Shown piece after piece: positions 1-64,000 of a stretch of 64,000 nucleotides of DNA. The stretch is from positions 2,749,330-2,813,329 of the forward strand of contig JAJEEG010000006.1 of the NCBI GenBank assembly GCA_022821085.1, read 5' to 3'. Made by a program: the position numbers and the translations under genes. The notes beneath the pieces were generated by a model. The model saw nothing but the letters and a program-made list of their open reading frames with translations, had not been told where the DNA came from and made no database searches. Position 1 is the stretch's first letter; each line of letters starts with the position of its first letter. The stretch is from Candidatus Latescibacterota bacterium. Lineage in GTDB: Bacteria; JAAXHH01.

Positions 1-1068
1 ATCGATAGAAACGTGGTCCTCATCGCGGGAGACGGCCAGCACCTCCAGCCGGGCGGTGGCCGTCTCCAGATTTTCCAAGGTCGCCTCGGCGGCGCGCTGC
101 AGATCGCCAAGCGGCGCGGACACGAGCAGTTCATCGCGATACTTGTCCATCAGGCGCAGCATGAACGCGTTACCGCCGCGGAATACATGCTGTGAGACAT
201 CCTCCCGGTACTCTCCGAGCACCGAGGAGATCGGGGCCGATGCGGACTCCGGCATATGGCAGGACTGGCAGCTTTCCGACTCGGCGAAGGCGCTGTGCTT
301 CCACTCCAGGTAGGGGGTCTGTTCCGGGAAACGGGCCAATTCCCGGCCCTCGGCGTCCAGGCTCGTCGTGAACAGGGTGTGGCACGTGGCGCAGAATTCG
401 GACTGCTGGACGTGGGTGGAACTGTCCGGAAGGAAACCCGTGGCCGACTGCATGACCCGGGTCAATCCGTCGTCCACCTCAAACGGCCCGAATATCTGCG
501 GGTCGACGCCGGGTTCCGTCCGAATCACGAAGTTTCCGTCGAAGCTCGATTCCTCGCCAAGATTATCGGGCCGTATCTGGTGGCAGGTCGTGCAGGACAC
601 CCCGTCCATGGCGAGCAGCGCGCTTTCCTCGCCCCGCCTGGCTGCTTCGAGATGCGCGAACACCTCGCCGAGTCCACCGTTCTCCCGCGCCACCACACGC
701 GCCATGGGCATGTGGCAGGTCGAGCAGGTGTCCTCGATCTCGGCCCGCGCGCCCGGATGGTCGGTGACCTCCCGCCGCACGGACGCCTGCCAGTAGGGGT
801 CGCGTGCCGAATGCGCCATCATGGATCCCCGCCATACATGGCCGATGGACACGTTCTGCCCGTTCGCGTCGACGATATTGCTGTGGCAGGCGATGCATTG
901 ATCCGAAGTGGCGAAGGTGCTGTGGTCCACCGATTGCGCGTCAACGGATGCGCACGCCAGCCCGACGAACGCCAGTCCGACGAACGCCAGCCATGCAAAG
1001 GCCGGCCAGGCGCAGGCCAGGCAGGTGAGACCGAGCCGCGCCTGCGGGCTGCACGCCCACAGCCGCAT
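1..1068 (-). CDS. Multiheme cytochrome c, 3' end beyond window
   Basis: An open frame on the minus strand runs from an ATG at 1068 off the left edge, giving 356 codons. It has five CxxCH heme c sites: CIACH near residue 58, CSTCH near 113, CTTCH near 157, CATCH near 224 and CQSCH near 267. The N-terminus is long and hydrophobic, with a direct repeat LAFVGLAFVG made by a 15-bp DNA duplication, so export is expected. Further hemes may lie outside the window. It starts 20 bp after the cytochrome-barrel fusion gene, probably in the same operon, which suggests a role in periplasmic or surface electron transfer. The site spacing is like that of cytochrome c554/NapC-type 'multiheme cytochrome c family' proteins. 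The electron donor and acceptor cannot be told from the sequence. Confidence 0.85.
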   Translation of the reverse strand, partial: MRLWACSPQARLGLTCLACAWPAFAWLAFVGLAFVGLACASVDAQSVDHSTFATSDQCIACHSNIVDANGQNVSIGHVWRGSMMAHSARDPYWQASVRREVTDHPGARAEIEDTCSTCHMPMARVVARENGGLGEVFAHLEAARRGEESALLAMDGVSCTTCHQIRPDNLGEESSFDGNFVIRTEPGVDPQIFGPFEVDDGLTRVMQSATGFLPDSSTHVQQSEFCATCHTLFTTSLDAEGRELARFPEQTPYLEWKHSAFAESESCQSCHMPESASAPISSVLGEYREDVSQHVFRGGNAFMLRLMDKYRDELLVSAPLGDLQRAAEATLENLETATARLEVLAVSRDEDHVSID

Positions 1069-1087
1069 CCACAACCTGCCTACGTAG

Positions 1088-2224
1088 CTACCAGCCATCG
1101 CGAAAGCCTCCGTCGAACCAGTCCCATAGCAGGTACATGACGATCTGCGGCTTGCGGCCCTGACTGTTGGCGGCCGGGACCCGTACGCCCACGTTGAGCA
1201 GGATGTGCTGGCGCGTATTCAGTGCGACCTGCATCTGAGGTACCAGATCGAGCGTGACATCGGACCCGGATGCCAGTTCGCGCGAGGCCAGCACCTCGAC
1301 CATGGGACTCCACGCCCGGCCGAATTCGCCTTCCGTGAAGGTCCTGCCGATCGCGGTCCGGACGATACCCTTGTCCGGTGCGGACCCGGTTACGGCAAAG
1401 TCCATCTGCACCTGGGACTGGAAATAGGCGTCGCCGGGCAATAACTGGACGAAGGAAACATGGGGCTCCAGCTTGGTCGAGCCGGTACCGAAACCGTCAT
1501 CCTCATCGCCGGTGGGCAGGACGACCTCGCCGCCGATGCTGAAGGCATTCCCGCGTTCCAGATTGTGGTAGAGCGCATACCGGTAGCCCACGGTAAGATC
1601 GCCGAAGCCGATCTCTGCCCCGTCGTCTCCCTGGGTCTGGCGCCGACCGAAAGGCACTTTCGCTTCGACCATGCCCCGGGGACCGAAACGCTTCTCGTAC
1701 AACGGCTCGATGATCACGGCTTTGCTTTCGTCCGTATCCACCCTGAGGTTGAAAACGGTCTCGTCCTCGGGGAACGCCTTCTCGGTAAACAGGGCCTTGG
1801 GCACGTTGAATTCGCCGCGGGGCCAGTTATCGTTGGTGCAGAAGGTGCGGACGTGCCCGAGGATGGCGTAGATCTCCTCGTCCGTCAGGGCATCCCCGAA
1901 GGCGGGCATCATGCGGTCGAAGGCCCGTACCGGACCGCCTTCATGGATCACGGCGTGCCAGTCGGGGTCGGGTTCGCGAGATGCGAATTCGCAGTCCGTA
2001 AAGTCTGGAAGCTCCAGGGCAAAGCCGCGTTCTTCGAGCGGCCGTCCCCTTCCATCCGATCCATGACAGGCCGCGCAGGCCTGTTCATAGAGTTTGGCCC
2101 CGTCTAAGGGACCGGCCCCGTCTGAAGGTCCGGCCCCGTCTGCCTGGTCGGCAAATGCGGGCCGTGCCAGGAACAGTCCGGAAAGACAGAGCAGTGCTGC
2201 AAAGCATGTGAAGTGTATTTGCAT
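1088..2224 (-). CDS. Cytochrome c domain fused to outer-membrane beta-barrel
   Basis: This encodes 378 aa from the ATG at 2224, chosen because it opens a clear signal peptide (MQIHFTCFAALLCLSG, cleavage near PAFA). An in-frame ATG 54 bp upstream would prepend residues that do not look like a signal. After a short Asp-Gly-Ala repeat comes a monoheme cytochrome c domain: CAACH at residues 50-54 and a likely axial Met in MMPAFGD. From about residue 150 to the end the sequence is beta-rich with FGDLTVGYRYAL and VVLPTGDEDDGFGTG, typical of the MetA-like outer-membrane 'transporter' barrels (PF13557), and it ends in an aromatic residue. The barrel assignment is by pattern only. A heme domain tied to a barrel, followed by a multiheme cytochrome, suggests electron transfer at or across the outer membrane, which is an inference. 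Confidence 0.8.
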   Translation of the reverse strand: MQIHFTCFAALLCLSGLFLARPAFADQADGAGPSDGAGPLDGAKLYEQACAACHGSDGRGRPLEERGFALELPDFTDCEFASREPDPDWHAVIHEGGPVRAFDRMMPAFGDALTDEEIYAILGHVRTFCTNDNWPRGEFNVPKALFTEKAFPEDETVFNLRVDTDESKAVIIEPLYEKRFGPRGMVEAKVPFGRRQTQGDDGAEIGFGDLTVGYRYALYHNLERGNAFSIGGEVVLPTGDEDDGFGTGSTKLEPHVSFVQLLPGDAYFQSQVQMDFAVTGSAPDKGIVRTAIGRTFTEGEFGRAWSPMVEVLASRELASGSDVTLDLVPQMQVALNTRQHILLNVGVRVPAANSQGRKPQIVMYLLWDWFDGGFRDGW

Positions 2225-2378
2225 AGCCGCGCAAGGTTCCGCGTCGGAGGAGGTGGGAATACACCCGGCACACAGCAAACCGAACGTCCGGAAGGGCTTC
2301 CCGCCTTACCACAAACTCGTTATCTGTAACGGTATGTTATATTAGACGGTTTCAGGTGGATTTTCTTGCGAATCGAAT

Positions 2379-2828
2379 TCAGGCCACCCGCTCGATCCGG
2401 ACGCGTTTGACCCCTTCCCGCCGGATGCGGTAGCACACTTCGAAGAATTCGGTCGTATCGCCGATCATCCGGGCGAAGAGGTTCACCGCGACAGGGCCGT
2501 CCGGCATGTTGGGCCGTCCATCCCTGCCGTAGAACCAGCAAAGCTCGGTGATCCCGTCCAGCCACCCGTGCATGAGTCCGGGTTCCAAGCGGTAATAGCA
2601 GATATCTCCAGGGAGTGTGCGGCTCGTCAGGTTCTCGGGCGGGATGACGACGTCTTCGGACAGGAAGTAGGCGATCTCGCTGCCCGAGTAGACGGCGTGG
2701 ATGCTCTCTTCCTCCAGGGGCAGTGCGTCCCACACCGCCTGGCAGGTCTTCGGCGCTTCGTCCTCGAGCAGTTCGGCGTCGACCGACACGTCTTCGTCGA
2801 CGAATGTCAAACGGATTTTTCGAGGCAT
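2379..2828 (-). CDS. DUF3830 family protein (cyclophilin-like fold)
   Basis: This encodes 149 aa with no signal peptide or membrane segment, so it is cytoplasmic. The pattern (LTFVDEDVSVDAEL, then TCQAVWDALPLE, AVYSGSEIAYFL, PGDICYY, and WFYGRDGRPNMPDGPVAVN) matches DUF3830. Solved members of that family have a cyclophilin-like beta-barrel, and their activity is unknown. Length is normal for the family. It is acidic in its first half. It lies between the cytochrome-barrel gene and the first of two barrel genes, all on the minus strand, with no obvious functional link to either. In other genomes such genes often sit beside amidohydrolases and racemases, so a role in small-molecule catabolism is possible but not shown here. 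Confidence 0.75.
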   Translation of the reverse strand: MPRKIRLTFVDEDVSVDAELLEDEAPKTCQAVWDALPLEEESIHAVYSGSEIAYFLSEDVVIPPENLTSRTLPGDICYYRLEPGLMHGWLDGITELCWFYGRDGRPNMPDGPVAVNLFARMIGDTTEFFEVCYRIRREGVKRVRIERVA

Positions 2829-2880
2829 GGGCTGAACCAGAAGTCTTTGAAAGGTATCAGCACAACAGCACGAGGCTAAA

Positions 2881-3690
2881 CTACAACTTCATGAAGATCC
2901 CGATGTCCCAGGCCGGGGCGTCCAGCAGGTTTCGCGCGCCCGAGTACTTCGTCACACCCGCGGTGATTCCCGCGTTGGTCGTAATGTAGAAGTTGATTTC
3001 GGGACCGAAGGACACGTACTGCTGGTCGTTCACGGTCCATTCGTCTCCCGTACCGAGCGCTTTCACACCGCGTACCCACGCGGATACCCCGATGCGCTCG
3101 TCCATCATGAGACCCGCTTCCAGCGCGTACCTCAACTCGTCGGAAAAATCGCTCTCCCGGTTGTTGAAACCGATTTCTGCTTTAAGGTAACCCGGCGTCG
3201 GCCAGAGGGAATGGCCGACCTGGAGCGAGAACAACTGGTTGAATTCACCATCGCCGGTAAACAGGCCGACTTCCTGATCGGAAAAGGAATCTCCCAGCGG
3301 CAATCCGGCCATGACCTGGAGGCTCACGACCGTGGGCCTGTTTGTGAGCAATCCAATCCTGGCCCCGAGTTCCCAGTCCCCGGTACCCGCCTTCGTATTG
3401 GAACCGGGACCGTCTTCACTGATGCGCTGGTAGAAGGGTATATATCCGACCAGGGTAAAACGTTCGACGAGACCAAACTCACCGTACAGGCTGGTCGTAT
3501 ATCGGCTCTGGGCTGTTATAAGCTCCTTTTTTCCGGATGGCTTGAAATACGAATCGCTCTTGATCAATTGCTCGTTGAGCTTGAAATAACCCTTTCCTGG
3601 GGGTTGGGTCCATCCACCGGCGGAGGCCGTGCCGGCGGCTTGAAGGATAAACCCGGCGAGCAAGGCGACGGCAAGGATGAGTCTGGACAT
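2881..3690 (-). CDS. Outer-membrane beta-barrel protein (MetA-like), paralogue 1
   Basis: This encodes 269 aa with a signal peptide (MSRLILAVALLAGFIL, cleavage near TASA) followed by GGWTQPPGKGYFKLNEQL. The rest alternates hydrophobic and polar residues in strands with Gly/aromatic turns: SLYGEFGLVERFTLVGYIPFY, GDWELGARIGLL, VMAGLPLGDS, FSLQVGHSLW. It ends FMKL, fitting an outer-membrane barrel. The Shine-Dalgarno AAAGGATG lies just upstream of the ATG. It is closely related along its whole length to the gene at 3730-4554, which lies immediately upstream in transcription, so the pair is a tandem duplication. Cargo is unknown; annotated relatives are called outer-membrane transporters without evidence of substrate. 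Confidence 0.75.
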   Translation of the reverse strand: MSRLILAVALLAGFILQAAGTASAGGWTQPPGKGYFKLNEQLIKSDSYFKPSGKKELITAQSRYTTSLYGEFGLVERFTLVGYIPFYQRISEDGPGSNTKAGTGDWELGARIGLLTNRPTVVSLQVMAGLPLGDSFSDQEVGLFTGDGEFNQLFSLQVGHSLWPTPGYLKAEIGFNNRESDFSDELRYALEAGLMMDERIGVSAWVRGVKALGTGDEWTVNDQQYVSFGPEINFYITTNAGITAGVTKYSGARNLLDAPAWDIGIFMKL

Positions 3691-3729
3691 GGTCTACATC
3701 CTTTTGAGGATGCCAGTCAGCAACATCGC

Positions 3730-4554
3730 CTACAGCTTCAGAAACACTCCGAATTCCCATGTCGGCGCGTCCAGCATGTTATGAGCCCGGGTGAATTTCG
3801 ACATGCTGGCCGTAATTCCCGCGTTAGGCGTAACGTAGAAATCGAGCTGTGGACCGAAGGATAGGTACTCGATTTCGTAGCGCGAGCGAAATTCGTCATC
3901 CGCTTTGCCCAAGACTTCAATCCCGCGAAGCCAGAACGATATGCCCAACCTTTCGGCGACCGTGTAACCGGCTTCGAGACTATACCGTAGCTCATCGGAA
4001 TAGTCGTCAACAGGATCGTCGTCGCCCTGTCTGTTGTTATACCCGAGTTCGGCTTTCAGGTAGCCGGGTATGGGGTAAAGCGAATGGCCCACCTGTAACG
4101 AGAAATGCTGGTTGAATTCGCCGTCGCCGGTCCAAAGGTCGACAAGCTGGCCCGAATCTCCCAGCGGCAATCCCGCCATGGCTTGTAGGCTGACCACCGT
4201 TGTGCCCTTTGTTAGAATGCCGATCCTGACACCTACATCCCAATCTCCTATGCCTGTTGTTGAATCGAAATTCTCGTCATCTACACTGAAGTTCGAATAA
4301 AACGGCATGTAGCCCACAAGGGTCACCCGGTCGAGCAAGCCGTATTCTCCGTATAGACTCGTCGTATTGCCACTCACGGTCGGTATATCAACTGGGGATC
4401 CGGTCGCCAGGAACAGTGATTTGGCGCGCACGATCTGTTGGCTGAGTTTGAAGTATCCTTTGCCCTGTGGCTGGGTCCAACCGCCCGCGTGGGCCAGGGT
4501 TGAAGAGCAGATCAACGCGGCGGTCATCAATATTGCAGATACGAACCTGTTCAC
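3730..4554 (-). CDS. Outer-membrane beta-barrel protein (MetA-like), paralogue 2
   Basis: This encodes 274 aa starting at GTG (4554), preceded by a good AAAGGAGC Shine-Dalgarno 7 nt away. The signal peptide (LMTAALICSSTLAHA) is followed by GGWTQPQGKGYFKLSQQ, the same mature N-terminus as its neighbour at 2881-3690. Shared blocks include TTSLYGEYGLLDRVTLVGYMPFY, GDWDVGVRIGIL, MAGLPLGDS, WTGDGEFNQHFSLQVGHSL and PGYLKAE, and both end in a short FLKL/FMKL tail. It differs by a short DDDPVDDYSDE acidic insert in a predicted loop. The Ig-like/DM13 lipoprotein ends only 19 bp upstream of its start, so the genes from 6757 leftward may be co-transcribed. The substrate, if it is a channel, is unknown. 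Confidence 0.75.
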   Translation of the reverse strand: MNRFVSAILMTAALICSSTLAHAGGWTQPQGKGYFKLSQQIVRAKSLFLATGSPVDIPTVSGNTTSLYGEYGLLDRVTLVGYMPFYSNFSVDDENFDSTTGIGDWDVGVRIGILTKGTTVVSLQAMAGLPLGDSGQLVDLWTGDGEFNQHFSLQVGHSLYPIPGYLKAELGYNNRQGDDDPVDDYSDELRYSLEAGYTVAERLGISFWLRGIEVLGKADDEFRSRYEIEYLSFGPQLDFYVTPNAGITASMSKFTRAHNMLDAPTWEFGVFLKL

Positions 4555-4573
4555 CCGAATGCTCCTTTGTGTT

Positions 4574-6757
4574 TCAGTTGCTCAATGAACCGCGACCAAG
4601 TGCTCGATTCACGAATCTGCATTGAAGAATGACGTGACTATAGGAGCCAATATTCTCACCCGAACTGGGTGTGAAGGTATGTGAGAAACTCCTATCGTTT
4701 GTAACGTCACCAAAACTTCTGGCACCACGAGGTACATTATCTCCCCGTCCAAAGTCAATCGTCGAACTGGTGTAAAGGATTAAATAAGCGTCAATCCCGC
4801 CTCCAGTGTTCATGTTGTCTACGGTCAGTCTGAGCTTCCCGCCGGCGACTTCTTCAAACGTCACGGATCCGGCCGTATTCGGATAACTGGTCGTACCCGA
4901 AATCGTAGCAGTCCGACTCCTCAACATCGGCGGTGGCGGAGGAGGGGGCGGTGGAGGCGGGGCGGTCACCGTCAGCGACGCCGTGCCGGATACTCCGTCC
5001 ACAGTTGCCCGTATCGTCGTGGAACCCGCGCTCACTCCGGTAGCCGTCGTAGCCGTACCGGACGATGGGTTTACTGTCGCAACCGAGGTCACAATGCTCG
5101 ACCAGGCAAAGGTCTTGCCTGAAATTTCCGTGCCATCGGACTCGAGGGCTCTCGCAGTGAATCGCTGCGTCTCGTCCTCCTCAATCGACGCCGAAGAGGG
5201 ACTCACCGTCACGGTCGCCACCACGGGATCGGGTGGAGGCGGTGGAGGTGGAGGTGGAGGTGGAGGTGGAGGTGGCTCAGGATCAGGCGGCGCCGTCACC
5301 GTCAACCTCGCTGTACCGGAAACATCGTCAACCGTTGCCGTTATCGTCGTGGATCCGTCACCCACGCCAGTAGCGAGACCCATCGCGTCTATGGTTGCTA
5401 CGGTTGTACTGCCGGTTGTCCATGTAAAGGACTTACCCGTAATCTCCATGTCATCGGCGTCATAGGCTGTCGCGGTGAACTGCTCGGTCTCACCTTCTTC
5501 GATTGTCGCCGTCATGGGCTCCACGGTTACACGATCCACAACAGGTGGAGGTTCGGTAACCGTGACCGTCACCGGATCGGAAGTGGTTTCTTCTGTCATG
5601 GCGGTAATTTCTGCCATGCCTGCGCCAACCGCGGTAACCAGCCCGGTTGAATCAACGGTCGCCACCTCGCTGTCATCGCTAGACCACACGAAGGCCACAC
5701 CACCCACCATGGTTCCGTCTGATGTCCGGGCGACGGCCATGAGTTGGTGCGTTTCGCCTGACTCGAGCATCACCGGCATTGCGTCCACGATCTCGACGCT
5801 GGCGACAACCGGCGTCATTTCTTCAACGGTGACCGTCGCGGGCATACTCGTCACATCATTTCCCGTGGCTGTGATCATCGCCGTACCGGCCGCGACTGCC
5901 GTTACCAACCCGGTTTCATCCACCGTGGCGACTTCCGTATCATCGCTCATCCAGGTGAAAACCACGTCATCAACCATCATGCCGTCAGCTGTCGTGGCAA
6001 CCGCCGTGAACTGGAACATGCCTCCAACCATGATCATCATGGAAGCCGGACTCACCGTCACCGTCGCCACCACCGGCTCGGGTGGCGGGGGTTCGGTCAC
6101 GTTAATCGTTACCGGTGAACTCATTACGCCGGCCGCCGTGGCGCGGATCATCGCTGATCCAGCACCGACGGCCGTGGCAACGCCGGCTGAAGTAATGGAC
6201 ACGACACTGGTGTCGCTGCTCGCCCAAGAGACACTGACGTCATCGCGTGCGGTCCCTCCCGCAGTCCGGGCCGTCGCTGTGAAGGTCACCATTTCCCCTA
6301 CCATGATGTCCTGCGCCGCGGAAGGCGCGATCGTGACTCGGGTTACTGGAGCCACGGTGACCGTGAGTGTCGCCGGCTGGCTCAATATGCCGTTTCCAGT
6401 AGCCCTGATGGTCGCCGTACCGGCGCTAACCGCGGTTGCCACGCCGCCGGCATTGATCGTTGCGACACCCGTATTGCTGCTGGCCCAGGTAAAATTGACG
6501 CCGCTTATCACGGAGCCGTCGGAAGCCTTGGCGGTCGCGACAAATCTCTGCGTTTTACCCACCTCCAGAGAAACCGTGGCCGGGCTGACCTCGATTTGAG
6601 AGACCGTCGGCGGTGGTGGCGGTGGTGGAGGCGGTGTGGGTGGCTGGGGCGTGGGCGGGCTGGTCGGTGAGGAGTCGCCGCCACCACAACCTGCGGCCAG
6701 GAAAAAGCCCGCAAAAACCAGCATGGCAATACACGTTGTGATCATTCTGTGTGACAT
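4574..6757 (-). CDS. Lipoprotein with six Ig-like (Big_2) repeats and a C-terminal DM13-like domain
   Basis: This encodes 727 aa from the ATG at 6757, chosen because GGGAGG lies just upstream and a lipoprotein signal follows (MLVFAGFFLAAGC). A longer frame to 6874 lacks both. A Pro/Ser/Thr-rich stalk leads to six Big_2-type Ig-like repeats of about 80-90 aa, each with the pattern V.V.P....I..G.T..FTA.A...DG and then W.S.D..VAT VD..GL.TAV.AG...ITA. Poly-proline linkers follow repeats 5 and 6. The last 110 aa, ending YSHVILQCRFVNRALGRGSL, resemble DM13, a domain proposed by others to be redox-active and to occur in extracellular proteins with DOMON and cytochrome b561. It is probably anchored to the outer membrane. 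Its place beside cytochrome and barrel genes would fit a surface redox role. The DM13 call is by eye. Confidence 0.75.
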   Translation of the reverse strand: MSHRMITTCIAMLVFAGFFLAAGCGGGDSSPTSPPTPQPPTPPPPPPPPPTVSQIEVSPATVSLEVGKTQRFVATAKASDGSVISGVNFTWASSNTGVATINAGGVATAVSAGTATIRATGNGILSQPATLTVTVAPVTRVTIAPSAAQDIMVGEMVTFTATARTAGGTARDDVSVSWASSDTSVVSITSAGVATAVGAGSAMIRATAAGVMSSPVTINVTEPPPPEPVVATVTVSPASMMIMVGGMFQFTAVATTADGMMVDDVVFTWMSDDTEVATVDETGLVTAVAAGTAMITATGNDVTSMPATVTVEEMTPVVASVEIVDAMPVMLESGETHQLMAVARTSDGTMVGGVAFVWSSDDSEVATVDSTGLVTAVGAGMAEITAMTEETTSDPVTVTVTEPPPVVDRVTVEPMTATIEEGETEQFTATAYDADDMEITGKSFTWTTGSTTVATIDAMGLATGVGDGSTTITATVDDVSGTARLTVTAPPDPEPPPPPPPPPPPPPPPDPVVATVTVSPSSASIEEDETQRFTARALESDGTEISGKTFAWSSIVTSVATVNPSSGTATTATGVSAGSTTIRATVDGVSGTASLTVTAPPPPPPPPPPPMLRSRTATISGTTSYPNTAGSVTFEEVAGGKLRLTVDNMNTGGGIDAYLILYTSSTIDFGRGDNVPRGARSFGDVTNDRSFSHTFTPSSGENIGSYSHVILQCRFVNRALGRGSLSN
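5232..5275. repeat. GGTGGA hexanucleotide tandem repeat
   Basis: From 5241 to 5275 the plus strand reads five full copies of GGTGGA plus GGTGG, with one imperfect copy ahead of it. On the coding (minus) strand this gives the poly-proline linker after Ig-like repeat 5. Because 6 is a multiple of 3, slippage would change linker length without shifting the frame. Confidence 0.85.
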
Positions 6758-6784
6758 ACGACCTCCCGCCGTGGCTAAGGTTTC

Positions 6785-6805
6785 AAAACGACGCTCTTGT
6801 CGTCG
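6785..6805 (-). terminator. Possible weak terminator after dnaE
   Basis: Read on the minus strand, CGACG and CGTCG flank a 7-nt loop and are followed within a few bases by TTTT. It lies about 75 bp after the dnaE stop and before the lipoprotein start. The stem is only 5 bp, so this is tentative. Confidence 0.3.
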
Positions 6806-6880
6806 CATCCCAAGCCAGCTCGCATATTCTCTGGTACGTGAGTCTACTTTTGTGTTGTTCTGGCAACGATGCACCAGGAC

Positions 6881-9800
6881 CTACTTCCCGTTCCCATTCC
6901 GGTTACCGCTTCCATTCCAATTTTTGCCGTTCCTTCGGCGGCCGTTCATTTCAACGGGTTTCCATCCGCTTTCACCGCTGTGCGCGGGAGCGCCGGCCAG
7001 CCTGACGCGCTTTGCGTCTATCGAATCACGCAGCGTCTTCAGCAGCTCGTCCGAGGGCCTGACGCGGAAATCGCTCCCCGCCCTCACGCCGATCTCACTG
7101 TGTTCGGCCGTAGACACTTCGAGGACCAGGTCGCAGTCCCCCGGGTAGGTCTTCAGCACATTCTTGAGCGATGTGAGATTTTCATCCCCGACCTGTTCGT
7201 GCTCCATGGAAACCACGACGGACCGCGCCAGCCGGTCCCGGGCATCCGTCAATGCGATGATCTCGGAAGCGATGACCTTGTTGTCCTCTTCCTTTTTCGA
7301 CAGGTGCCCGTGCACGAGGATCAGCGCGTCGATCGTCACGAGATCCCGATGCATGGCGTACGGTTCGGAGAATACGAGCACCTCGCCCGATCCGGAGAAG
7401 TCTTCCAGCGTAACGAAGGCCATGGTCTTGCCGTTGCGGTCCACGATGGGCTTGATTTCGGTCACGATACCGCCGACCACGACGGTTTCCTGCCGGCCGT
7501 TGGCAAGGTCGAGACGCCGCATTTCCGCCGTCGTGAACGCCCGGATGTCTTCCTCGTATTCCTTCAGCGGATGCCCCGTCACGTAGAAGCCGAGCAGCTC
7601 TTTCTCGAGGCCCAGTTCCTGGCTTGCCGGCCAACGGACGACGATCGGCAGCACGGGCTTGTGCACTTCCAGCCCGGCGCCTGCTCCCATCCCGTCGAGT
7701 TCGAAGAGGGAGGTCTGTCCTCTTTCCCGGTCGTTCTGACGGGTCTGCGCGCCTTCTATGACCGTGTCGAGCACTTCCATGAGCTGCGCCCGGTGGCCTT
7801 CGAGGCTGTCGCAGGCCCCGGCCTGAATCAGACTTTCGAGCACCCGCTTGTTCACCAGCCTCAGATCGATGTGCTCGCAAAGCGCGAACACGTCATCGAA
7901 GCGTCCGTTTTCCTTCCGCGCCTCGACGATGGATTCCACCGCAGCCTGCCCAACGTTCTTGATGGCGCACAGCCCGAACCGGATGGAGCTTCCTTCCACG
8001 ACGAAGGTCTTGTCGCTTCTGTTGACGTCGGGCGGCAGCACGTCGATGCCCATCTTCCGGCATTCGTTGATCAGTACGACGATTTCCTCGGTATTGGACA
8101 TCGTGTTCGACAGCAGCGCGGCCATGAAGGGCACCGGATAGTGCACCTTCAGATAGGCCTCCTGGAAAGCGAGGACAGCATAGCCCGCCGAATGGCTCTT
8201 GTTGAACGCGTAACCGCCGAAATACTCGATCAGGCCGAATACCTCTTCCGCGATGCTTTTCTCGATGCCGTTCTCCACGGCACCGTCGACGAAGTTCCGC
8301 CGTTCTTCGGCCATGACTTCGGGTAGTTTCTTTGCCATGGCCTTCCGGAGGAAATCCGCCCGGCCCAGGGTGTAGCCCGCCATGTCCCGGGCGATCTGCA
8401 TCGCCTGCTCCTGGTAGACGATGAGGCCGTAGGTCTCCTTCAGGGCCGTCTCCATCACGGCATGGAGATAGGTGATCTCCTGGCGCCCGTGCTTGCGGTC
8501 GATGTAGTCGTCCACCACGCCGCCGTTCAAGGGACCGGGGCGGCAGAGCGCGTTCATGGCGATCAGGTCGTCGACGCCGTCCGGCCTCAGGCGCCGCAGG
8601 AATTCATGCAGCCAGCCGCTGTGGAACTGGAAGATCCCCGTGGTCTCGCCCCTGCGGAACAGGTCGAGAGTCTTCGGATCGTCCAGGGGGATGTCGTCCA
8701 GCTCGATCTCGTCGCCCGTCGTCTCCTTGATCATCGCGATGGCGTCCTGGATGACCGACAGGTTCTGCAGCCCGAGGAAGTCCATCTTCGGCAGGCCGAT
8801 GTCCTCCATGAGCTCGCCGGGATACTGGGTGACGATCGTATCCTTGTTGCTCGGCTTGTACAGCGGCACGTAGTCGGTCAGCTCGCCCGGCGTGATCACC
8901 ACGCCCGCTGCGTGCACGGAGGCATGGCGCGCGAGGCCTTCGAGGGTCTTCGCGTACCGGATCAACTGGCTTTCCGTGCCGCCGCCGTCGGCCATCTGCT
9001 TCAGTTCAGGCACCTGGTCGAGGGCCCGGTCGAGGGTGATCTTCAGTTCGGTCGGAACCAGCTTGGCCACGCGGTCCACGTCGCCGTAGGACATGCCGAG
9101 GACGCGCCCCACGTCGCGGATCGCGGCCTTCGCTCCCATGGTGCCGAAGGTGATGATCTGGGCCACGCTGTTCTTGCCGTATTTCTCCACCACGTAGTTG
9201 ATGACCTTGTCTCGTTCCCGGTCCGCTAAGTCGATGTCGATGTCGGGCATGCTGACGCGCTCGGGATTCAGGAAGCGTTCGAAGAGCAGCCCGTAGCTGA
9301 TGGGGTCGATGTTCGTAATGCCCAGCACGTACGCCACCATGCACCCCAGGCCGGAGCCCCGCGTCATGAGCGGAATGCCCTGCTCCGCGGCGAAACGGGC
9401 GATATCCTCGACGATGAGGAAGTAACTCGGGTAGCCCATCTGGCTGATGACGCCCAGTTCGTATTCGAGCCGGGCCTTGTGTTCCGGGGTGACGTTGTCG
9501 TATCGCTTCTCCATCCCGTCGTGTGACAGCTTGTGCAGGTAGGCGTCCGCGCTGTCATAACCTTCCGGCAGCGGGAAGTGGGGGAACTTGAACTGGCCCA
9601 TTTCCAGCTCGAATTCGATGGACTCGGCGATGGAGACGGTGTTTGCCAGGGCGCCTGAAACGTGGCCGAACAACTGGCCCATTTCATCGGCGTTCTTGAA
9701 GTAGAGCGAGTCAGTGGCGAACCTGAGCCGCTTGGGATCGTTCAGTTCCTTGCCGGTCTGGATGCAGACCAGCACGTCCTGGGCGGGCGCGTCGTCGCGA

Positions 9801-10450
9801 TGGAGGTAGTGGGCGTCGTTGGTCGCGACGATCGGGAGGTCGAATTCCCGGGAGAAGTCGATCATCGCGTTGTTGATGGGCTTGTCGAATTCCAGCCCGT
9901 GATCCTGGATCTCCAGGTAGAAGTTGGACCCGAAGATCTCCTTGAGCTGCCCGCACTTCGTCCTTGCCTGGTCGATCCGGCCGTCCACCACCAGGTTGGC
10001 CAGCGGGCCCTTGGCACAGGCGGACAGGGCGATCAACCCCTCGCTGTGCTTCTCCAGCAGCTCCATGTCCACGCGCGGCTTGTAGTAGAACCCCTCGAGA
10101 TAGCCGGCCGATGTAAGCTTCATCAGATTCTTGTAACCCGCGGCGTTCCGGGCGAGTACGACGAAGTGGGTCGTCTGGGCGGACCGGCCGGCCCGTTCGC
10201 CGCCCCGGACCGGACGCTTTTCCTTCCGGCTGCCCGGCGCCACGTACAGCTCGCAGCCGATGATCGGCTTCAGTCCCGCGTCCGTGACCGTCTTGTAAAA
10301 CTCCACGGCGCCGAACATGTTGCCATGATCGGTCATGGCAATGGCGGGCATATCGTAGGCTTTGGCGGTTCTGGCGAGATCCTCGATGCGGCTGGCGCCG
10401 TCGAGCAGGCTGTAATGGGTGTGGTTGTGCAGGTGTACGAACGAGGACAC
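6881..10450 (-). CDS. dnaE: DNA polymerase III subunit alpha
   Basis: This is the replicative polymerase catalytic subunit (1189 aa). The start is a GTG at 10450, giving VSSFVHLHNHTHYSLLDGAS, the usual DnaE N-terminus. The frame stays open 49 codons further upstream, but that part is low-complexity and unlike the family. The PHP domain fills roughly residues 1-270. The polymerase motif PDIDIDLADRERDKV is near residues 400-415, followed by palm, fingers, helix-hairpin-helix and an OB-fold near residue 1000 (ETVVVGGIVTEIKPIVDR). It is a DnaE1-type chain without an internal exonuclease. The final ~20 residues are unusual, rich in Asn, Gly and Arg (NGSGNRNGNGK), and look like repeat-derived extension. 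It is transcribed divergently from serA, across a repeat-filled gap. Confidence 0.97.
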   Translation of the reverse strand: MSSFVHLHNHTHYSLLDGASRIEDLARTAKAYDMPAIAMTDHGNMFGAVEFYKTVTDAGLKPIIGCELYVAPGSRKEKRPVRGGERAGRSAQTTHFVVLARNAAGYKNLMKLTSAGYLEGFYYKPRVDMELLEKHSEGLIALSACAKGPLANLVVDGRIDQARTKCGQLKEIFGSNFYLEIQDHGLEFDKPINNAMIDFSREFDLPIVATNDAHYLHRDDAPAQDVLVCIQTGKELNDPKRLRFATDSLYFKNADEMGQLFGHVSGALANTVSIAESIEFELEMGQFKFPHFPLPEGYDSADAYLHKLSHDGMEKRYDNVTPEHKARLEYELGVISQMGYPSYFLIVEDIARFAAEQGIPLMTRGSGLGCMVAYVLGITNIDPISYGLLFERFLNPERVSMPDIDIDLADRERDKVINYVVEKYGKNSVAQIITFGTMGAKAAIRDVGRVLGMSYGDVDRVAKLVPTELKITLDRALDQVPELKQMADGGGTESQLIRYAKTLEGLARHASVHAAGVVITPGELTDYVPLYKPSNKDTIVTQYPGELMEDIGLPKMDFLGLQNLSVIQDAIAMIKETTGDEIELDDIPLDDPKTLDLFRRGETTGIFQFHSGWLHEFLRRLRPDGVDDLIAMNALCRPGPLNGGVVDDYIDRKHGRQEITYLHAVMETALKETYGLIVYQEQAMQIARDMAGYTLGRADFLRKAMAKKLPEVMAEERRNFVDGAVENGIEKSIAEEVFGLIEYFGGYAFNKSHSAGYAVLAFQEAYLKVHYPVPFMAALLSNTMSNTEEIVVLINECRKMGIDVLPPDVNRSDKTFVVEGSSIRFGLCAIKNVGQAAVESIVEARKENGRFDDVFALCEHIDLRLVNKRVLESLIQAGACDSLEGHRAQLMEVLDTVIEGAQTRQNDRERGQTSLFELDGMGAGAGLEVHKPVLPIVVRWPASQELGLEKELLGFYVTGHPLKEYEEDIRAFTTAEMRRLDLANGRQETVVVGGIVTEIKPIVDRNGKTMAFVTLEDFSGSGEVLVFSEPYAMHRDLVTIDALILVHGHLSKKEEDNKVIASEIIALTDARDRLARSVVVSMEHEQVGDENLTSLKNVLKTYPGDCDLVLEVSTAEHSEIGVRAGSDFRVRPSDELLKTLRDSIDAKRVRLAGAPAHSGESGWKPVEMNGRRRNGKNWNGSGNRNGNGK

Positions 10451-10575
10451 GGGGGTTCGCCCTTCAGGCAGGTTCCGCGGTTCACCTGGTGTGGACGGGC
10501 GCGGTACCGCCTCTTGAAATGCTGACGGGTCTGGACGGCAGGAAAGTTCAAACCAGCTTACCATGGAAAAATAGG

Positions 10576-10605
10576 TTGATAAGAAGCGCGGGCGCAAGGT
10601 ATTTT
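10576..10605 (+). promoter_or_regulatory. Candidate promoter for serA
   Basis: TTGATA at 10576-10581 and TATTTT at 10600-10605 are separated by 18 nt, in a locally A+T-rich patch. Transcription from here would cross the 12-bp repeat array before reaching serA about 220 bp downstream. Sequence resemblance only. Confidence 0.3.
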
Positions 10606-10701
10606 ACGTTTTTTTCCGGTGGGTCTGGGCACGATCCGGGCGGTAGGCAGGAAGGCTTCGATCTGACCGGTATTCCGGCCGTTTCTTCGGCAGAATTTCA
10701 G

Positions 10702-10797
10702 CCCGGAATCGAGCCCGGAATCGAGCCCGGATCTCAGTCTGGATCGCTGTTCAGATCTCGGCCCGGATCGCTGTCCGGATCGCTGTCCGGATTTCCA
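10702..10797. repeat. 12-bp tandem array between dnaE and serA
   Basis: There are eight consecutive 12-mers, for example CCCGGAATCGAG (twice), CCCGGATCGCTG and TCCGGATCGCTG, with a conserved CCGGAT core and divergent members in the middle. It ends 29 bp before the serA start codon, so it would lie in the serA leader. The opposite strand would read Ser-Gly-x-Arg tetrapeptides, but I see no gene there. Confidence 0.8.
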
Positions 10798-10826
10798 GAT
10801 CACGTTAAGGGAGTGCACGGCGCGCC

Positions 10827-12455
10827 ATGCACCGCGTTATCGTCCTCGACAAACTGGCCCGGGAAGGGCTCGAACGGCTCTCCGGGGCCAAAGAAGTATC
10901 CCACGACGTGCGGACCGGCCTCGACGGCGAAGCGCTGCGCGGCGCCCTCATGGAATACGACGGCGCCATCTGCCGGAGCGACACGAAGATCACGGCGGAC
11001 GTACTTAAAGGCAACGCGCGCCTCCGCGGGATCGTGCGCGCGGGCGTGGGCACGGACAACATCGACCGGGTCGCGGCGACCCGGCAGGGCATCGTGGTCA
11101 TGAATACGCCGACCGGCAATACCCTGAGCACGGCGGAGCACACCTTCACCCTCATCGCGGCCCTTTCGCGCAACATCGCGCCGGCGAACCGGAGTCTCAT
11201 GGAAGGACGGTGGGACCGCGGCGCGTTCACGGGGGTCCAGCTGGCCGGCAAGACCCTGGGCATCATCGGCATGGGCCGCATCGGCCGGGAGGTCGCCGCG
11301 CGGGCGAAGGCCTTCGCCATGCGCGTCATCGGTTTCGACCCCTTCCTTTCGCCTGAACAGGCCGCCAAGCTGGGCGTGGAGTACGTCGACGAAGTGCGCG
11401 ACCTGCTGCCCGAGGTGGATTACCTGACCGTGCATACGCCGCTGACGCCGGAGACCCGCCACCTGGTGAGCCACGACGAGATCGACCTGCTCAGACCGGG
11501 CGCGCGGCTGGTCAACTGCGCCCGCGGCGGAATCTACGACGAGGAAGCGCTGATCCGGGGCCTCGAATCCGGGAAGCTGGCCGGCGTGGCGCTGGACGTC
11601 TACGAAGAGGAACCCTGTGTCGACAGCCCGCTGTTTCACATGCCCGGCGTGCTGTGCACCCCCCATCTCGGGGCGAGCACGGAAGAGGCGCAGGCCGACG
11701 TCGCGGTGGAGGCCGTGGACCTCCTGGTCAACTTCCTGGTCACCGGGGAGGTCCGCCACGCCGTGAACGCCGTCACCATCGATTCGAATACGTACCAGAC
11801 GCTGGGCGGCTATCTTGACGTGGCCTACCGGCTGGGCATCCTGCTGTCCCAGTGGCACAGCGGGGGGCCGCGCGCGTGCCGGCTTACCTACCGCGGCAAG
11901 GTGGTCGACGAGAACACGCGCCTGCTCACCTCCGCCTTCTGCGCGGGTCTGCTCGAGGACGCCCTCGACGAAGAGGTCAACATCGTCAACGGCGAGATGC
12001 TGCTCCGGGAACGGGGCATCCACCTGACGGAACAGACCCGCAGCGCGGCCGGATTCTTCTCCTCGGCCATCAGCGTGGAGATCGAGTGCGCAGACGAGAC
12101 GTACCGGGCCGACGGAACGGTTTTCGGGAACAACATGCCGAGGCTGATCCGCCTGGGCGAACACCGCATGGAGGCCTACCTGGACGGCAACCTCCTGGTC
12201 TTCCACCACAGCGACGTGCCCGGCATCGTCGGCGCCATCGGCGACACTTTCGGAAGGTACAAGGTCAACATCGCCCAGATGGCCGTGGGCAGGCTGGGGA
12301 ACGAGCCCGGCGGCAAAGCCGTGGGCGTGCTGAACCTGGACGACGTCCCGCCCCAGGAATCCATCGACGAGATCATGCGCCACCCGGCCATCAACAGCGC
12401 GCGGTTCATCCGCCTGCCCGCGCACGGAGCCCTGCCTCCCTGGATGCCCGGGTGA
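10827..12455 (+). CDS. serA: D-3-phosphoglycerate dehydrogenase
   Basis: This oxidises 3-phosphoglycerate to 3-phosphohydroxypyruvate with NAD+, the first step of serine synthesis. It is 542 aa, the long three-domain type. Residues 1-100 plus 285-310 form the substrate domain. The NAD domain has GKTLGIIGMGRIGREVAARA near residue 145, the catalytic Arg sits in NCARGGIYDEEAL, a Glu follows, and the His is in CTPHLGAST. An intervening domain (from about 330) and a C-terminal ACT domain (LLVFHHSDVPGIVGAIGDTF) complete it. The ACT domain suggests serine feedback, as known for the family. pdxJ follows 104 bp later on the same strand. Linkage of a SerA-type dehydrogenase and PdxJ is sensible because the DXP-dependent PLP route begins with related hydroxyacid chemistry. 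Confidence 0.95.
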   Translation: MHRVIVLDKLAREGLERLSGAKEVSHDVRTGLDGEALRGALMEYDGAICRSDTKITADVLKGNARLRGIVRAGVGTDNIDRVAATRQGIVVMNTPTGNTLSTAEHTFTLIAALSRNIAPANRSLMEGRWDRGAFTGVQLAGKTLGIIGMGRIGREVAARAKAFAMRVIGFDPFLSPEQAAKLGVEYVDEVRDLLPEVDYLTVHTPLTPETRHLVSHDEIDLLRPGARLVNCARGGIYDEEALIRGLESGKLAGVALDVYEEEPCVDSPLFHMPGVLCTPHLGASTEEAQADVAVEAVDLLVNFLVTGEVRHAVNAVTIDSNTYQTLGGYLDVAYRLGILLSQWHSGGPRACRLTYRGKVVDENTRLLTSAFCAGLLEDALDEEVNIVNGEMLLRERGIHLTEQTRSAAGFFSSAISVEIECADETYRADGTVFGNNMPRLIRLGEHRMEAYLDGNLLVFHHSDVPGIVGAIGDTFGRYKVNIAQMAVGRLGNEPGGKAVGVLNLDDVPPQESIDEIMRHPAINSARFIRLPAHGALPPWMPG

Positions 12456-12559
12456 AGCCGTACGGCCGGAGGGATATGACGCCGAAGACGCCGCCCAGCC
12501 GACCGCGCGGCCATCGGAACGATTGAAGGAAAACAACCGTTTAAGGGAATACAGAGTCT

Positions 12560-13321
12560 ATGGCTAAACTTAGTGTCAACGTAAACAAGGTGGCCCTGCT
12601 GCGGAACACGCGCCTGCACGGCATACCCAGCGTGACGGGCTTGTCCCGGACCGCGATCGAGGCCGGCGCCTACGGCATCACGGTGCACCCCAGGCCCGAC
12701 CAGCGGCACATCACGCCCGGCGACGTGGACGACCTGGCCGAAATGCTGAGGGACTACCCGGAGATCGAATACAATATCGAGGGCAATCCCTTCCACCAGG
12801 TCATGGATATCGTCCGCAAGACCCGGCCCACGCAGGCCACGCTGGTCCCCGACGACCCGGACGCCTTTACCTCGGACCACGGATGGGACGTGAAGGCCAA
12901 TGCCGAAAGACTCAAACCGATCATCGCGGAACTGAAGGACCTCGGCTGCCGGGTCAGCCTGTTCATGGACGCGGACCTCGACCAGATCGAAAGGGTGCCG
13001 GATATCGGCGCCGACCGGATCGAGCTGTACACCGAACCCTATGCCGTGGCCTTCGCGATGGGACCTGACGAAATGCAGCCCGTTCTGTCGGCCTTCGCCG
13101 GGGCGGCGGAACGCGCCCACGAGATCGGACTGGGCGTCAATGCCGGACACGATCTCAACCTGGACAACCTGGCCGTGTTCTGCGGTACCGTACCGAACGT
13201 ACTCGAGGTCTCGATCGGCCACGCGCTGGTCGCCGACGCGCTGGAAATGGGATTGAAGAACGCCGTGAGCGCATACCTGGGCGAACTCGAAAAGGCGAAG
13301 ACGATTTCGACCAGTGCTTGA
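12560..13321 (+). CDS. pdxJ: Pyridoxine 5'-phosphate synthase
   Basis: This condenses 1-deoxy-D-xylulose 5-phosphate with 3-amino-2-oxopropyl phosphate to give pyridoxine 5'-phosphate. It is 253 aa, a TIM barrel of normal family length. Diagnostic blocks are the opening SVNVNKVALLRNTR, GITVHPRPDQRHI near residue 40, EYNIEGNP near 75, TLVPDDPDAFTSDHGWD, VSLFMDADLDQI, RIELYTEPYA, and LGVNAGHDLNLDNLAVF. Normal PdxJ has VTFVPEKR-type residues at the fourth block, and here the shorter LVPDDPD form fits the class that lacks part of that loop. It lies behind serA and ahead of the peptidase pair. Presence of PdxJ indicates the DXP-dependent rather than the PdxST route of PLP synthesis. Confidence 0.95.
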   Translation: MAKLSVNVNKVALLRNTRLHGIPSVTGLSRTAIEAGAYGITVHPRPDQRHITPGDVDDLAEMLRDYPEIEYNIEGNPFHQVMDIVRKTRPTQATLVPDDPDAFTSDHGWDVKANAERLKPIIAELKDLGCRVSLFMDADLDQIERVPDIGADRIELYTEPYAVAFAMGPDEMQPVLSAFAGAAERAHEIGLGVNAGHDLNLDNLAVFCGTVPNVLEVSIGHALVADALEMGLKNAVSAYLGELEKAKTISTSA

Positions 13322-13401
13322 TCAAATGAGATTATCCTGAACGTATTCATTTAAACCATAGCGCCAAACCATAAAGCAGGTTTCCCCTGGAGGTTGTTTA
13401 C

Positions 13402-14931
13402 ATGAAGACACGACTGACGCGATTCATCCCAACGGTGATCGCGGTCCTTGCGTTGTCCGGCCTGACCGGCCTGTCCGGCCCGGCGATGTCCCAGGACCTG
13501 GCCGCCTTCGAGCAGAACGTCACGGAATTCACGCTCGACAACGGGCTCACCTTCATCGTGGTGGAGAACCATGACGCCCCCGTCCTCACCGTCCTGACCT
13601 ACGCGGACGTCGGCTCCGTGGACGAGGTCAAGGGGATCACGGGCTTGGCCCACGTCTTCGAACACATGGCCTTCAAGGGCACCACGACCATCGGCGCCAT
13701 GGACGTGGAAGCCGAGTACGCGGCCATGGAGAAGGTGGACGAGATTTTCGACGATCTCCGGAGCGAGCGGCACAAAGGTCACCTGGCCGACCCCGAGCGC
13801 CTGGCGAGCCTGGAGCAGGCCTTCGAGGACGCCAAGAAGGCGGCCCGGGAGCACGCCCGTTCCAATGCCATGGACGAAGCCATCGATCGCGCCGGCGGCA
13901 CGGGGTTGAACGCCACGACCAGCCGGGATGCCACGCGGTATTTCTACAGTCTTCCCTCGAACAAGCTCGAACTTTTCTTCGCGCTGGAGTCCAGCCGCTT
14001 CCTCGACCCGGTGCTCCGGGAGTTCTTCATAGAACGCGACGTGGTAAAGGAAGAACGTCGGATGAGCGAAAGCAGTCCGGTCGGGCGACTGGTGGAGGAG
14101 ATGCTGAGTACCGCCTACAAGGCCCATCCCTACGGCGAACCGACCCTGGGCCACATGTCGGACCTGGATTCCATGACCCGTGCGGAGGCGATGGATTTCT
14201 TCAGGCATTATTACGGCGCCGACAACCTGACGATCATCATCTCGGGCGACGCGGACCCCGCGCACGTCAAGGAACTGGCCCACGAGTACTTCGATCGCCT
14301 TCCGGCCGGGCCTCCCATCGAACCGGTTGAAACGGTGGAGCCCCCGCAACTGGCGGAGCGCCGCGTGATCATGGAAGACAAGTCCCAGCCGGTGATCCTG
14401 ATGGGCTACCACAAGGTCGACATCAACCATGAAGACGACGTGGTATTCAACGTACTGTCGGATATCCTGGGAAGCGGCCGCACCAGCCGTTTGTATACGA
14501 AACTCGTCAAGGACCAGAAAATCGCGGTGAACGCCTCGTCGTTCACGGACTTCCCCGGCAGCAAGTACCCCAACATGATGGTGTTCTTCGCCTTTCCGAG
14601 CAAGGACCACACCGCTGCGGATACGGAGCATGCCATCGAGGAGGAAATCGAACGCATCCGGAACGAGGAAGTCACCGAAGAGGAGTTGTCCAGGGCGAAA
14701 GTGCGCGCCCGCGTGAACCTGATCCGCCAGCTCGATTCCAACATGGGCCTTGCGCTTCAAATGGCTTATTTTCACGTGCTTACGGGTGACTGGCGTAACC
14801 TCTTCCACAGTATTGACGCGATCAATGAGGTGACCGCCGAAGATATCAAGCGCGTAGCCAATCAATACCTGGTTCCCAAGAACCGGACGGTGGCTTCGAT
14901 CGTTACCATGGATGATGACGGAACCGAATAA
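13402..14931 (+). CDS. M16 family zinc peptidase, catalytic member
   Basis: This encodes 509 aa with an N-terminal signal peptide (FIPTVIAVLALSGLTGLSG), so it is periplasmic. The inverted zinc motif HVFEH (HxxEH) is at residues 84-88 and the distal glutamate is probably in ERDVVKEERR. Between them sits a charged, helical insert of about 60 aa (DEIFDDLRSERHKGHL onward), longer than in pitrilysin-type cores. The second M16 fold half (GYHKVDINHEDDVVFNVLSDILG) follows. A TGGAGG Shine-Dalgarno precedes the ATG. The next gene encodes an M16 homologue without the zinc motif, an arrangement known from two-subunit M16 peptidases in which one subunit is catalytic and the other supplies binding residues. 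The substrate is unknown, probably peptides. Confidence 0.92.
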   Translation: MKTRLTRFIPTVIAVLALSGLTGLSGPAMSQDLAAFEQNVTEFTLDNGLTFIVVENHDAPVLTVLTYADVGSVDEVKGITGLAHVFEHMAFKGTTTIGAMDVEAEYAAMEKVDEIFDDLRSERHKGHLADPERLASLEQAFEDAKKAAREHARSNAMDEAIDRAGGTGLNATTSRDATRYFYSLPSNKLELFFALESSRFLDPVLREFFIERDVVKEERRMSESSPVGRLVEEMLSTAYKAHPYGEPTLGHMSDLDSMTRAEAMDFFRHYYGADNLTIIISGDADPAHVKELAHEYFDRLPAGPPIEPVETVEPPQLAERRVIMEDKSQPVILMGYHKVDINHEDDVVFNVLSDILGSGRTSRLYTKLVKDQKIAVNASSFTDFPGSKYPNMMVFFAFPSKDHTAADTEHAIEEEIERIRNEEVTEEELSRAKVRARVNLIRQLDSNMGLALQMAYFHVLTGDWRNLFHSIDAINEVTAEDIKRVANQYLVPKNRTVASIVTMDDDGTE

Positions 14932-14993
14932 CTACGGACCGACGAGAACGTCCTCTGCCCTGAACACAGGAGTCGAACACAGGAGTCGAACCC

Positions 14994-17132
14994 ATGCGCA
15001 GTACCCGTCTGAAAACCGCTACGCTTGTCTTGATGTTGGCAGGGCTGGTCTATACGGCCATGCCGGCCGCGGCCCAGAAGGACTACAGAGAGCTTGAATA
15101 CCCGGCGCTCAACGACATCGTTACCCCGACGCCGACCCGGGTGGTCCTGGATAACGGGATCATCCTGTACCTGGTGGAAGATCGCCGGCTGCCGATGATC
15201 AACCTGAGCGCCCGCATCGGTGTCGGCGCCGTCAACGAACCGGCGGACAAGATCGGCCTTGCGGGTATCACGGGGTCGGTTATGCGCACGGGCGGGTCCG
15301 CCAGCATGTCGGGCGACGAGATCGACGAGACACTTGAGGGGCTAGGGGCGGCCGTGGAAACGAGTGTCGGACCGGTTTCCGGATCCGCATTCATGTCGGT
15401 CCTGAAGGACAACGTGGACACCGTGCTGCCCATCCTCGCGGACGTTCTCATGAATCCCGCTTTCCCGGACGACAAGATCGAACTGGCGAAGGTCACCGAA
15501 CGATCCACGATCGCCCGTCGGAACGACGACCCGACCAACATGGGCTTCCGGGAATACCGCAAGCTGATCTACGGTGCGGAGAGCGTGTACGCGCGGCATG
15601 CCGAATACGCCACCATCGACGCCATTACCCGGGATGACCTCGTGGCCTTTCACCAGGCCTGGTTCCACCCGGACAATACCATGTTCGGCGTGTGGGGGGA
15701 TTTCGACACGGACGAGATGGTAAAGAAGATCTCCGATGTATTCGGAGGATGGGAGAAGGCCGGGTTCGTCCGGCCCGATCTGCCCGAGGTCGACTATGCC
15801 TTCGACAGTTCGGTCAATTTCATCCGAAAAGACGATATCAACCAGAGCACGGTCGTCCTCGGACACATCGGCGGCGTCATGGATAATCCCGACTACTTTG
15901 CCCTGCGGGTCATGAACGATATCCTCAGCGGCGGGTTTTCCGGACGGCTCTTTCGCAACGTGCGGTCCGAGCAGGGCCTGGCGTATGCGGTCTTCGGCAT
16001 CTACAGCGCCAACTACACCTACCCAGGTATTTTCTACGTGGCCTGCATGACCAAGTCGGAGACCACGGCGCAGGCGATCCGATCTCTGCTGCACGAGGTG
16101 GAGCGGATGAAGACCGATGAAATCACGGAAGAGGAACTGGGGCTGGCGAAGGACAGTTTCCTGAATTCCTTCGTCTTCAATTTCGATACCCGCCGGGAGA
16201 TCATCAACCGGCAGATGACCTACGAGTACTACGGCTATCCCCAGGATTTCCTCGAGAAGACCAAGACCGAGGTAGAAAAGGTGACCGTGGATGACGTCAA
16301 GCGCGTGGCCCGTAAATACCTGCAGCCGGACAAGGTGCGCCTCATCGTGGTCGGAAACGACCAGGACTTCGACGAGCCGCTGTCGGCGTTCGGCGAGGTC
16401 AACGAGATCGACGTGACCATCGCGCTCCCTGCCGTGGAAGCCCCGGAAGCCACCGAGGACGACGTGGCCATGGGCAGGGATCTGCTGGTGCGCTCGGCCG
16501 AGGCCCTGGGAGGGCTTGATGCGATCGCGTCGGTAAAGACCTTCCTCGAGACCGCGGAGGTTACCGTCGTCCGGCCCATGGGCGAAATGAACATCACCAT
16601 AGAATCACTGGTTTCCCTGCCGGACCAGTGGAAGACGGTCATGCAGACGCCCATGGGGAATATCGATTTCGTACTCAGTGGGGATCAGGGCTGGATTGTC
16701 GACCCCATGGGGAATACGCAACCCCTTCCGGCGCAACAGCGGGATTCGATTATCGAGGATCAGTGGCGGAACCCGCTGATCCTGTACCAGCGGCTGGACG
16801 CTGAAGGGCTTGCGGTTCAGCATCTCGGACAGGAAGAAGTCGAAGGCACGGCCGTGGAAGCGCTGCTCATAACGCCTCCGGGTCTCAATCCCTACAGGCT
16901 CTACCTCGACGCGAAGACCCTGTTCCCGGTGAAGTGGGCCGGCCAGACCGTGTCGCAGCAGGGTCCCGTGGAAGCGGAAATGACATTGAGCGACTTCCGC
17001 GAGGTAAGCGGGATCATAGTGCCCTTCAAAAGGGCCGGGACGGAAAACGGAAACCCGGGCAGCACGACGGTGACGCAGTCGGTCGAGATCAACGTGGAAA
17101 TTCCGGCCGACGCCTTCGCGGCGCCTGAATAA
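14994..17132 (+). CDS. M16 family non-catalytic subunit with C-terminal LolA-like extension
   Basis: This encodes 712 aa with a signal peptide (LKTATLVLMLAGLVYTAMPAAA). Residues 35-470 are an M16 pair of domains, but the place where HxxEH belongs reads GLAGITGSVMRTGG, so it cannot bind zinc in the usual way. The Arg-Tyr type binding region of partner subunits is plausible around LFRNVRSEQGLAYAVFG. From about residue 490 a separate beta-rich domain follows (LLVRSAEALGGLDAIASVKT, then DQGWIVDPMGNTQPLP). It resembles outer-membrane lipoprotein-sorting (LolA/LolB-like) folds seen behind other M16 proteins. It starts 62 bp after its partner, in a gap containing a short direct repeat ACACAGGAGTCGA. 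The two probably form a periplasmic heterodimer. Confidence 0.88.
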   Translation: MRSTRLKTATLVLMLAGLVYTAMPAAAQKDYRELEYPALNDIVTPTPTRVVLDNGIILYLVEDRRLPMINLSARIGVGAVNEPADKIGLAGITGSVMRTGGSASMSGDEIDETLEGLGAAVETSVGPVSGSAFMSVLKDNVDTVLPILADVLMNPAFPDDKIELAKVTERSTIARRNDDPTNMGFREYRKLIYGAESVYARHAEYATIDAITRDDLVAFHQAWFHPDNTMFGVWGDFDTDEMVKKISDVFGGWEKAGFVRPDLPEVDYAFDSSVNFIRKDDINQSTVVLGHIGGVMDNPDYFALRVMNDILSGGFSGRLFRNVRSEQGLAYAVFGIYSANYTYPGIFYVACMTKSETTAQAIRSLLHEVERMKTDEITEEELGLAKDSFLNSFVFNFDTRREIINRQMTYEYYGYPQDFLEKTKTEVEKVTVDDVKRVARKYLQPDKVRLIVVGNDQDFDEPLSAFGEVNEIDVTIALPAVEAPEATEDDVAMGRDLLVRSAEALGGLDAIASVKTFLETAEVTVVRPMGEMNITIESLVSLPDQWKTVMQTPMGNIDFVLSGDQGWIVDPMGNTQPLPAQQRDSIIEDQWRNPLILYQRLDAEGLAVQHLGQEEVEGTAVEALLITPPGLNPYRLYLDAKTLFPVKWAGQTVSQQGPVEAEMTLSDFREVSGIIVPFKRAGTENGNPGSTTVTQSVEINVEIPADAFAAPE

Positions 17133-17144
17133 AAGGAAGCGGAC

Positions 17145-18077
17145 ATGTCCGCAGACATCAAGCACCTGATCGACTGGAAGTACTGGGACGATGGCGAGAT
17201 CGTGGAGATCCTGGATCTGGCCCGGCGCGTCAAGCACTACCGCTGGGAATACCAGGGCCGCATGCAGGGCAACACGCTGGTCATGATCTTCCAGAAGACA
17301 TCCACGCGCACCCGGGTGTCCTTCGAGGCGGGCATGACCGAAATGGGCGGCCACGCCATCAACCTGGACTGGATGGCGACCAACTTCACCCTGAGCAAGG
17401 TGCGCTTCGAGACGCGGTACCTGGGCCGCAACGCGGCGATCATCATGGCCCGGCTGAAGGACAACCGCGACCTGATGGAGATGGAGAAGGCCTCCACGGT
17501 GCCGGTCATCAACGGGTGCTGCAACCTGTACCACCCCTGCCAGGCCCTGGCGGACGTGCTGACCATCGCGGAAGACCGCCCGGAGGGCGTGGAAGGCGCG
17601 CGGCTGACCTACATCGGCGTGTACAACAACGTGGTCAACTCGCTGGTTTCCATCGCCGCGCCGCTGGGCGTGCACCTGACGCTGGTCTGTCCGATCCGGG
17701 AGCCGGCCAGTGTGGACGAGGAAAGCCGGAAGAAGCTGCTGGACAGGGGGCTGCTCACCGAGACGCTGGACGCCGCGGAGGCGGTCGCGGAGGCCGACTA
17801 CGTCTATACGGATACCTGGCTCGACATGGAACTCTTCAACGATCCCGCCTACGCGGCCGAGAAGGAGAAGCGGAGCGGGATCATGATGCCCTACCAGATC
17901 AACGCCTCCCTGCTCGCCGGCAGCCGCGCGAAGATCATGCACGACATGCCCATCCATCCCGGCTACGAGATCGCCGAGGACATGATCGAGCACGAGCAGT
18001 CGATCATCTACGACCAGGCCGAGAACCGCCTGGACGCGCAGAAGGCGATCATGCTGCGGCTGCTGAACCGGTTGTAG
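17145..18077 (+). CDS. Ornithine carbamoyltransferase-family protein with altered substrate loops
   Basis: This encodes 310 aa, the length of a standard OTC, cytoplasmic. The carbamoyl-phosphate motif is intact (FQKTSTRTRVSFE near residue 49, so STRTR present) and the HPxQ motif appears as HPCQALAD. The second-substrate motifs differ: the OTC HCLP is replaced by HDMP (KIMHDMPIHPGYEI), and the DxxxSMG loop reads DTWLDMELFN. The C-terminus QSIIYDQAENRLDAQKAIML is typical OTC. So carbamoyl transfer is well supported, while ornithine as acceptor is not certain; N-acyl-ornithine, putrescine or another amine are alternatives. It follows the M16 pair by 12 bp with an AAAAGGAAG Shine-Dalgarno and no other arginine genes are nearby. 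A plain argF call would be a database-style default. Confidence 0.85.
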   Translation: MSADIKHLIDWKYWDDGEIVEILDLARRVKHYRWEYQGRMQGNTLVMIFQKTSTRTRVSFEAGMTEMGGHAINLDWMATNFTLSKVRFETRYLGRNAAIIMARLKDNRDLMEMEKASTVPVINGCCNLYHPCQALADVLTIAEDRPEGVEGARLTYIGVYNNVVNSLVSIAAPLGVHLTLVCPIREPASVDEESRKKLLDRGLLTETLDAAEAVAEADYVYTDTWLDMELFNDPAYAAEKEKRSGIMMPYQINASLLAGSRAKIMHDMPIHPGYEIAEDMIEHEQSIIYDQAENRLDAQKAIMLRLLNRL

Positions 18078-18347
18078 TATTTCTTTATTCGAATTACAGA
18101 GTTAAAGAAGTTCGTATTGCTTGTGCATACACCTCAATTTCTGAGGATAATGTGACAGAACGATTTCTCATATGCCGGGTTTGATGTGGAATCTAGTGGT
18201 ACCGAATATCTGCTCGCGTACGATCTGTACTATCTCAAAAGCCCATTTAACCATGGCCATGACCAGTCCTTGCTGCCTAACGTAAGATCCAGATTCCTGA
18301 CAACGTGGGAGATTTATCGTCGGAAATACAAGGGATTCGGAGGAACC

Positions 18348-18869
18348 ATGCGCGCTACGATCAACCTGTCTGTCCTGTTATTTGCTGTCCTCACCACACA
18401 GTCTTGCCGTAACGAGCTACCCGAGCCCACCCAAGAGGTACTTCAAGCTGAGGTAGTTGCAGCGCTCGATGCACTCGCAGCAGATTTGGCAGCGGAACGA
18501 CCAGAAGATATCACGGCATACACCACACGCTTGCAAGCCTACCTGGACGCCCATCCCGCGTTTTATGCCAGTGCCGTCGCCCTCCTGGACGAAGATGGCA
18601 CGGTCACTGGCTGTCCTTACGTCTATCGCACGGCAGACGGCTACGATACACTCGACCTATCGGCACCGTCTTACAACATCGAGGGACAGGACTGGTTCGC
18701 GATGCCGCTGGAGGCGAACTCGGGTATCTGGACCGCCCCTTACTTCGATGCGGGTGGCGGTGAAATCTGGATGATCACGCGCTCGGTCCCGGTGCATAAC
18801 GGCGAGAGGGTTTTAGCCATCGTCACCACTGACCTGCCGGCAGATGTACCTGATGGGAACGACAAGTGA
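18348..18869 (+). CDS. Small lipoprotein with Cache-like sensor domain
   Basis: This encodes 173 aa from the ATG at 18348, which has CGGAGGAA just upstream. The frame is open to 18186 but without a ribosome site. The N-terminus is a signal with a possible lipobox Cys (LFAVLTTQSC). After a helix (ALDALAADLAAERPEDI) the rest resembles one PDC/Cache sensor: CPYVYRTADGYDTLDL, QDWFAMPLEANSGIWTAPYFD, then MITRSVPVHNGERVLAIVTTDL. In chemoreceptors and histidine kinases this fold binds small ligands, but here no transmembrane or signalling part follows, so it would be a free periplasmic or membrane-tethered binding protein. The 270 bp upstream are A+T-richer than the surroundings and hold a small CCTCA/TGAGG hairpin but no other gene that I see. 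Confidence 0.7.
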   Translation: MRATINLSVLLFAVLTTQSCRNELPEPTQEVLQAEVVAALDALAADLAAERPEDITAYTTRLQAYLDAHPAFYASAVALLDEDGTVTGCPYVYRTADGYDTLDLSAPSYNIEGQDWFAMPLEANSGIWTAPYFDAGGGEIWMITRSVPVHNGERVLAIVTTDLPADVPDGNDK

Positions 18870-19107
18870 CCCACCAATCCGGCCAAGCCGCGGCAAAACC
18901 GGCCATGCCGTCAAGCCCATAAAGACTTATTCCGTTTGTTTTTATAACCGAAGTCGCAACCCAAAGCACTTTGGTGTACCAAGAATCACGGGATAGTGGA
19001 ACAGATACAAAAACCCTCAAGAAACGCCCGGCAGTTTTGTTTCCACCTTCCGATCCTCTTCGTTCACACTGATATAACATCATCAGCTACTGCCCGGGCA
19101 GCACCAG

Positions 19108-21129
19108 TCAGGGCAGGCCCAGCACCACCAGCTCCGCCCGTTCGGACGCCCCGCCGATCGGCACCGCGATATACTGTTTTGCACCCATCATATAGGTCAT
19201 GGGATTGCCCGTTGCGTTGCCGGGAAGCGGGATCTCCGCGAGCAACTCGCCGGTATCCGGATCGAAGGCCCGCAGGAACGCCTCGTCGCTCTCCGAATCA
19301 TAGGTCATGGCGTTTCCGCGGTCCGACACCTTCCGGTCCAGCACGATCCCCATCTGGGCGGCGAACAACAAAGACTGCGTCAGCAGCGGAAAGGTGCGGC
19401 GGTCCCACCCCAGGGGCGGCAGCTCCAGGCCTTCCAAGGCCGGGTGGTTTCGGGGTCCGCCGCCCACCGGACTCATCCACACGTGCTCGCCCGTGTTCAG
19501 GTCGATGGCGGTGATGCGGCCATAGGGCGGCTTGATCACCGGCAGGCCGTCCATGACGGTGGGACCGTAAGCGAAACGGCCGGTGTACGCATACGGCGCG
19601 TCCTCCTCCTGCGACGCGTTTACCGTCATGATGGCCGGCAGGCTGTAGGACGGCACGTACAGCATGCCCGTCTCAGGGTGCACGGCCGCGCCCGACCAGC
19701 TCGCGCCGCCAACGAGTCCGGGCACGGCGATCACGCCTCGTGTGGTCGGCGGCGTGAAGAGCGGACCATGGTCGTATTCCGCGATCGCGTCCCGGGCCGC
19801 CTGGCGCAGTTCGGGCGTGAAATCGATGAGGTCGTCTTCCGTCAGTCCCTGGCGCTCGAAAGCCGGCGGTTTCGAGGGAAAGGGCTGCGTGGGCGAGGCG
19901 ATTTCTCCGGGTACGGCGGACGGCGGCGTCTCCCGTTCCTCGATCGGCCAGACCGGTTCGCCGGTTACCCGGTCGAAAACGAAGGTGAACCCCTGCTTGG
20001 TGACCTGGGCCAGCGCCTTGATCTCGCGGCCGTCCACCGTGATGTCCACCAGGTTCGGCGCGGCGGGCAGATCGTAGTCCCATATCCCGTGATGCACCGT
20101 CTGGAAGTGCCAGACCCGTTCGCCGGTTTCTGCGTCCAGGCAGACCAGGCTCTCGGCGAAGAGATTGTCGCCCAGCCGGTGGCCGCCGTAGAAGTCGTTG
20201 GTGGGCGTGCTGACCGGCAGATAGACGTAGCCAAGTTCCTCGTCCGCGCTCATCCACGTCCACACGTTCGTGCTGCCCGCGGTCTTCCAGGACTCGTCCA
20301 GCCAGGTCTCGTTGCCGTACTCCCCCTCCTGCGGTATGGTCTGGAACACCCACTTCTGTTCGCCCGTCCGCACGTCGAACCCGCGCACGTCGCCCGGCGG
20401 CATGGCCGCGTCGGGCATCCGGTCAACGGCGAAGGAGTCCAGCACCGTCGCCCCCACCACGACCACCCCGCGAACGATGGCCGGCGGACTGGAAACGGCG
20501 TAGAGGCTCCGGTCGACGGGACGGCGCAGGCCCTTCGTCAGGTCCACGCGGCCGTTGTCGCCGAAGCCCGGGATCGGTTCGCCCGTTCCCGCGTCCAGCG
20601 CGATGAGCCAGGCGTCACCCGTGGCATAGAGGATGCGCCGGTCCTCGCCCTCCTCCCAGTAGGCCACGCCGCGATGGACGAAACCCACGTTCGCGGGCGT
20701 ACCATCCTTCCACGTCTCGGGATCGTATGTCCATATCGTTTCCCCCGTGGCCGCGTCGATGGCCGCCACCTGGCTCAGGGCCGTACTCGTGTACAGCACG
20801 CCGCCGACCTTAAGCGGCGTCGCCTCGTTTACGAATACCCGAAGGGTCGAATCCGCCTCCAGGATGGCGTTGTCGATGGAATCCCAGCGCCACGCGACCT
20901 CGAGGTCCATCACGTTATGCCGGTCGATCACGGCCAGGGGAGCGTACTTGGTGCTCGCGTGGTCTCCGGCATACGCGCGCCATTCCACCTGGAAGGCGTC
21001 ACTGGTACAGGACGACATCACGCCGAGGCACAGGACCGCAAGCATCAGTCCCGTAATGCCCGTTATGCCCGCCGGTGTTGCGGGTTTCGTCAACCCCGCC
21101 AGCTTCGTGTTCGGATGTAACTTACTCAT
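19108..21129 (-). CDS. PQQ-dependent (quinoprotein) dehydrogenase, glucose dehydrogenase-like
   Basis: This encodes 673 aa from the ATG at 21129 (GGGGAG upstream). An open frame to 21207 is not preceded by a ribosome site. The signal peptide has a possible lipoprotein Cys (LGVMSSC). The rest is an eight-bladed PQQ propeller: blades carry the W-docking pattern such as AIDAATGETIWTYDPE, GFDVRTGEQKWVFQ, CLDAETGERVWHFQTV and AIDLNTGEHVWMSP. HHGIWDYDLPAAPNLVDI and PVWPIEERETP are typical of membrane glucose/quinate dehydrogenases, but the N-terminal membrane domain of Gcd is missing. It would oxidise an alcohol or sugar in the periplasm and pass electrons to a quinone or cytochrome. No PQQ synthesis genes are in the window. 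A perfect palindrome lies upstream. Confidence 0.92.
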   Translation of the reverse strand: MSKLHPNTKLAGLTKPATPAGITGITGLMLAVLCLGVMSSCTSDAFQVEWRAYAGDHASTKYAPLAVIDRHNVMDLEVAWRWDSIDNAILEADSTLRVFVNEATPLKVGGVLYTSTALSQVAAIDAATGETIWTYDPETWKDGTPANVGFVHRGVAYWEEGEDRRILYATGDAWLIALDAGTGEPIPGFGDNGRVDLTKGLRRPVDRSLYAVSSPPAIVRGVVVVGATVLDSFAVDRMPDAAMPPGDVRGFDVRTGEQKWVFQTIPQEGEYGNETWLDESWKTAGSTNVWTWMSADEELGYVYLPVSTPTNDFYGGHRLGDNLFAESLVCLDAETGERVWHFQTVHHGIWDYDLPAAPNLVDITVDGREIKALAQVTKQGFTFVFDRVTGEPVWPIEERETPPSAVPGEIASPTQPFPSKPPAFERQGLTEDDLIDFTPELRQAARDAIAEYDHGPLFTPPTTRGVIAVPGLVGGASWSGAAVHPETGMLYVPSYSLPAIMTVNASQEEDAPYAYTGRFAYGPTVMDGLPVIKPPYGRITAIDLNTGEHVWMSPVGGGPRNHPALEGLELPPLGWDRRTFPLLTQSLLFAAQMGIVLDRKVSDRGNAMTYDSESDEAFLRAFDPDTGELLAEIPLPGNATGNPMTYMMGAKQYIAVPIGGASERAELVVLGLP

Positions 21130-21190
21130 ATGCGTTTCTCCCCGTATCGCAGGTGGAATCGAATTCTTTATATAAACTGAAGCATGGCAT

Positions 21191-21208
21191 GTTGTACAAT
21201 TGTACAAC
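21191..21208 (-). promoter_or_regulatory. Perfect 18-bp palindrome, likely operator of the PQQ dehydrogenase gene
   Basis: GTTGTACAATTGTACAAC is its own reverse complement. It lies 62 bp upstream of the dehydrogenase ATG. Read on the minus strand its second TTGTAC could serve as a -35 box, with TATATA at 21174-21169 19 nt further on. The TTGTACAA core resembles GntR-family operators. A repressor bound here would block the promoter. The regulator is not in the window. Confidence 0.6.
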
Positions 21209-21216
21209 TATTAGGC

Positions 21217-21258
21217 CATGTGACGCGTCTGAGTCGCCATGCGACGCGTCTGAGTCGC
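21217..21258. repeat. 21-bp direct repeat, two copies plus a degenerate third
   Basis: CATGTGACGCGTCTGAGTCGC is followed directly by a copy with one mismatch and then by a diverged third copy (CATTCGACACATTG). Each full copy contains the palindrome GACGCGTC. It sits just upstream of the palindromic operator, between the enolase-superfamily and PQQ dehydrogenase genes. Confidence 0.75.
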
Positions 21259-21285
21259 CATTCGACACATTGATTGCGCGATCGA

Positions 21286-22425
21286 TCAGATATACCCTGT
21301 AGACCCATCCGGACGGACGTAACACGTGCGCTGCCAGTGCACTACCTCGTTGTCCTTCACCACTTCTTCATCCACGTCGATACCGAGACCGGGCGCATCG
21401 CGAAGCGGCAGGTACCCGTCTTCGGGCAGATAGGGGTCGATAATGCACCGCTCCCATTCCGTGCCCACGGGCAGGACGTACTCGAGGATCTTGAAATTGG
21501 GGGTGGCCGCCGCGAAGTGCACGTTGACGGCCGTGGCCAGGGGTCCCATGGGATTGTGCGGAGCCACGGTGACATAGTGCGCCTCGGCGATGGCCGCGAT
21601 CTTTCGCATCTCCAGCAGGCCGCCGCACACGCAGACGTCGGGCTGGATGATGTCGGCACCCTGCGAGGCCATGAGCTCGAGGAACTCGAAGCGCGTGTAC
21701 AACGACTCGCCCGTGGCCAGCGGGACCTGCATCTGCGACCGCAGCCGGGACCAGGCGGGCAGGTGCTCCGGACGGAGCGGCTCCTCGTAGAAATAGGGGT
21801 CGTAAGGCGCCAGGGCGTTGGCGAGCTGCAGGGCCCTGACCGGTTCGAAAATCCGGGCGTGGGGATCGAAGGCGATCTCCCATTCGTCAGGCGTGTTGTT
21901 CCGCACATCCTCGAAGAACCGCGCGGCGGCGCTGCAGACCCGTCCCCAGCGCTCGGCCTCGATATCGACCTGGTACGGGCTGGTCTTGAACGCCGTGAAA
22001 CCCCACGCCTCATGTAGCGCACCGGCCCGTTCCACGAAGTCGTCCGCATTGCCGCCGACGCCGTGATACACCCGCACCCGGTCCCGGACCGTCCCGCCCA
22101 GGAGCATGTACACCGGAAGACCTGCCGCCTTGCCGCTGATATCCCACAGGGCATGGTCCACGGCCGACATGACGGCCAGGCCCGTCCCGCCCGGCGGGAA
22201 ACGGAACTGCTGGAACAGTTTCAGCATGATGTATTCGATGCGGCGGGGGTCTTCACCCTTGATCATCTCGAAGATGTAATCGGCGATCGGCTCGACTGAC
22301 TTGTCCGGACCGACTGAGTAGGCCTCGCCCCAGCCGTACAACCCCTCGTCCGTCTCCACCTTCACAAGGCCCCGGGAGCGGTTCCCGAAGGTGCCGGCAT
22401 ACGTTTTGATGGCGGTTATTTTCAT
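21286..22425 (-). CDS. Mandelate racemase/enolase-superfamily enzyme, galactonate dehydratase-like
   Basis: This encodes 379 aa from the ATG at 22425 (MKITAIKTYAGTFGNRSRG), the usual start for the family. Upstream in-frame ATGs add a non-conserved tail. The capping domain covers about residues 1-125. The barrel holds FDPHARIFEP (metal Asp and His), YFYEEPLRPEH, TGESLYTRFEF (metal ligands on successive strands) and VAPHNPMGPLATAV, whose His matches the catalytic base of D-galactonate dehydratase. Expected chemistry is dehydration of a sugar acid in the cytoplasm. It lies upstream of the PQQ dehydrogenase on the same strand, so oxidation of a sugar to an acid in the periplasm followed by dehydration in the cytoplasm is a reasonable inference. 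The exact substrate cannot be read from the sequence. Confidence 0.88.
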   Translation of the reverse strand: MKITAIKTYAGTFGNRSRGLVKVETDEGLYGWGEAYSVGPDKSVEPIADYIFEMIKGEDPRRIEYIMLKLFQQFRFPPGGTGLAVMSAVDHALWDISGKAAGLPVYMLLGGTVRDRVRVYHGVGGNADDFVERAGALHEAWGFTAFKTSPYQVDIEAERWGRVCSAAARFFEDVRNNTPDEWEIAFDPHARIFEPVRALQLANALAPYDPYFYEEPLRPEHLPAWSRLRSQMQVPLATGESLYTRFEFLELMASQGADIIQPDVCVCGGLLEMRKIAAIAEAHYVTVAPHNPMGPLATAVNVHFAAATPNFKILEYVLPVGTEWERCIIDPYLPEDGYLPLRDAPGLGIDVDEEVVKDNEVVHWQRTCYVRPDGSTGYI

Positions 22426-22661
22426 GATGGAGGACTCCGGTCGATCCGGGGTGGCGGGCGACCGCATCCACATTATGCTTCCAGCGAGATTCATGTGACG
22501 AAAAGGGTTAGATGAGTCTTGAGCAAGATAGACGGGTGAATTCAGGCTGTCAAGGAAGGGCAGACGAGCCGGAAGCGAACGACAACCGGTGAGCCAGGCT
22601 ACCGGCAGACGTTGTTTTTAGGTGTGGTTGACTTGCCCTGTCCAATACGTATCTTGATTTG

Positions 22662-23195
22662 ATGGGTTACGCGATCGAACTGTTTTACGACGATGCGAGC
22701 GAACGGGCCGTTCGCGATATCTGGGACGGTCTGGGTGCGGCCCTGGGGAAGCCCTCTCTGTCGGAGCTCGGTGCCCGGCCCCACGTTTCTCTCGCGGTCT
22801 ACGACGACGGTCTCGATACGAACGGTTTCCCGGAGCGACTGCTCGAATTCGCGCGATCCATCGATCCGTTCGACTTCACGTTGAGCAGCCTGGGGACTTT
22901 CCCCGGCCGGGAAGGGGTGGTGTTCCTCGCGCCCGTGGCAACCCGCCGGCTGCTGACTGTCCACGCGAGATTTCACGAGGTGTTTTCGAAGCACGATAAC
23001 GCGGGCATGGGCTACTATCTGCCCGGCAACTGGGTACCGCACTGCACGGTCGCCATCGACCTGTCTTCGGCCGAAGTGACTGCGGCCTTAGCATACTGTC
23101 GTGAAGCCTTCCAACCGATTTCGGGACGGTTCCAGGAGATCGGCCTGGTCGAATTCCGTCCCGTGAAGGAACTGTTTACCTGCGGTTTCGGTTAG
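22662..23195 (+). CDS. 2H phosphoesterase (2'-5' RNA ligase family)
   Basis: This encodes 177 aa from the ATG at 22662; a TTG one codon earlier is possible. It has two HxS/T signatures about 90 aa apart: RPHVSLAVYD near residue 40 and WVPHCTVAID near 130, which define the 2H superfamily (LigT, ThpR, YjcG). The fold is a duplicated beta-alpha-beta with the two histidines facing each other, acting on cyclic phosphates or 2'-5' linkages. Length is normal. It precedes murA by 67 bp on the same strand. The C-terminus (EIGLVEFRPVKELFTCGFG) is typical for the YjcG-like branch. The natural substrate is not known for this branch. Confidence 0.85.
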   Translation: MGYAIELFYDDASERAVRDIWDGLGAALGKPSLSELGARPHVSLAVYDDGLDTNGFPERLLEFARSIDPFDFTLSSLGTFPGREGVVFLAPVATRRLLTVHARFHEVFSKHDNAGMGYYLPGNWVPHCTVAIDLSSAEVTAALAYCREAFQPISGRFQEIGLVEFRPVKELFTCGFG

Positions 23196-23262
23196 CCTTA
23201 CTATGGGCCGCAAACATGGTTGCCGATGACCCCGTTAGCACATTGAATCTGTAAGGATCCCC

Positions 23263-24564
23263 ATGGCCAGTCTGATCGTTGAAGGAGGAAAGCCTCTTAC
23301 CGGTACGGTCGTTCCGTCCGGCAACAAGAACGCCGTGCTTCCCATTCTCTGTGCCACACTCCTGACCGACGAGACTGTGACGATCCGGAACGTGCCGGAC
23401 ATCACCGACGTGCAGAAAATCGTCACGTTCCTCGAGGCCCTGGGCTCCCGGATCGACTGGGACCGGGATGCCGGTTCGCTTCGGGTCAACAACGCCGGAT
23501 TCCATGACGACACCGGCGAGGTGGCCCTGCCGGAAGGCATGCGCTCGGCCCTGCTCCTCCTGCCCGGCCTGCTGCACCGAACCCGTTCCATCAGATTCTC
23601 GAACGTCAAGGGTTGCGCCCTGGGCGTGCGGGAGATCGATCCGCACGTGGAACTGCTGCGCGCGCTGGGGGGGCGCATCGTATCGGAAGATCCCATTGAA
23701 TTCGAGCTGAACGGCCGTTTCAGGGGCGACCGGATCTGGCAGGATTACGTATCGGTGACGGGGACGGAGAACTTCATCATGGCCGCGGTCCTGGGCGAGG
23801 GCAAATCGACCCTGGTCAACGCGGCGTGCGAACCCAACGTGCAGGACCTGTGCCACTTCCTCAACGCTCTCGGTGCGAAGATCGAGGGCATCGGGGCGAA
23901 CGTCCTGCATATCCAGGGTGTGGACCGTCTCGGCGGCGGCACGGTGGAGATCACGCCCGATCATCACGAGATCACGACGTTCCTGGCCGTGGGCGCCATG
24001 ACAGGCGGCGAAGTGCGGGTCGAGCAGGCCATACCCCACCATTTCGACCTGATCAACCGCTGCTTCAGGAAACTGGGCGTAACCATCGAGTACGAGGGCG
24101 ATACCGCGCTGGTGCGAAACGGCCAGCCACACCGTATCGAAAACCCCTTCACATCCAATATCCTGGCCAAGATCGAGGCCGCGCCCTGGCCCTACCTGCC
24201 CGCCGACCTCCTGCCCCTGATGATCCCCCTGGCCATCCGGGCCGAGGGATCGATCATGTTCTGGAACAAGGTGTACGAAGGGGCCTTCTTCTGGATCTCG
24301 GAACTGGTCAAGTTCGGCGCCCACGCGGTCATCAACGACCCCCATCGCATCATCGTCTTCGGCAACCGTCCCCTTCAACCGGCCACCGTGGAAGCACCGT
24401 ACATCATCCGGGCGGCCGTGGCCCTGTACATGACCGCCGCCAGCATCCCGGGCACCAGCGTCATCAACGGCGCGGAGTCCATCCGCCGCGCCCATCCGAA
24501 TTTCGTGGAGAACCTGCGCGCCCTGGGCGCGGAGGTATCATGGGACGGGTTGGAGGAAGAATAA
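23263..24564 (+). CDS. murA: UDP-N-acetylglucosamine 1-carboxyvinyltransferase (MurA)
   Basis: This transfers enolpyruvate from PEP to UDP-GlcNAc, the first committed step of peptidoglycan synthesis. It encodes 433 aa, slightly longer than the usual 419. The opening GGKPLTGTVVPSGNKNAVLPIL contains the catalytic Lys, and SNVKGCALGVREIDPHVELL near residue 116 holds the catalytic Cys that fosfomycin alkylates, here present. Further family blocks are TGTENFIMAAVLGEGKSTLVNAA and the C-terminal INGAESIRRAHPNFVENLRALGAEV. The wording of the Cys loop (KGCALGVRE in place of GGCAIGxRP) and KVYEGAFFWISEL in place of NVFENRFMH are divergent, so it may belong to a MurA-like branch of the EPSP family. Cytoplasmic. 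Confidence 0.9.
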   Translation: MASLIVEGGKPLTGTVVPSGNKNAVLPILCATLLTDETVTIRNVPDITDVQKIVTFLEALGSRIDWDRDAGSLRVNNAGFHDDTGEVALPEGMRSALLLLPGLLHRTRSIRFSNVKGCALGVREIDPHVELLRALGGRIVSEDPIEFELNGRFRGDRIWQDYVSVTGTENFIMAAVLGEGKSTLVNAACEPNVQDLCHFLNALGAKIEGIGANVLHIQGVDRLGGGTVEITPDHHEITTFLAVGAMTGGEVRVEQAIPHHFDLINRCFRKLGVTIEYEGDTALVRNGQPHRIENPFTSNILAKIEAAPWPYLPADLLPLMIPLAIRAEGSIMFWNKVYEGAFFWISELVKFGAHAVINDPHRIIVFGNRPLQPATVEAPYIIRAAVALYMTAASIPGTSVINGAESIRRAHPNFVENLRALGAEVSWDGLEEE

Positions 24565-24648
24565 GGGAAGGCGGCGGGTGCCGGTGTGCGTGGCACGGTG
24601 CCGCGCTACGGAGAGGTGCCGCGTTCGGTCGAGGGTTGCGCGCCCGGC

Positions 24649-26448
24649 CTATCCGATAACCCGTATGGGCATGAGGGGTTTCGAGGCGTCAACCCCGAAG
24701 TCCAGCCTGACTTCCTGGTTCCCCTTGCGAAACGTCATCTTGCCCGTGCCCGCGGGCGCGTCCACCCCTGGCGCCTCGTAGAGCGGGTAGGCGTCGTAGT
24801 CGATGGCGGTGCCGTCCACCCTGTGCTGGCCATCGTAGTACATCTCCATCAGATTGCCTTCCAGCGTTTCGACGGCGACGCGGTCGCTCCCCGGCCATCC
24901 GGACAGGTCGGGTTGTAAGGCCGCGCGGCGCGCGCAGAACGCCTCGAAGGATTCCTCGTCGACCGCCTCCCTGGCTTCAAGCACCAGTCCGCCATGCACG
25001 TCCGGGATCCTGAGCAGCCAGCCGTCGATCTGGTCGGGATTCGCCGCCAGGTGGCGCATGGCCCCCTCTTCCCGAATCTCCGTCCATTCGTAGGGACCGA
25101 TAGGATAAAGGGCGACATAAGCGCCGGCACCGGTATCTCCCATGATCCAGCCGTCGCGCTCCACCCAGCCGATCGACCGGGGCAGGAACAGGTTGATGAA
25201 GGGCGCCTCGTCGTCGGGTGGGATCTTGTACAGGACGATGACGGTGCCCTCGTGCTGCATCATTCTTTCATAGGGCGATGCGCCGAAGAGCCGGTCGGGC
25301 CACTGCAGGTAGGGCTTGTCGGATCCGATCTGCCGTCTGATCTGCTGAGGATAGCCTACGAGAAAAGCGCTGAAGCGTTCCGGGCTTCGATAGGGGTGGT
25401 TGCAGCAAATCTTGGCCTGCTGGTTCTCTCCACGCCAGGTCAGATCCCACGAAATCAGGTCGATGGGGCCGGCCCCGGGTCCCGGCAGACCGAGCTGCGA
25501 CGATCCCAGGGCGAAGGACGGGCTCATGTACGTGTACTTCCGAACGGGCCGCGCTTCGTGTTCCACGCGGCGGTAGATCGTCCTGGGCGCCTTGGTCTTC
25601 TTCACGACATGGGCTTTGGAACGGTCCACCGCCATCTCGGCGAAGAGGGCCGGAGGCCGATAGGCGGCCGTGGCCGGCGGGATGCAGAAGCCATGGACGT
25701 GGTGCTTCGGTTCGAACTCCTCGTCGCCGAAGTAGAGATACTGCAGCGCGGAGATCGCGCCGGATTTCCTCCAGGTATTCTCCCGGTATCCTTCGCGGCT
25801 GTGACCGCCCGCCCATGCACCGTAGAAGTACTCCAGCGCCATGTCCGCCACGTACAACGAGAGGACCTGCTCGACCTGACGGCGCAGGTGGGGGTCTGCC
25901 GCGTGATCCGCGAGCGTGATCATGGGCACCATGTGCTCCACGTGGTACTGGGGAGAGTCGTATTCGTGGTGGCCGTTGACGGCGGTGCGCTCGATCATGC
26001 CCAGGATCCAGCGCGTGGCCTCGGCCCGGTTGGCTTCCGCGGAAAGGCCGTTCCACATGCACTTCGCGTCCGGCCACCGTTCCGCCGCCAGCAGGTTGCC
26101 CACGTAGAACATCAGCCAGTGGTTCTCCGTGTTGCCGCGCTCGAGGACGCCGTCCATCATGAAATCCCGGATGATTTCCAGGGCTTCTGCGGGCAGCCGG
26201 TCAGGCCACCGGGCGATGAGCGCGCCGCAGGGATACACGTGGAACGGACCGCCGGCGGGGCGGCCGCCCCATCCATCCGTCTGGTCCGAGAGCGCGTTCC
26301 GCACGATTTCGACGACCTTCGCGTCGTCCATGCCGGTTGCCAGGTGCGCGTTCAGGTCCCAGAGACCGCCGCCGTCCCGCTTCGACCATTGCCGGACGAC
26401 CCGGTCGGCCCGCTCGTCGACCTGCCTGTTGTACGTTGCCTGGTCCAT
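24649..26448 (-). CDS. Heparinase II/III- or alginate-lyase-like protein, no signal peptide
   Basis: This encodes 599 aa without a signal peptide or membrane segment. The first ~260 aa are helical with GNTENHWLMFYVGNLLAAE, ATRWILGMIERTAVNGHHEY and SPQYHVEHMVPMITLADHA, a pattern like the (alpha/alpha) toroid of heparinase and alginate lyases, where an Asn, His and Tyr act in catalysis. The remaining part is beta-rich (YMSPSFALGSSQLGLP, HEGTVIVLYKIPPDDEAPF, GWIMGDTGAGAYVALYPIGP), like the C-terminal sandwich of those enzymes. Such proteins are common in Latescibacteria-like genomes. Activity on a polysaccharide is a family inference. Its lack of export is odd for a lyase, so it may act on imported oligosaccharides. 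It is convergent with murA. Confidence 0.65.
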   Translation of the reverse strand: MDQATYNRQVDERADRVVRQWSKRDGGGLWDLNAHLATGMDDAKVVEIVRNALSDQTDGWGGRPAGGPFHVYPCGALIARWPDRLPAEALEIIRDFMMDGVLERGNTENHWLMFYVGNLLAAERWPDAKCMWNGLSAEANRAEATRWILGMIERTAVNGHHEYDSPQYHVEHMVPMITLADHAADPHLRRQVEQVLSLYVADMALEYFYGAWAGGHSREGYRENTWRKSGAISALQYLYFGDEEFEPKHHVHGFCIPPATAAYRPPALFAEMAVDRSKAHVVKKTKAPRTIYRRVEHEARPVRKYTYMSPSFALGSSQLGLPGPGAGPIDLISWDLTWRGENQQAKICCNHPYRSPERFSAFLVGYPQQIRRQIGSDKPYLQWPDRLFGASPYERMMQHEGTVIVLYKIPPDDEAPFINLFLPRSIGWVERDGWIMGDTGAGAYVALYPIGPYEWTEIREEGAMRHLAANPDQIDGWLLRIPDVHGGLVLEAREAVDEESFEAFCARRAALQPDLSGWPGSDRVAVETLEGNLMEMYYDGQHRVDGTAIDYDAYPLYEAPGVDAPAGTGKMTFRKGNQEVRLDFGVDASKPLMPIRVIG

Positions 26449-26512
26449 ATGCCCTGCGTTTCGGTTTAACTATGGTTTGAATGTGCTTCGGGCGCTGCGC
26501 ATCGCCCGACTT

Positions 26513-27442
26513 CTACTGATAAGCTACCGGCGCAATGATCGCGCGGACATTTACGAATCCCTGTATCTGTCGCCACGCTTTACCGCCGTCTTCCGTGAAC
26601 CACAGTCCGCCCGGCGTGGCGCCGGCCAGCCAGGTCGACGTCGAACCGGGATGGCATCGTATAGCCGCGCACAGGTGGCGGGGTCCGTTTCGAACCCAGT
26701 GGCCCGACCCATCGCCGATGGCCACGCCGTGTTCCGTGGCGGTAACGATATCGTCGCCGGCCAACATCAGTTCGAAGACCGCACCGCCGTCTGTCGTATG
26801 GCCCGCCGAATCCCAGCGTTCGCCGTCCTCGCTGCGCCAGATCCCCTGGTCGTCGGTACCTGCCCAGAACTGTCCGTGTATACACGCCAGCGCACGTACC
26901 GCGGTACCCGAGATACTCGTCCTCCGCCACGCCGCCCCCGAGTCGTCCGCGATCAGGACGCCGCCTTCGGTGCCGATCAGCCACGTCGCGGGCTCGTCGG
27001 GATGCACGAGTATGGCGTTGGTGAAACGCTCATTGACGCGGAGCGCGTCCGAATGGTGCGTCCAGCGGACCGCCCCGAGTTCGTCGTAGCGACCCGTGGC
27101 GATACCGTAAGGGGATCCAGCGACCACACCCGGCGATCCCTCGATCGGGGCGATGGCCATGATCTCGGTGAGCGTTTCGTCGTGCAGTTGCTTCCAGCGG
27201 TCGGGTTGGTCTGCCTGGTCGGTCCGGCCGGACTGGTCCGACTGGTCCGACTGGTCCGCGTCGTTCGGCCACTCCCAGAGTCCACTGCCCCAACTCGCGC
27301 CCGCCACCAGGCGATCCGGTTCACGGATCAGGCTGGAGATGCCGTACTCCTGGGCGCCGATGCGCGTCCAGGATCCACCGATGGTGCCGTGATAAACGCC
27401 CTTGGATCCGATGAGCCAGTGGTCGCGGGGGACAGCTTCCAA
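26513..27442 (-). CDS. BNR/sialidase-like beta-propeller protein of unknown role
   Basis: This encodes 309 aa, starting at TTG (27442) with GGAG 6 nt upstream; no ATG fits. It has no signal peptide. Repeated blades match BNR/Asp-box type: SGAAWRRTSISGTAVRALA, DGERWDSAGHTTDGGAVFELML and DGGKAWRQIQGFVNVRAI, each with S/D-x-D-x-G-x-x-W. Family members act as sialidases, photosystem assembly factors or plain binding propellers. Catalytic residues of sialidases are not evident. A low-complexity loop DADQSDQSDQSGRTDQADQ is made by a 9-bp in-frame DNA repeat at about 27218-27262. It follows the heparinase-like gene by 64 bp in the upstream direction on the same strand, so they may be co-expressed. 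Confidence 0.65.
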   Translation of the reverse strand: MEAVPRDHWLIGSKGVYHGTIGGSWTRIGAQEYGISSLIREPDRLVAGASWGSGLWEWPNDADQSDQSDQSGRTDQADQPDRWKQLHDETLTEIMAIAPIEGSPGVVAGSPYGIATGRYDELGAVRWTHHSDALRVNERFTNAILVHPDEPATWLIGTEGGVLIADDSGAAWRRTSISGTAVRALACIHGQFWAGTDDQGIWRSEDGERWDSAGHTTDGGAVFELMLAGDDIVTATEHGVAIGDGSGHWVRNGPRHLCAAIRCHPGSTSTWLAGATPGGLWFTEDGGKAWRQIQGFVNVRAIIAPVAYQ

Positions 27443-27714
27443 TTGATGCTCCGAGTATAACTGTTTGTAGTTTTTTTTTATCGGTTGTAGCGCAACATCA
27501 TCATTTCAGCTTCCCGGCGAGGGCCATCCCTGCGTGACGAGACGATTTCAACGTACACCTCGCGGAAACACCGCCCCAAAATACATACAGGCAATCGGGT
27601 AAACAAGCACCTTTCCCGGTAACCGGAAAGTTTAGGGTTGCGCGACAGCGCGCGGTGGATCCAGATTCCAGAAACACCCGAATACCCCCATTGACCGCAC
27701 CGAGGGAAGTCGAT

Positions 27715-28776
27715 TTGACCGATACCCAGGATCTCTCCGACTGGCTGTACCGGCTGCAGGATCTGCCCCGAACGCCCCTGGTTCACCTGCCGACGCCAAT
27801 CCATAAGCTTGCCGGATTCGGCGAACGCCTAAGAGGACCGGAGCTGTGGATGAAGCGCGACGACCTGACCGGGCTGGCGGGAGGAGGCAACAAGTCGCGC
27901 AAGCTGGAGTTCCTGGTGGGCGACGCCCTGCGATCAGGCGCCGATACCCTGGTCACGGTCGGGGCCATTCAGTCGAACCACACGCGGCAGACGGCGGCCG
28001 CGGCGGCCCGTTGCGGGTTGCGGTGCGCATTGCTGCATTGTGCCTGGACCCGGGACGCGGGACCCGGATACCGGCACGTGGGCAACATCCTGCTCAGCAA
28101 TATCCTGGGCGCGGAACTCTACCTGGACGACCGCGAACGATCCATCGAGGACAAGGGTCCGCTTGAGGACCTGGCCGAACACCTGCGCGGGCAGGGACGC
28201 AGACCTTATCTCATCCCGGGCGGTGCTTCCGATCACGCGCTGGGCAGCATGGGCTATCTCGCCTGCGCCGCCGAGATCACGCGGCAGTCCCGCGACCTGG
28301 ATCTTCATTTCGACTACGTGGTGCATTGCACGGGCAGCAGCAGCACACAGTCGGGACTGATCGCCGGTTTCGCGGCGATGGAAGCCGCCACACGCGTGAT
28401 CGGCGTGTCGGATGATCACGAAATCGAGATCAAGAAGTCGCGGGTCCTCCGGTTGGCCAATGCTACGCTGGAGACCCTGGCCCTGCCGCACCGCGTCCGT
28501 CCCGGCGAGATCGAGATCGTCACCGCCACGGCCGATCCCTATGGCGTCGCGAACGATGAAGTACTACAGGGGATCCAGCTTCTCGCGCGCAGTGAGGGGA
28601 TCATGGCCGATCCCGTCTACGAGGGGAAGGCGATCCGCGGCCTGCTCAAGCTCGCGGGCGAAGGGCGGTTCGAACCCGACTGCCGCATACTGCTCATGCA
28701 CCTGGGCGGCACGCCGGCGGTCCATGCCTATGCCGGACAGTTTCCCCCGGTGGAGTTTACGCGATTCGAGCCTTGA
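27715..28776 (+). CDS. D-cysteine desulfhydrase / ACC deaminase-family PLP enzyme
   Basis: This is a fold type II PLP enzyme of 353 aa if translation starts at the TTG at 27715, which has GAGGGAAG 8 nt upstream. The frame is open to a GTG at 27655 and the start is uncertain. Signatures are PLVHLPTPIHKL at the N-terminus, the PLP lysine in GGGNKSRKLEFLVGDAL, VGAIQSNHTRQTAAAAARCG, IPGGASDHALGSMGYL, HCTGSSSTQSGLIAGF and the PLP phosphate region LLMHLGGTPAVHAYAG. The same fold serves D-cysteine desulfhydrase, 1-aminocyclopropane-1-carboxylate deaminase and L-cysteate lyase. D-cysteine desulfhydrase is the most common call for sequences like this. The ANKH-like gene starts 70 bp later. Confidence 0.85.
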   Translation: MTDTQDLSDWLYRLQDLPRTPLVHLPTPIHKLAGFGERLRGPELWMKRDDLTGLAGGGNKSRKLEFLVGDALRSGADTLVTVGAIQSNHTRQTAAAAARCGLRCALLHCAWTRDAGPGYRHVGNILLSNILGAELYLDDRERSIEDKGPLEDLAEHLRGQGRRPYLIPGGASDHALGSMGYLACAAEITRQSRDLDLHFDYVVHCTGSSSTQSGLIAGFAAMEAATRVIGVSDDHEIEIKKSRVLRLANATLETLALPHRVRPGEIEIVTATADPYGVANDEVLQGIQLLARSEGIMADPVYEGKAIRGLLKLAGEGRFEPDCRILLMHLGGTPAVHAYAGQFPPVEFTRFEP

Positions 28777-28845
28777 GCGGGATACGCAGGATCCCCGATT
28801 CCCCATCCTTGACCCTCGCAACCGGCCCGGCTATACTCTCCTACC

Positions 28846-30180
28846 ATGTACCGGACCCTTTTCTGGTTCCTCCTCCCGCTCGTCATCACCGAACTGATCT
28901 ATGAACTGGGCATCCAGGTCATCAACGGCGGCATCGCCCGTGTGCCCCGGCCCACCGAAACCCTTGCCGCCTACGGTATCGCCTGGGGACTGACGTCTTT
29001 CCTGACAGGTACCGTATCCCAGACCCGGCAAATGTCCATGGTCCTCGTCCGGGACCGGGCGACTTTCCACACGGTGTTTCGCTGCGTCGCCGGGTTCGGC
29101 GGCGTGCACTTCCTCATCCTTGCGTGCCTGGCGTTTACACCGGTGGGACTATGGGTGATCGACGAGCTTCACGCCGTGGACCCGGTCCTCGGCGGCACGG
29201 TACGCAGCGCGCTCGGACTCCTGCTGCCCATTCCGCTGATCGTGGGGATCACGAGGTTTCTGTCGGGCCTGCTGCTGCGGATTAGGCGGACCGACCTCGT
29301 CAGCTACGCCATGATGGCGGGCATCAGCATGAGCGTGGTGTCCGTATTCCTGTTCCTTCCGACGCCGACCGTACAGGCCGATCCCATTCTGCTGCCGGTG
29401 GCCGCGACCTACTTCGGCGTCCTGACGGAACTGGCCGTGATCATCTATGGCTACCGTCGATTCGTTCGGCGATCGCTGCGGAGAGGCGGGAGCGCTGAAG
29501 GGGAGGGAGTGGCCGGGCAGGACGCGGCCGGCGAACCGGCCACTCGGAGACGGCACCCCCTGACCGCGGCCTATGTACTGCGGTTCTACTGGCCCCTGGC
29601 CGTAACGATCGGCATACAGGCCTTGAGCCGGCCCATCATCAACCTGTTCGTCGCCCGGGGCGCCGACGGCACGGAATCCCTGGCCGTGCTCACTATCGTG
29701 TATGCCCTCGCGCACCTGCCCTACGGGTGGCTGAACGAACTCAAGAACCTGCCGCCCGCCTTTCAGCGGCAGGACCCCGATGGCCGCATCATCCGACGAT
29801 TCACGGCCGTCTGCGGTCTGATTTCCTTTGGGACCATGGTCCTGATGTTCTGGACCCCGGTGAGGTTTTTCCTGCTGGAGACCTTGATCGGCGTGGATCA
29901 CGATTTCGCCGTGCGCTGCACCGTGCCGCTGATCATCTTCTCGTTCTTTCCGCTTGCCGTCACGATCCGGTCCTACCTCCACGGGATCGCGCTGCGGGAT
30001 CACCGGACGGGCGCCATCGCACCCAGCGGACCCGCCCGGGCCGGCGCGATCGTCATCGTCGTGAACGTACTCGCGCTTTTCGACCTGCACGGGGCGATCC
30101 GCGGCGTGGCCGCCCTCTACAGTGGATTCGTCACGGAAACGATCGTGGTCCGGTGGCGGATGGGAAGGCACCGCGGCTAG
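28846..30180 (+). CDS. Bacterial homologue of ANKH (progressive ankylosis) membrane protein
   Basis: This encodes 444 aa with about 10-12 transmembrane segments, in the polytopic MOP/MATE-like class. Similarity to vertebrate ANKH extends through most of the chain, as recalled from the known human protein: near the start LGIQVINGGIARVPRPTETLAAYG matches the ANKH N-terminal helix pair. The central SRPIINLFVARG and HLPYGWLNELKNLPPAFQR parallel SRPIVNLFVSRD and HMPYGWLTEIRAVYPAFDK. Then MFWTPV, IGVDHDFA and IFSFFPLAVTIRSYLHG line up in order and spacing. ANKH exports ATP and citrate in animals and supports extracellular pyrophosphate. Function in bacteria is not established. The gene overlaps the oppositely oriented aminotransferase gene by 4 bp at its end. 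An N-proximal loop of about 35 aa (RRGGSAEGEGVAGQDAAGEP) is low complexity. Confidence 0.8.
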   Translation: MYRTLFWFLLPLVITELIYELGIQVINGGIARVPRPTETLAAYGIAWGLTSFLTGTVSQTRQMSMVLVRDRATFHTVFRCVAGFGGVHFLILACLAFTPVGLWVIDELHAVDPVLGGTVRSALGLLLPIPLIVGITRFLSGLLLRIRRTDLVSYAMMAGISMSVVSVFLFLPTPTVQADPILLPVAATYFGVLTELAVIIYGYRRFVRRSLRRGGSAEGEGVAGQDAAGEPATRRRHPLTAAYVLRFYWPLAVTIGIQALSRPIINLFVARGADGTESLAVLTIVYALAHLPYGWLNELKNLPPAFQRQDPDGRIIRRFTAVCGLISFGTMVLMFWTPVRFFLLETLIGVDHDFAVRCTVPLIIFSFFPLAVTIRSYLHGIALRDHRTGAIAPSGPARAGAIVIVVNVLALFDLHGAIRGVAALYSGFVTETIVVRWRMGRHRG

Positions 30181-31439
30181 CTGGCCGTCTCCTTCCAGCC
30201 CTTCGTGATGTCCAGGAAGGCGTCGATGTCCTGCTCGTTGTTGAACAGGGCGGGACCCACGCGGATCTGGGCGTTATTCTCCCGAAACGACAGCCGGACG
30301 TCTGCTTCGGCGAGCTGCCCGCTGATCGTTTCGTAGTCGGCGCCGTGGTTGAAGGACACGATGGCGGACTGGTTTCCGGGCGGCGTAAAGACCTCGAACC
30401 CCTGCTCGGTCAGCCCGCTGTGCAGGCGGTGCGCCAGGGCGACCGTGTGCTGTTCGATCCGGTCGGTTCCCACATTGAGCAGGTACTCCAGCGAGCCGGA
30501 AAGCTGATAGATCGCCGCGAAGGCCGGCGTGGCGTATCCGAATTTCCTCGCATCCTTGTAAATCGTGTACTGGTAGTCGGGGAGCCTTTCGTCCACCATT
30601 CTCCATCCCAGCCGATCGGGCTTCACCACGTCCATCACGGATTCCCGCACGTAGAACGGCGCCACGCCGAAGCCGCCGAGCAACCATTTGTACGACCCCG
30701 TGGTGAGGAAATCGACCCCCGTCGGCCCCACGTCGAGATCGATCATGCCGACACCCTGTACGGCGTCCGCATACAGGTAGGCGCCGCTCGCATGGGCCAC
30801 GTCCGCCAGGGCCTTCAGGTCGTGGCGGTAGCCGTTCCGGTTGGATATCCAGGCCACGGAGACCAGCTTCGTATTCTCGTCCACCATCTCGGCGAAGGCT
30901 TCCGGCGAAGCCACACCGTCCACGTTCCGGACGATGCGCGTTTCGATGCCCAGGGTCTCGGCCAACTGGCTGTACATCACCAGTGACGTCATGTAGTGGA
31001 GATCGTCGATCACGACGTTGTCCCCGGCCTTCAGGTCCAGGGAGTTGACCACGATGTTCTCCCCCTCGCTGGTGGACGACACCAGGCCGATCTCGCCGAT
31101 CTGCGCGCGGATGAGGCGGGAAAACTTCTCACGGACGGCTTCCTCTTCCTCGAGCATGGCGCGGAGCAGGACGGGATCGCGGGACTTGGCCGCGAGGAAC
31201 TCGATGGTCTTGTCCACCGCGGGCTGGGGCGACGGACCGATGTAGGGCGTATTCAGATAGAGGGTTTCACTGGCGACCGGAAAATCTGCGCGTACGCCCA
31301 GGGGATCGTCGCCGGAGGGGACCTGCGCCGTGGCGTCGGCCGGGGCCTGACCCGCGTCGTTGCCGCACGCCGCACCGGCGACGCCCGCAAGAGCGGCCGT
31401 CGACACGATGCCCATGAACTCCCGTCTCGATACGGACAT
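30177..31439 (-). CDS. Exported class V aminotransferase (isopenicillin-N epimerase-like)
   Basis: This encodes 420 aa with a twin-arginine signal (SVSRREFMGI, residues 3-11) and a possible lipobox Cys at 25. An AAGGAG site precedes the ATG. The body is a PLP fold type I class V enzyme: LYLNTPYIGPSPQPAVD, SSTSEGENIVVNSL, SVAWISNRNGYRHDL, YADAVQGVGMIDLDV (the Asp that contacts PLP nitrogen) and TTGSYKWLLGGFGVAP with the Schiff-base Lys. Relatives are selenocysteine lyases, kynureninases and isopenicillin N epimerases. A Tat signal means the protein is folded with PLP before export, so it acts in the periplasm, where the substrate is unknown. Its promoter would face the gluconolactonase-like gene. 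Confidence 0.85.
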   Translation of the reverse strand: MSVSRREFMGIVSTAALAGVAGAACGNDAGQAPADATAQVPSGDDPLGVRADFPVASETLYLNTPYIGPSPQPAVDKTIEFLAAKSRDPVLLRAMLEEEEAVREKFSRLIRAQIGEIGLVSSTSEGENIVVNSLDLKAGDNVVIDDLHYMTSLVMYSQLAETLGIETRIVRNVDGVASPEAFAEMVDENTKLVSVAWISNRNGYRHDLKALADVAHASGAYLYADAVQGVGMIDLDVGPTGVDFLTTGSYKWLLGGFGVAPFYVRESVMDVVKPDRLGWRMVDERLPDYQYTIYKDARKFGYATPAFAAIYQLSGSLEYLLNVGTDRIEQHTVALAHRLHSGLTEQGFEVFTPPGNQSAIVSFNHGADYETISGQLAEADVRLSFRENNAQIRVGPALFNNEQDIDAFLDITKGWKETAS

Positions 31440-31565
31440 GAGTTACTCCTTGTTGCGTTTACATGTTGATTGATGGTTTTGTGCTGTGGATGGCGTCTCA
31501 AGACCGTACAGGATCCGGTGCCCGGCGTCAAGGAAAGATCACCGGTCGGCGCCCTTCGAAATCCC

Positions 31566-31594
31566 TTGACGGTACGTGCCATGCGGCATAGTCT
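31566..31594 (+). promoter_or_regulatory. Candidate promoter of SMP-30-like gene
   Basis: TTGACG at 31566-31571 and TAGTCT at 31589-31594 lie 17 nt apart in the 276-bp gap between the divergent aminotransferase and SMP-30-like genes. The -10 match is poor (3 of 6), so this is a weak call. Confidence 0.3.
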
Positions 31595-31715
31595 GGCAGG
31601 TATTCCAAATACCTCGTTTCATCCCGCTACAAACCAGTTCTGATCAGACAAGGTTCAAATCGGAACACTTGTCTCGTGACCGTTTTCAACGGATGCTGTC
31701 ATAGGAGACCGAAGC

Positions 31716-32768
31716 ATGTCCTTTCGTCACGCTTTTCCGTTCATCGGCCTGTTGCTCGCCGTTCCGCTGTTCGCATTACCCCTCCAGGCCCAGGAAGTCG
31801 ACCCGCCCTTCGGCGATCCGGCATTCATTTCGCCCGATGCCCGCCTGGAGATGGTGTTCAACGAGGGCCTTGCCTTGACTGAGAGTCCCGCCGCGGGCCC
31901 CGACGGGATGATCTACTTCAGCGACATCACCTTCACCACGTCGGCGGGTCCCGACGGCATCGAGGCCGGCCACATCTGGCGCTTTGATCCCGAGACGGGC
32001 GAGACGACCATATTCCGTTCCCCCAGCGGGATGTCCAACGGCCTCAAGTTCGACGCGCAGGACCGGCTCATCGCCGCGGAAGGGGCCGACCAGGGCGGTA
32101 GGCGAGTGACGCGGACGGACATGAACACGGGCAAGGCCTACATCATCGCCCACGAGTACGAAGGCCGGCCATTCAACGCCCCCAACGACATCGCCATCGA
32201 CGAGCAGGGACGGGTCTACTTTAGCGATCCCAAGTACATCGGCAACGAATCCGTGGAACAGCCCGTGATGGCCGTGTACCGCATCGATCCGGACGGTTCG
32301 GTCCACCGGATCATCACCGACGCGGGCAAGCCGAACGGCGTGGTGGTGTCGCCCGACCAGAAGACCCTCTACGTGGTCAGCAACGACAACGGCTCCATCG
32401 ACCTCGGCAAGATCACGCCGGATATCCCGGTGCGGAAGGGTCGCATGGCCCTGCTGGCCTACGACCTGCACGAGGACGGAACCGCCACGTTCCGGAGCGT
32501 CCTGGTGGATTACCTGCCCGAGGACGGACCCGACGGCCTGGTCGTCGACGTCGAGGGCAACCTGTACGTTTCCGAGCGCGACGCGACCCGGCCAGGTATC
32601 GCCATCCGGGCGCCGGACGGCACGGAGCGGGCCTTCATCCCCACCGGCGAGTTACCCACCAACGTGGGCTTCGGACGGGGCGAGAACAGCAAGATCCTGT
32701 ACATTACCGCGGGTACCGGGCTCTACCGGATCCCCGTGATGAAGGCCGGGTATCACCTGCCGCGGTAG
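31716..32768 (+). CDS. SMP-30/gluconolactonase family protein, secreted
   Basis: This encodes 350 aa. The signal peptide FPFIGLLLAVPLFALPLQAQ precedes a six-bladed propeller. Blade motifs include EGLALTESPAAGPDGMIYFSD with the metal Glu, GMSNGLKFDAQDRLIAAEG, PFNAPNDIAIDEQGRVYFSDP (conserved Asn-Asp), GKPNGVVVSPDQKTLYVVS and DGPDGLVVDVEGNLYVSE with the catalytic Asp region. These match gluconolactonase-type lactone hydrolases with a divalent metal. In the periplasm it could open lactones made by sugar dehydrogenases such as the PQQ enzyme at 19-21 kb. AGGAG precedes the ATG by 8 nt. It is followed after 104 bp by a sodium symporter on the same strand, a combination that suggests oxidise, hydrolyse and take up. 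Confidence 0.9.
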   Translation: MSFRHAFPFIGLLLAVPLFALPLQAQEVDPPFGDPAFISPDARLEMVFNEGLALTESPAAGPDGMIYFSDITFTTSAGPDGIEAGHIWRFDPETGETTIFRSPSGMSNGLKFDAQDRLIAAEGADQGGRRVTRTDMNTGKAYIIAHEYEGRPFNAPNDIAIDEQGRVYFSDPKYIGNESVEQPVMAVYRIDPDGSVHRIITDAGKPNGVVVSPDQKTLYVVSNDNGSIDLGKITPDIPVRKGRMALLAYDLHEDGTATFRSVLVDYLPEDGPDGLVVDVEGNLYVSERDATRPGIAIRAPDGTERAFIPTGELPTNVGFGRGENSKILYITAGTGLYRIPVMKAGYHLPR

Positions 32769-32872
32769 AGGTAGCGGCCGTGCATCCACCCGAGACCTCG
32801 TCGGGCCGGACCGGTGACCAGCCAGATCGTCGCCAGGCCGGTCCGACGCCTTTTTAAACATTCCCCTAGCCC

Positions 32873-34579
32873 ATGTCCTTTCTAGATTGGACCATCGTCT
32901 TCCTCGTCAACGGCGGCATCGTCGTATACGGCCTGCTGGCGTTCCGGGAGAAGGGCGAGAGCTTCGACTGGTACCTTGCGGCCAAGTCCATGCCGTGGTG
33001 GGCCATTGGCCTGTCCGCCTTCGGCACGGCCGTGGACAGCGGCGACTACGTGGCCATTGCCGGCGGTTCGTACCAGTTCGGGCTTTCACAGCTTTCGCAG
33101 TGGTGGCTCGGTATCGCCATTGGCTGGTTTATACTCAGCTTCTTCGTCATCCTGCCCATGTACCGGTCGGGCGTCTTCACCAACGCCGAGTGGCTGGAAT
33201 ACCGCTTCGGGCCGTCGGTCCGGATCATGGCGGTCCTCATCAACATCCAGTCCCGCACCAACGTCCTCGCCAACATCTTCTTCTCCATGTTCCTGGTGCT
33301 GAGCGTCCTCGCCGGGTTCTCCTCCACCGCCAGCTGGTTCGTCGTGGTGGCCGTGGCGGCTTCGGCGACGCTCTATGTCGTCCGCGGCGGCCTGCAGGCC
33401 GGGGTGTTCACCGACGCCGTCCAGGGCGTGGCCATGATCATCGGGTCCTTCGTGCTCTGGATCGTGGTCTGGGTCCGGGGCGGCGGATGGTCGGGCCTGA
33501 ACGAACGCCTGGCCGCCGTGGATCCCGCGCTGCCGGACACGCTCCTCCACGTGGGCGGATACGCGCCGCCGGGCGTTCCCGCGGTGGTGGTCATCCTGAG
33601 CTTCATCGTGGTGCTGACCATGTACGCGGTCATCAACCAGTACGAGGCGATCCGTTTCCTGGGCGCGCGGTCGGAGTGGGACTTCAAGATGGCCGCGGTG
33701 GTAGCCAGCACCGCCACGGCCATATGCCTCTGGTTCAACGTCACCATGGGCCCCATGGCTCGGGCGGACTTCCCCGGACTCGAAACCATCGACCAGGCCT
33801 ATCCCCTGATGATCCAGGCCTACCTGCCCCACGGACTGATCGGCCTGGTGGTCGCCGGACTGATCGCGGGCGGCTACTCCACCTTCGACTCCATCGGCAT
33901 CGGCATCTCCAGCCTCTTCGTCCGCGACATCTACGCCCGGTTCATCGTGAAGCGCGCGTCGGACGCCCATTACACCCGGGTGGGACGCATCGCGGCCCCC
34001 TTCATCATGGCGCTGGGATTCGCCTACGTGCCCTTCATTCAGGAGGGGATGCTCGCTTTCTACCTTCGGCTGGCCGGCGCCATCGCGGTTCCCCTCATGA
34101 CGGTCATCCTCATGGGCGTCTTCACGCGCGTCCACCGATCGACTGGCATCCTGGGCCTGCTCATCGGGCTGGCCTACGGCGTGACGGCGATTCTGGGCGA
34201 GCGCCTGGAATGGGGCCTGCCCGTCTGGTATACCAATACGTGGTGGACCTATCTGTGGAACATCGTGCTTCCGGCAGCCGGCATGCTCATCGCATCGGCG
34301 GTGATCACGCTGCGGCGCGGCCCCATGTCCGACGAAGACCTGGAAGGCCTCGTCTACGCCCGGCAGAACGACATCCCCTCGGTGCGCGACCGCATGGCCC
34401 ACCGGCTGAAGGCCCTTGAAGGCACCTGGCTGCAGAAGACCCTGGCTGAGTCGCCCACGCGCGGCGCCTATCCCTTCAAACTGCCGCCCGGCGGCCTGCC
34501 GCTCTTCCGGCGTCCCGGCGTGCTGGCCCTGGGCTACCTGGCCATCGCATCGGGACTGCTGTTCGGGGTGCTGTGGTAA
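32873..34579 (+). CDS. Sodium:solute symporter family transporter (SSS)
   Basis: This encodes 568 aa with about 13 membrane segments. It begins WTIVFLVNGGIVVYGLLAF and FDWYLAAKSMPWWAIGLSAFGTAVDSGDYVAIAG. The latter is the unwound first core helix of the SSS (LeuT-like) fold. SSS signatures include GGYSTFDSIGIGISSLFVRDIYARFI, the usual C-terminal family signature region after TM9. The C-terminal ~80 aa are cytoplasmic and charged, with a final membrane helix. It would bring in a substrate with Na+. Candidates are sugars, sugar acids or nucleosides, and the neighbouring lactonase-like gene hints at sugar acids. Orientation and short gap to the lactonase gene allow one transcript. The specificity cannot be read from the sequence. 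Confidence 0.92.
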   Translation: MSFLDWTIVFLVNGGIVVYGLLAFREKGESFDWYLAAKSMPWWAIGLSAFGTAVDSGDYVAIAGGSYQFGLSQLSQWWLGIAIGWFILSFFVILPMYRSGVFTNAEWLEYRFGPSVRIMAVLINIQSRTNVLANIFFSMFLVLSVLAGFSSTASWFVVVAVAASATLYVVRGGLQAGVFTDAVQGVAMIIGSFVLWIVVWVRGGGWSGLNERLAAVDPALPDTLLHVGGYAPPGVPAVVVILSFIVVLTMYAVINQYEAIRFLGARSEWDFKMAAVVASTATAICLWFNVTMGPMARADFPGLETIDQAYPLMIQAYLPHGLIGLVVAGLIAGGYSTFDSIGIGISSLFVRDIYARFIVKRASDAHYTRVGRIAAPFIMALGFAYVPFIQEGMLAFYLRLAGAIAVPLMTVILMGVFTRVHRSTGILGLLIGLAYGVTAILGERLEWGLPVWYTNTWWTYLWNIVLPAAGMLIASAVITLRRGPMSDEDLEGLVYARQNDIPSVRDRMAHRLKALEGTWLQKTLAESPTRGAYPFKLPPGGLPLFRRPGVLALGYLAIASGLLFGVLW

Positions 34580-34681
34580 GTGCCGTTACCTGGTCATGAA
34601 ACAAACGACAACCCCGGCGGGTCCTAATATCAGCGTACAAGGGTAAACATACGGGGATAAACCACCGCTCAGGACCGCCTC

Positions 34682-37093
34682 ATGTTCAGAAACTACCTCA
34701 CCGTTGGCATAAGAAACCTGCTCAGGCACAAAGGCTATTCGTCGATCAACGTCCTGGGCCTGGCCATCGGCATCGCCTGCTGCATTCTCATCCTGCTCTA
34801 CGTGCAGGACGAGCTCAGCTATGACCGGTACCATGAGAAAAGCGACCGGATCTATCGCCTGGCGGAATCCGCCACCATAGCGGGAAGACCGATCGAAGCG
34901 GCGGTTACGCCTCCACCCTGGGCCCCGGTGATGGCGGAGGAGTTCCCCGAGATCGAGCAGATCACCCGGCTGAAGCCGCCCGGCTCCCGCTGGCTCATCC
35001 GGTACGAAGAGAATCGATTCTACGAGCGGTACTTCGTGTTCGCGGATTCGTCCGTCTTTGACATTTTCACTATTCCTCTCGTCCAGGGAAACGCGAAGAC
35101 GGCCCTGGCCGAACCAGGTGCCGTGGTGTTGTCCGAGTCCATGGCGGACAAGTACTTCGGGGACGAGAACCCGGTCGGAAAGGTGATTACGGGAGACGAC
35201 CTCTACGAGTTCACCATTACCGGCATCATGGAGGACATGCCCGGGAACTCGCACTTTCATTTCGATTTCCTGGCTTCCTATGCCTCCCTGGGACCGTATA
35301 AGCTGTACAACGAACCGTCGACCATGCAAAGCCACGGGTTCAGCCACGATGTGTTTACCTATCTGCTGCTGAGGGAAGGGCAGGCGCCCGAAGACCTTGA
35401 ACGCAAATTTCCCGAGTTTCTGGACAGGCACCTTGGCGAAATGCTCGAAGGTACCGGCATTGTCGCCCGGCCTTTCCTCCAGCCGGTTACCGATATTCAC
35501 CTGCATTCCAACATGGAAGCCGAATTAGGCCCCAACAGCGACATCCGGTACGTCTACATCTTCTCGTCACTGGCCGTGTTCGTGCTCCTGATCGCCTGCG
35601 TGAACTTCATGAACCTTTCCACGGCACGTTCCGCCCGCAGGGCACAGGAGGTGGGCATTCGGAAAGTGCTAGGCGCCCAGCGGCAACAACTGATCAGGCA
35701 GTTTACCGGCGAGTCGATCTTCCTTTCCGTGATCGCGCTGGTCATCGCGTTGGCACTGGTCCACCTGCTGCTGCCCCCGTTCAACGCGGTATCGGGCAAG
35801 ACGCTGTCGATGGATTACCAGTCGATCTGGCTGGCGCCGACCCTGGTGGGCATCGCGCTGCTCACGGGAATCGTAGCCGGGGGCTATCCCGCCTTTATCC
35901 TGTCGTCCTTCAGACCCGTCGCCGTGCTGACCGGCGCGCTGAAAGCGGGGGCGTCCCAGTCTTTTCTCAGGAAAATCCTGATCACGTTCCAGTTTATCGT
36001 CTCCATCATCATGATCGCCGGCACGGCCGTGGTGCTCGATCAGCTGGAGTATATGCAGAACAAGCACCTGGGCTTCGACAAGGAGAACGTGGTGATCGTC
36101 CGGCTGCCGGACGCCGAAGCCATCAAGGGATATACGGCCTTCAAGAACGCGATCCTGCAGTATCCGGAGATTTTGAACGCGAGTACATCGACCAGTGTAC
36201 CGGGCGGACAACCCAGCCTGAACCTGGTTACGCCGGAGGGCGTGCCCGAGGACCAGAGCCCGGTCTACCAGGTCATCTGGTCGGACTATGACTTCATTGA
36301 AACGCTGGGGGTCGAGATGGCGGCCGGTCGTACGTTTTCGCGTGAATTCGGCTCGGACTCCACCGCGTGTCTCATCAATATGGCGACGGTGCGGTCCCTG
36401 GGCTGGGAAAACCCGATCGGCAAAACCATCAAAATGACCGGATCGCCCGATTCCGATCCACCTTTCGAGGTCATCGGCGTCATGGAGGATTTCCACAACA
36501 AGTCGCTGCACCAGCCAATCGAACCGTTGTTGATTCGTCTGCTTTCGGATGCCGCTTCGTTCATGGAAGTCAGGATTCAGGGAAATAACGTCACGCGGGG
36601 AATTGAAATCCTGGAGGAGCAGTGGCGAAGTATCTATCCCAGCCATCCCGCCATGGATTATTCTTTTCTCGATGCGGACCTGGAGCAGCTTTATATCGCG
36701 GAACAGCGGATGGGTTCGGTGTTCATTGCCGGCGCCATACTTTCGATTTTCATCGCTTGCCTGGGACTGCTGGGCCTCTCGTCCTTCATGTCCGAACAAC
36801 GGACCCGGGAAATCGGGGTTCGCAAGGTCCTCGGCGCCACGATATCAAACGTGGTCCTGCTGTTGTCCAGGGACTTTACGAAACTGATCCTGCTGGCATT
36901 CGTGGTCGGCGCACCCGCGGCCTACTACGTCATGCATACGTGGCTGGAGAATTTCCCGTACCGCGTCGAACTGAGCCTGGGGGTGTTTGCACTTTCAGGC
37001 CTCGCCGCGCTGCTGATCGCCTGGCTGACCGTGGGATACCAGGCCTTCAGAGCCGCGGCCTCCAATCCCGCGGACGCGTTGCATGCGGAGTGA
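34682..37093 (+). CDS. MacB/FtsX-type ABC transporter permease, no cognate ATPase nearby
   Basis: This encodes 803 aa. It opens NYLTVGIRNLLRHKGYSSINVLGLAIGIACC, typical of the YknZ/MacB-like permeases with a long second FtsX half, common in Bacteroidetes and Latescibacteria. A periplasmic MacB-PCD domain fills roughly residues 45-260. FtsX repeats lie near 285-410 (VFVLLIACVNFMNLSTARSARRAQEVGIRKVLGA) and 680-800 (SIFIACLGLLGLSSFMSEQRTREIGVRKVLGA), and between them a second PCD-like domain sits at 430-670. The paired 'REIGVRKVLGA' coupling motifs normally contact an ATPase, but neither side has one. It probably works with an ATPase encoded elsewhere in lipoprotein, peptide or drug export. Gene length and topology are normal for the class. 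Confidence 0.9.
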   Translation: MFRNYLTVGIRNLLRHKGYSSINVLGLAIGIACCILILLYVQDELSYDRYHEKSDRIYRLAESATIAGRPIEAAVTPPPWAPVMAEEFPEIEQITRLKPPGSRWLIRYEENRFYERYFVFADSSVFDIFTIPLVQGNAKTALAEPGAVVLSESMADKYFGDENPVGKVITGDDLYEFTITGIMEDMPGNSHFHFDFLASYASLGPYKLYNEPSTMQSHGFSHDVFTYLLLREGQAPEDLERKFPEFLDRHLGEMLEGTGIVARPFLQPVTDIHLHSNMEAELGPNSDIRYVYIFSSLAVFVLLIACVNFMNLSTARSARRAQEVGIRKVLGAQRQQLIRQFTGESIFLSVIALVIALALVHLLLPPFNAVSGKTLSMDYQSIWLAPTLVGIALLTGIVAGGYPAFILSSFRPVAVLTGALKAGASQSFLRKILITFQFIVSIIMIAGTAVVLDQLEYMQNKHLGFDKENVVIVRLPDAEAIKGYTAFKNAILQYPEILNASTSTSVPGGQPSLNLVTPEGVPEDQSPVYQVIWSDYDFIETLGVEMAAGRTFSREFGSDSTACLINMATVRSLGWENPIGKTIKMTGSPDSDPPFEVIGVMEDFHNKSLHQPIEPLLIRLLSDAASFMEVRIQGNNVTRGIEILEEQWRSIYPSHPAMDYSFLDADLEQLYIAEQRMGSVFIAGAILSIFIACLGLLGLSSFMSEQRTREIGVRKVLGATISNVVLLLSRDFTKLILLAFVVGAPAAYYVMHTWLENFPYRVELSLGVFALSGLAALLIAWLTVGYQAFRAAASNPADALHAE

Positions 37094-37211
37094 GGCAGCG
37101 GCCCCATGTTCGTCGGACCATATCGTTGAATCTCACTCGGATACGATCCAGACTATAGCACTCCACGCAATCCTTCAACTTCCCGATCCATAGATTACGC
37201 GAAGTGTAACG

Positions 37212-37253
37212 CACAACATTTCTGTTGACATTAACAGATCTGTTGTGTATCGT
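37212..37253 (+). promoter_or_regulatory. hicA promoter with nested inverted repeats (likely HicB operator)
   Basis: TTGACA at 37225-37230 and TATCGT at 37248-37253 are 17 nt apart. AACAGATCTGTT (37233-37244) is a perfect palindrome in the spacer. TCTGTT/AACAGA (37221-37226/37233-37238) and CACAACA/TGTTGTG (37212-37218/37241-37247) add further inverted repeats around the same boxes. A start about 7 nt beyond the -10 box falls at the hicA ATG itself, and there is no Shine-Dalgarno, so the message may be leaderless. Confidence 0.6.
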
Positions 37254-37258
37254 TTGTT

Positions 37259-37447
37259 ATGAACGCAAACGAACTTCGTAGATGGCTCAGAAAACGAGGA
37301 TGTAGGTTTCACACGCATAAGGGCGGGAGTGGTCACGTAACAGTTCGTCTACGAAATCGAACGACTCAACTGCCCATGCATGGCGGGAGCAAGGAACTTG
37401 GGCGGAAACTGGTGGCGAAGATCAAGAAGGACTTGGGGTTGAACTGA
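37259..37447 (+). CDS. hicA: HicA-family toxin (mRNA interferase)
   Basis: This encodes 62 aa, the usual HicA length. It matches the YcfA/HicA dsRNA-binding fold: NANELRRWLRKRGCRFHTHKGGSGHVTVR, with the catalytic His in the KGGSGHVTV strand, then the TTQLPMHGGSKELGRKLVAKIKKDLGLN helix. HicA cleaves mRNA. The last base of its stop codon overlaps the first base of the antitoxin start (TGATG), so translation is coupled. No Shine-Dalgarno is visible, and its own promoter seems to begin at the start codon. This small pair stands between an ABC permease and an aminotransferase with no mobile-element marks. Confidence 0.88.
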   Translation: MNANELRRWLRKRGCRFHTHKGGSGHVTVRLRNRTTQLPMHGGSKELGRKLVAKIKKDLGLN

Positions 37448-37860
37448 TGCTCAAATACCCGGTTACACTCGAAAAAGACGATGAATCCGTGCTGGTCACG
37501 TCTCCGGATTTTCCGGAGTTGACTACGTTTGGTATGGACCGGGACGAAGCGATCACACGTGCGGTTGACGCACTGGAAGAAGCGATAGCCAGCCGCATTC
37601 ACGATGGACGGGATGTTCCCCTGCCGTCTCGAGGACGGGACGCGGCCACGTTGCCTACGCTCACTGCCGTCAAGGTGATGTTATACAGGGGAATGCGAGA
37701 ACAGGGAATCGGCAAGGCGGAACTGGCCCGGCGCCTCGGTTGGCATTTGCCGCAGGTGGACCGGGCGCTGGACGTGCAGCACAATTCCCGCATGGACCAG
37801 ATGGACGCGGCCATGAGTGCCATTGGCCGGGCCCTGTACGTACGGGATTCCCCTTACTAG
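37447..37860 (+). CDS. hicB: HicB-family antitoxin
   Basis: This encodes 137 aa. The N-terminal partial RNase H-like domain has YPVTLEKDDESVLVTSPDFPELTTFGMDRDEAITRAVDALEEAI, typical of HicB. The C-terminal part (EQGIGKAELARRLGWHLPQVDRALD and on) is a helix-turn-helix that would bind the operator. HicB neutralises HicA and represses the operon. The inverted repeats in the hicA promoter are a natural target. Length is at the usual value for the long HicB type. It overlaps hicA by one base and is convergent with the HisC-like gene after 77 bp. Confidence 0.9.
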   Translation: MLKYPVTLEKDDESVLVTSPDFPELTTFGMDRDEAITRAVDALEEAIASRIHDGRDVPLPSRGRDAATLPTLTAVKVMLYRGMREQGIGKAELARRLGWHLPQVDRALDVQHNSRMDQMDAAMSAIGRALYVRDSPY

Positions 37861-37937
37861 GTCCTGCTTCACACTGATTCGTACGGCCATTTCGGTGCGC
37901 CGTCGCTCAGCTGCTATTGGTGTTTGGTGCACGCCAC

Positions 37938-39167
37938 TCAGCTGCTCACCAGCACCTTCTTCAATGCCGCGATGAACGCCTCGTTCTCCTCGGGCAGGCC
38001 GGCGGTGACGCGGATCCATCCCTCGATGTTCCAGCGCGCCCGCGCGTTGCCCACCAGGACGTTGTGATCTTCCCTGAGGCGGCGAACGAGTTCATCCACG
38101 TCGGTCTTCATGTTCATCATCACGAAACTCGACTCGCTCGGCGCGTATTCGATGCCCATGGCGTCCAGTTGCGCGTAGAAATAGCGTTTGCCCTGGCTCA
38201 CCAGTTCCTGTGACCGCCTCAGGTGGTCCGTGTCGTCGAGAGCCGCCGACGCGGCGTGGGTGGACAGCAGGGTGAGCGTGTTGGCCCGGTGCCGGCCGAT
38301 CCGCGCGATTACCTCCGGCCGGGCGACCGCGTATCCCACACGCATGCCGGCCATACCGAAGACCTTGGAAAACGTGCGCGTCACGATGACGTTCGGATGA
38401 TCCGCGATCAGCGACGCCGCGCCTTCGCGGTCTTCCTCGTTCTCGGCGAACTCGATATAGGCCTCGTCGACGAGTACCAGGACCCGCTCGGGGATCGACT
38501 CGACAAAGGGCTTCAACACGGACATGGGGGTCAACTGGCCCGTGGGATTGCCGGGGGTGGTCACGACGACCATGGCGGTCCGGTCGGTGACGGCCGCACT
38601 GAGACCGTCCAGATCGGGTTTCATGCCTTCCAGCAAGGGGACCCGAACCGGATCCGCGTTGGCCACGCCGGCGAATCGGGTGATGAAACCGAAGCCTGGC
38701 AGGCTCTCCACGACCTCCGTGCCCTCGCGGATGTAAGCGTGGCCGATGGCGAACAGCAGGTCAGACGACCCGGCGCCCACCGCGATCCACGCGCCTTCCA
38801 CCGGCGCGAAGGGGCTGTCGGTCCACTCCACCACGGGTACGTCGTGCCGGCGGGCGAGCTTGCCCAGCAGGTCAGGGTTCTGGCCATACCGGTTGATGCT
38901 GGTCACCAGGGAAAGCACCGCCTCGACCGCCCGGGGAGACGGCCCCAGGGCGTTCTCGTTGCTGTCGATGCGCACCAGGCCCGGGGGCACCCCCCAACCA
39001 CGAACGGACGGCCCGCCCACCATCTGGGCCACGGCCTCGTAACTGCCAAACGAAATCGCACCGGCACCGGCCAGGGCGCCTTTCAGGAATCCCCGGCGCG
39101 AAAGCCCTGACTTGGGCCGCGATTGCCCCGGCCTGGACGTGGAACTTGCTTCTACTCTGTCGGACAT
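37938..39167 (-). CDS. Tat-exported HisC-like aminotransferase
   Basis: This encodes 409 aa. A twin-arginine motif SRRGFLKG (residues 23-30) precedes a hydrophobic segment, so export by Tat is likely. The body is fold type I, class I/II like histidinol-phosphate aminotransferase: IDSNENALGPSPRAVEAV, VVTTPGNPTGQLTPMSVL, LVDEAYIEFAENEE and TRTFSKVFGMAGMRVGYAVA with the PLP lysine and Arg. HisC normally acts in the cytoplasm on imidazole-acetol phosphate, so an exported copy probably has another substrate. No other histidine genes are nearby. AAGGAG lies 7 nt before the ATG. It is divergent from metH across a 266-bp gap. Confidence 0.88.
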   Translation of the reverse strand: MSDRVEASSTSRPGQSRPKSGLSRRGFLKGALAGAGAISFGSYEAVAQMVGGPSVRGWGVPPGLVRIDSNENALGPSPRAVEAVLSLVTSINRYGQNPDLLGKLARRHDVPVVEWTDSPFAPVEGAWIAVGAGSSDLLFAIGHAYIREGTEVVESLPGFGFITRFAGVANADPVRVPLLEGMKPDLDGLSAAVTDRTAMVVVTTPGNPTGQLTPMSVLKPFVESIPERVLVLVDEAYIEFAENEEDREGAASLIADHPNVIVTRTFSKVFGMAGMRVGYAVARPEVIARIGRHRANTLTLLSTHAASAALDDTDHLRRSQELVSQGKRYFYAQLDAMGIEYAPSESSFVMMNMKTDVDELVRRLREDHNVLVGNARARWNIEGWIRVTAGLPEENEAFIAALKKVLVSS

Positions 39168-39297
39168 TGGAACACTCCTTCTCGGTTTGTCAAATTGCAG
39201 AATGTCGTTTCGCGGTAAGTACCCGTTAATTACATGTTATAACTTCATGATATAACGTCATATCACGGATGGGAAGACCAATTGCGTTGGCGCGGAA

Positions 39298-39382
39298 GAT
39301 CCCCCGGACCCCAACGCGCTTCGTCCTTGACGATCCTCCGAACCCCAATGCGCTCAGAACTTGACGATTCCCCGGATCTCCC
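39298..39382. repeat. 34-bp tandem repeat, 2.5 copies, upstream of metH
   Basis: Copy 1 is 39298-39331, copy 2 is 39332-39365, and a partial third begins at 39366. Each full copy starts GATCCxCCGxACCCCAA and ends CTTGAC, so each supplies a TTGAC element. The last of these coincides with the apparent metH -35 box. Confidence 0.75.
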
Positions 39383-39389
39383 GTAGATT
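39361..39389 (+). promoter_or_regulatory. Candidate metH promoter
   Basis: TTGACG (39361-39366) and TAGATT (39384-39389) are 17 nt apart, matching the sigma-70 consensus at 5 and 4 of 6 positions. The -35 box is the end of repeat copy 2. The expected start, near 39396, sits just before a strong hairpin. Confidence 0.5.
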
Positions 39390-39400
39390 TAGTGCAGTGA

Positions 39401-39422
39401 TACGCGGGGCGGCCCCCGCGTA
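39401..39422 (+). promoter_or_regulatory. Perfect 9-bp hairpin in metH leader
   Basis: TACGCGGGG, loop CGGC, and CCCCGCGTA form a perfect, very GC-rich stem 12 nt before the first possible metH start codon. There is no T-run after it, so it does not look like a Rho-independent terminator. The whole leader is too short for a SAM or cobalamin riboswitch. Confidence 0.6.
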
Positions 39423-39433
39423 GTACATCCCCC

Positions 39434-42400
39434 TTGAAGGAGACCGCGATCTTCAGCCAGTTCCATCCCGAAACATCTGAAACCCACCTTCTGCTGGACC
39501 GGTTGCTTTCCGAACGCATCCTCATCATCGACGGCGCCATGGGGTCGGTCCTCCAGGGCCATGCGCTCGACGAGCCCGATTTCCGCGGAGACACGTTTAA
39601 AGATCACCCCGTCCCGTTGCGTGGCGATCTCGACGTGCTGTCGATCACGCGTCCCGAACTCATCGAACAGGTCCACAGGGAATACCTGGATGCCGGCGCC
39701 GACATCATCGAGACCAACACGTTCAACGCCACCGCCATCTCGCAAGCCGACTATGGCCTGCAGGACCGGGTCTACGACATCAACCTGGCGGCTGCGAAGA
39801 TCGCAAAGCGCGCCACCGGGGCCGCCATGGCCGCTGATCCGGGCCGACCGCGATTCGTGGCCGGCGCCCTGGGGCCCACCACCCGGTCCGCTTCCGTCGC
39901 CTCCGATGTCAGCGATCCGTCCTTCCGTTCCGTTTCCTTCGATGAGTTGGCCACTGCCTACGGCGAGCAGGCCCGTGGACTCCTCGACGGCGGCGTGGAC
40001 CTGTTGCTGGTCGAGACCCAGATCGATACGCTCAACCTGAAGGCCGCCTTGTTCGCCATCAACAGCCTCTTCGACGAAGGGATGCGCCGCGTACCCCTCA
40101 TGGCGTCATTCTGCATCGTCGACGCCAGCGGGCGCACGCTCTCAGGCCAGACCGTGGAGGCGTGCTGGACGTCCATACGCCACGGGGACCTGTACAGCGT
40201 GGGGATCAACTGCGCGCTGGGCGCCACCGAGCTGCGGCCATACATCGAAGAGCTGTCCGCCATCGCGAACCTCCCGGTGACCTGCTATCCGAACGCGGGC
40301 CTCCCGAATGAAATGGGCGGCTACGACGACACCCCGGACCACATGGCCGAGGTGCTGGGAGGCTTCGCCGAAGAAGGCTGGCTCAACATGGTCGGCGGAT
40401 GCTGCGGCACGACCCCTGCGCATATCGCTGCGATCTCGGAGGCCGTAAGGCGGCGGGGGAAACTGCGCGTTCCCCACCCCGTCGAACCCCTGTCCCGGTA
40501 CAGCGGACTCGAGACCTTCACCGTACGTCCCGACGGCAACTTCACCATGATCGGCGAGCGGACGAACGTGACGGGCTCGCGCAAATTCGCCCGGCTCGTC
40601 CGTCAGGAGAAATACGAGGAAGCCCTGGGCGTGGCCCGGCAGCAGATCGAGGGCGGGGCGAACATCATCGACGTGAACATGGACGAAGGCCTGCTCGACA
40701 GCGAACGGGCCATGACCACGTTCCTGAACCTGATCGCGTCCGAACCCGACATCGCCGCCACGCCCGTCATGATCGACAGTTCCAGCTGGCCGGTCATCGA
40801 AGCGGGCCTGAAATGCGCGCAGGGCAAGAGTATCGCCAATTCCATCAGCCTGAAGGAGGGCGAGGAGGTCTTCAGGAACCAGGCCCGCATGGCGAAACGG
40901 TACGGGGCCGCCGTGGTGGTGATGGCCTTCGACGAGGAAGGACAGGCCACGGATACAGATCATAAGGTGGAGATCCTGAGCCGTTCCTACCGGATCCTCA
41001 CCGAAGAGATCGGCATGGATCCGACGGATATCATCTTCGACCCCAACATCCTCACCGTAGCCACGGGCATCGAGGAACACGACGACTACGCGGTCAATTT
41101 CATCGAGGCCGTCCTCCGGCTTAAGGCGCTGCATCCGCTGGCCAAAGTAAGCGGCGGCGTGAGCAACATCTCCTTCTCCTTTCGCGGCAACGACCATATC
41201 CGGGAGGTGATGCACGCCGCCTTCCTCTACCACGCCATCCAGGCCGGCCTGGACATGGGCATCGTCAACGCGGGACAGCTTGCGATCTACGAGGACATCG
41301 ACCCCGAGACACTGGCCATGGTGGAAGACGTCCTGCTGAACCGCAGGCCCGACTCCACCGAACGGCTGCTGGAGTTCGCGGCATCCAGTAAGGGTCCCGC
41401 GGCCGGAAGGGCAGCGAAAGACGATGCATGGCGCGACGACCGCCTGGAGGAACGCATTTCCCACGCCCTGGTCAACGGTATCGCCGACCATATCGTGGAG
41501 GAAATGGACGAGGCCCTCCAACGCTACGACCGGCCGCTCCATATCATCGAGGGGCCCCTGATGGCCGGGATGTCCATCGTCGGCGATCTCTTCGGCGAGG
41601 GGAAGATGTTCCTGCCGCAGGTGGTGAAAAGCGCGCGGGTCATGAAGAAGGCCGTAGCCCACCTGGTGCCGCACATGGAAGCCGAACACGGCGACACCGG
41701 AGAGCGGCAGTACCAGGGCTCCATCCTCCTGGCCACGGTGAAGGGGGACGTGCACGACATCGGGAAGAACATCGTGGGCGTGGTGCTCGGGTGCAACAAC
41801 TACCGGATCATCGACCTGGGTGTCATGGTCCCCGCGGAGAAGATCATCCAGACTGCGAAGGACGAAAGCATCGACCTCATCGGCTTGAGCGGGCTGATCA
41901 CCCCGTCGCTCCACGAAATGATCCACGTGGCCCGCGAGATCGAGCGCAACGGCTTTGAACTGCCCCTGCTCATCGGCGGCGCCACGACGAGCCGGAGACA
42001 CACGGCGATCAAGATCGAGCCGGCCTATCACGGACCGACCGTGCACGTGACGGACGCATCGAGAGCCGTGGAAGTGGCCGGGAACTTGATCAGCGACGAT
42101 CTGCGGCCGGAATTCGCCCGGCGTGTGCGCGAGGACTATCAGCAGATCCGGGAAACCTACGAAAGCCGCACGCCGCGCACGCCTCTCGTACCTTTCGCCG
42201 AGTCGAGCGCGCGGCGGCCCGCCCTCGAGTGGTCGGAGGAGACCGTCGCGGTACCCGAATTCACCGGGGTGCGCGTCGATGACGATTATCCGCTGGAGGA
42301 ACTCGTACCCTATATCGACTGGACGCCTTTCTTCAGCGCCTGGGAGTTGCGTGGGCGGTATCCGGCCATACTGGAGGACGAAAAGGTCGGCGTAGAGGCG

Positions 42401-43201
42401 CGGAAGCTGTTCGACGACGCGCAGGCACTGCTTGGCGAGATTGTAGATCGGCGGTCACTTCGGGCTCGGGCCGCGTGGGGGTTCTTCCCCGCCCATTCCA
42501 CTGGAAACGACATCGTGCTTTTAATCAATCCCGCGCGGTCGGAGGCACTCGCAACGTTTCCCATGCTGCGCCAGCAGCGGCCCCGTTCGGCGGACGGGCC
42601 CTGCCTCTCGCTTTCCGATTTCGTGGGCCCCGAGGGCAAGGAGGACTACGTCGGCGCCTTCGCGGTCACCGCCGGCATCGGTCTCGACGAGCTGGTCAGG
42701 CGTTACGAGACCGATCACGACGACTATCGCGCCATATTGGTCAAGGCGCTCGCCGACCGCCTGGCCGAAGCTTTTGCTGAGCTAACCCATCAAAGAGCTC
42801 GGCGCGCCTGGGGTTACGGGCACAATGAGGATCTTACGGGAGAAGACCTGATCCGGGAGAAATACCGCGGGATCCGGCCGGCGCCTGGGTATCCGGCCTG
42901 CCCCGATCACACCGAAAAACGCCGGCTCTTCGACCTGTTGCAGGCCGAGGAAAGGACCGGCGTCACGCTGACCGAAAGCTATGCCATGGACCCGCCGCCG
43001 TCGGTAGCCGGCCTCTACTTCGGCCATCCCGATGCCCGGTATTTCAACGTGGGGAAAATCGGACGCGACCAGGTTGAGGACTACGCCCGGCGCAAGCGGA
43101 TGACCGTCGAGTCCATCGAACGGTGGCTCGCGCCCAACCTGGATTACGAGCCGGCGGATGGTACCACGGCGGATGGTGTTACGGGGATTTCGAAGCGTTG
43201 A
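39434..43201 (+). CDS. metH: Methionine synthase, cobalamin-dependent
   Basis: This makes methionine from homocysteine and methyltetrahydrofolate through B12. About 1255 aa, all four modules present: homocysteine domain (residues 30-340, zinc Cys in GINCALGA and [11 protein letters not shown]), folate domain (to about 620, opening [16 protein letters not shown]), cobalamin-binding domain with [16 protein letters not shown] near 773, and the activation domain near the end ([19 protein letters not shown]). The His in DVHDIGKN is the lower B12 ligand. The start is unclear: the first possible codon is TTG at 39434, but a good GAAGGAGA lies over and just after it and points to the ATC at 39449; no ATG or GTG is available before the conserved region. 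The hairpin lies upstream. The gene is monocistronic. Confidence 0.95.
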
Positions 43202-43227
43202 TGCTGTGTTTTCCTGCCAACAGCCTG

Positions 43228-43503
43228 TTATCCCACCGTAAACTGCAGCTTTTTACCGATCGCCTTGGCGTATTTACCGAGCGTTGACAACCGGATATCT
43301 TCCGCATGATTCTCAATCCTGGATATAGCGGATTTCCTGGTTTTCAACCTGCGTGCCACCTCTTCCTGGGTAAGGCCGGCATCTTCTCTCGCCTGTCGAA
43401 GCAATACGCCGATCTTGAACTCCTGGTATCCTTCATCGTATCTCTCGGCGAATTCCGTATCCTTGACCCTGCGATATGCCACGTATTCGCTCAAGTCGCT
43501 CAT
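43228..43503 (-). CDS. HigA-like XRE antitoxin
   Basis: This encodes 91 aa from the ATG at 43503 (MSDLSEYVAYRRVKD). The frame is open further upstream, but that region is the toxin remnant's other frame. A helix-turn-helix covers KIGVLLRQAREDAGLTQEEVARRLKTRKSAISRIENHA, followed by a short strand (GKKLQFTVG). It belongs to the XRE antitoxins that go with RelE/HigB toxins encoded immediately upstream. Here the toxin gene is shortened to 38 codons but keeps its ATGA overlap with this start. The antitoxin seems intact and may act alone or as a regulator. It lies just beyond metH, convergent, with only 27 bp between. Confidence 0.85.
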   Translation of the reverse strand: MSDLSEYVAYRRVKDTEFAERYDEGYQEFKIGVLLRQAREDAGLTQEEVARRLKTRKSAISRIENHAEDIRLSTLGKYAKAIGKKLQFTVG

Positions 43504-43616
43504 CGGTTTTTCCTTTTGAAAATGACTTTGGCTGCCTGTTTTGGGTCGAGAGCATCCAGAAAGTCGACGACAGGGCACTGACCCGATTCAGTACGATAGA
43601 AATGGACAGTTCTCAT
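43500..43616 (-). pseudogene. Truncated RelE/HigB-type toxin
   Basis: From the ATG at 43616 the frame reads MRTVHFYRTESGQCPVVDFL, then DALDPKQAAKVIFKRKNR, and stops: 38 codons. The first 32 residues match the N-terminus of HigB/RelE toxins, which normally run to 100-120 aa; the catalytic strand and C-terminal arginines are missing. The TGA overlaps the antitoxin ATG (ATGA), as in intact pairs, so it looks as if an internal deletion joined the N-terminal piece to the gene's last bases. It is too short to be listed as a standard gene. A functional leader role is possible. Confidence 0.75.
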
Positions 43617-43684
43617 ATTCTATGTTAACGAATATGTGAACCACAGGCAACCAGTTTTCCATAGTACCTCAAACACCCGCCCAA

Positions 43685-44338
43685 CTACCTGCTTAGCACC
43701 GCCGTGCCCCACGTGCTGGGGTCTACGTGAACGCGCAGGTCCCGTCCGGCGCTCCACCACTGGGCGGGGTATTCCGAATTGTTGAGGAAATAGGTGAAGC
43801 CCAGCCGGGGGAACTCTTTCGGGTCGTACCCGCTGAGGGTCTCGGTCGGGAGGCACACCTCCAGGGTGTAACCGCGGTCCGTGATCAGGGATGCGATGGG
43901 AAGCGCTTCCGGTTCCGGCATGTTCCACTTCTCGCGGGCGCGGTCGACCTGCGTGGGCTTGACTACGGGCTGATCACCGCGGTCGCCGCCCCCGGTGGGG
44001 AGGCAGTTGAACTGGTGGCAGTACCTTCCCGCCCGCCTGGCCGTCTTCACGTCGCGGGTGTCCAGCCAGACCTGGAAGCTGTCCCCGGTCCAGTGCCGTC
44101 CATAATGGGACTGGACCGGCTTTCGCTTGCGCACATCCACGGCGAAATACAGGCCCTCGTCGTTCCAGGCCATGTAGACGTCCGCGGCTTTCGGCCGGTT
44201 CTCCAGGAACCCCAGGTCGGGTACCAGGTATTCGGTATCCCAGTCGTCCAGGACGCCGTTGATCCGGGGAGCCTGCTCGCGGTATCTGCACTGGAAGGCG
44301 TAGGCGAAGTAGACTCGGTTGGGAATGTCCAGCGGCAT
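43685..44338 (-). CDS. CBM9-like (carbohydrate-binding family 9) single-domain protein
   Basis: This encodes 217 aa with no signal peptide. The fold pattern matches CBM9/DOMON-like modules: RINGVLDDWDTEYLVPDL near the start, then ADVYMAWNDEGLYFAVDVRKRKP, GDSFQVWLDTRDVKT, GYTLEVCLPTETLSGYDP and FPRLGFTYFLNNSEYPAQWWSAG. Such proteins bind carbohydrate or polyol ligands at extracellular enzymes. Freestanding, unexported copies are frequent in Latescibacteria-like genomes, where the role is unknown. Two related repeats occur in the protein at 52.2-54 kb. The gene is followed by ogt in the other direction of reading, across a tandem repeat. Confidence 0.75.
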   Translation of the reverse strand: MPLDIPNRVYFAYAFQCRYREQAPRINGVLDDWDTEYLVPDLGFLENRPKAADVYMAWNDEGLYFAVDVRKRKPVQSHYGRHWTGDSFQVWLDTRDVKTARRAGRYCHQFNCLPTGGGDRGDQPVVKPTQVDRAREKWNMPEPEALPIASLITDRGYTLEVCLPTETLSGYDPKEFPRLGFTYFLNNSEYPAQWWSAGRDLRVHVDPSTWGTAVLSR

Positions 44339-44422
44339 AGACGGTAGTCACATCGGGTAGCGCGTAATGGCAAACGCTTAATAGCAGACGCGCGGTAGAA
44401 AATGTCTGCAAGCCAGCGCCCG

Positions 44423-44474
44423 CAGCGGTCAGCGGTCAGCGGCAGCGGTCAGCGGCAGCGGCAGCGGTCAGCGG
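44423..44474. repeat. CAGCGGT/CAGCGG mixed tandem repeat
   Basis: This is a run of CAGCGGT and CAGCGG units on the plus strand (7 and 6 bp), which covers the last codons and the stop of ogt and the gap after it. The protein's terminal Asn-Arg and stop are partly encoded by the first unit. Confidence 0.8.
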
Positions 44475-44986
44475 TTGTAGTCCGTACCTTCCAGTTCGAG
44501 CAGAAACGCCTTGACCTCCGGCCGGCCGCCGTAGCCTCCCAGGCGTCCGTCGCTGGTGATCACGCGGTGGCAGGGCACCAGGATGCCGATGTCGTTGCTG
44601 CTGTTGGCCTGGCCCACCGCCCGGGCGGCCCGGGGTCTTCGCACCTGCTCGGCCACCCACTTGTAGGAACGCCACTGCCCGTATGGTATGGCCTGTTGCG
44701 CGGTCCAGACCTGCCGGGTAAAGGACGTGCCCCGCAGGAAATCCATCGGGAGGTCGAAAACCTTCAGCTTGCCTTCGAAATACCTCGTGATCTGGTTTTC
44801 GACCGAAGCAAGCAATCTGTCGTCCGGGACGAAGGCGAGTTCCGCGTCGAAGCGGTTCAGCATGTCCGTCGCGAATGCCTCGTCCGTGACGCCGGAGGTA
44901 ACCCGGCATACGCCCGCGTCACTGGCCGCCGCGTACATGGGACCCAGCGGCGTGGGGAAGACCGTATATTTAAGTACCTGCTTCAA
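44468..44986 (-). CDS. ogt: Methylated-DNA-protein cysteine methyltransferase
   Basis: This removes O6-alkyl groups from guanine in DNA onto its own cysteine. 172 aa, usual Ogt length. The catalytic motif VPCHRVI is in ILVPCHRVITSDGRLGGYGG near residue 140, with the upstream DNA-binding helix AQQAIPYGQWRSYKWVAEQV and RPRAARAVGQANSSN (Arg finger and Asn hinge). It starts at TTG (44986) 11 bp after the SGNH-gene stop, with only a weak Shine-Dalgarno, so it is probably translated by coupling with the hydrolase gene. No AlkA or Ada domain is attached. Confidence 0.93.
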   Translation of the reverse strand: MKQVLKYTVFPTPLGPMYAAASDAGVCRVTSGVTDEAFATDMLNRFDAELAFVPDDRLLASVENQITRYFEGKLKVFDLPMDFLRGTSFTRQVWTAQQAIPYGQWRSYKWVAEQVRRPRAARAVGQANSSNDIGILVPCHRVITSDGRLGGYGGRPEVKAFLLELEGTDYNR

Positions 44987-44997
44987 TAGGGTCTGGA

Positions 44998-46047
44998 CTA
45001 TCCTACGATGCCGCGGTCCCGCAGGCCCTGGGCCAGCGCCCGCGCGATGACCTCGCTGCCTTCGATGGTGGGATGCCAGGTATCGGCAAAGTACCGTTCG
45101 CGTTCACCGTCCATCCCGGTAAAAGCGGCGTTGAGATCGATGAGGTCCGTATCCTCTTCCATGGCCAGCCGGCGGATCGAGGCATCGTAGATATCGTAGA
45201 GTTGCCTGAGGCGGTCGAGGTCTCCCCGGGCCAGAAAGGACGGATACCGCATCTTGTCGAGGCTTTGCATGGACATATCCGCGCCGTTGCGGGATATGAG
45301 CGTCGGCAGGGTAGTGAGGACGACGCGGATCCGGTCGTACTTGGCCGTCTGGATGAGGCGGCGCATATTGTACTCGTAATTCTCGGGCAGGAAGTCCTCG
45401 AGGTCGAAAGAGCCGATGGGCGGCGGCGGGTTCAGTTCGAGGATCTCCTTGGCTTCGTCCAGCAGCCTCAGGCCCGTGTTGCCGCCGTTACCATAGTGCC
45501 AGTAGGACTGGGTCTTTCTGCGCATGTCGGGATAGTGCTTCGGATTCCCCAGCCACATGTCGTTCCAGCCGATGTAGACGATCAGGATGTCCGGCTCGAA
45601 TGCCAGCAGCCGGGGAAGGCGCAACTGGGCGTTGATGGACGCGTGATCGTCCACGCCGGCGTTGATCACCTGGTGATCGCGCTCCAGGTCCATCTGGGCC
45701 AGTTGCCGTTCCAGCTGGTAGGGATAGGGTGAATCGTCCCCGGGCGAGCCGAAGGTGCAGGAGTCGCCGAGACACATGATACGGACGGCATCGGGATCCT
45801 TCCGCCTCGGAAAGTCCGTCCCCCGGAACCCGTAGTCGTTGATCCGGATGCCGGCTACGCTGTATCCCGGCATCAGTTCCCAGCCGCTGCGGTTGTGAAA
45901 CACGATGTAGGGATGGGCGCCGTCGTATTCCTCGTGGAACCAGCGGTCCCTGTTGTACGCGTGATCCTGCCGGCGGAGGTAGAATTCCGCACCCACAAGG
46001 GCACCCACCGCGGCGCCGGCCATGGCGGCAAATGCGTAGCGTTTCAT
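44998..46047 (-). CDS. SGNH/GDSL hydrolase, membrane-anchored or secreted
   Basis: This encodes 349 aa from the ATG at 46047 (MKRYAFAAMAGAAVGALVGA, GGAG 7 nt upstream); an upstream ATG adds 15 non-signal residues. The first ~20 residues are an uncleaved anchor or signal peptide. SGNH blocks: RIMCLGDSCTFGSPGDD (GDS with nucleophile Ser), a Gly in DYGFRGTDFP, the Asn in IVYIGWNDMWLGN, and the catalytic Asp-His in FADTWHPTIEGSEVIARAL. The substrate is probably an ester of a carbohydrate or lipid on the cell surface. ogt follows immediately. The 334-bp divergent gap to the molybdenum enzyme contains the apparent plus-strand promoter and nothing else that I could identify. Confidence 0.88.
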   Translation of the reverse strand: MKRYAFAAMAGAAVGALVGAEFYLRRQDHAYNRDRWFHEEYDGAHPYIVFHNRSGWELMPGYSVAGIRINDYGFRGTDFPRRKDPDAVRIMCLGDSCTFGSPGDDSPYPYQLERQLAQMDLERDHQVINAGVDDHASINAQLRLPRLLAFEPDILIVYIGWNDMWLGNPKHYPDMRRKTQSYWHYGNGGNTGLRLLDEAKEILELNPPPPIGSFDLEDFLPENYEYNMRRLIQTAKYDRIRVVLTTLPTLISRNGADMSMQSLDKMRYPSFLARGDLDRLRQLYDIYDASIRRLAMEEDTDLIDLNAAFTGMDGERERYFADTWHPTIEGSEVIARALAQGLRDRGIVG

Positions 46048-46213
46048 TCCCGTTCTCCGGCTGTGAAATTGAACTGCACCATCCCAATCCACGTTACCGC
46101 CGTACTCCCCTTGAATCTAAGGGCACACAGGCCGAAATCGCAAGTGAAAACGCGTACCCGGTTTTGTTTGACGACAACACCTTCGTTCCCTGTATAACCA
46201 TTAGTGAAAGGTC

Positions 46214-46242
46214 TTGACGGCGACCGGATCGACTTCCATATT
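46214..46242 (+). promoter_or_regulatory. Candidate promoter of the molybdenum hydroxylase operon
   Basis: TTGACG (46214-46219) and CATATT (46237-46242) are separated by 17 nt. A start near 46249 would give a leader of about 130 nt before the first gene. A CATAAT nearer the gene (around 46350) lacks a convincing -35. Confidence 0.4.
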
Positions 46243-46380
46243 TACAGGGTGGTTCCCAACCCGCTTTACCACAGAACACCGGTCTTGCCGGCTCCGATCT
46301 CAGCAAGTTCTCACCAGCCGGATTCTGTCGGAAAGAATTCGTCAGTTTGAATGGCATAATTGCGTAACAGAGGAGGTCCT

Positions 46381-47043
46381 ATGGCTGATCGACACGATGA
46401 AGCCAGGCCTGATGAATCGACCCATTCCGAAATAAAACCGGGGACCCGGTTCACGCGTCGTGGTTTTCTCAAAGGCGCGGGCGCAGGTGCGGTTACGGCT
46501 GCCGTAGCGCCGGCCATCCTGGTTTCGGAAGCCGGGACGGCGGCCGCCCAGGAAACCGAAGGGGTCATGTCGGCGACCATATCGCTCGACGTGAACGGCA
46601 GCACGCACAACGCCTTAGTGGAAGCGCGCACGACCCTGGCCGACGCGTTGCGGGACCGACTGGAGATCACCGGTCCAAAGGTGGTCTGCGACAAGGGTGA
46701 GTGCGGGGCCTGCACCGTTGAATTGGACGGAAAGCTCGTCTTCAGCTGCATGACGCTGGCCATGGACGCCCAGGGCCGAAAGATCGAGACCGTGGAAGGC
46801 ATGGCGGACGGCGACAGTCTGCATCCCCTCCAGGAAGCCTTTGTCGAGAAGGACGCCCTGATGTGCGGATTCTGCACGCCGGGGTTCCTGATGTCCTCCA
46901 AGTCGTTGCTGGACGCCAACGACAACCCGACTCCGGAAGAGGTCCGGGAAGGTCTGTCCGGCAACATCTGTCGCTGCGGCACCTATCCCCACGTGTTCGA
47001 GGCTGTGATGAGCGCCGCCGAAAAGATGCGGAAGGGAGGGTGA
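46381..47043 (+). CDS. [2Fe-2S] subunit of a xanthine dehydrogenase-family molybdenum hydroxylase, Tat signal
   Basis: This encodes 220 aa from the ATG at 46381 with AGAGGAGG upstream. A Tat motif TRRGFLKG at residues 25-32 leads a hydrophobic segment, so the assembled complex is probably periplasmic. The plant-type cluster ligands are CDKGECGACTVELD then FSCMT, and the second cluster ligands are CGFCTPGF and ICRCGTYPHV. It passes electrons from the molybdenum centre to FAD. Subunit order here is iron-sulfur, molybdenum, FAD. Genes overlap or abut, so one operon. Such three-subunit enzymes oxidise aldehydes, purines or aromatics, as in PaoABC of E. coli, whose small subunit also has a Tat signal. 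Confidence 0.95.
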   Translation: MADRHDEARPDESTHSEIKPGTRFTRRGFLKGAGAGAVTAAVAPAILVSEAGTAAAQETEGVMSATISLDVNGSTHNALVEARTTLADALRDRLEITGPKVVCDKGECGACTVELDGKLVFSCMTLAMDAQGRKIETVEGMADGDSLHPLQEAFVEKDALMCGFCTPGFLMSSKSLLDANDNPTPEEVREGLSGNICRCGTYPHVFEAVMSAAEKMRKGG

Positions 47044-47047
47044 GTCG

Positions 47048-49267
47048 ATGCAGCAGAAGATGAAGACGGTCACGATCACCATCCAGGAAGACGGTGAACC
47101 AAGGGAAATCCAGATTGAAGTCCCCGATACCGGCGAAGGCGGCTGGGGAGACCTCTCGAAGAACACCTATGTCAACAAGCCTCACACCCGCGTGGACGCG
47201 GTCGACAAGGTCACCGGCCGTGCCAAGTACACCGCCGACATCAAGTTGCCCGGCCTGCTCTACGGCCGCATCCTGCGGTCGGCCCATCCCCGCGCCCGGA
47301 TCAACCGCATCGACGCCACCCGTGCGATGGCGCTGCCCGGCGTGAGCGTGGTGGTGCTTCCCAACGACGACCCCGAGGTCTTCTCGCGGGAGTGCCGGTT
47401 CGCCGGACAGGAAATCGCGGCCGTGGCGGCGACGACGCCGGAGGTCGCCGAAGACGCACTCCACGCTATCGACGTGGATTACGAGGTGCTGCCCTTCGTC
47501 GTGGACGAAGACGCGGCGCGCGACCCGGATGCGGCCCAGGTGCACAGCGACCGCGGAAACGTGGGCGAGCCCAGGGTCGGCGAACAGGGCGACATCGCCG
47601 CGGGATTCGCACAGGCAGACGTGACCCTCGAGGCCACCTACCGCTGCCAGGTGCAGTCCCACATCGCGCTGGAGACCCACGGGAACGTGTGCCAGTGGGA
47701 AGGCGACAAGCTGACGGTCTGGGCCTCCACCCAGGGCGTATTCAGCGTGCGCGGCGAACTGGCCGGGCATTTCGGGATCCCCGAAACGAACGTCCGCGTG
47801 ATCACGGAATTCATGGGCGGCGGGTTCGGCGCCAAGTTCGGCGCCCGCAAGGAAGGCGTGATCTGCGCACTGCTCGCCCGGAAGGCCGGAGCGCCCGTGA
47901 AGCTGATGCTGACACGCAAGGAAGAGCACCTGGCCACCGGAAACCGGCCCTCCGCCGTGCAGCACGTGAAGCTCGGCGCGACGAGCGACGGCAAGCTGGT
48001 CGCCTACGAGCGGTCCAACTACGGTACGCCGGGCGTCGCAGGCAGCGCCAACATTCCCGGTGCGCCGTACCTGTACGAGGTCCCCAACTACCGCATTGAA
48101 CAGACGAGCGTGTTCACCAACGCCGGGCCGATGGCCGCCCAGCGCGCGCCGGGACACCCCCAGGCGGCCTTCGCCATGGAATCCATGATGGACGAGATGG
48201 CCGAGGCGCTGGGCATGGACCCCATCGACATCCGCCAGATGAACGACCCGAACGAAGCGCGGCGCAACATGGTGGCCATGGGGGCGGAGCACATCGGATG
48301 GAAGACGCGCCGGAGCGCCACGCCCAATTCCCAGACCGGCCGGATCAAGACCGGCATGGGCGTGGGATCGTGCCGGTGGGGCGGCGGCGGCGGAAGGACG
48401 CAGGCCGAGTGTACCATCAATCCGGACGGGAGCGTGCAGGTGAAGTGCGGCACGCAGGACATCGGTACCGGGACGCTCACCCTGGTGCACATGGTCGCGG
48501 CGGAAGAATTCGGGTTGAAGATAGAGGATATCGACGTCCGTATCGGCGACACGAACTACCCCTACTCGGGCGGAAGCGGCGGCAGCACCACGGCCGCGTC
48601 GGTATCGCCCGCCATCAAGGGTACGACGATGCTGGCGAAACTCGAGCTGTTCAAGAAGATCGCGCCCAGGTTCGGCGTGGAACCCGGGGAACTGGTGGCC
48701 TCGGACGGGAATGTGTTCGTTGGGAGCGATCCTTCCAAGAGCATGACCTGGCAACAGGCGGCGGCCCAGCTAGGGGACGAGCCCATCTTCTTCCACGGCC
48801 AGTGGCTGCCCGGCTACTCGGACAGCGGCGTGCCCGGCGTGCACTTCGTCGAGGTCAGCGTCGATACCGAGACCGGCCTGGTGAAGGTCGACCGGGTCGT
48901 GGCCGTCCACAACAGCGGCATGATCCTGAACCCGCTCACCTGGGCGAGCCAGGTTAACGGCGGCGTCCTGATGGGGATCGGTTACGGCATGTACGAGAAC
49001 CGCATCATGGATCCCGCGACGGGCTACATGGTCAACGCGAACCTGGAAGACTACAAGGTCATGGGCTCCACGGACATCCCCGAAATCGAAATACTCAGGT
49101 ACGACGAACCGGAACGAGGCGTCATCGGCATCGGCGAACCCGCGACGATCCCGACCCCCGCCTCCATCGCGAATGCCATCTACAATGCCTGCGGCGCCCG
49201 GATACGGGAGATGCCGTTCACTCCCGACAAAGTGCTCAGCGCGCTGGCCGCAGTGAAGGAGGGCTGA
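47048..49267 (+). CDS. Molybdopterin-binding catalytic subunit of the molybdenum hydroxylase
   Basis: This encodes 739 aa starting 4 bp after the small subunit. No own signal, so it must be carried across by the Tat partner. Motifs: HTRVDAVDKVTGRAKYTADI at the start, FAGQEIAAVAATTPEVAEDA, GGGFGAKFGARKEGVI, AAQRAPGHPQAAFAMESMMDE, QVNGGVLMGIGYGMYEN, and IGEPATIPTPASIANA near the end, where the Glu is the conserved catalytic base of the family. The CO dehydrogenase loop with selanyl Cys (AYRCSFR) is absent, so this is an aldehyde or hydroxylase type. Substrate cannot be assigned. Confidence 0.95.
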   Translation: MQQKMKTVTITIQEDGEPREIQIEVPDTGEGGWGDLSKNTYVNKPHTRVDAVDKVTGRAKYTADIKLPGLLYGRILRSAHPRARINRIDATRAMALPGVSVVVLPNDDPEVFSRECRFAGQEIAAVAATTPEVAEDALHAIDVDYEVLPFVVDEDAARDPDAAQVHSDRGNVGEPRVGEQGDIAAGFAQADVTLEATYRCQVQSHIALETHGNVCQWEGDKLTVWASTQGVFSVRGELAGHFGIPETNVRVITEFMGGGFGAKFGARKEGVICALLARKAGAPVKLMLTRKEEHLATGNRPSAVQHVKLGATSDGKLVAYERSNYGTPGVAGSANIPGAPYLYEVPNYRIEQTSVFTNAGPMAAQRAPGHPQAAFAMESMMDEMAEALGMDPIDIRQMNDPNEARRNMVAMGAEHIGWKTRRSATPNSQTGRIKTGMGVGSCRWGGGGGRTQAECTINPDGSVQVKCGTQDIGTGTLTLVHMVAAEEFGLKIEDIDVRIGDTNYPYSGGSGGSTTAASVSPAIKGTTMLAKLELFKKIAPRFGVEPGELVASDGNVFVGSDPSKSMTWQQAAAQLGDEPIFFHGQWLPGYSDSGVPGVHFVEVSVDTETGLVKVDRVVAVHNSGMILNPLTWASQVNGGVLMGIGYGMYENRIMDPATGYMVNANLEDYKVMGSTDIPEIEILRYDEPERGVIGIGEPATIPTPASIANAIYNACGARIREMPFTPDKVLSALAAVKEG

Positions 49268-49270
49268 CCC

Positions 49271-50248
49271 ATGCGGAACTTTTCCTACGTCAATGCGACG
49301 TCGATAGAGCAGGTGCCTTCCCTTCTCGGCCGTAGCTGGGACGACGCGGTGGTCATGGCAGGCGGCACGGACCTGGTCGGCGAGATGAAGGACTACGCCG
49401 CCGTTCCGAAGCGCGTGGTCAACCTCAAGTCCATCGAGGGGCTGGACTACATCCGGCAGGATGACGCCGGGTTGCGTATCGGCGCCCTGACCACGCTGAC
49501 GGACGTGTTGGAAAACAGCGCCGTGTCGCAGGAATTGCCGGTGCTGCACCAGGCGGTATCCGTCATCGCCTCGCCGCAGATCCGCAACATGGCCACGCTT
49601 GCCGGGAACATCCTGCAGCGTCCGCGTTGCTGGTATTACCGCAGCGAGGATTTCCCCTGTCTCAAGAAGGGCGGGGCGCGGTGCTACGCGGTGGGCGGAG
49701 TCAATACCTACCACGCGATCTTCGGATCCGGACCGAGCTACATCGTCCATCCGTCGGACGCGGCCCCGGCGCTCATGGCCCTGGGCGCCACGGTGCACGT
49801 CCATGGCCCCCGTGGCGGTGATGAAGTCCTCATGGACGATTTCTTCACCATGCCCGAAATGAACATCCGGCGGGAGAACATCCTTCGGCCCAACGAGATC
49901 GTGACGGAAATCTCGATTCCGAAACCGGAGGCGAACAGCAAGGGCATGTTTCTCAAGGTGAGAGAGCGGGAATCCATCGATTTCGCCCTTGTAAGCCTGG
50001 CCGCGCAGATGACCGTGGTGAACGGGACCTGCGAGCGGGCCAGCCTCGTGCTGGGCGGCGTGGCGCCGATTCCGTGGCGTGCCGTCGAGGCGGAAGATTA
50101 CCTCAGGGGCCGCAGGATCACGGAAGCCCGGGCGGAGAGCGCCGCGGAGGCCGCGGTGGAAGACGCCGCGCCCATGCCCCACAACGGTTACAAGGTGGAG
50201 ATCGCGAAGAACCTCGTGAAACAGGCCGTTCAGGCCCTGGCGTCGTAG
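49271..50248 (+). CDS. FAD-binding subunit of the molybdenum hydroxylase, with extra Cys cluster
   Basis: This encodes 325 aa. FAD motifs: VVMAGGTDLVGEMK near residue 30, IRNMATLAGNIL near 104-115 with the flavin contact, and the CO_deh_flav_C domain after about 215. Within the FAD domain a cysteine-rich insert RCWYYRSEDFPCLKKGGARC (Cys at about 120, 130 and 138) resembles the PaoB and 4-hydroxybenzoyl-CoA reductase beta subunits, which carry an extra [4Fe-4S] cluster. A fourth ligand is not obvious. The cluster would alter the acceptor side of the electron path. It ends the three-gene operon. Confidence 0.93.
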   Translation: MRNFSYVNATSIEQVPSLLGRSWDDAVVMAGGTDLVGEMKDYAAVPKRVVNLKSIEGLDYIRQDDAGLRIGALTTLTDVLENSAVSQELPVLHQAVSVIASPQIRNMATLAGNILQRPRCWYYRSEDFPCLKKGGARCYAVGGVNTYHAIFGSGPSYIVHPSDAAPALMALGATVHVHGPRGGDEVLMDDFFTMPEMNIRRENILRPNEIVTEISIPKPEANSKGMFLKVRERESIDFALVSLAAQMTVVNGTCERASLVLGGVAPIPWRAVEAEDYLRGRRITEARAESAAEAAVEDAAPMPHNGYKVEIAKNLVKQAVQALAS

Positions 50249-50314
50249 GCAGTCCAGAATGTCCGGCGGTCCGGTCGATCTAGTCTGTCCAACGTCGCAA
50301 GCAAGGAGTCTATC

Positions 50315-50524
50315 ATGGCACAACCCGTTTGCCGGTACCTGAGAACGAAATCGTTCTACACGGCGGAGAAGAACGACACGACCCTTACCGAAGAGAAACC
50401 CGGCCGCTCGTTCTGGTGCGTCCGTTCCGTGTCGGGCATCGGTCCCGATGACAAGGTCGTGGGACCTGCCGAATGCGACGCCCACCGCACCTGCTTCGAA
50501 ACCGTCGACGTGCGTTTCGTATAA
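50315..50524 (+). CDS. Small four-cysteine protein next to fumarase
   Basis: This encodes 69 aa from the ATG at 50315, with CAAGGAG upstream. It has cysteines at residue 6, near 35 (FWCVR), near 54 (AECDAH) and near 60 (RTCFE), a spacing that could bind a metal or [Fe-S] cluster, but I know no family. It is only 13 bp before the fumarase start and on the same strand. The pair could be co-translated. It is not a shadow of the molybdenum operon, being in its own spaced position with its own ribosome site. Confidence 0.7.
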
Positions 50525-50537
50525 GGAGACGACCGGC

Positions 50538-52160
<1,623 letters not shown>

Positions 52161-52190
52161 GTTCAGGAATTGGCGCGCCGGCCGCGGCAG

Positions 52191-53981
52191 CTATTCGGCA
52201 AGTTCCAACTCCAGGTGGGTTTCGGGCATTCGGCCGTCCACCAGGACCAGCGGTTGCCACGTCCACGTGGCCTGCCAGCGATGGCCGCGCTGGTCGATCA
52301 CCTGTCGGCGCAGCAGGCTGATCCGCCATACGTCTCCCGGTGCGGGGGCGCCGGACGGTCCATCGGCCAGCCATTTCAAGCCTGCCCACGGCAGGGCCAG
52401 TTCCACGGTCCAACCCCGATCGACCCGGTCCCTTCTGCCTGGTTCGCCGTCCACGCACGCCCCGACCCGCAACCCGGGCATGCGCCAGTCCGAGAAGGCC
52501 CAGCGCATGGCGCTTATGTCGGTCCTGGTGTGGCCGCCCAACACCTCGGGCCGGTGGACCGCCAGATCGAATTCCGGCACGTGGAACCGGTCGTCGTCCC
52601 GGTGGGCTTCCTTCCAGATGTAGCACATTTCTGAGGTGGCACCCAGCGGATTCACGGCCAGGTCGTAATACGCGCCGGGACCGGTGACGAGCACACCCAC
52701 GTGACTGTCCTCCCGTACCTCGTGGGCGGATTCTTCCTGGGTGGCCTGAATGTCGCGGTCCTCCAGCCAGCACCCGATGTAGAGACCCTCGTCGTCCCAG
52801 GCCATGGCCGCCGTGGTATCGAACAGGGCCCGGGCGCCCGTGTGATCGCTGAACGGTGGAGATCGCTCCGCCAGCGCCCACGTTTCCTCGCCCAGATCGC
52901 CGTCCACGACCAGGTCGCCCCGCGTCCTCCGGCACCGGTATCGTAAGGTCCGGCTGGCCGGCCCGGACTGCCCGACCTGTACGGCCTGCCTTGCCTGCTC
53001 GGTCTCTTCGGCCCGCTCAGTCTGTTCGGTCCGGGTTGCAGCCGCGGGTTGCGCACTGCCGATCACCCCGTCCGGCGCCACGCGATTAACCGGATCGTCA
53101 CTCGTCACCTGTGGTTCGCCGCTCGTCGCCCGCGGCTTGCCGCTCGTCGCTGGCGGCTCGCTTTCACCCACCGCTTTCTCGGAGAAATGGATCACGCTGA
53201 AACGATCGGGGATGTGCGAATCGTAGATCCCGTGGGTGTTCCAGGCCCATCCCGGACACGTCCTGAAACCGCCTTCGTCGATCCACTGGAACCGCGAGAA
53301 ATCCATGCGCCAGATATCCCCTTCCCGCGCCGGCAGCGAACGCCCGTCCGCGAGATGCTTCAGGCCCTGCCAGGGGAAGGCGATCTCGGCCGTCCAGCCC
53401 CGGTCACGGTCGGCCGGGTCGTTGATGGTGCCGTCCACGCGCACCGCCCACTTCAAACCCGGCATGTCCCATTCGCGGAATGCCCAGCGGCGTCCGCGCG
53501 GATGGGCGTGGCCGGTCTTGATTCCCCCGAGCGTATCCACCAGGTCGGTGCCCTGCAGGTCGAATTCGGGATATGCGCCGAATCCGGCCTCCACGTAGGC
53601 GTTCTGCCATACGTAGAACCGTTCCATGATCGTGCCCAGGGGGTTCAGTTCGAATTCGTAGTAAGTGTCCTTTCCGGCAATGAACACCTCCACGTCGTTC
53701 TCCTCGCAGATCATGGAATCGCGTTTCGTGTACGTCGCCCGCACGTCGGGGTCCTCGACCCAGAAGCCCACGTACAAGTAGTCGTCGTCCCAGAGCACCG
53801 CGGCCCGCGTGTCGAACAGCCCCGGCCTGCCCGGCTCCTCCAGGTCCTCGAAGCGCGGCGAACGGACCGCGTGCTGCCACGAAGCCTCGTCGAGCTGCCC
53901 GTCCACCACGATGGGACCGATGGTCCGGCACGCGGTGTAGTGCTTTAGTCCTTCTTCCGAATAGCCCCAGTCACTGGTCAT
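52191..53981 (-). CDS. Tandem CBM9-like protein, two modules with a low-complexity linker
   Basis: This encodes 596 aa, no signal peptide. Module 1 covers residues 15-260 (VVDGQLDEASWQHAV, AAVLWDDDYLYVGFWVEDPD, YYEFELNPLGT, WTAEIAFPWQGLKHL). Module 2 covers about 345-590 with the same order (VVDGDLGEETWALAE, AAMAWDDEGLYIGCWLEDRD, YYDLAVNPLGA, WTVELALPWAGLKWL). So an internal duplication exists. The linker, about residues 270-345, is biased to Ser, Gly, Glu, Thr and Gln and is made by short imperfect DNA repeats. Such modules bind sugars in xylanases, where a single copy is normal. A freestanding cytoplasmic protein of two modules has no known role. Confidence 0.78.
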   Translation of the reverse strand: MTSDWGYSEEGLKHYTACRTIGPIVVDGQLDEASWQHAVRSPRFEDLEEPGRPGLFDTRAAVLWDDDYLYVGFWVEDPDVRATYTKRDSMICEENDVEVFIAGKDTYYEFELNPLGTIMERFYVWQNAYVEAGFGAYPEFDLQGTDLVDTLGGIKTGHAHPRGRRWAFREWDMPGLKWAVRVDGTINDPADRDRGWTAEIAFPWQGLKHLADGRSLPAREGDIWRMDFSRFQWIDEGGFRTCPGWAWNTHGIYDSHIPDRFSVIHFSEKAVGESEPPATSGKPRATSGEPQVTSDDPVNRVAPDGVIGSAQPAAATRTEQTERAEETEQARQAVQVGQSGPASRTLRYRCRRTRGDLVVDGDLGEETWALAERSPPFSDHTGARALFDTTAAMAWDDEGLYIGCWLEDRDIQATQEESAHEVREDSHVGVLVTGPGAYYDLAVNPLGATSEMCYIWKEAHRDDDRFHVPEFDLAVHRPEVLGGHTRTDISAMRWAFSDWRMPGLRVGACVDGEPGRRDRVDRGWTVELALPWAGLKWLADGPSGAPAPGDVWRISLLRRQVIDQRGHRWQATWTWQPLVLVDGRMPETHLELELAE

Positions 53982-54033
53982 GCGTTTGATCTCCAGAGTG
54001 TTCTAATCCATATTCCCCGTACACTTCGGCCGC

Positions 54034-55077
54034 CTATTCCGCCCACGGTACTTCCAGCCTGAATTTCTCCGCGACCTCAATGAGTTTGTCCCGGGTGCCG
54101 TCAGGCAGGGGGACCCCGTGCTCGATGCGCTCCCGGTGGACGCGTTCCTCCGGTTCGCCGGGTACGAAGAGTTCGTCCACCCCTTCGACACGCGGCAGGC
54201 CCTTCATGGCCGTGACGAGCTCATCGATCTGCGTGCGGTATGTGTCCGGATCGGTGAACGCCGCGATATCGATGGCGCCGATGAAGCTGTTCTGCACGCC
54301 GGGCCTGGCGCCGGGTCCCGTGATGGCGGCCGTCAACAGGGGATTGCCGACCATCAGGCTCGACAGGCACTCGAAGATGAGGGCCAGTCCATAGCCCTTG
54401 TAGCCGGCCGCGGGCTGCAGGAAACGGGCCTTACGGGGATCCGTCGTCGGATGTCCGTCTCCGTCCAGCGCCCACGTGTCGGGAATGGACTCGCCCCGGT
54501 CCACGGCCACGTCCAGCTTGCCGAAGGCGGCCACGCTCGTGGCCATATCCAGGGAAACGGTACGGCCGTCACTTCCCGGTACGGCAATGGCGATCGGACT
54601 GTTGTGTACCCCCGGCGCCCGTGCGCCCGGAGGCGCCATGTTCGGGGGATTGCAGACGGACGCGATGCCGGCCATGTTCTCCCGGGCGGCCATCTGCGCG
54701 TAGTAGGCCATGGCGCCCTGGTGGGTCGTGTTGCGGATCAGCACCCATCCGATGCCCGCCCCGCGGGCCTTCTCGACGGCCAGCTTCATGGCGTAGGTCG
54801 TCACCACCGGTCCGAAGGCGCGGTCGGCCTCGATGAGCATCGTGGCGGGCGTCTCCCGTTCGATCCGGATGTCCGGGCGAGGATTGTAGTGCCCGGCTTC
54901 CACCGAATGGACATATCCGCTGACCCGCTGGACACCGTGGGAGTCCACTCCCCGCAGGTTCGCCCATACCAGCACTTCGGCTTCGATGGCCGCGTCTGCA
55001 GGTGGTAGTCCGGCCTTTTCGAAGACCGCCGCCGTGAAAGCCTGTAGTTTCTTCCCATCCACGCGGATATCCGCCAT
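54034..55077 (-). CDS. Ldh-family NAD(P)-dependent malate/lactate-like dehydrogenase
   Basis: This encodes 347 aa from the ATG at 55077 (MADIRVDGKKLQAFT), with AAGGAG just upstream; the frame is open further but lacks a ribosome site. It belongs to the type-2 malate/L-lactate dehydrogenase (YlbC/AllD) family, which acts on ureidoglycolate, sulfolactate, malate or 2-ketogulonate-type acids. Family blocks: NLRGVDSHGVQRV near residue 45, WVLIRNTTHQGAMAYYAQMA, SIPDTWALDGDGHPTTDPRKA and GYKGYGLALIFECLSSLM. The His in RNTTHQG and Lys in GYKGYGLA are the usual catalytic/binding positions. Cytoplasmic. Near the CBM9-like genes it may belong to a sugar-acid route, which is an inference. Confidence 0.9.
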   Translation of the reverse strand: MADIRVDGKKLQAFTAAVFEKAGLPPADAAIEAEVLVWANLRGVDSHGVQRVSGYVHSVEAGHYNPRPDIRIERETPATMLIEADRAFGPVVTTYAMKLAVEKARGAGIGWVLIRNTTHQGAMAYYAQMAARENMAGIASVCNPPNMAPPGARAPGVHNSPIAIAVPGSDGRTVSLDMATSVAAFGKLDVAVDRGESIPDTWALDGDGHPTTDPRKARFLQPAAGYKGYGLALIFECLSSLMVGNPLLTAAITGPGARPGVQNSFIGAIDIAAFTDPDTYRTQIDELVTAMKGLPRVEGVDELFVPGEPEERVHRERIEHGVPLPDGTRDKLIEVAEKFRLEVPWAE

Positions 55078-55335
55078 GAGACTCCTTTTCGATCGGTGTC
55101 CACGCAACCACCTGGGTATCATCAGACTGCCGTAAGATAGAAGGACGCATCGCGCCACGCCAGAGGTTACTTTCCGGTTCGATATCCGGCCGGTCGCTAT
55201 CCGGAACGGCGTTGAATCGGAGCGTGGGCGGCCGGGGCGTCCCACCACTATCTTCATCGTTGACAAAGCCCGCGATGGTCGGTAAAGTTCCCATGCATTT
55301 GGAGCGCAACGATATTCGTCAGATACGCCATTACC

Positions 55336-55584
55336 ATGATCCTGATCCAGATACTTCGGATATACCTGGTCCTCATCATCGTCCGCGCGGTCATGACCTG
55401 GTTCAATCCGGACCCGGCCTCGCCGCTCGTACGTTTTCTGACGTGGCTCACGGAGCCGGTCCTGTTGCCGTTCAGGCGGATCATTCCACCCATCCCTGTG
55501 CCGAAGACGAACGTTCGTATCGACCTTTCCCCGGTCTTCGTGCTGTTGATCGGCGGCTGGCTGTTGACCAAGCTGCGTTACTGA
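55336..55584 (+). CDS. YggT family membrane protein
   Basis: This encodes 82 aa, with two hydrophobic segments: MILIQILRIYLVLIIVRAVM and SPVFVLLIGGWLLT, on either side of TWFNPDPASPLVRFLTWLTEPVLLPFRRIIPP, the conserved YggT core. The family is widespread and is involved in cell-shape or osmotic functions in some bacteria, but its molecular role is unclear. It sits 22 bp upstream of tsaB on the same strand. The gap before it (55078-55335, 258 bp) is divergent to the Ldh gene; I see no other gene in it. Confidence 0.85.
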   Translation: MILIQILRIYLVLIIVRAVMTWFNPDPASPLVRFLTWLTEPVLLPFRRIIPPIPVPKTNVRIDLSPVFVLLIGGWLLTKLRY

Positions 55585-55606
55585 CCATGATGGAGATTAA
55601 CCGAAC

Positions 55607-56368
55607 ATGATCGTCGTGGGACTCGAGACTTCATCCACGATCGCCGGGATCGCCGTGATCCGGGACCGCCAGGTGATGGCCGAAGCGTCGCAGGAGTTGG
55701 GCGGCGTGCACGCCGAGAAGCTGCCCGGTATGCTGGAACGTATCATGGACGACCTGGACGTGCAGTGGTCGGAAGTGGAAGGATTCGCGATCTCCATCGG
55801 ACCCGGATCGTATACCGGGCTGCGGGTGGGATTGAGCCTGGTCAAGGGCCTTGCCTACGTGACGAAGCGGCCGGTCGCCGCCGTGCCCACGCTCGACGCA
55901 ATCGCCTTCCAGGTGCCCTGCTGCGGGTATCCCGTCCACGTGCTGACCGACGCCCGCAGGGGCCAGGTCTACGAAGCCCGATACGATACGTCCGGCGGCC
56001 GGCCTGAGCGGCAAACCGAATACCGCGTGGGCCTTCTCGAAGACGTGTTGGCATCCATCGGGGACAAGGTGTTGCTCGTCGGCAGCGGTGTCGACGCGTA
56101 CCGTCCGGACATCGTCTCCGTTCTCGGTGATCGGGCCTGCTTCCCGCCCGCAGGCGCGGGACGGCTGTTGGCCTCCTCGACCGCGTTTCTCGGCCTGGAC
56201 CGCCTCAAGCGGGGCGAGCAGTCCGACCTGTACGCGCTCGAACCGCTGTACCTGCGCAAAGCCGACTTCGCCAGGCAGCCGCCGTCCCGGCTCGAACGGA
56301 CAGCGCAGACAGGGGCAACTCCTGGCCCGCCCGATCCGACTGGCCGGCTCGAAACCTCCTCTGAATGA
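55607..56368 (+). CDS. tsaB: tRNA threonylcarbamoyladenosine biosynthesis protein TsaB
   Basis: This encodes 253 aa. An actin-like fold opens with IVVGLETSSTIAGIAVIRD, followed by GGVHAEKLPGMLERIMDDL and the family-specific ISIGPGSYTGLRVGLSLVKGLAYVTKRPVAAVPTLDAIA, which identifies TsaB. TsaB pairs with TsaD to carry out the last step of t6A formation on tRNAs that read ANN codons. The C-terminus carries the usual LYLRKADF end plus a 30-residue Arg/Pro/Thr tail. rimI starts 4 bp after its stop, an arrangement common across bacteria. Confidence 0.95.
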   Translation: MIVVGLETSSTIAGIAVIRDRQVMAEASQELGGVHAEKLPGMLERIMDDLDVQWSEVEGFAISIGPGSYTGLRVGLSLVKGLAYVTKRPVAAVPTLDAIAFQVPCCGYPVHVLTDARRGQVYEARYDTSGGRPERQTEYRVGLLEDVLASIGDKVLLVGSGVDAYRPDIVSVLGDRACFPPAGAGRLLASSTAFLGLDRLKRGEQSDLYALEPLYLRKADFARQPPSRLERTAQTGATPGPPDPTGRLETSSE

Positions 56369-56371
56369 CCC

Positions 56372-56824
56372 ATGGCCGAGGCGCACCCCTTCGTCATTCG
56401 GGAAATGGACCGTTCACACATCCCCCAGGTCCTGGAAATCGAACAGGCGTGCTATCCGGCGCCCTGGTCCGAATCCGCCTTTCATCATGAAATGACGTCG
56501 GGGAATTCCGTCGCCCTGGTCGCGATGGACGGGGAGTCGGTCGCGGGTTTCCTGGTGGGGTGGATCGCTGCCGACCAGGTGCACGTCGCCAACATTGCCG
56601 TGGCGGCCGGGTATCGGCGCCGAGGTGTCGGAATCGGGATGATGCTGCGGCTTCTCGAGGAGGCGGTCCGACGGGAGTGCACTTCCTCCAGCCTGGAAGT
56701 GCGCGAGTCGAACCTGGCAGCACGGTCGATGTACAGCCGGTTGGGATACCACGCGGTAGCCCTGAGGAAGTCGTACTATTCGAATCCTGCCGAAGACGCC
56801 GTGGTCATGGTGAAATCGTTGTGA
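56372..56824 (+). CDS. rimI: Ribosomal protein alanine N-acetyltransferase
   Basis: This encodes 150 aa, the single GNAT domain of RimI, which acetylates the N-terminal alanine of ribosomal protein S18. Blocks: IPQVLEIEQACYPAPWSESAF near the start, then VAGFLVGWIAADQVHVANIAV, and the acetyl-CoA loop VAAGYRRRGVGIGMMLRLLEEAV (R-x-x-G-x-G). The C-terminal SSLEVRESNLAARSMYSRLGYHAVALRKSYY is characteristic, with the Glu and Tyr of the active site. It follows tsaB closely as in many genomes and probably is co-transcribed with yggT and tsaB. Confidence 0.94.
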   Translation: MAEAHPFVIREMDRSHIPQVLEIEQACYPAPWSESAFHHEMTSGNSVALVAMDGESVAGFLVGWIAADQVHVANIAVAAGYRRRGVGIGMMLRLLEEAVRRECTSSSLEVRESNLAARSMYSRLGYHAVALRKSYYSNPAEDAVVMVKSL

Positions 56825-56860
56825 GATTTGTTTTAACACATTCGAACTTGCCAGAACTGC

Positions 56861-56995
56861 TGTCAAATAACTTGTCAAATAAGGTTGAATTACCTGTCAA
56901 AACAGTTTAACCGATTTTCATAAGTATCTATATAACATACGTTTGAAGAAATCCGACTCGTTGTCATACAACGCGTCGAATAACGTGTCAAACAA
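56861..56995. repeat. 12-bp-phased TGTCAAATAA repeat array
   Basis: Copies start at 56861, 56873, 56895, 56962, 56974 and 56986: TGTCAAATAA twice, TGTCAAAACA, TGTCATACAA, CGTCGAATAA and TGTCAAACAA. Spacing is 12 bp within each cluster except one 22-bp step. The whole 239-bp gap (56825-57063) is A+T-rich, unlike the rest of the window, and lies between the converging rimI and glycosyltransferase genes. I see no gene in it. Confidence 0.75.
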
Positions 56996-57063
56996 CCCTT
57001 TTAATATGGACGGATTCTTGGTTGATGGATTGCATGTCTGGATCGTTAAACACGACCCGAGTG

Positions 57064-58272
57064 CTATCGAAAAGCACTGACCCCACCCTCCACCAGCTTC
57101 TCCAGCACGGCGGACGCGGATCGCCCGATCTGTTCCGTGGAAGCGTGGTCGCGGAAGACGCGGCTGCCGCCCCCGGCGATCCTGCGTAGCAGTTCGCGGT
57201 CCCCGTGCAGCCGGCGGATGGCTTCGGCGAGCGCTTCCGGGTCTCCGCGCCTGCACAGCACGGCACTTTCCCCGTCAGTCAACAATTCCCTGATGGCAGG
57301 TGAGTCCGCCGTGATGACCGCCTGGCCCGCCGAGAGGGCCACGAACACTTTGCCCGGTATCACGCGGACCGCTTTGTCCGACGTACCGAAAATCCCGAGG
57401 CACACGCCCCATCCCTGCAGGAACCGGTGCAACTGCTCGTAGGGAATCCAGTCCATGAAGCGCACGTTCTCCAGGTTCAATCTCCGCGCGGATTCGTGAA
57501 TTTCATCGGTCAGTTGACCCGACCCGACGAAGTGAAAGACGATATCCGGTACGTCCTTCAGGCGGTTCGCCGCTTCCAGCATGAACGGCAAGCCGTGAAG
57601 CGGTATGAATTTGCCGACGAATAGTACCCTGAAGGGCGTATCCTCCGAGGGTGCGTCCGGCCCCTCCTTCGTGGCCGCGACCTCCCGCAGGTCCGGGCCA
57701 GCTGCCTCGGCCGGTTCCACGGCGCCGACAAAAACCCGGGCAAACCGCTTCCGGGGCAGGCCGAATTCCTGCACGAAGTAGTCTATGTGGGCTTCCGTGT
57801 CGAGCAGCACGAGGTCGGCCTTCGCGCAGGTCTGCCGGTCCAGCCAGCGCAGAAAGCGGCTCATGACCGAGCCTTCCGCGATGGACCGGCGATCATCGAC
57901 GAGGGTGTCGTAGAGAGAGATCAGCGGACTGAAGACGAGGGGCCGACGCGGAAACCGGGTGAGCAACCAGGCCAGCGGCATATCGAAATGACCGATGTAT
58001 CCGACCAGCATGACCTCGTATCGGCCGACCGTGAAGACATACTTGAGCAAAAGCCGGAGGCAGGCCAGCTTCAGTTCGACCGCACGCAGGACGAGTGAGA
58101 ACGGACTCAGGTACCGTCCGGTCTTGTCGCGTTCCTTCTCCCAGAGGGGCACATGGCACTCCAGCACCTGCCAGCCGGCCCGCTTCAGGCCCTCGGCGAG
58201 CGTCCGGTTCCTCGGGTAGTCGCGTTCGTAGGTGCCGAAGAAGCAAATCCGGCCGCGCGGGGTGGGTGTCAT
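57064..58272 (-). CDS. Glycosyltransferase, GT4-like
   Basis: This encodes 402 aa with the GT-B fold: an N-terminal domain beginning ICFFGTYERDYPRNRTLAEGLKRAG, then a C-terminal domain with VLFVGKFIPLHGLPFMLEAA (donor sugar region), HFVGSGQLTDEI, WIPYEQLHRFLQGWGVCLGIFG and EX7E-like residues in the nucleotide-sugar site (VFVALSAGQAVITADSPAIRELLTDGESAVLCRRGDPEALAEAI). It is retaining by family. Donor and acceptor unknown; it probably acts on a surface polysaccharide or glycolipid. It ends the minus-strand cluster that starts at 63.95 kb; its start is 4 bp from the stop of the GT2 gene. Confidence 0.9.
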   Translation of the reverse strand: MTPTPRGRICFFGTYERDYPRNRTLAEGLKRAGWQVLECHVPLWEKERDKTGRYLSPFSLVLRAVELKLACLRLLLKYVFTVGRYEVMLVGYIGHFDMPLAWLLTRFPRRPLVFSPLISLYDTLVDDRRSIAEGSVMSRFLRWLDRQTCAKADLVLLDTEAHIDYFVQEFGLPRKRFARVFVGAVEPAEAAGPDLREVAATKEGPDAPSEDTPFRVLFVGKFIPLHGLPFMLEAANRLKDVPDIVFHFVGSGQLTDEIHESARRLNLENVRFMDWIPYEQLHRFLQGWGVCLGIFGTSDKAVRVIPGKVFVALSAGQAVITADSPAIRELLTDGESAVLCRRGDPEALAEAIRRLHGDRELLRRIAGGGSRVFRDHASTEQIGRSASAVLEKLVEGGVSAFR

Positions 58273-58276
58273 GACC

Positions 58277-59200
58277 TCATCCCAGCCGCTCCCGGACGGC
58301 GTAGTCTTCCGTGCGCCGGGCCTGGTGGGCGATCATTTCGGCGATCAGCCCCATGGAGACCAGCTGGATGCCGAGGACCATGAGAAATACGGAGAACAGC
58401 AACAGGGGGCGGGTCCCGATACCGATGCCGGTCAGCCAGAGCCAGGTCAGGTAGAGCGCGATACCCACGCCGATGGCGAAGGACAACAGGCCGAAGGAGC
58501 CGAACAGGTGGAGCGGCCGGCGGGTGTAGTTCGACACGAAGTACACGGTCAGCAGGTCGAAGAACCCGTGGGTGAACCGTCCCAGGCCGAACTTGCTGCG
58601 GCCGTGCTTCCTGGGATGATGCAGCACCGGCGTTTCCGTCACGCGGAAACCGGCCCAGTGCGCCAGCACCGGCAGATAGCGGTGGAGTTCGCCGTAGACG
58701 GGAATGGTCTCCACGACGGTCCGGCGATAGGCTTTCAGCCCGCAGTTGAAATCGTGCAGCCGCAGGCCGCTGACGATCCCCGTGACCCGGTTGAACAGCT
58801 TCGACGGAATGCGCTTGGACAGCGGATCCTTCCGCGTTTTCTTCCAGCCGGACACCAGGTCGAAGCCCTCGTCCAGCAGGTCGACCATGGCGGGCACTTC
58901 CGCGGGATCGTCCTGCAGGTCTCCGTCCATGGTCACGACGACCTCGCCGCGGCTCTCTTCGAAGCCGACGGCCAGCGCCGCGGACTTCCCGTAGTTGCGG
59001 CGGAACCGGATGGCCCTCACCCGGTCGTCCTCCTCCCGGAGCTGGCGCAGTTCGTCGAAGGACCCATCCCGGCTTCCGTCGTCGATAAAGAGCACCTCGA
59101 AGGACTTCCCCGACGCCTCGAGGGCCGCCACGATCCGCCCGTGGAGCTCCCGCAGGCTCTCCGCCTCGTTGAACAGGGGAATCACGACGGTGATGTCCAT
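58277..59200 (-). CDS. Glycosyltransferase family 2, dolichol/undecaprenyl-phosphate-type, two membrane helices
   Basis: This encodes 307 aa from the ATG at 59200 with GGGAGGAG just upstream; an upstream extension is not conserved. GT-A fold: ITVVIPLFNEAESLRELHGRI, FEVLFIDDGSRDGSFDEL, RNYGKSAALAVGFEESRGEVVVTMDGDLQDDPAEVP (DXD acid pair). Two C-terminal transmembrane helices (near residues 225-245 and 260-285) follow, typical of ArnC/DPM1-like enzymes that transfer sugar onto a polyprenyl phosphate. Its sequence is very close to known polyprenyl-phosphate glycosyltransferases. A lipid-linked sugar made here could feed the neighbouring DUF2723 protein. Confidence 0.93.
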   Translation of the reverse strand: MDITVVIPLFNEAESLRELHGRIVAALEASGKSFEVLFIDDGSRDGSFDELRQLREEDDRVRAIRFRRNYGKSAALAVGFEESRGEVVVTMDGDLQDDPAEVPAMVDLLDEGFDLVSGWKKTRKDPLSKRIPSKLFNRVTGIVSGLRLHDFNCGLKAYRRTVVETIPVYGELHRYLPVLAHWAGFRVTETPVLHHPRKHGRSKFGLGRFTHGFFDLLTVYFVSNYTRRPLHLFGSFGLLSFAIGVGIALYLTWLWLTGIGIGTRPLLLFSVFLMVLGIQLVSMGLIAEMIAHQARRTEDYAVRERLG

Positions 59201-59234
59201 CTTCTCCTCCCGGTCTTTCGCAGTGGCCGGTTCG

Positions 59235-60404
59235 TCACGCGGCATCGGTGCTATTCCCCATGGAACGCCGGATCACCTGCAACGTCTGCCGGGCCGTGTT
59301 CTCCCAGGTGTAACGCCTGCTTCTCGCCACGGCATTCCCGGCGAGCCGTTCACGTTCCTCCCGGTCGCGCAGCAGGCCGATCAACGCGCGCGCCATGGCC
59401 TCCCGGTCCCCAGGCGAGACCAGTACGCCCGTTTCCCCGTCGACCACGGCGTCCCGGAGTCCGGGCACCCGGGCCGCCACGACCGGCACGCCGCAGGCAT
59501 TGGCCTCGATCACGGTGATGCCCCACCCTTCCTTGCTCGAGGGACAGGCCGCCACCTCTGCGCGGGTCAGCAGGCGCAGTTTTTCTTCCTCGGAAACGAA
59601 ACCCGTGAACTGCACCGCGTCGTCCAGGCCCATGGAACGCGTCAGTGCCTCGAGCGCGCGACGCCGGTCGCCCGTGCCCACGATCACCAGGCGCGCACCG
59701 GGCACTTCCTCGCGGACGATCGCCATGGCCTGGATCAGGTGGTCCACGTTCTTGTACTTCTTGAGGCGGCCGAGGTAGATGACCAGGCCGGGTTCCCTCC
59801 GGTCTGGATCGGCGGGTGCATTCTTCTGGTCCGGTGCGGCCGTTGCACCCATGTTCCCGGCATCCAGAAACCGGGCGTCCAACCCGTTGTGCACGACGCT
59901 GATCCGGTCCGCCGCGACCCCCATCCCGACGAGTTCGTCCCGGGTGCTTTCGGAGACTGCTTCGAAGTGGCAACGGCGGTACACCCGGGGAATCAACCGT
60001 TCCATGAAGTACAGGTAGGTCGCGAGCACCGGGTTGATCTCCCGGTAGAACGTGGTCCCGAATAGATGGTGCAGCAGGACCATCAGCGGGGGGCTGTTCA
60101 GAAACCAGGGCATCAGTGCCGGGATCTTGTTGATATCTTCGATGACGACGTCGAAGGACCGGCGAGCCAGGCGTCTTCGATAATACCAGGGCACGGTCAG
60201 GTTAAACGTCCATTTCCCGCCGTGGCGGATGACGTCGATACCGTCAATCTGCTCGGATTCCGCCGCGCCGGGGAACCGGCTGCAGAGCAGGGTGACCTCG
60301 TGCCCCCATGCTACGATCCGCGAGAAGGTCTCGTGCAGGTGTACTTCGGCGCCGCCCGCTTCCGGGTTGCGGATATCCCTCCAGTTTATGACCAGAATGC
60401 GCAT
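59235..60404 (-). CDS. Glycosyltransferase family 4
   Basis: This encodes 389 aa with the GT-B fold. N-terminal MRILVINWRDIRNPEAGGAEVHLHETF with glycine-rich acceptor region, HGGKWTFNLTVPWYYRRRL, HHLFGTTFYREINPVLATYLYFMERL. C-terminal GLVIYLGRLKKYKNVDHLIQAM, VIVGTGDRRRALEALTRSMG and SSKEGWGITVIEANACGVPVVAARVPGLRDAVVDGETGVLVSPGD, the classic donor-binding E-x7-E region. Retaining glycosyl transfer is expected. It lies between the DUF2723 and GT2 genes, in the same direction with short gaps, so in one operon. Confidence 0.92.
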   Translation of the reverse strand: MRILVINWRDIRNPEAGGAEVHLHETFSRIVAWGHEVTLLCSRFPGAAESEQIDGIDVIRHGGKWTFNLTVPWYYRRRLARRSFDVVIEDINKIPALMPWFLNSPPLMVLLHHLFGTTFYREINPVLATYLYFMERLIPRVYRRCHFEAVSESTRDELVGMGVAADRISVVHNGLDARFLDAGNMGATAAPDQKNAPADPDRREPGLVIYLGRLKKYKNVDHLIQAMAIVREEVPGARLVIVGTGDRRRALEALTRSMGLDDAVQFTGFVSEEEKLRLLTRAEVAACPSSKEGWGITVIEANACGVPVVAARVPGLRDAVVDGETGVLVSPGDREAMARALIGLLRDREERERLAGNAVARSRRYTWENTARQTLQVIRRSMGNSTDAA

Positions 60405-60431
60405 TGGACTGAACCGGTAGGCGGTCCGGCC

Positions 60432-63158
60432 TCAGGGATCGCGCTCATCGCGCTCATCGCGCTCATCGCCGGCATCCTTGAGATCCTCGATCATGGCCTG
60501 TACGACGGTATCCCCGGGAGCGATACGCTGCCACCTTTCCAGCGTTTCAAGCATGCGGTCCGAATCATCCATCCGGAAATAGAGATTCACCAGTTGATCG
60601 TATCCCGTTGCGTATTCGGGATGGACGGAAACGCCCCGTTCCAGCAGTTCGGCGGCCTCCTCCTCGCGGCCCTGTCTCTGCAAGGCCTGGCTCAGGATGG
60701 TATACCCGTCGAAGGTACTGAATTCCCCGGCCAGCTCCGACGCAAGGCCCTCGACGCCGGCAAACTCGCCCAGGTCGGCGTTGAACTGTATGAGCATCAG
60801 CCGTTCAAGCGCGCCGTTCGAGATGTCGTACTCCAGGTACTTCTCGATGGTCTCGATGGCTTCGTCCGGCCGGCCGCGTCTCCACTGGTTCAGCGCCAGT
60901 TGATGGAAGGACATGGTGTAGTTCCGCAGGAGGGTGCGGATCTGCGGGTCCTTGTAAACTTGCGGATCCGCTATGCCGCGGTACTGGTAGACGTTCCAGA
61001 GGTTGTGCCGGGTCCGCTCCACGTCCATCAGGTCCGGATCGGGATCCGGGAGGACCCGCCAGACCATGCCTTCCAGTTGCATGTAGTCGTCCAGGCCGAC
61101 GTCGTTCTCCGGCGAGACGGTCACGGCGAAGAATACGGGTTTTTCCCAGTTGTTCTGTTCCAGGATGTGCAGGATCATCAGGTCCTGGACCCGGAGATAT
61201 CCGATGTCCTCTCCCAGCATGCCGGCCGGGGGCACGGTCCACGTAATGCCCGCGCGATGCACCTCCCGTTCCTCCCAGCCCTGGATGTTCAGCATGTCGA
61301 TGGTCTCGTCGGCCAGGGTGATGGGCACCCTGGGCTCCTGATGCTTCAGTTGCTTGATGTACCAGTTCGTGTTGAGCAGGCTGAGATTAACCACCCGCAC
61401 GTCCTTGCGGAGGCCTTCCACCTCCTGGAGGAACCAGAGCGTGAAGGTGTCGTTGTCGCCGTTCGTGAAGATGAGACCGTTCTCGTCGCAGGATTGCAGC
61501 ATGTTGTAGGCGTAGTCGTAGGGAATGTAGTTGCCTTCCCGGGAGTGCGACTCGTAATGATAGGCAAAGGGGACCAGGGGCAGTGCGGTCATCAGCACGG
61601 CGATGCCGGCCGTTCCCTTTTCCACGGGCAGCCGCAGCCGGCCCAGCCAGACGCCGATCTGGTTCAGCAGCGACCGGACGCCGATCCCCATCAGCACCGC
61701 GGCGAATACGAAGGCGGGGGTGTAGAAGTAGTCCCGGATGCGGACCTCCCGCTGAATGCCGCGCGAACCGTCCGAAAAGTTCATGTAGAGGATGAGCCCG
61801 ATGCTGCAGATCAGCAGCATGGCCCCCAGGAAGACCATGCTTCGCCGGTCCCGCTCCACCTGGGAGACGATGCCCAGGGCGACCAGCAGGACGGGAAAGA
61901 GCCAGAAGGGAAAGGACGGTGCGCTGAACTGACGGGAAAAGAACCGCCAGAACCCCATGTTTTCTCCGTTTCCGAACTGGGAGGACCAGCTGCCCTTTCT
62001 GTTGAACATCGATTCGAACATGCTTTCCTGGCCGTACTGCTTGCGTTCCAGGAACCCCTCGAAGTTCTGCCAGGTCGACGGATCGTTCTCGTTGATGATG
62101 GGTTGCTGGGCCGCCCGGATCGGCACGTAGAAGTTCACGGAATATCCCAATACGGCGAGAAAGAGCACCACCGTCCAGAACGGCCACTTGTAGCGCCCGG
62201 GATCGTCGGCCGTGGCGGAGACCAGGGCCAGGGCCGCGCTCACCAGCGCCAGGCTGAACATCACCGTGCCGAACGTGGCCTCGAATCCGCCGATCACGAT
62301 CAGCGGCAGTCCGTTGTATGCGCCCACGCCGTCCATGCCGAAGAACACCACGGCGACGGCGGCGATACACACCAGCGCCAGGTAGCCCCACGGGAGCCGC
62401 CCCCTGGTGAGGACCAGCCCGGCGATGGCCAGGGGTATCGCGACGAAAAACACGTCGATGGAGGCCACAACGCTGAACAGGATGAGGCCCATGGCCGCGC
62501 AAAGCAGCACCAGCTTCCGGTTCGAACGGATGACCCGGTCCGTGAAGACCACGCAGAGGAAGGCGGCCGGCAGAATCAGCATGGTGAACATGTGCACGGC
62601 GATGCCGAGAAAGGCGAGGTAGCCGACCAGGAAGAGATAACGCTCGCTGCCGTTTTGCTCGTGCCGTTCGACCCAGTGCAACATCAACCAGGTACAGGCC
62701 ATCATGCACAGCATGGAGAGCGCGTAGACCTCGGCTTCCACCGCGTTGAACCAGAACGTATCGGAGAAGGCCAGCAGTAGGCCGCCTGTCAACGCGCTGC
62801 AGCAGACGGCCAGGCTTTCGTAGAGGGACAGCCCGTCCCGGTCCCGGTTGAGTGTAACCGCCTTGACGATGACCAGGTAAACGCCCGTCACCGTCAGCGC
62901 GCTGAAGAGGCACGAAGAAAAATTCACCACCCAGGCGATGCCCAGGCCCAGGTCGGGCAGTACGGTGAAGAGCCGGCCGATCAGGATGTAGAGCGGAGAT
63001 CCCGGCGGATGGGGTATCCCCAGGATATAGGATGCCGCGATGAATTCGCCGCCGTCCCAGAAGGGCACCGTGGGCGCGATAGTCTTGGTGTACACGGCCA
63101 GCGATACGATGAACGCCACCGCCATGCCGGTCATGGAAACAACGCGATAAGCTGCCAT
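60432..63158 (-). CDS. DUF2723 membrane protein (protein O-mannosyltransferase-like) with C-terminal TPR region
   Basis: This encodes 908 aa from the ATG at 63158; a TTG seven codons upstream is possible, in a sequence that carries an 11-bp tandem repeat. The N-terminal domain VSLAVYTKTIAPTVPFWDGGEFIAASYILGIPHPPGSPLYIL is the DUF2723 signature, resembling the GT-C fold of POMT with the acidic residues in DGGEF. About 11-13 membrane helices reach residue 480. A periplasmic part follows, then TPR-like helices from about 720 (PDEAIETIEKYLEYDISN, EEEAAELLERGVSVHPEYATGYDQLVNL). The C-terminus DERDERDERD is a 9-bp repeat product. It probably transfers a sugar from a lipid donor to protein or glycan. 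Confidence 0.88.
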   Translation of the reverse strand: MAAYRVVSMTGMAVAFIVSLAVYTKTIAPTVPFWDGGEFIAASYILGIPHPPGSPLYILIGRLFTVLPDLGLGIAWVVNFSSCLFSALTVTGVYLVIVKAVTLNRDRDGLSLYESLAVCCSALTGGLLLAFSDTFWFNAVEAEVYALSMLCMMACTWLMLHWVERHEQNGSERYLFLVGYLAFLGIAVHMFTMLILPAAFLCVVFTDRVIRSNRKLVLLCAAMGLILFSVVASIDVFFVAIPLAIAGLVLTRGRLPWGYLALVCIAAVAVVFFGMDGVGAYNGLPLIVIGGFEATFGTVMFSLALVSAALALVSATADDPGRYKWPFWTVVLFLAVLGYSVNFYVPIRAAQQPIINENDPSTWQNFEGFLERKQYGQESMFESMFNRKGSWSSQFGNGENMGFWRFFSRQFSAPSFPFWLFPVLLVALGIVSQVERDRRSMVFLGAMLLICSIGLILYMNFSDGSRGIQREVRIRDYFYTPAFVFAAVLMGIGVRSLLNQIGVWLGRLRLPVEKGTAGIAVLMTALPLVPFAYHYESHSREGNYIPYDYAYNMLQSCDENGLIFTNGDNDTFTLWFLQEVEGLRKDVRVVNLSLLNTNWYIKQLKHQEPRVPITLADETIDMLNIQGWEEREVHRAGITWTVPPAGMLGEDIGYLRVQDLMILHILEQNNWEKPVFFAVTVSPENDVGLDDYMQLEGMVWRVLPDPDPDLMDVERTRHNLWNVYQYRGIADPQVYKDPQIRTLLRNYTMSFHQLALNQWRRGRPDEAIETIEKYLEYDISNGALERLMLIQFNADLGEFAGVEGLASELAGEFSTFDGYTILSQALQRQGREEEAAELLERGVSVHPEYATGYDQLVNLYFRMDDSDRMLETLERWQRIAPGDTVVQAMIEDLKDAGDERDERDERDP

Positions 63159-63167
63159 GTGTTCGAA

Positions 63168-63223
63168 ATCCTCAGTCAATCCTCAGTCACCGACCGTATT
63201 CACCGGCCGAATTCACCGGCCAA
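63168..63223. repeat. 11-bp and 13-bp tandem duplications between DUF2723 and phosphoesterase genes
   Basis: ATCCTCAGTCA is present twice end to end (63168-63189) and ATTCACCGGCC(G/A)A twice (63198-63223). The second pair covers the phosphoesterase stop region. Both lie in the gap before the DUF2723 start. Confidence 0.8.
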
Positions 63224-63950
63224 GTTCAAGCCGCTCGGCGAGCAGGTCCGGCAGGCCGGCCTTGCGAATCTTCCGCTGCGCGGCTTCCAGGTCGTAGGGA
63301 ACCCGCTTTACCTCGATCAGCTTCATCTCCGTATCGTAAACGCAGTACGCCGCCCGGGGATCCCCGTCCCGCGGCTGGCCCACACTGCCCACATTCACGA
63401 TGTATCTACGCTCTGATGCCAGTTCAAGCGCTGTCGGCGGGATCTGTCTGCTGCGGTCCTTCGCGTTCGGTTTTTCGAATATCAACGGCGCGTGCGTGTG
63501 GCCCAGTGCGCAAAGTGCCACACCGTCGGGCATCGCCTCGAAGGCTTCGTCCGCCTGCCAGGGCGAGGTCAGATAGGTCCATTCCTCCGGACGGGCCGGA
63601 CTCGCGTGGACGACAAAAAGATCATCGATCCGCCGTACATAGGGCAAATCTCCCAGGTAGCGCCGGCCGTCCGGCGTAAGCTGCTGCCGCGTCCACAGTG
63701 CCGCTTCCGCCGCATAGGGGTTGAACGTGGAAATATCCAGCTTCCCGATCGCGGCATGGTCGTGATTGCCCGCGATCACGTCCGTCGTCAGTCCGGTAAC
63801 GCGGTCGAGGCACGCATTGGGACTGGCGCCGTATCCAACGATGTCGCCCAGACAAAGGTAATGGCCGATGCGCTCACCGGCCATCGCTTCGAGTACGGCA
63901 TCCAGCGCTTCCAGGTTTCCATGTATGTCGGACAGGAGGCCGTATCGCAC
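63213..63950 (-). CDS. Metallophosphoesterase, YfcE/MJ0936-like
   Basis: This encodes 245 aa starting at GTG (63950). It holds the metal motifs of the calcineurin-like family: YGLLSDIHGNLEALDAVL (DxH), CLGDIVGYGASP (GDxxG), IAGNHDHAAIG (GNHD), LFVVHASPARPEEW and ALGHTHAPLIFEK (GHTH), then VNVGSVGQPRDGDPRAAY. Complete set, so active on a phosphodiester or phosphomonoester. Close relatives are small-molecule phosphodiesterases of bacteria and archaea. It is the first gene of the minus-strand cluster; the 50 bases upstream to the window end show no clear promoter. Confidence 0.92.
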   Translation of the reverse strand: MRYGLLSDIHGNLEALDAVLEAMAGERIGHYLCLGDIVGYGASPNACLDRVTGLTTDVIAGNHDHAAIGKLDISTFNPYAAEAALWTRQQLTPDGRRYLGDLPYVRRIDDLFVVHASPARPEEWTYLTSPWQADEAFEAMPDGVALCALGHTHAPLIFEKPNAKDRSRQIPPTALELASERRYIVNVGSVGQPRDGDPRAAYCVYDTEMKLIEVKRVPYDLEAAQRKIRKAGLPDLLAERLELGR

Positions 63951-64000
63951 GTCGAGTTTTCATTCCCTGTGTATGCGCATGTGAGCCGAACAGGCAGGAT

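Follow-up and report, generated by a model that had tools for sequence, protein, structure and literature searches.

Our analysis concerns a small two-gene locus in a window of 64,000 nt from a Candidatus Latescibacterota genome. It lies between a CBM9_1-like conserved gene encoding 217 aa (43685..44338, minus strand) and, on the other flank, a gene convergent with the antitoxin (39434..43201, plus strand), which from general knowledge of its sequence we take to be metH, encoding the cobalamin-dependent methionine synthase. The second gene of the locus encodes a full-length antitoxin of the XRE/HTH_3 type (91 aa; 43228..43503, minus strand). In Pfam this protein scores 47 bits against HTH_3 (cut-off 23) and 21.3 bits against HTH_37, under the cut-off of 27 for that family; HTH_37 presumably corresponds to COG5606, the kind of antitoxin found in Tad-Ata proper. 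Directly upstream is a toxin remnant of 38 aa (43500..43616, minus strand), whose translation, read from 43616 to 43500, is MRTVHFYRTESGQCPVVDFLDALDPKQAAKVIFKRKNR. Its TGA stop codon (43502-43500) overlaps the antitoxin ATG (43503) as ATGA, so that the HTH antitoxin lies immediately downstream of the toxin frame, and a purine-rich stretch of the antitoxin's own precedes this ATG. Upstream of the toxin start there is an operator-like site, GTTCAC-N6-GTTAAC (43624..43641, minus strand). An imperfect palindrome with 12-nt arms that are 92% complementary (43609..43641) overlaps both this site and the toxin start codon. Further out, short CAGCGG/TCAGCGG repeats occur in a run between two genes (44420-44475).

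An earlier note, made from the window alone, had described the 38-aa frame as about 32 toxin residues followed by a few unrelated ones, with a stop codon coupled to the antitoxin start. The position of the frame, its sequence and the coupling were all borne out on the minus strand. The note had also called beforehand for a comparison with intact pairs in relatives. In two genomes of the same genus, G006 and G009, an intact 116-aa toxin gene without internal stop directly precedes the antitoxin at the same locus. These two toxins score 70.5 and 73.8 bits, respectively, against PF05973 (Gp49; cut-off 23.9), and the G006 toxin matches HigB 6af3 by sequence with an E value of 1e-7; the placement of the toxin rests on such sequence matches. 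The remnant owes its identification as a toxin to the PF05973 matches of these orthologues, since a Pfam search of the 38 residues themselves returned no family at significance and no full-length PF05973 toxin stands at this locus in the window. Against the intact G006 protein the remnant shows 91% identity over 33 aligned residues, two of which fall at the junction. The reading of its N-terminal part as toxin thus stands (residues 1-31), while its tail is not foreign, as had been supposed: its FKRKNR corresponds to FMRKRR of G006 and to FKRKIR of G009, which is the C-terminus of the toxin itself, joined in frame. In the DNA alignment with the intact orthologues there is a single gap with homologous sequence on both sides. 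Relative to G006 it corresponds to a deletion of 234 bp, i.e. 78 codons (116 versus 38), in frame, and the 31 N-terminal codons that remain are little changed. When the remnant was searched against its own genome, no good match was found elsewhere, the one weak match (E 0.02) containing a stop codon. With no more than the beginning of the N-terminal part and the very end of the protein left, the remnant is not expected to fold as a nuclease.

These observations support the internal deletion that the earlier note had proposed, one that kept the junction and left an antitoxin without an active toxin. We consider it very probable that this is a degraded type II toxin-antitoxin locus, in which the toxin is dead through the in-frame 78-codon deletion and the antitoxin is probably still expressed and self-regulated. 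The ancestral arrangement would have been a toxin-first locus, with a toxin of the RelE/HigB superfamily (PF05973) followed by an HTH antitoxin. The deletion that disarmed it spared the operator-like site and the start region upstream; downstream it left the antitoxin's purine-rich stretch and start codon untouched. Because these flanking control elements remain in place, the antitoxin is in all likelihood still produced and continues to repress itself.

We compared the same locus in 12 genomes of the genus (G000 to G011, with G000 carrying the window). In all 12, the CBM9-like gene adjoins metH at one orthologous place, which fixes the syntenic position. A full antitoxin was found in 7/12 genomes and an intact toxin gene in 2/12. 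Full antitoxins without a working toxin thus occur in five genomes (G000, G001, G003, G010 and G005), and they do so with five different lesions. Both G000 and G001 have internal toxin deletions, which differ from each other; in G001 the remnant stops early, and its short ORF is a different one. The toxin frame of G003 is full-length, interrupted by a TAG codon. In G010 only the last 15 toxin codons remain, the operator is gone and there is no toxin start. G005 has no toxin, and a gene for an NYN-domain protein (PF01936) stands in its place. This gene (C39, about 2780-3412), of a PIN-like nuclease family, is separated at its end from the full antitoxin by about 50 nt and may be either a new partner or an unrelated insertion. 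With a full antitoxin, no adjacent full-length cognate toxin and intact pairs in relatives, the window carries an orphan antitoxin in the usual sense. In the remaining genomes the antitoxin is incomplete or missing. G002 and G008 have a VOC/glyoxalase-like gene together with the last 25 antitoxin codons. A VOC gene resembling theirs occurs in G011, accompanied by pieces of the antitoxin that were seen by eye (tblastn gave an E value of only 0.52). In G004 and G007 the site is empty of both genes of the pair. The locus is a natural series within one genus: intact, nonsense, two internal deletions, near-complete loss, replacement and empty site. As a separate observation, two branches of the genus carry the VOC/glyoxalase-like gene within remnants of the antitoxin, with the CBM9-like gene on one side and metH on the other, and the copies of G011 and G008 are about 91% identical, which suggests either a single insertion spread by recombination or repeated insertion.

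Since five different lesions are found in five genomes, the loss of the toxin was not one inherited event. In a tree of three flanking genes, G001 stands beside the intact G009, and G010 is placed near G002, G008, G003 and G006, with a support of 47 for the node joining G010 to G002 and G008. The deletion junction of G010 is probably common with G002 and G008; it was read by eye, and an alternative alignment places the sequence at antitoxin codons 37-46 with a 3-nt insertion. The variety of lesions also bears on the possibility that the deletion is an assembly error, absent from the organism. The earlier note had paired this idea with an intact toxin at the same position. The intact toxin does exist, in other species, whereas the differing deletions and the nonsense codon of other members argue against the error. 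In addition, the window lies within a contig of 2.87 Mb, the related G001 carries its different deletion in a contig of 2.5 Mb, and the alignment with the intact orthologues revealed no long repeat at the junction, so that we regard misassembly as highly improbable.

The earlier note had offered a second role for the 38-aa ORF, namely that of a functional leader peptide that sets antitoxin translation by coupling. In its favour, the deletion is indeed in frame and the ATGA overlap is kept; however, a third of random deletions would preserve the frame, and a purine-rich stretch belonging to the antitoxin precedes its ATG. Moreover, the upstream frame is not conserved. Of the seven genomes in which the antitoxin is complete, five have no intact toxin ORF, and they show five upstream states, including an early-stopping remnant (G001), a nonsense codon (G003) and no toxin start at all (G010 and G005). 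We found nothing that would support the leader in its own right and consider it very unlikely.

The operator-like site can be followed through the same series. An exact genome-wide search for GTTMAC-N6-GTTAAC in G000 gave a single occurrence, the one at 43624-43641. Within the genus the motif is present in 5/12 genomes, namely those whose toxin is intact, carries a nonsense codon or has an internal deletion, with one extra site elsewhere in the genome of G009; the exact motif is absent from the genomes of G005 and G010. More widely, the same spaced motif precedes the toxin in most intact pairs. Among the intact loci in named genomes, 46 of 47 were scored (one was left unscored): all 12 motif bases were present in 34/46 and at least 11 in 39/46, compared with 0/920 shuffles reaching at least 11, and the motif mostly starts 23-33 nt before the nominal toxin start. 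The antitoxin would thus be predicted to bind this site, and the locus supplies a readable operator-like motif for this antitoxin/toxin family. No sigma-70-like promoter was detected around the site when the sequence was scanned with a consensus, a result of little weight in this phylum, and one limited literature search found no paper linking a GTTAAC palindrome with an antitoxin.

To what extent is the order of loss seen here a general one? The best 80 relatives of the antitoxin in named genomes were surveyed, and 75 of them were assessable, after four loci at contig edges (L110, L142, L151 and L166) and one whose upstream sequence reads N (L105) had been dropped. The toxin was intact in 47 loci and not intact in 28, the latter comprising nonsense (9), frameshift (3), partial toxin (9) and no toxin (7). 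Three of the loci counted (L094, L095 and L096) are from the genus of the window. Two were scored as intact with some latitude: the toxin of L134 is without the usual start codon, and L135 has the same ORF length of 98 aa. The nonsense and frameshift cases (12/28) come from assembled metagenomes and may include errors of sequencing or assembly. In L122, as in the window, the toxin start and the operator-like site are kept and are followed by a short ORF ending over the antitoxin ATG. An operator-like site of at least 11 bases, at most 450 nt from the antitoxin, is retained in 17/28 loci without an intact toxin, compared with 39/47 intact loci and 1/1400 shuffles at the same threshold. By type of lesion, retention was 9/9 for nonsense, 2/3 for frameshift, 6/9 for partial toxin and 0/7 where there is no toxin. 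Five loci in Poribacteria (L104 and L106-L109) have full antitoxins without a toxin, and upstream of them is an ORF that was named by eye as a GNAT-like acetyltransferase.

A reverse survey starting from the toxin covered 385 genomes. The matches listed numbered 30, of which L188, L190 and L205 were excluded because they were incomplete or contained an interruption (the first two with a full antitoxin, the third without). All 27 full-length uninterrupted toxins among the matches listed have an adjacent antitoxin, an HTH ORF of 91-114 aa starting -4 to +39 nt from the end of the toxin match. The asymmetry between 27/27 (from toxin to antitoxin) and 47/75 (from antitoxin to toxin) gives a Fisher p of 4e-5, the two surveys comprising different genomes. 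A phylum-wide survey in both directions was tried around G055, in a phylum of three genomes only. The pattern, then, is that the toxin is lost first and outlived by its antitoxin. Decay would begin in the toxin because its loss can presumably be survived, whereas losing the antitoxin first cannot.

Do antitoxins outlive their toxins only by decaying second, or because they are still useful? The series at this locus lets one ask this question. The relatives of the antitoxin within the genus are 88-99% identical, and pairwise dN/dS is 0-0.113 over 21 genome pairs, the same range as for the neighbouring gene. The antitoxin is under purifying selection in the genus. When changes that could be placed on one branch were counted, branches that include time before the loss of the toxin, the synonymous/nonsynonymous numbers were 5/0 in G010, 6/1 in G000, 6/1 in G001 and 10/1 in G005, the last for only those codons on which four other genomes agree. 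If the neutral nonsynonymous fraction is taken as 0.72-0.78, so few nonsynonymous changes would arise with a probability of 0.0005-0.003 in G010, G000 and G001, and of less than 3e-5 in G005. The two genomes that retain an intact toxin look no more constrained, G009 having 10 synonymous and 4 nonsynonymous changes. The low dN/dS of the antitoxin in G000 may predate the toxin deletion.

Plain neutral decay caught early, in which the toxin was lost recently and the functionless antitoxin will decay too, is a real possibility, although we lean away from it. It accords with the little-changed toxin remnant of G000, which fits a recent deletion, with the antitoxin fragments kept beside the VOC/glyoxalase-like gene in G002, G008 and G011, and with the absence of any pair in G004 and G007. 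The G010 genome is the most telling on this point, since its junction looks shared with G002 and G008 (the alternative alignment mentioned above being the caveat): its antitoxin has probably lacked a partner ever since the split from these two, yet it shows no nonsynonymous change. The long branch of G005, with a constrained antitoxin and no toxin, likewise speaks against mere decay. A further idea is that the orphan antitoxin was co-opted to regulate other genes. Only 15 positions vary in amino acid among the seven full antitoxins, 12 of them within residues 1-23, and the HTH part is almost invariant, including in G010 and G005, which have no local operator. This would suit a regulator; however, in searches for exact matches G000 has a single copy of the operator motif, the one at this locus, and G005 and G010 have none, and we hold this reading to be unlikely.

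The antitoxin may be retained because it serves a purpose, for instance the neutralisation of related toxins, or it may simply not have decayed so far. If it is kept, the reason we favour is that it may neutralise related toxins arriving on incoming DNA. A bolder proposal, which we put forward tentatively and regard as rather doubtful, is that the antitoxin is a domesticated protective gene: in bacteria that share a community with carriers of the live pair, selection would repeatedly remove the toxin and keep the antitoxin, even after operator loss as in G010 and G005, to neutralise the live toxins of neighbours or to regulate something else.

Among known systems the locus most resembles the HigBA and Tad-Ata type II systems (RelE superfamily, COG4679/DUF891/PF05973, with an HTH partner). 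It shares their toxin-first order, overlapping or abutting genes, upstream palindromic site, toxin family (in the intact orthologues) and HTH antitoxin; it differs in that the toxin of the window is a remnant and that the antitoxin matches HTH_3, with HTH_37 only below cut-off. The Tad-Ata system has been described as a COG4679 RelE protein with a COG5606 HTH protein (PMC2701414). Decay of toxin-antitoxin loci starting with the toxin is already known, and this locus is a new and unusually clear instance of it. Orphan antitoxins derived from degraded pairs in which the toxin was lost first are described in Xanthomonas (PMC4861877). In Klebsiella, 2253 occurrences of orphan antitoxins are given, some in groups with inhibitory activity confirmed by the authors (PMC7192599). 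Orphan antitoxins have been reviewed (PMC7354431), and degenerating systems have been noted (PMC7167474). As in Xanthomonas, in Klebsiella and in the decayed ccdO157 of E. coli (cited in PMC2654758), here the toxin is lost or broken and the antitoxin kept in place, whereas the present case comprises several independent lesions at one syntenic site of one metagenome-assembled genus, with a readable operator-like site. The anti-addiction reported for ccdEch (PMC2654758) offers an analogy, being that of a chromosomal antitoxin which could neutralise related incoming toxins; unlike ccdEch, the present antitoxin is only a candidate for such a role, and viral contigs and plasmid records yielded no mobile source of a close toxin. 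The viral contigs searched contained no relative of the antitoxin, and L144, a distant member of the toxin family, matched 316 plasmid records, in every case at under 60% identity (best 52%). Type II systems in sponge Latescibacterota are mentioned in one source, in passages that give no detail (PMC12993501). The bacterium is related to lineages that published work places in sponges, and the present isolates may themselves come from sponges.

A second toxin within G000 was also considered as a partner of the orphan antitoxin. Two other PF05973-like matches occur in this genome, at 26.7 and 25.4 bits. A direct swap of partners is unlikely because each of these toxins adjoins its own HTH-like ORF, dissimilar to the antitoxin of the window; the two small RelE-like genes lie at 362080-362217 and 650579-650725 of contig C1 (L066 and L072).
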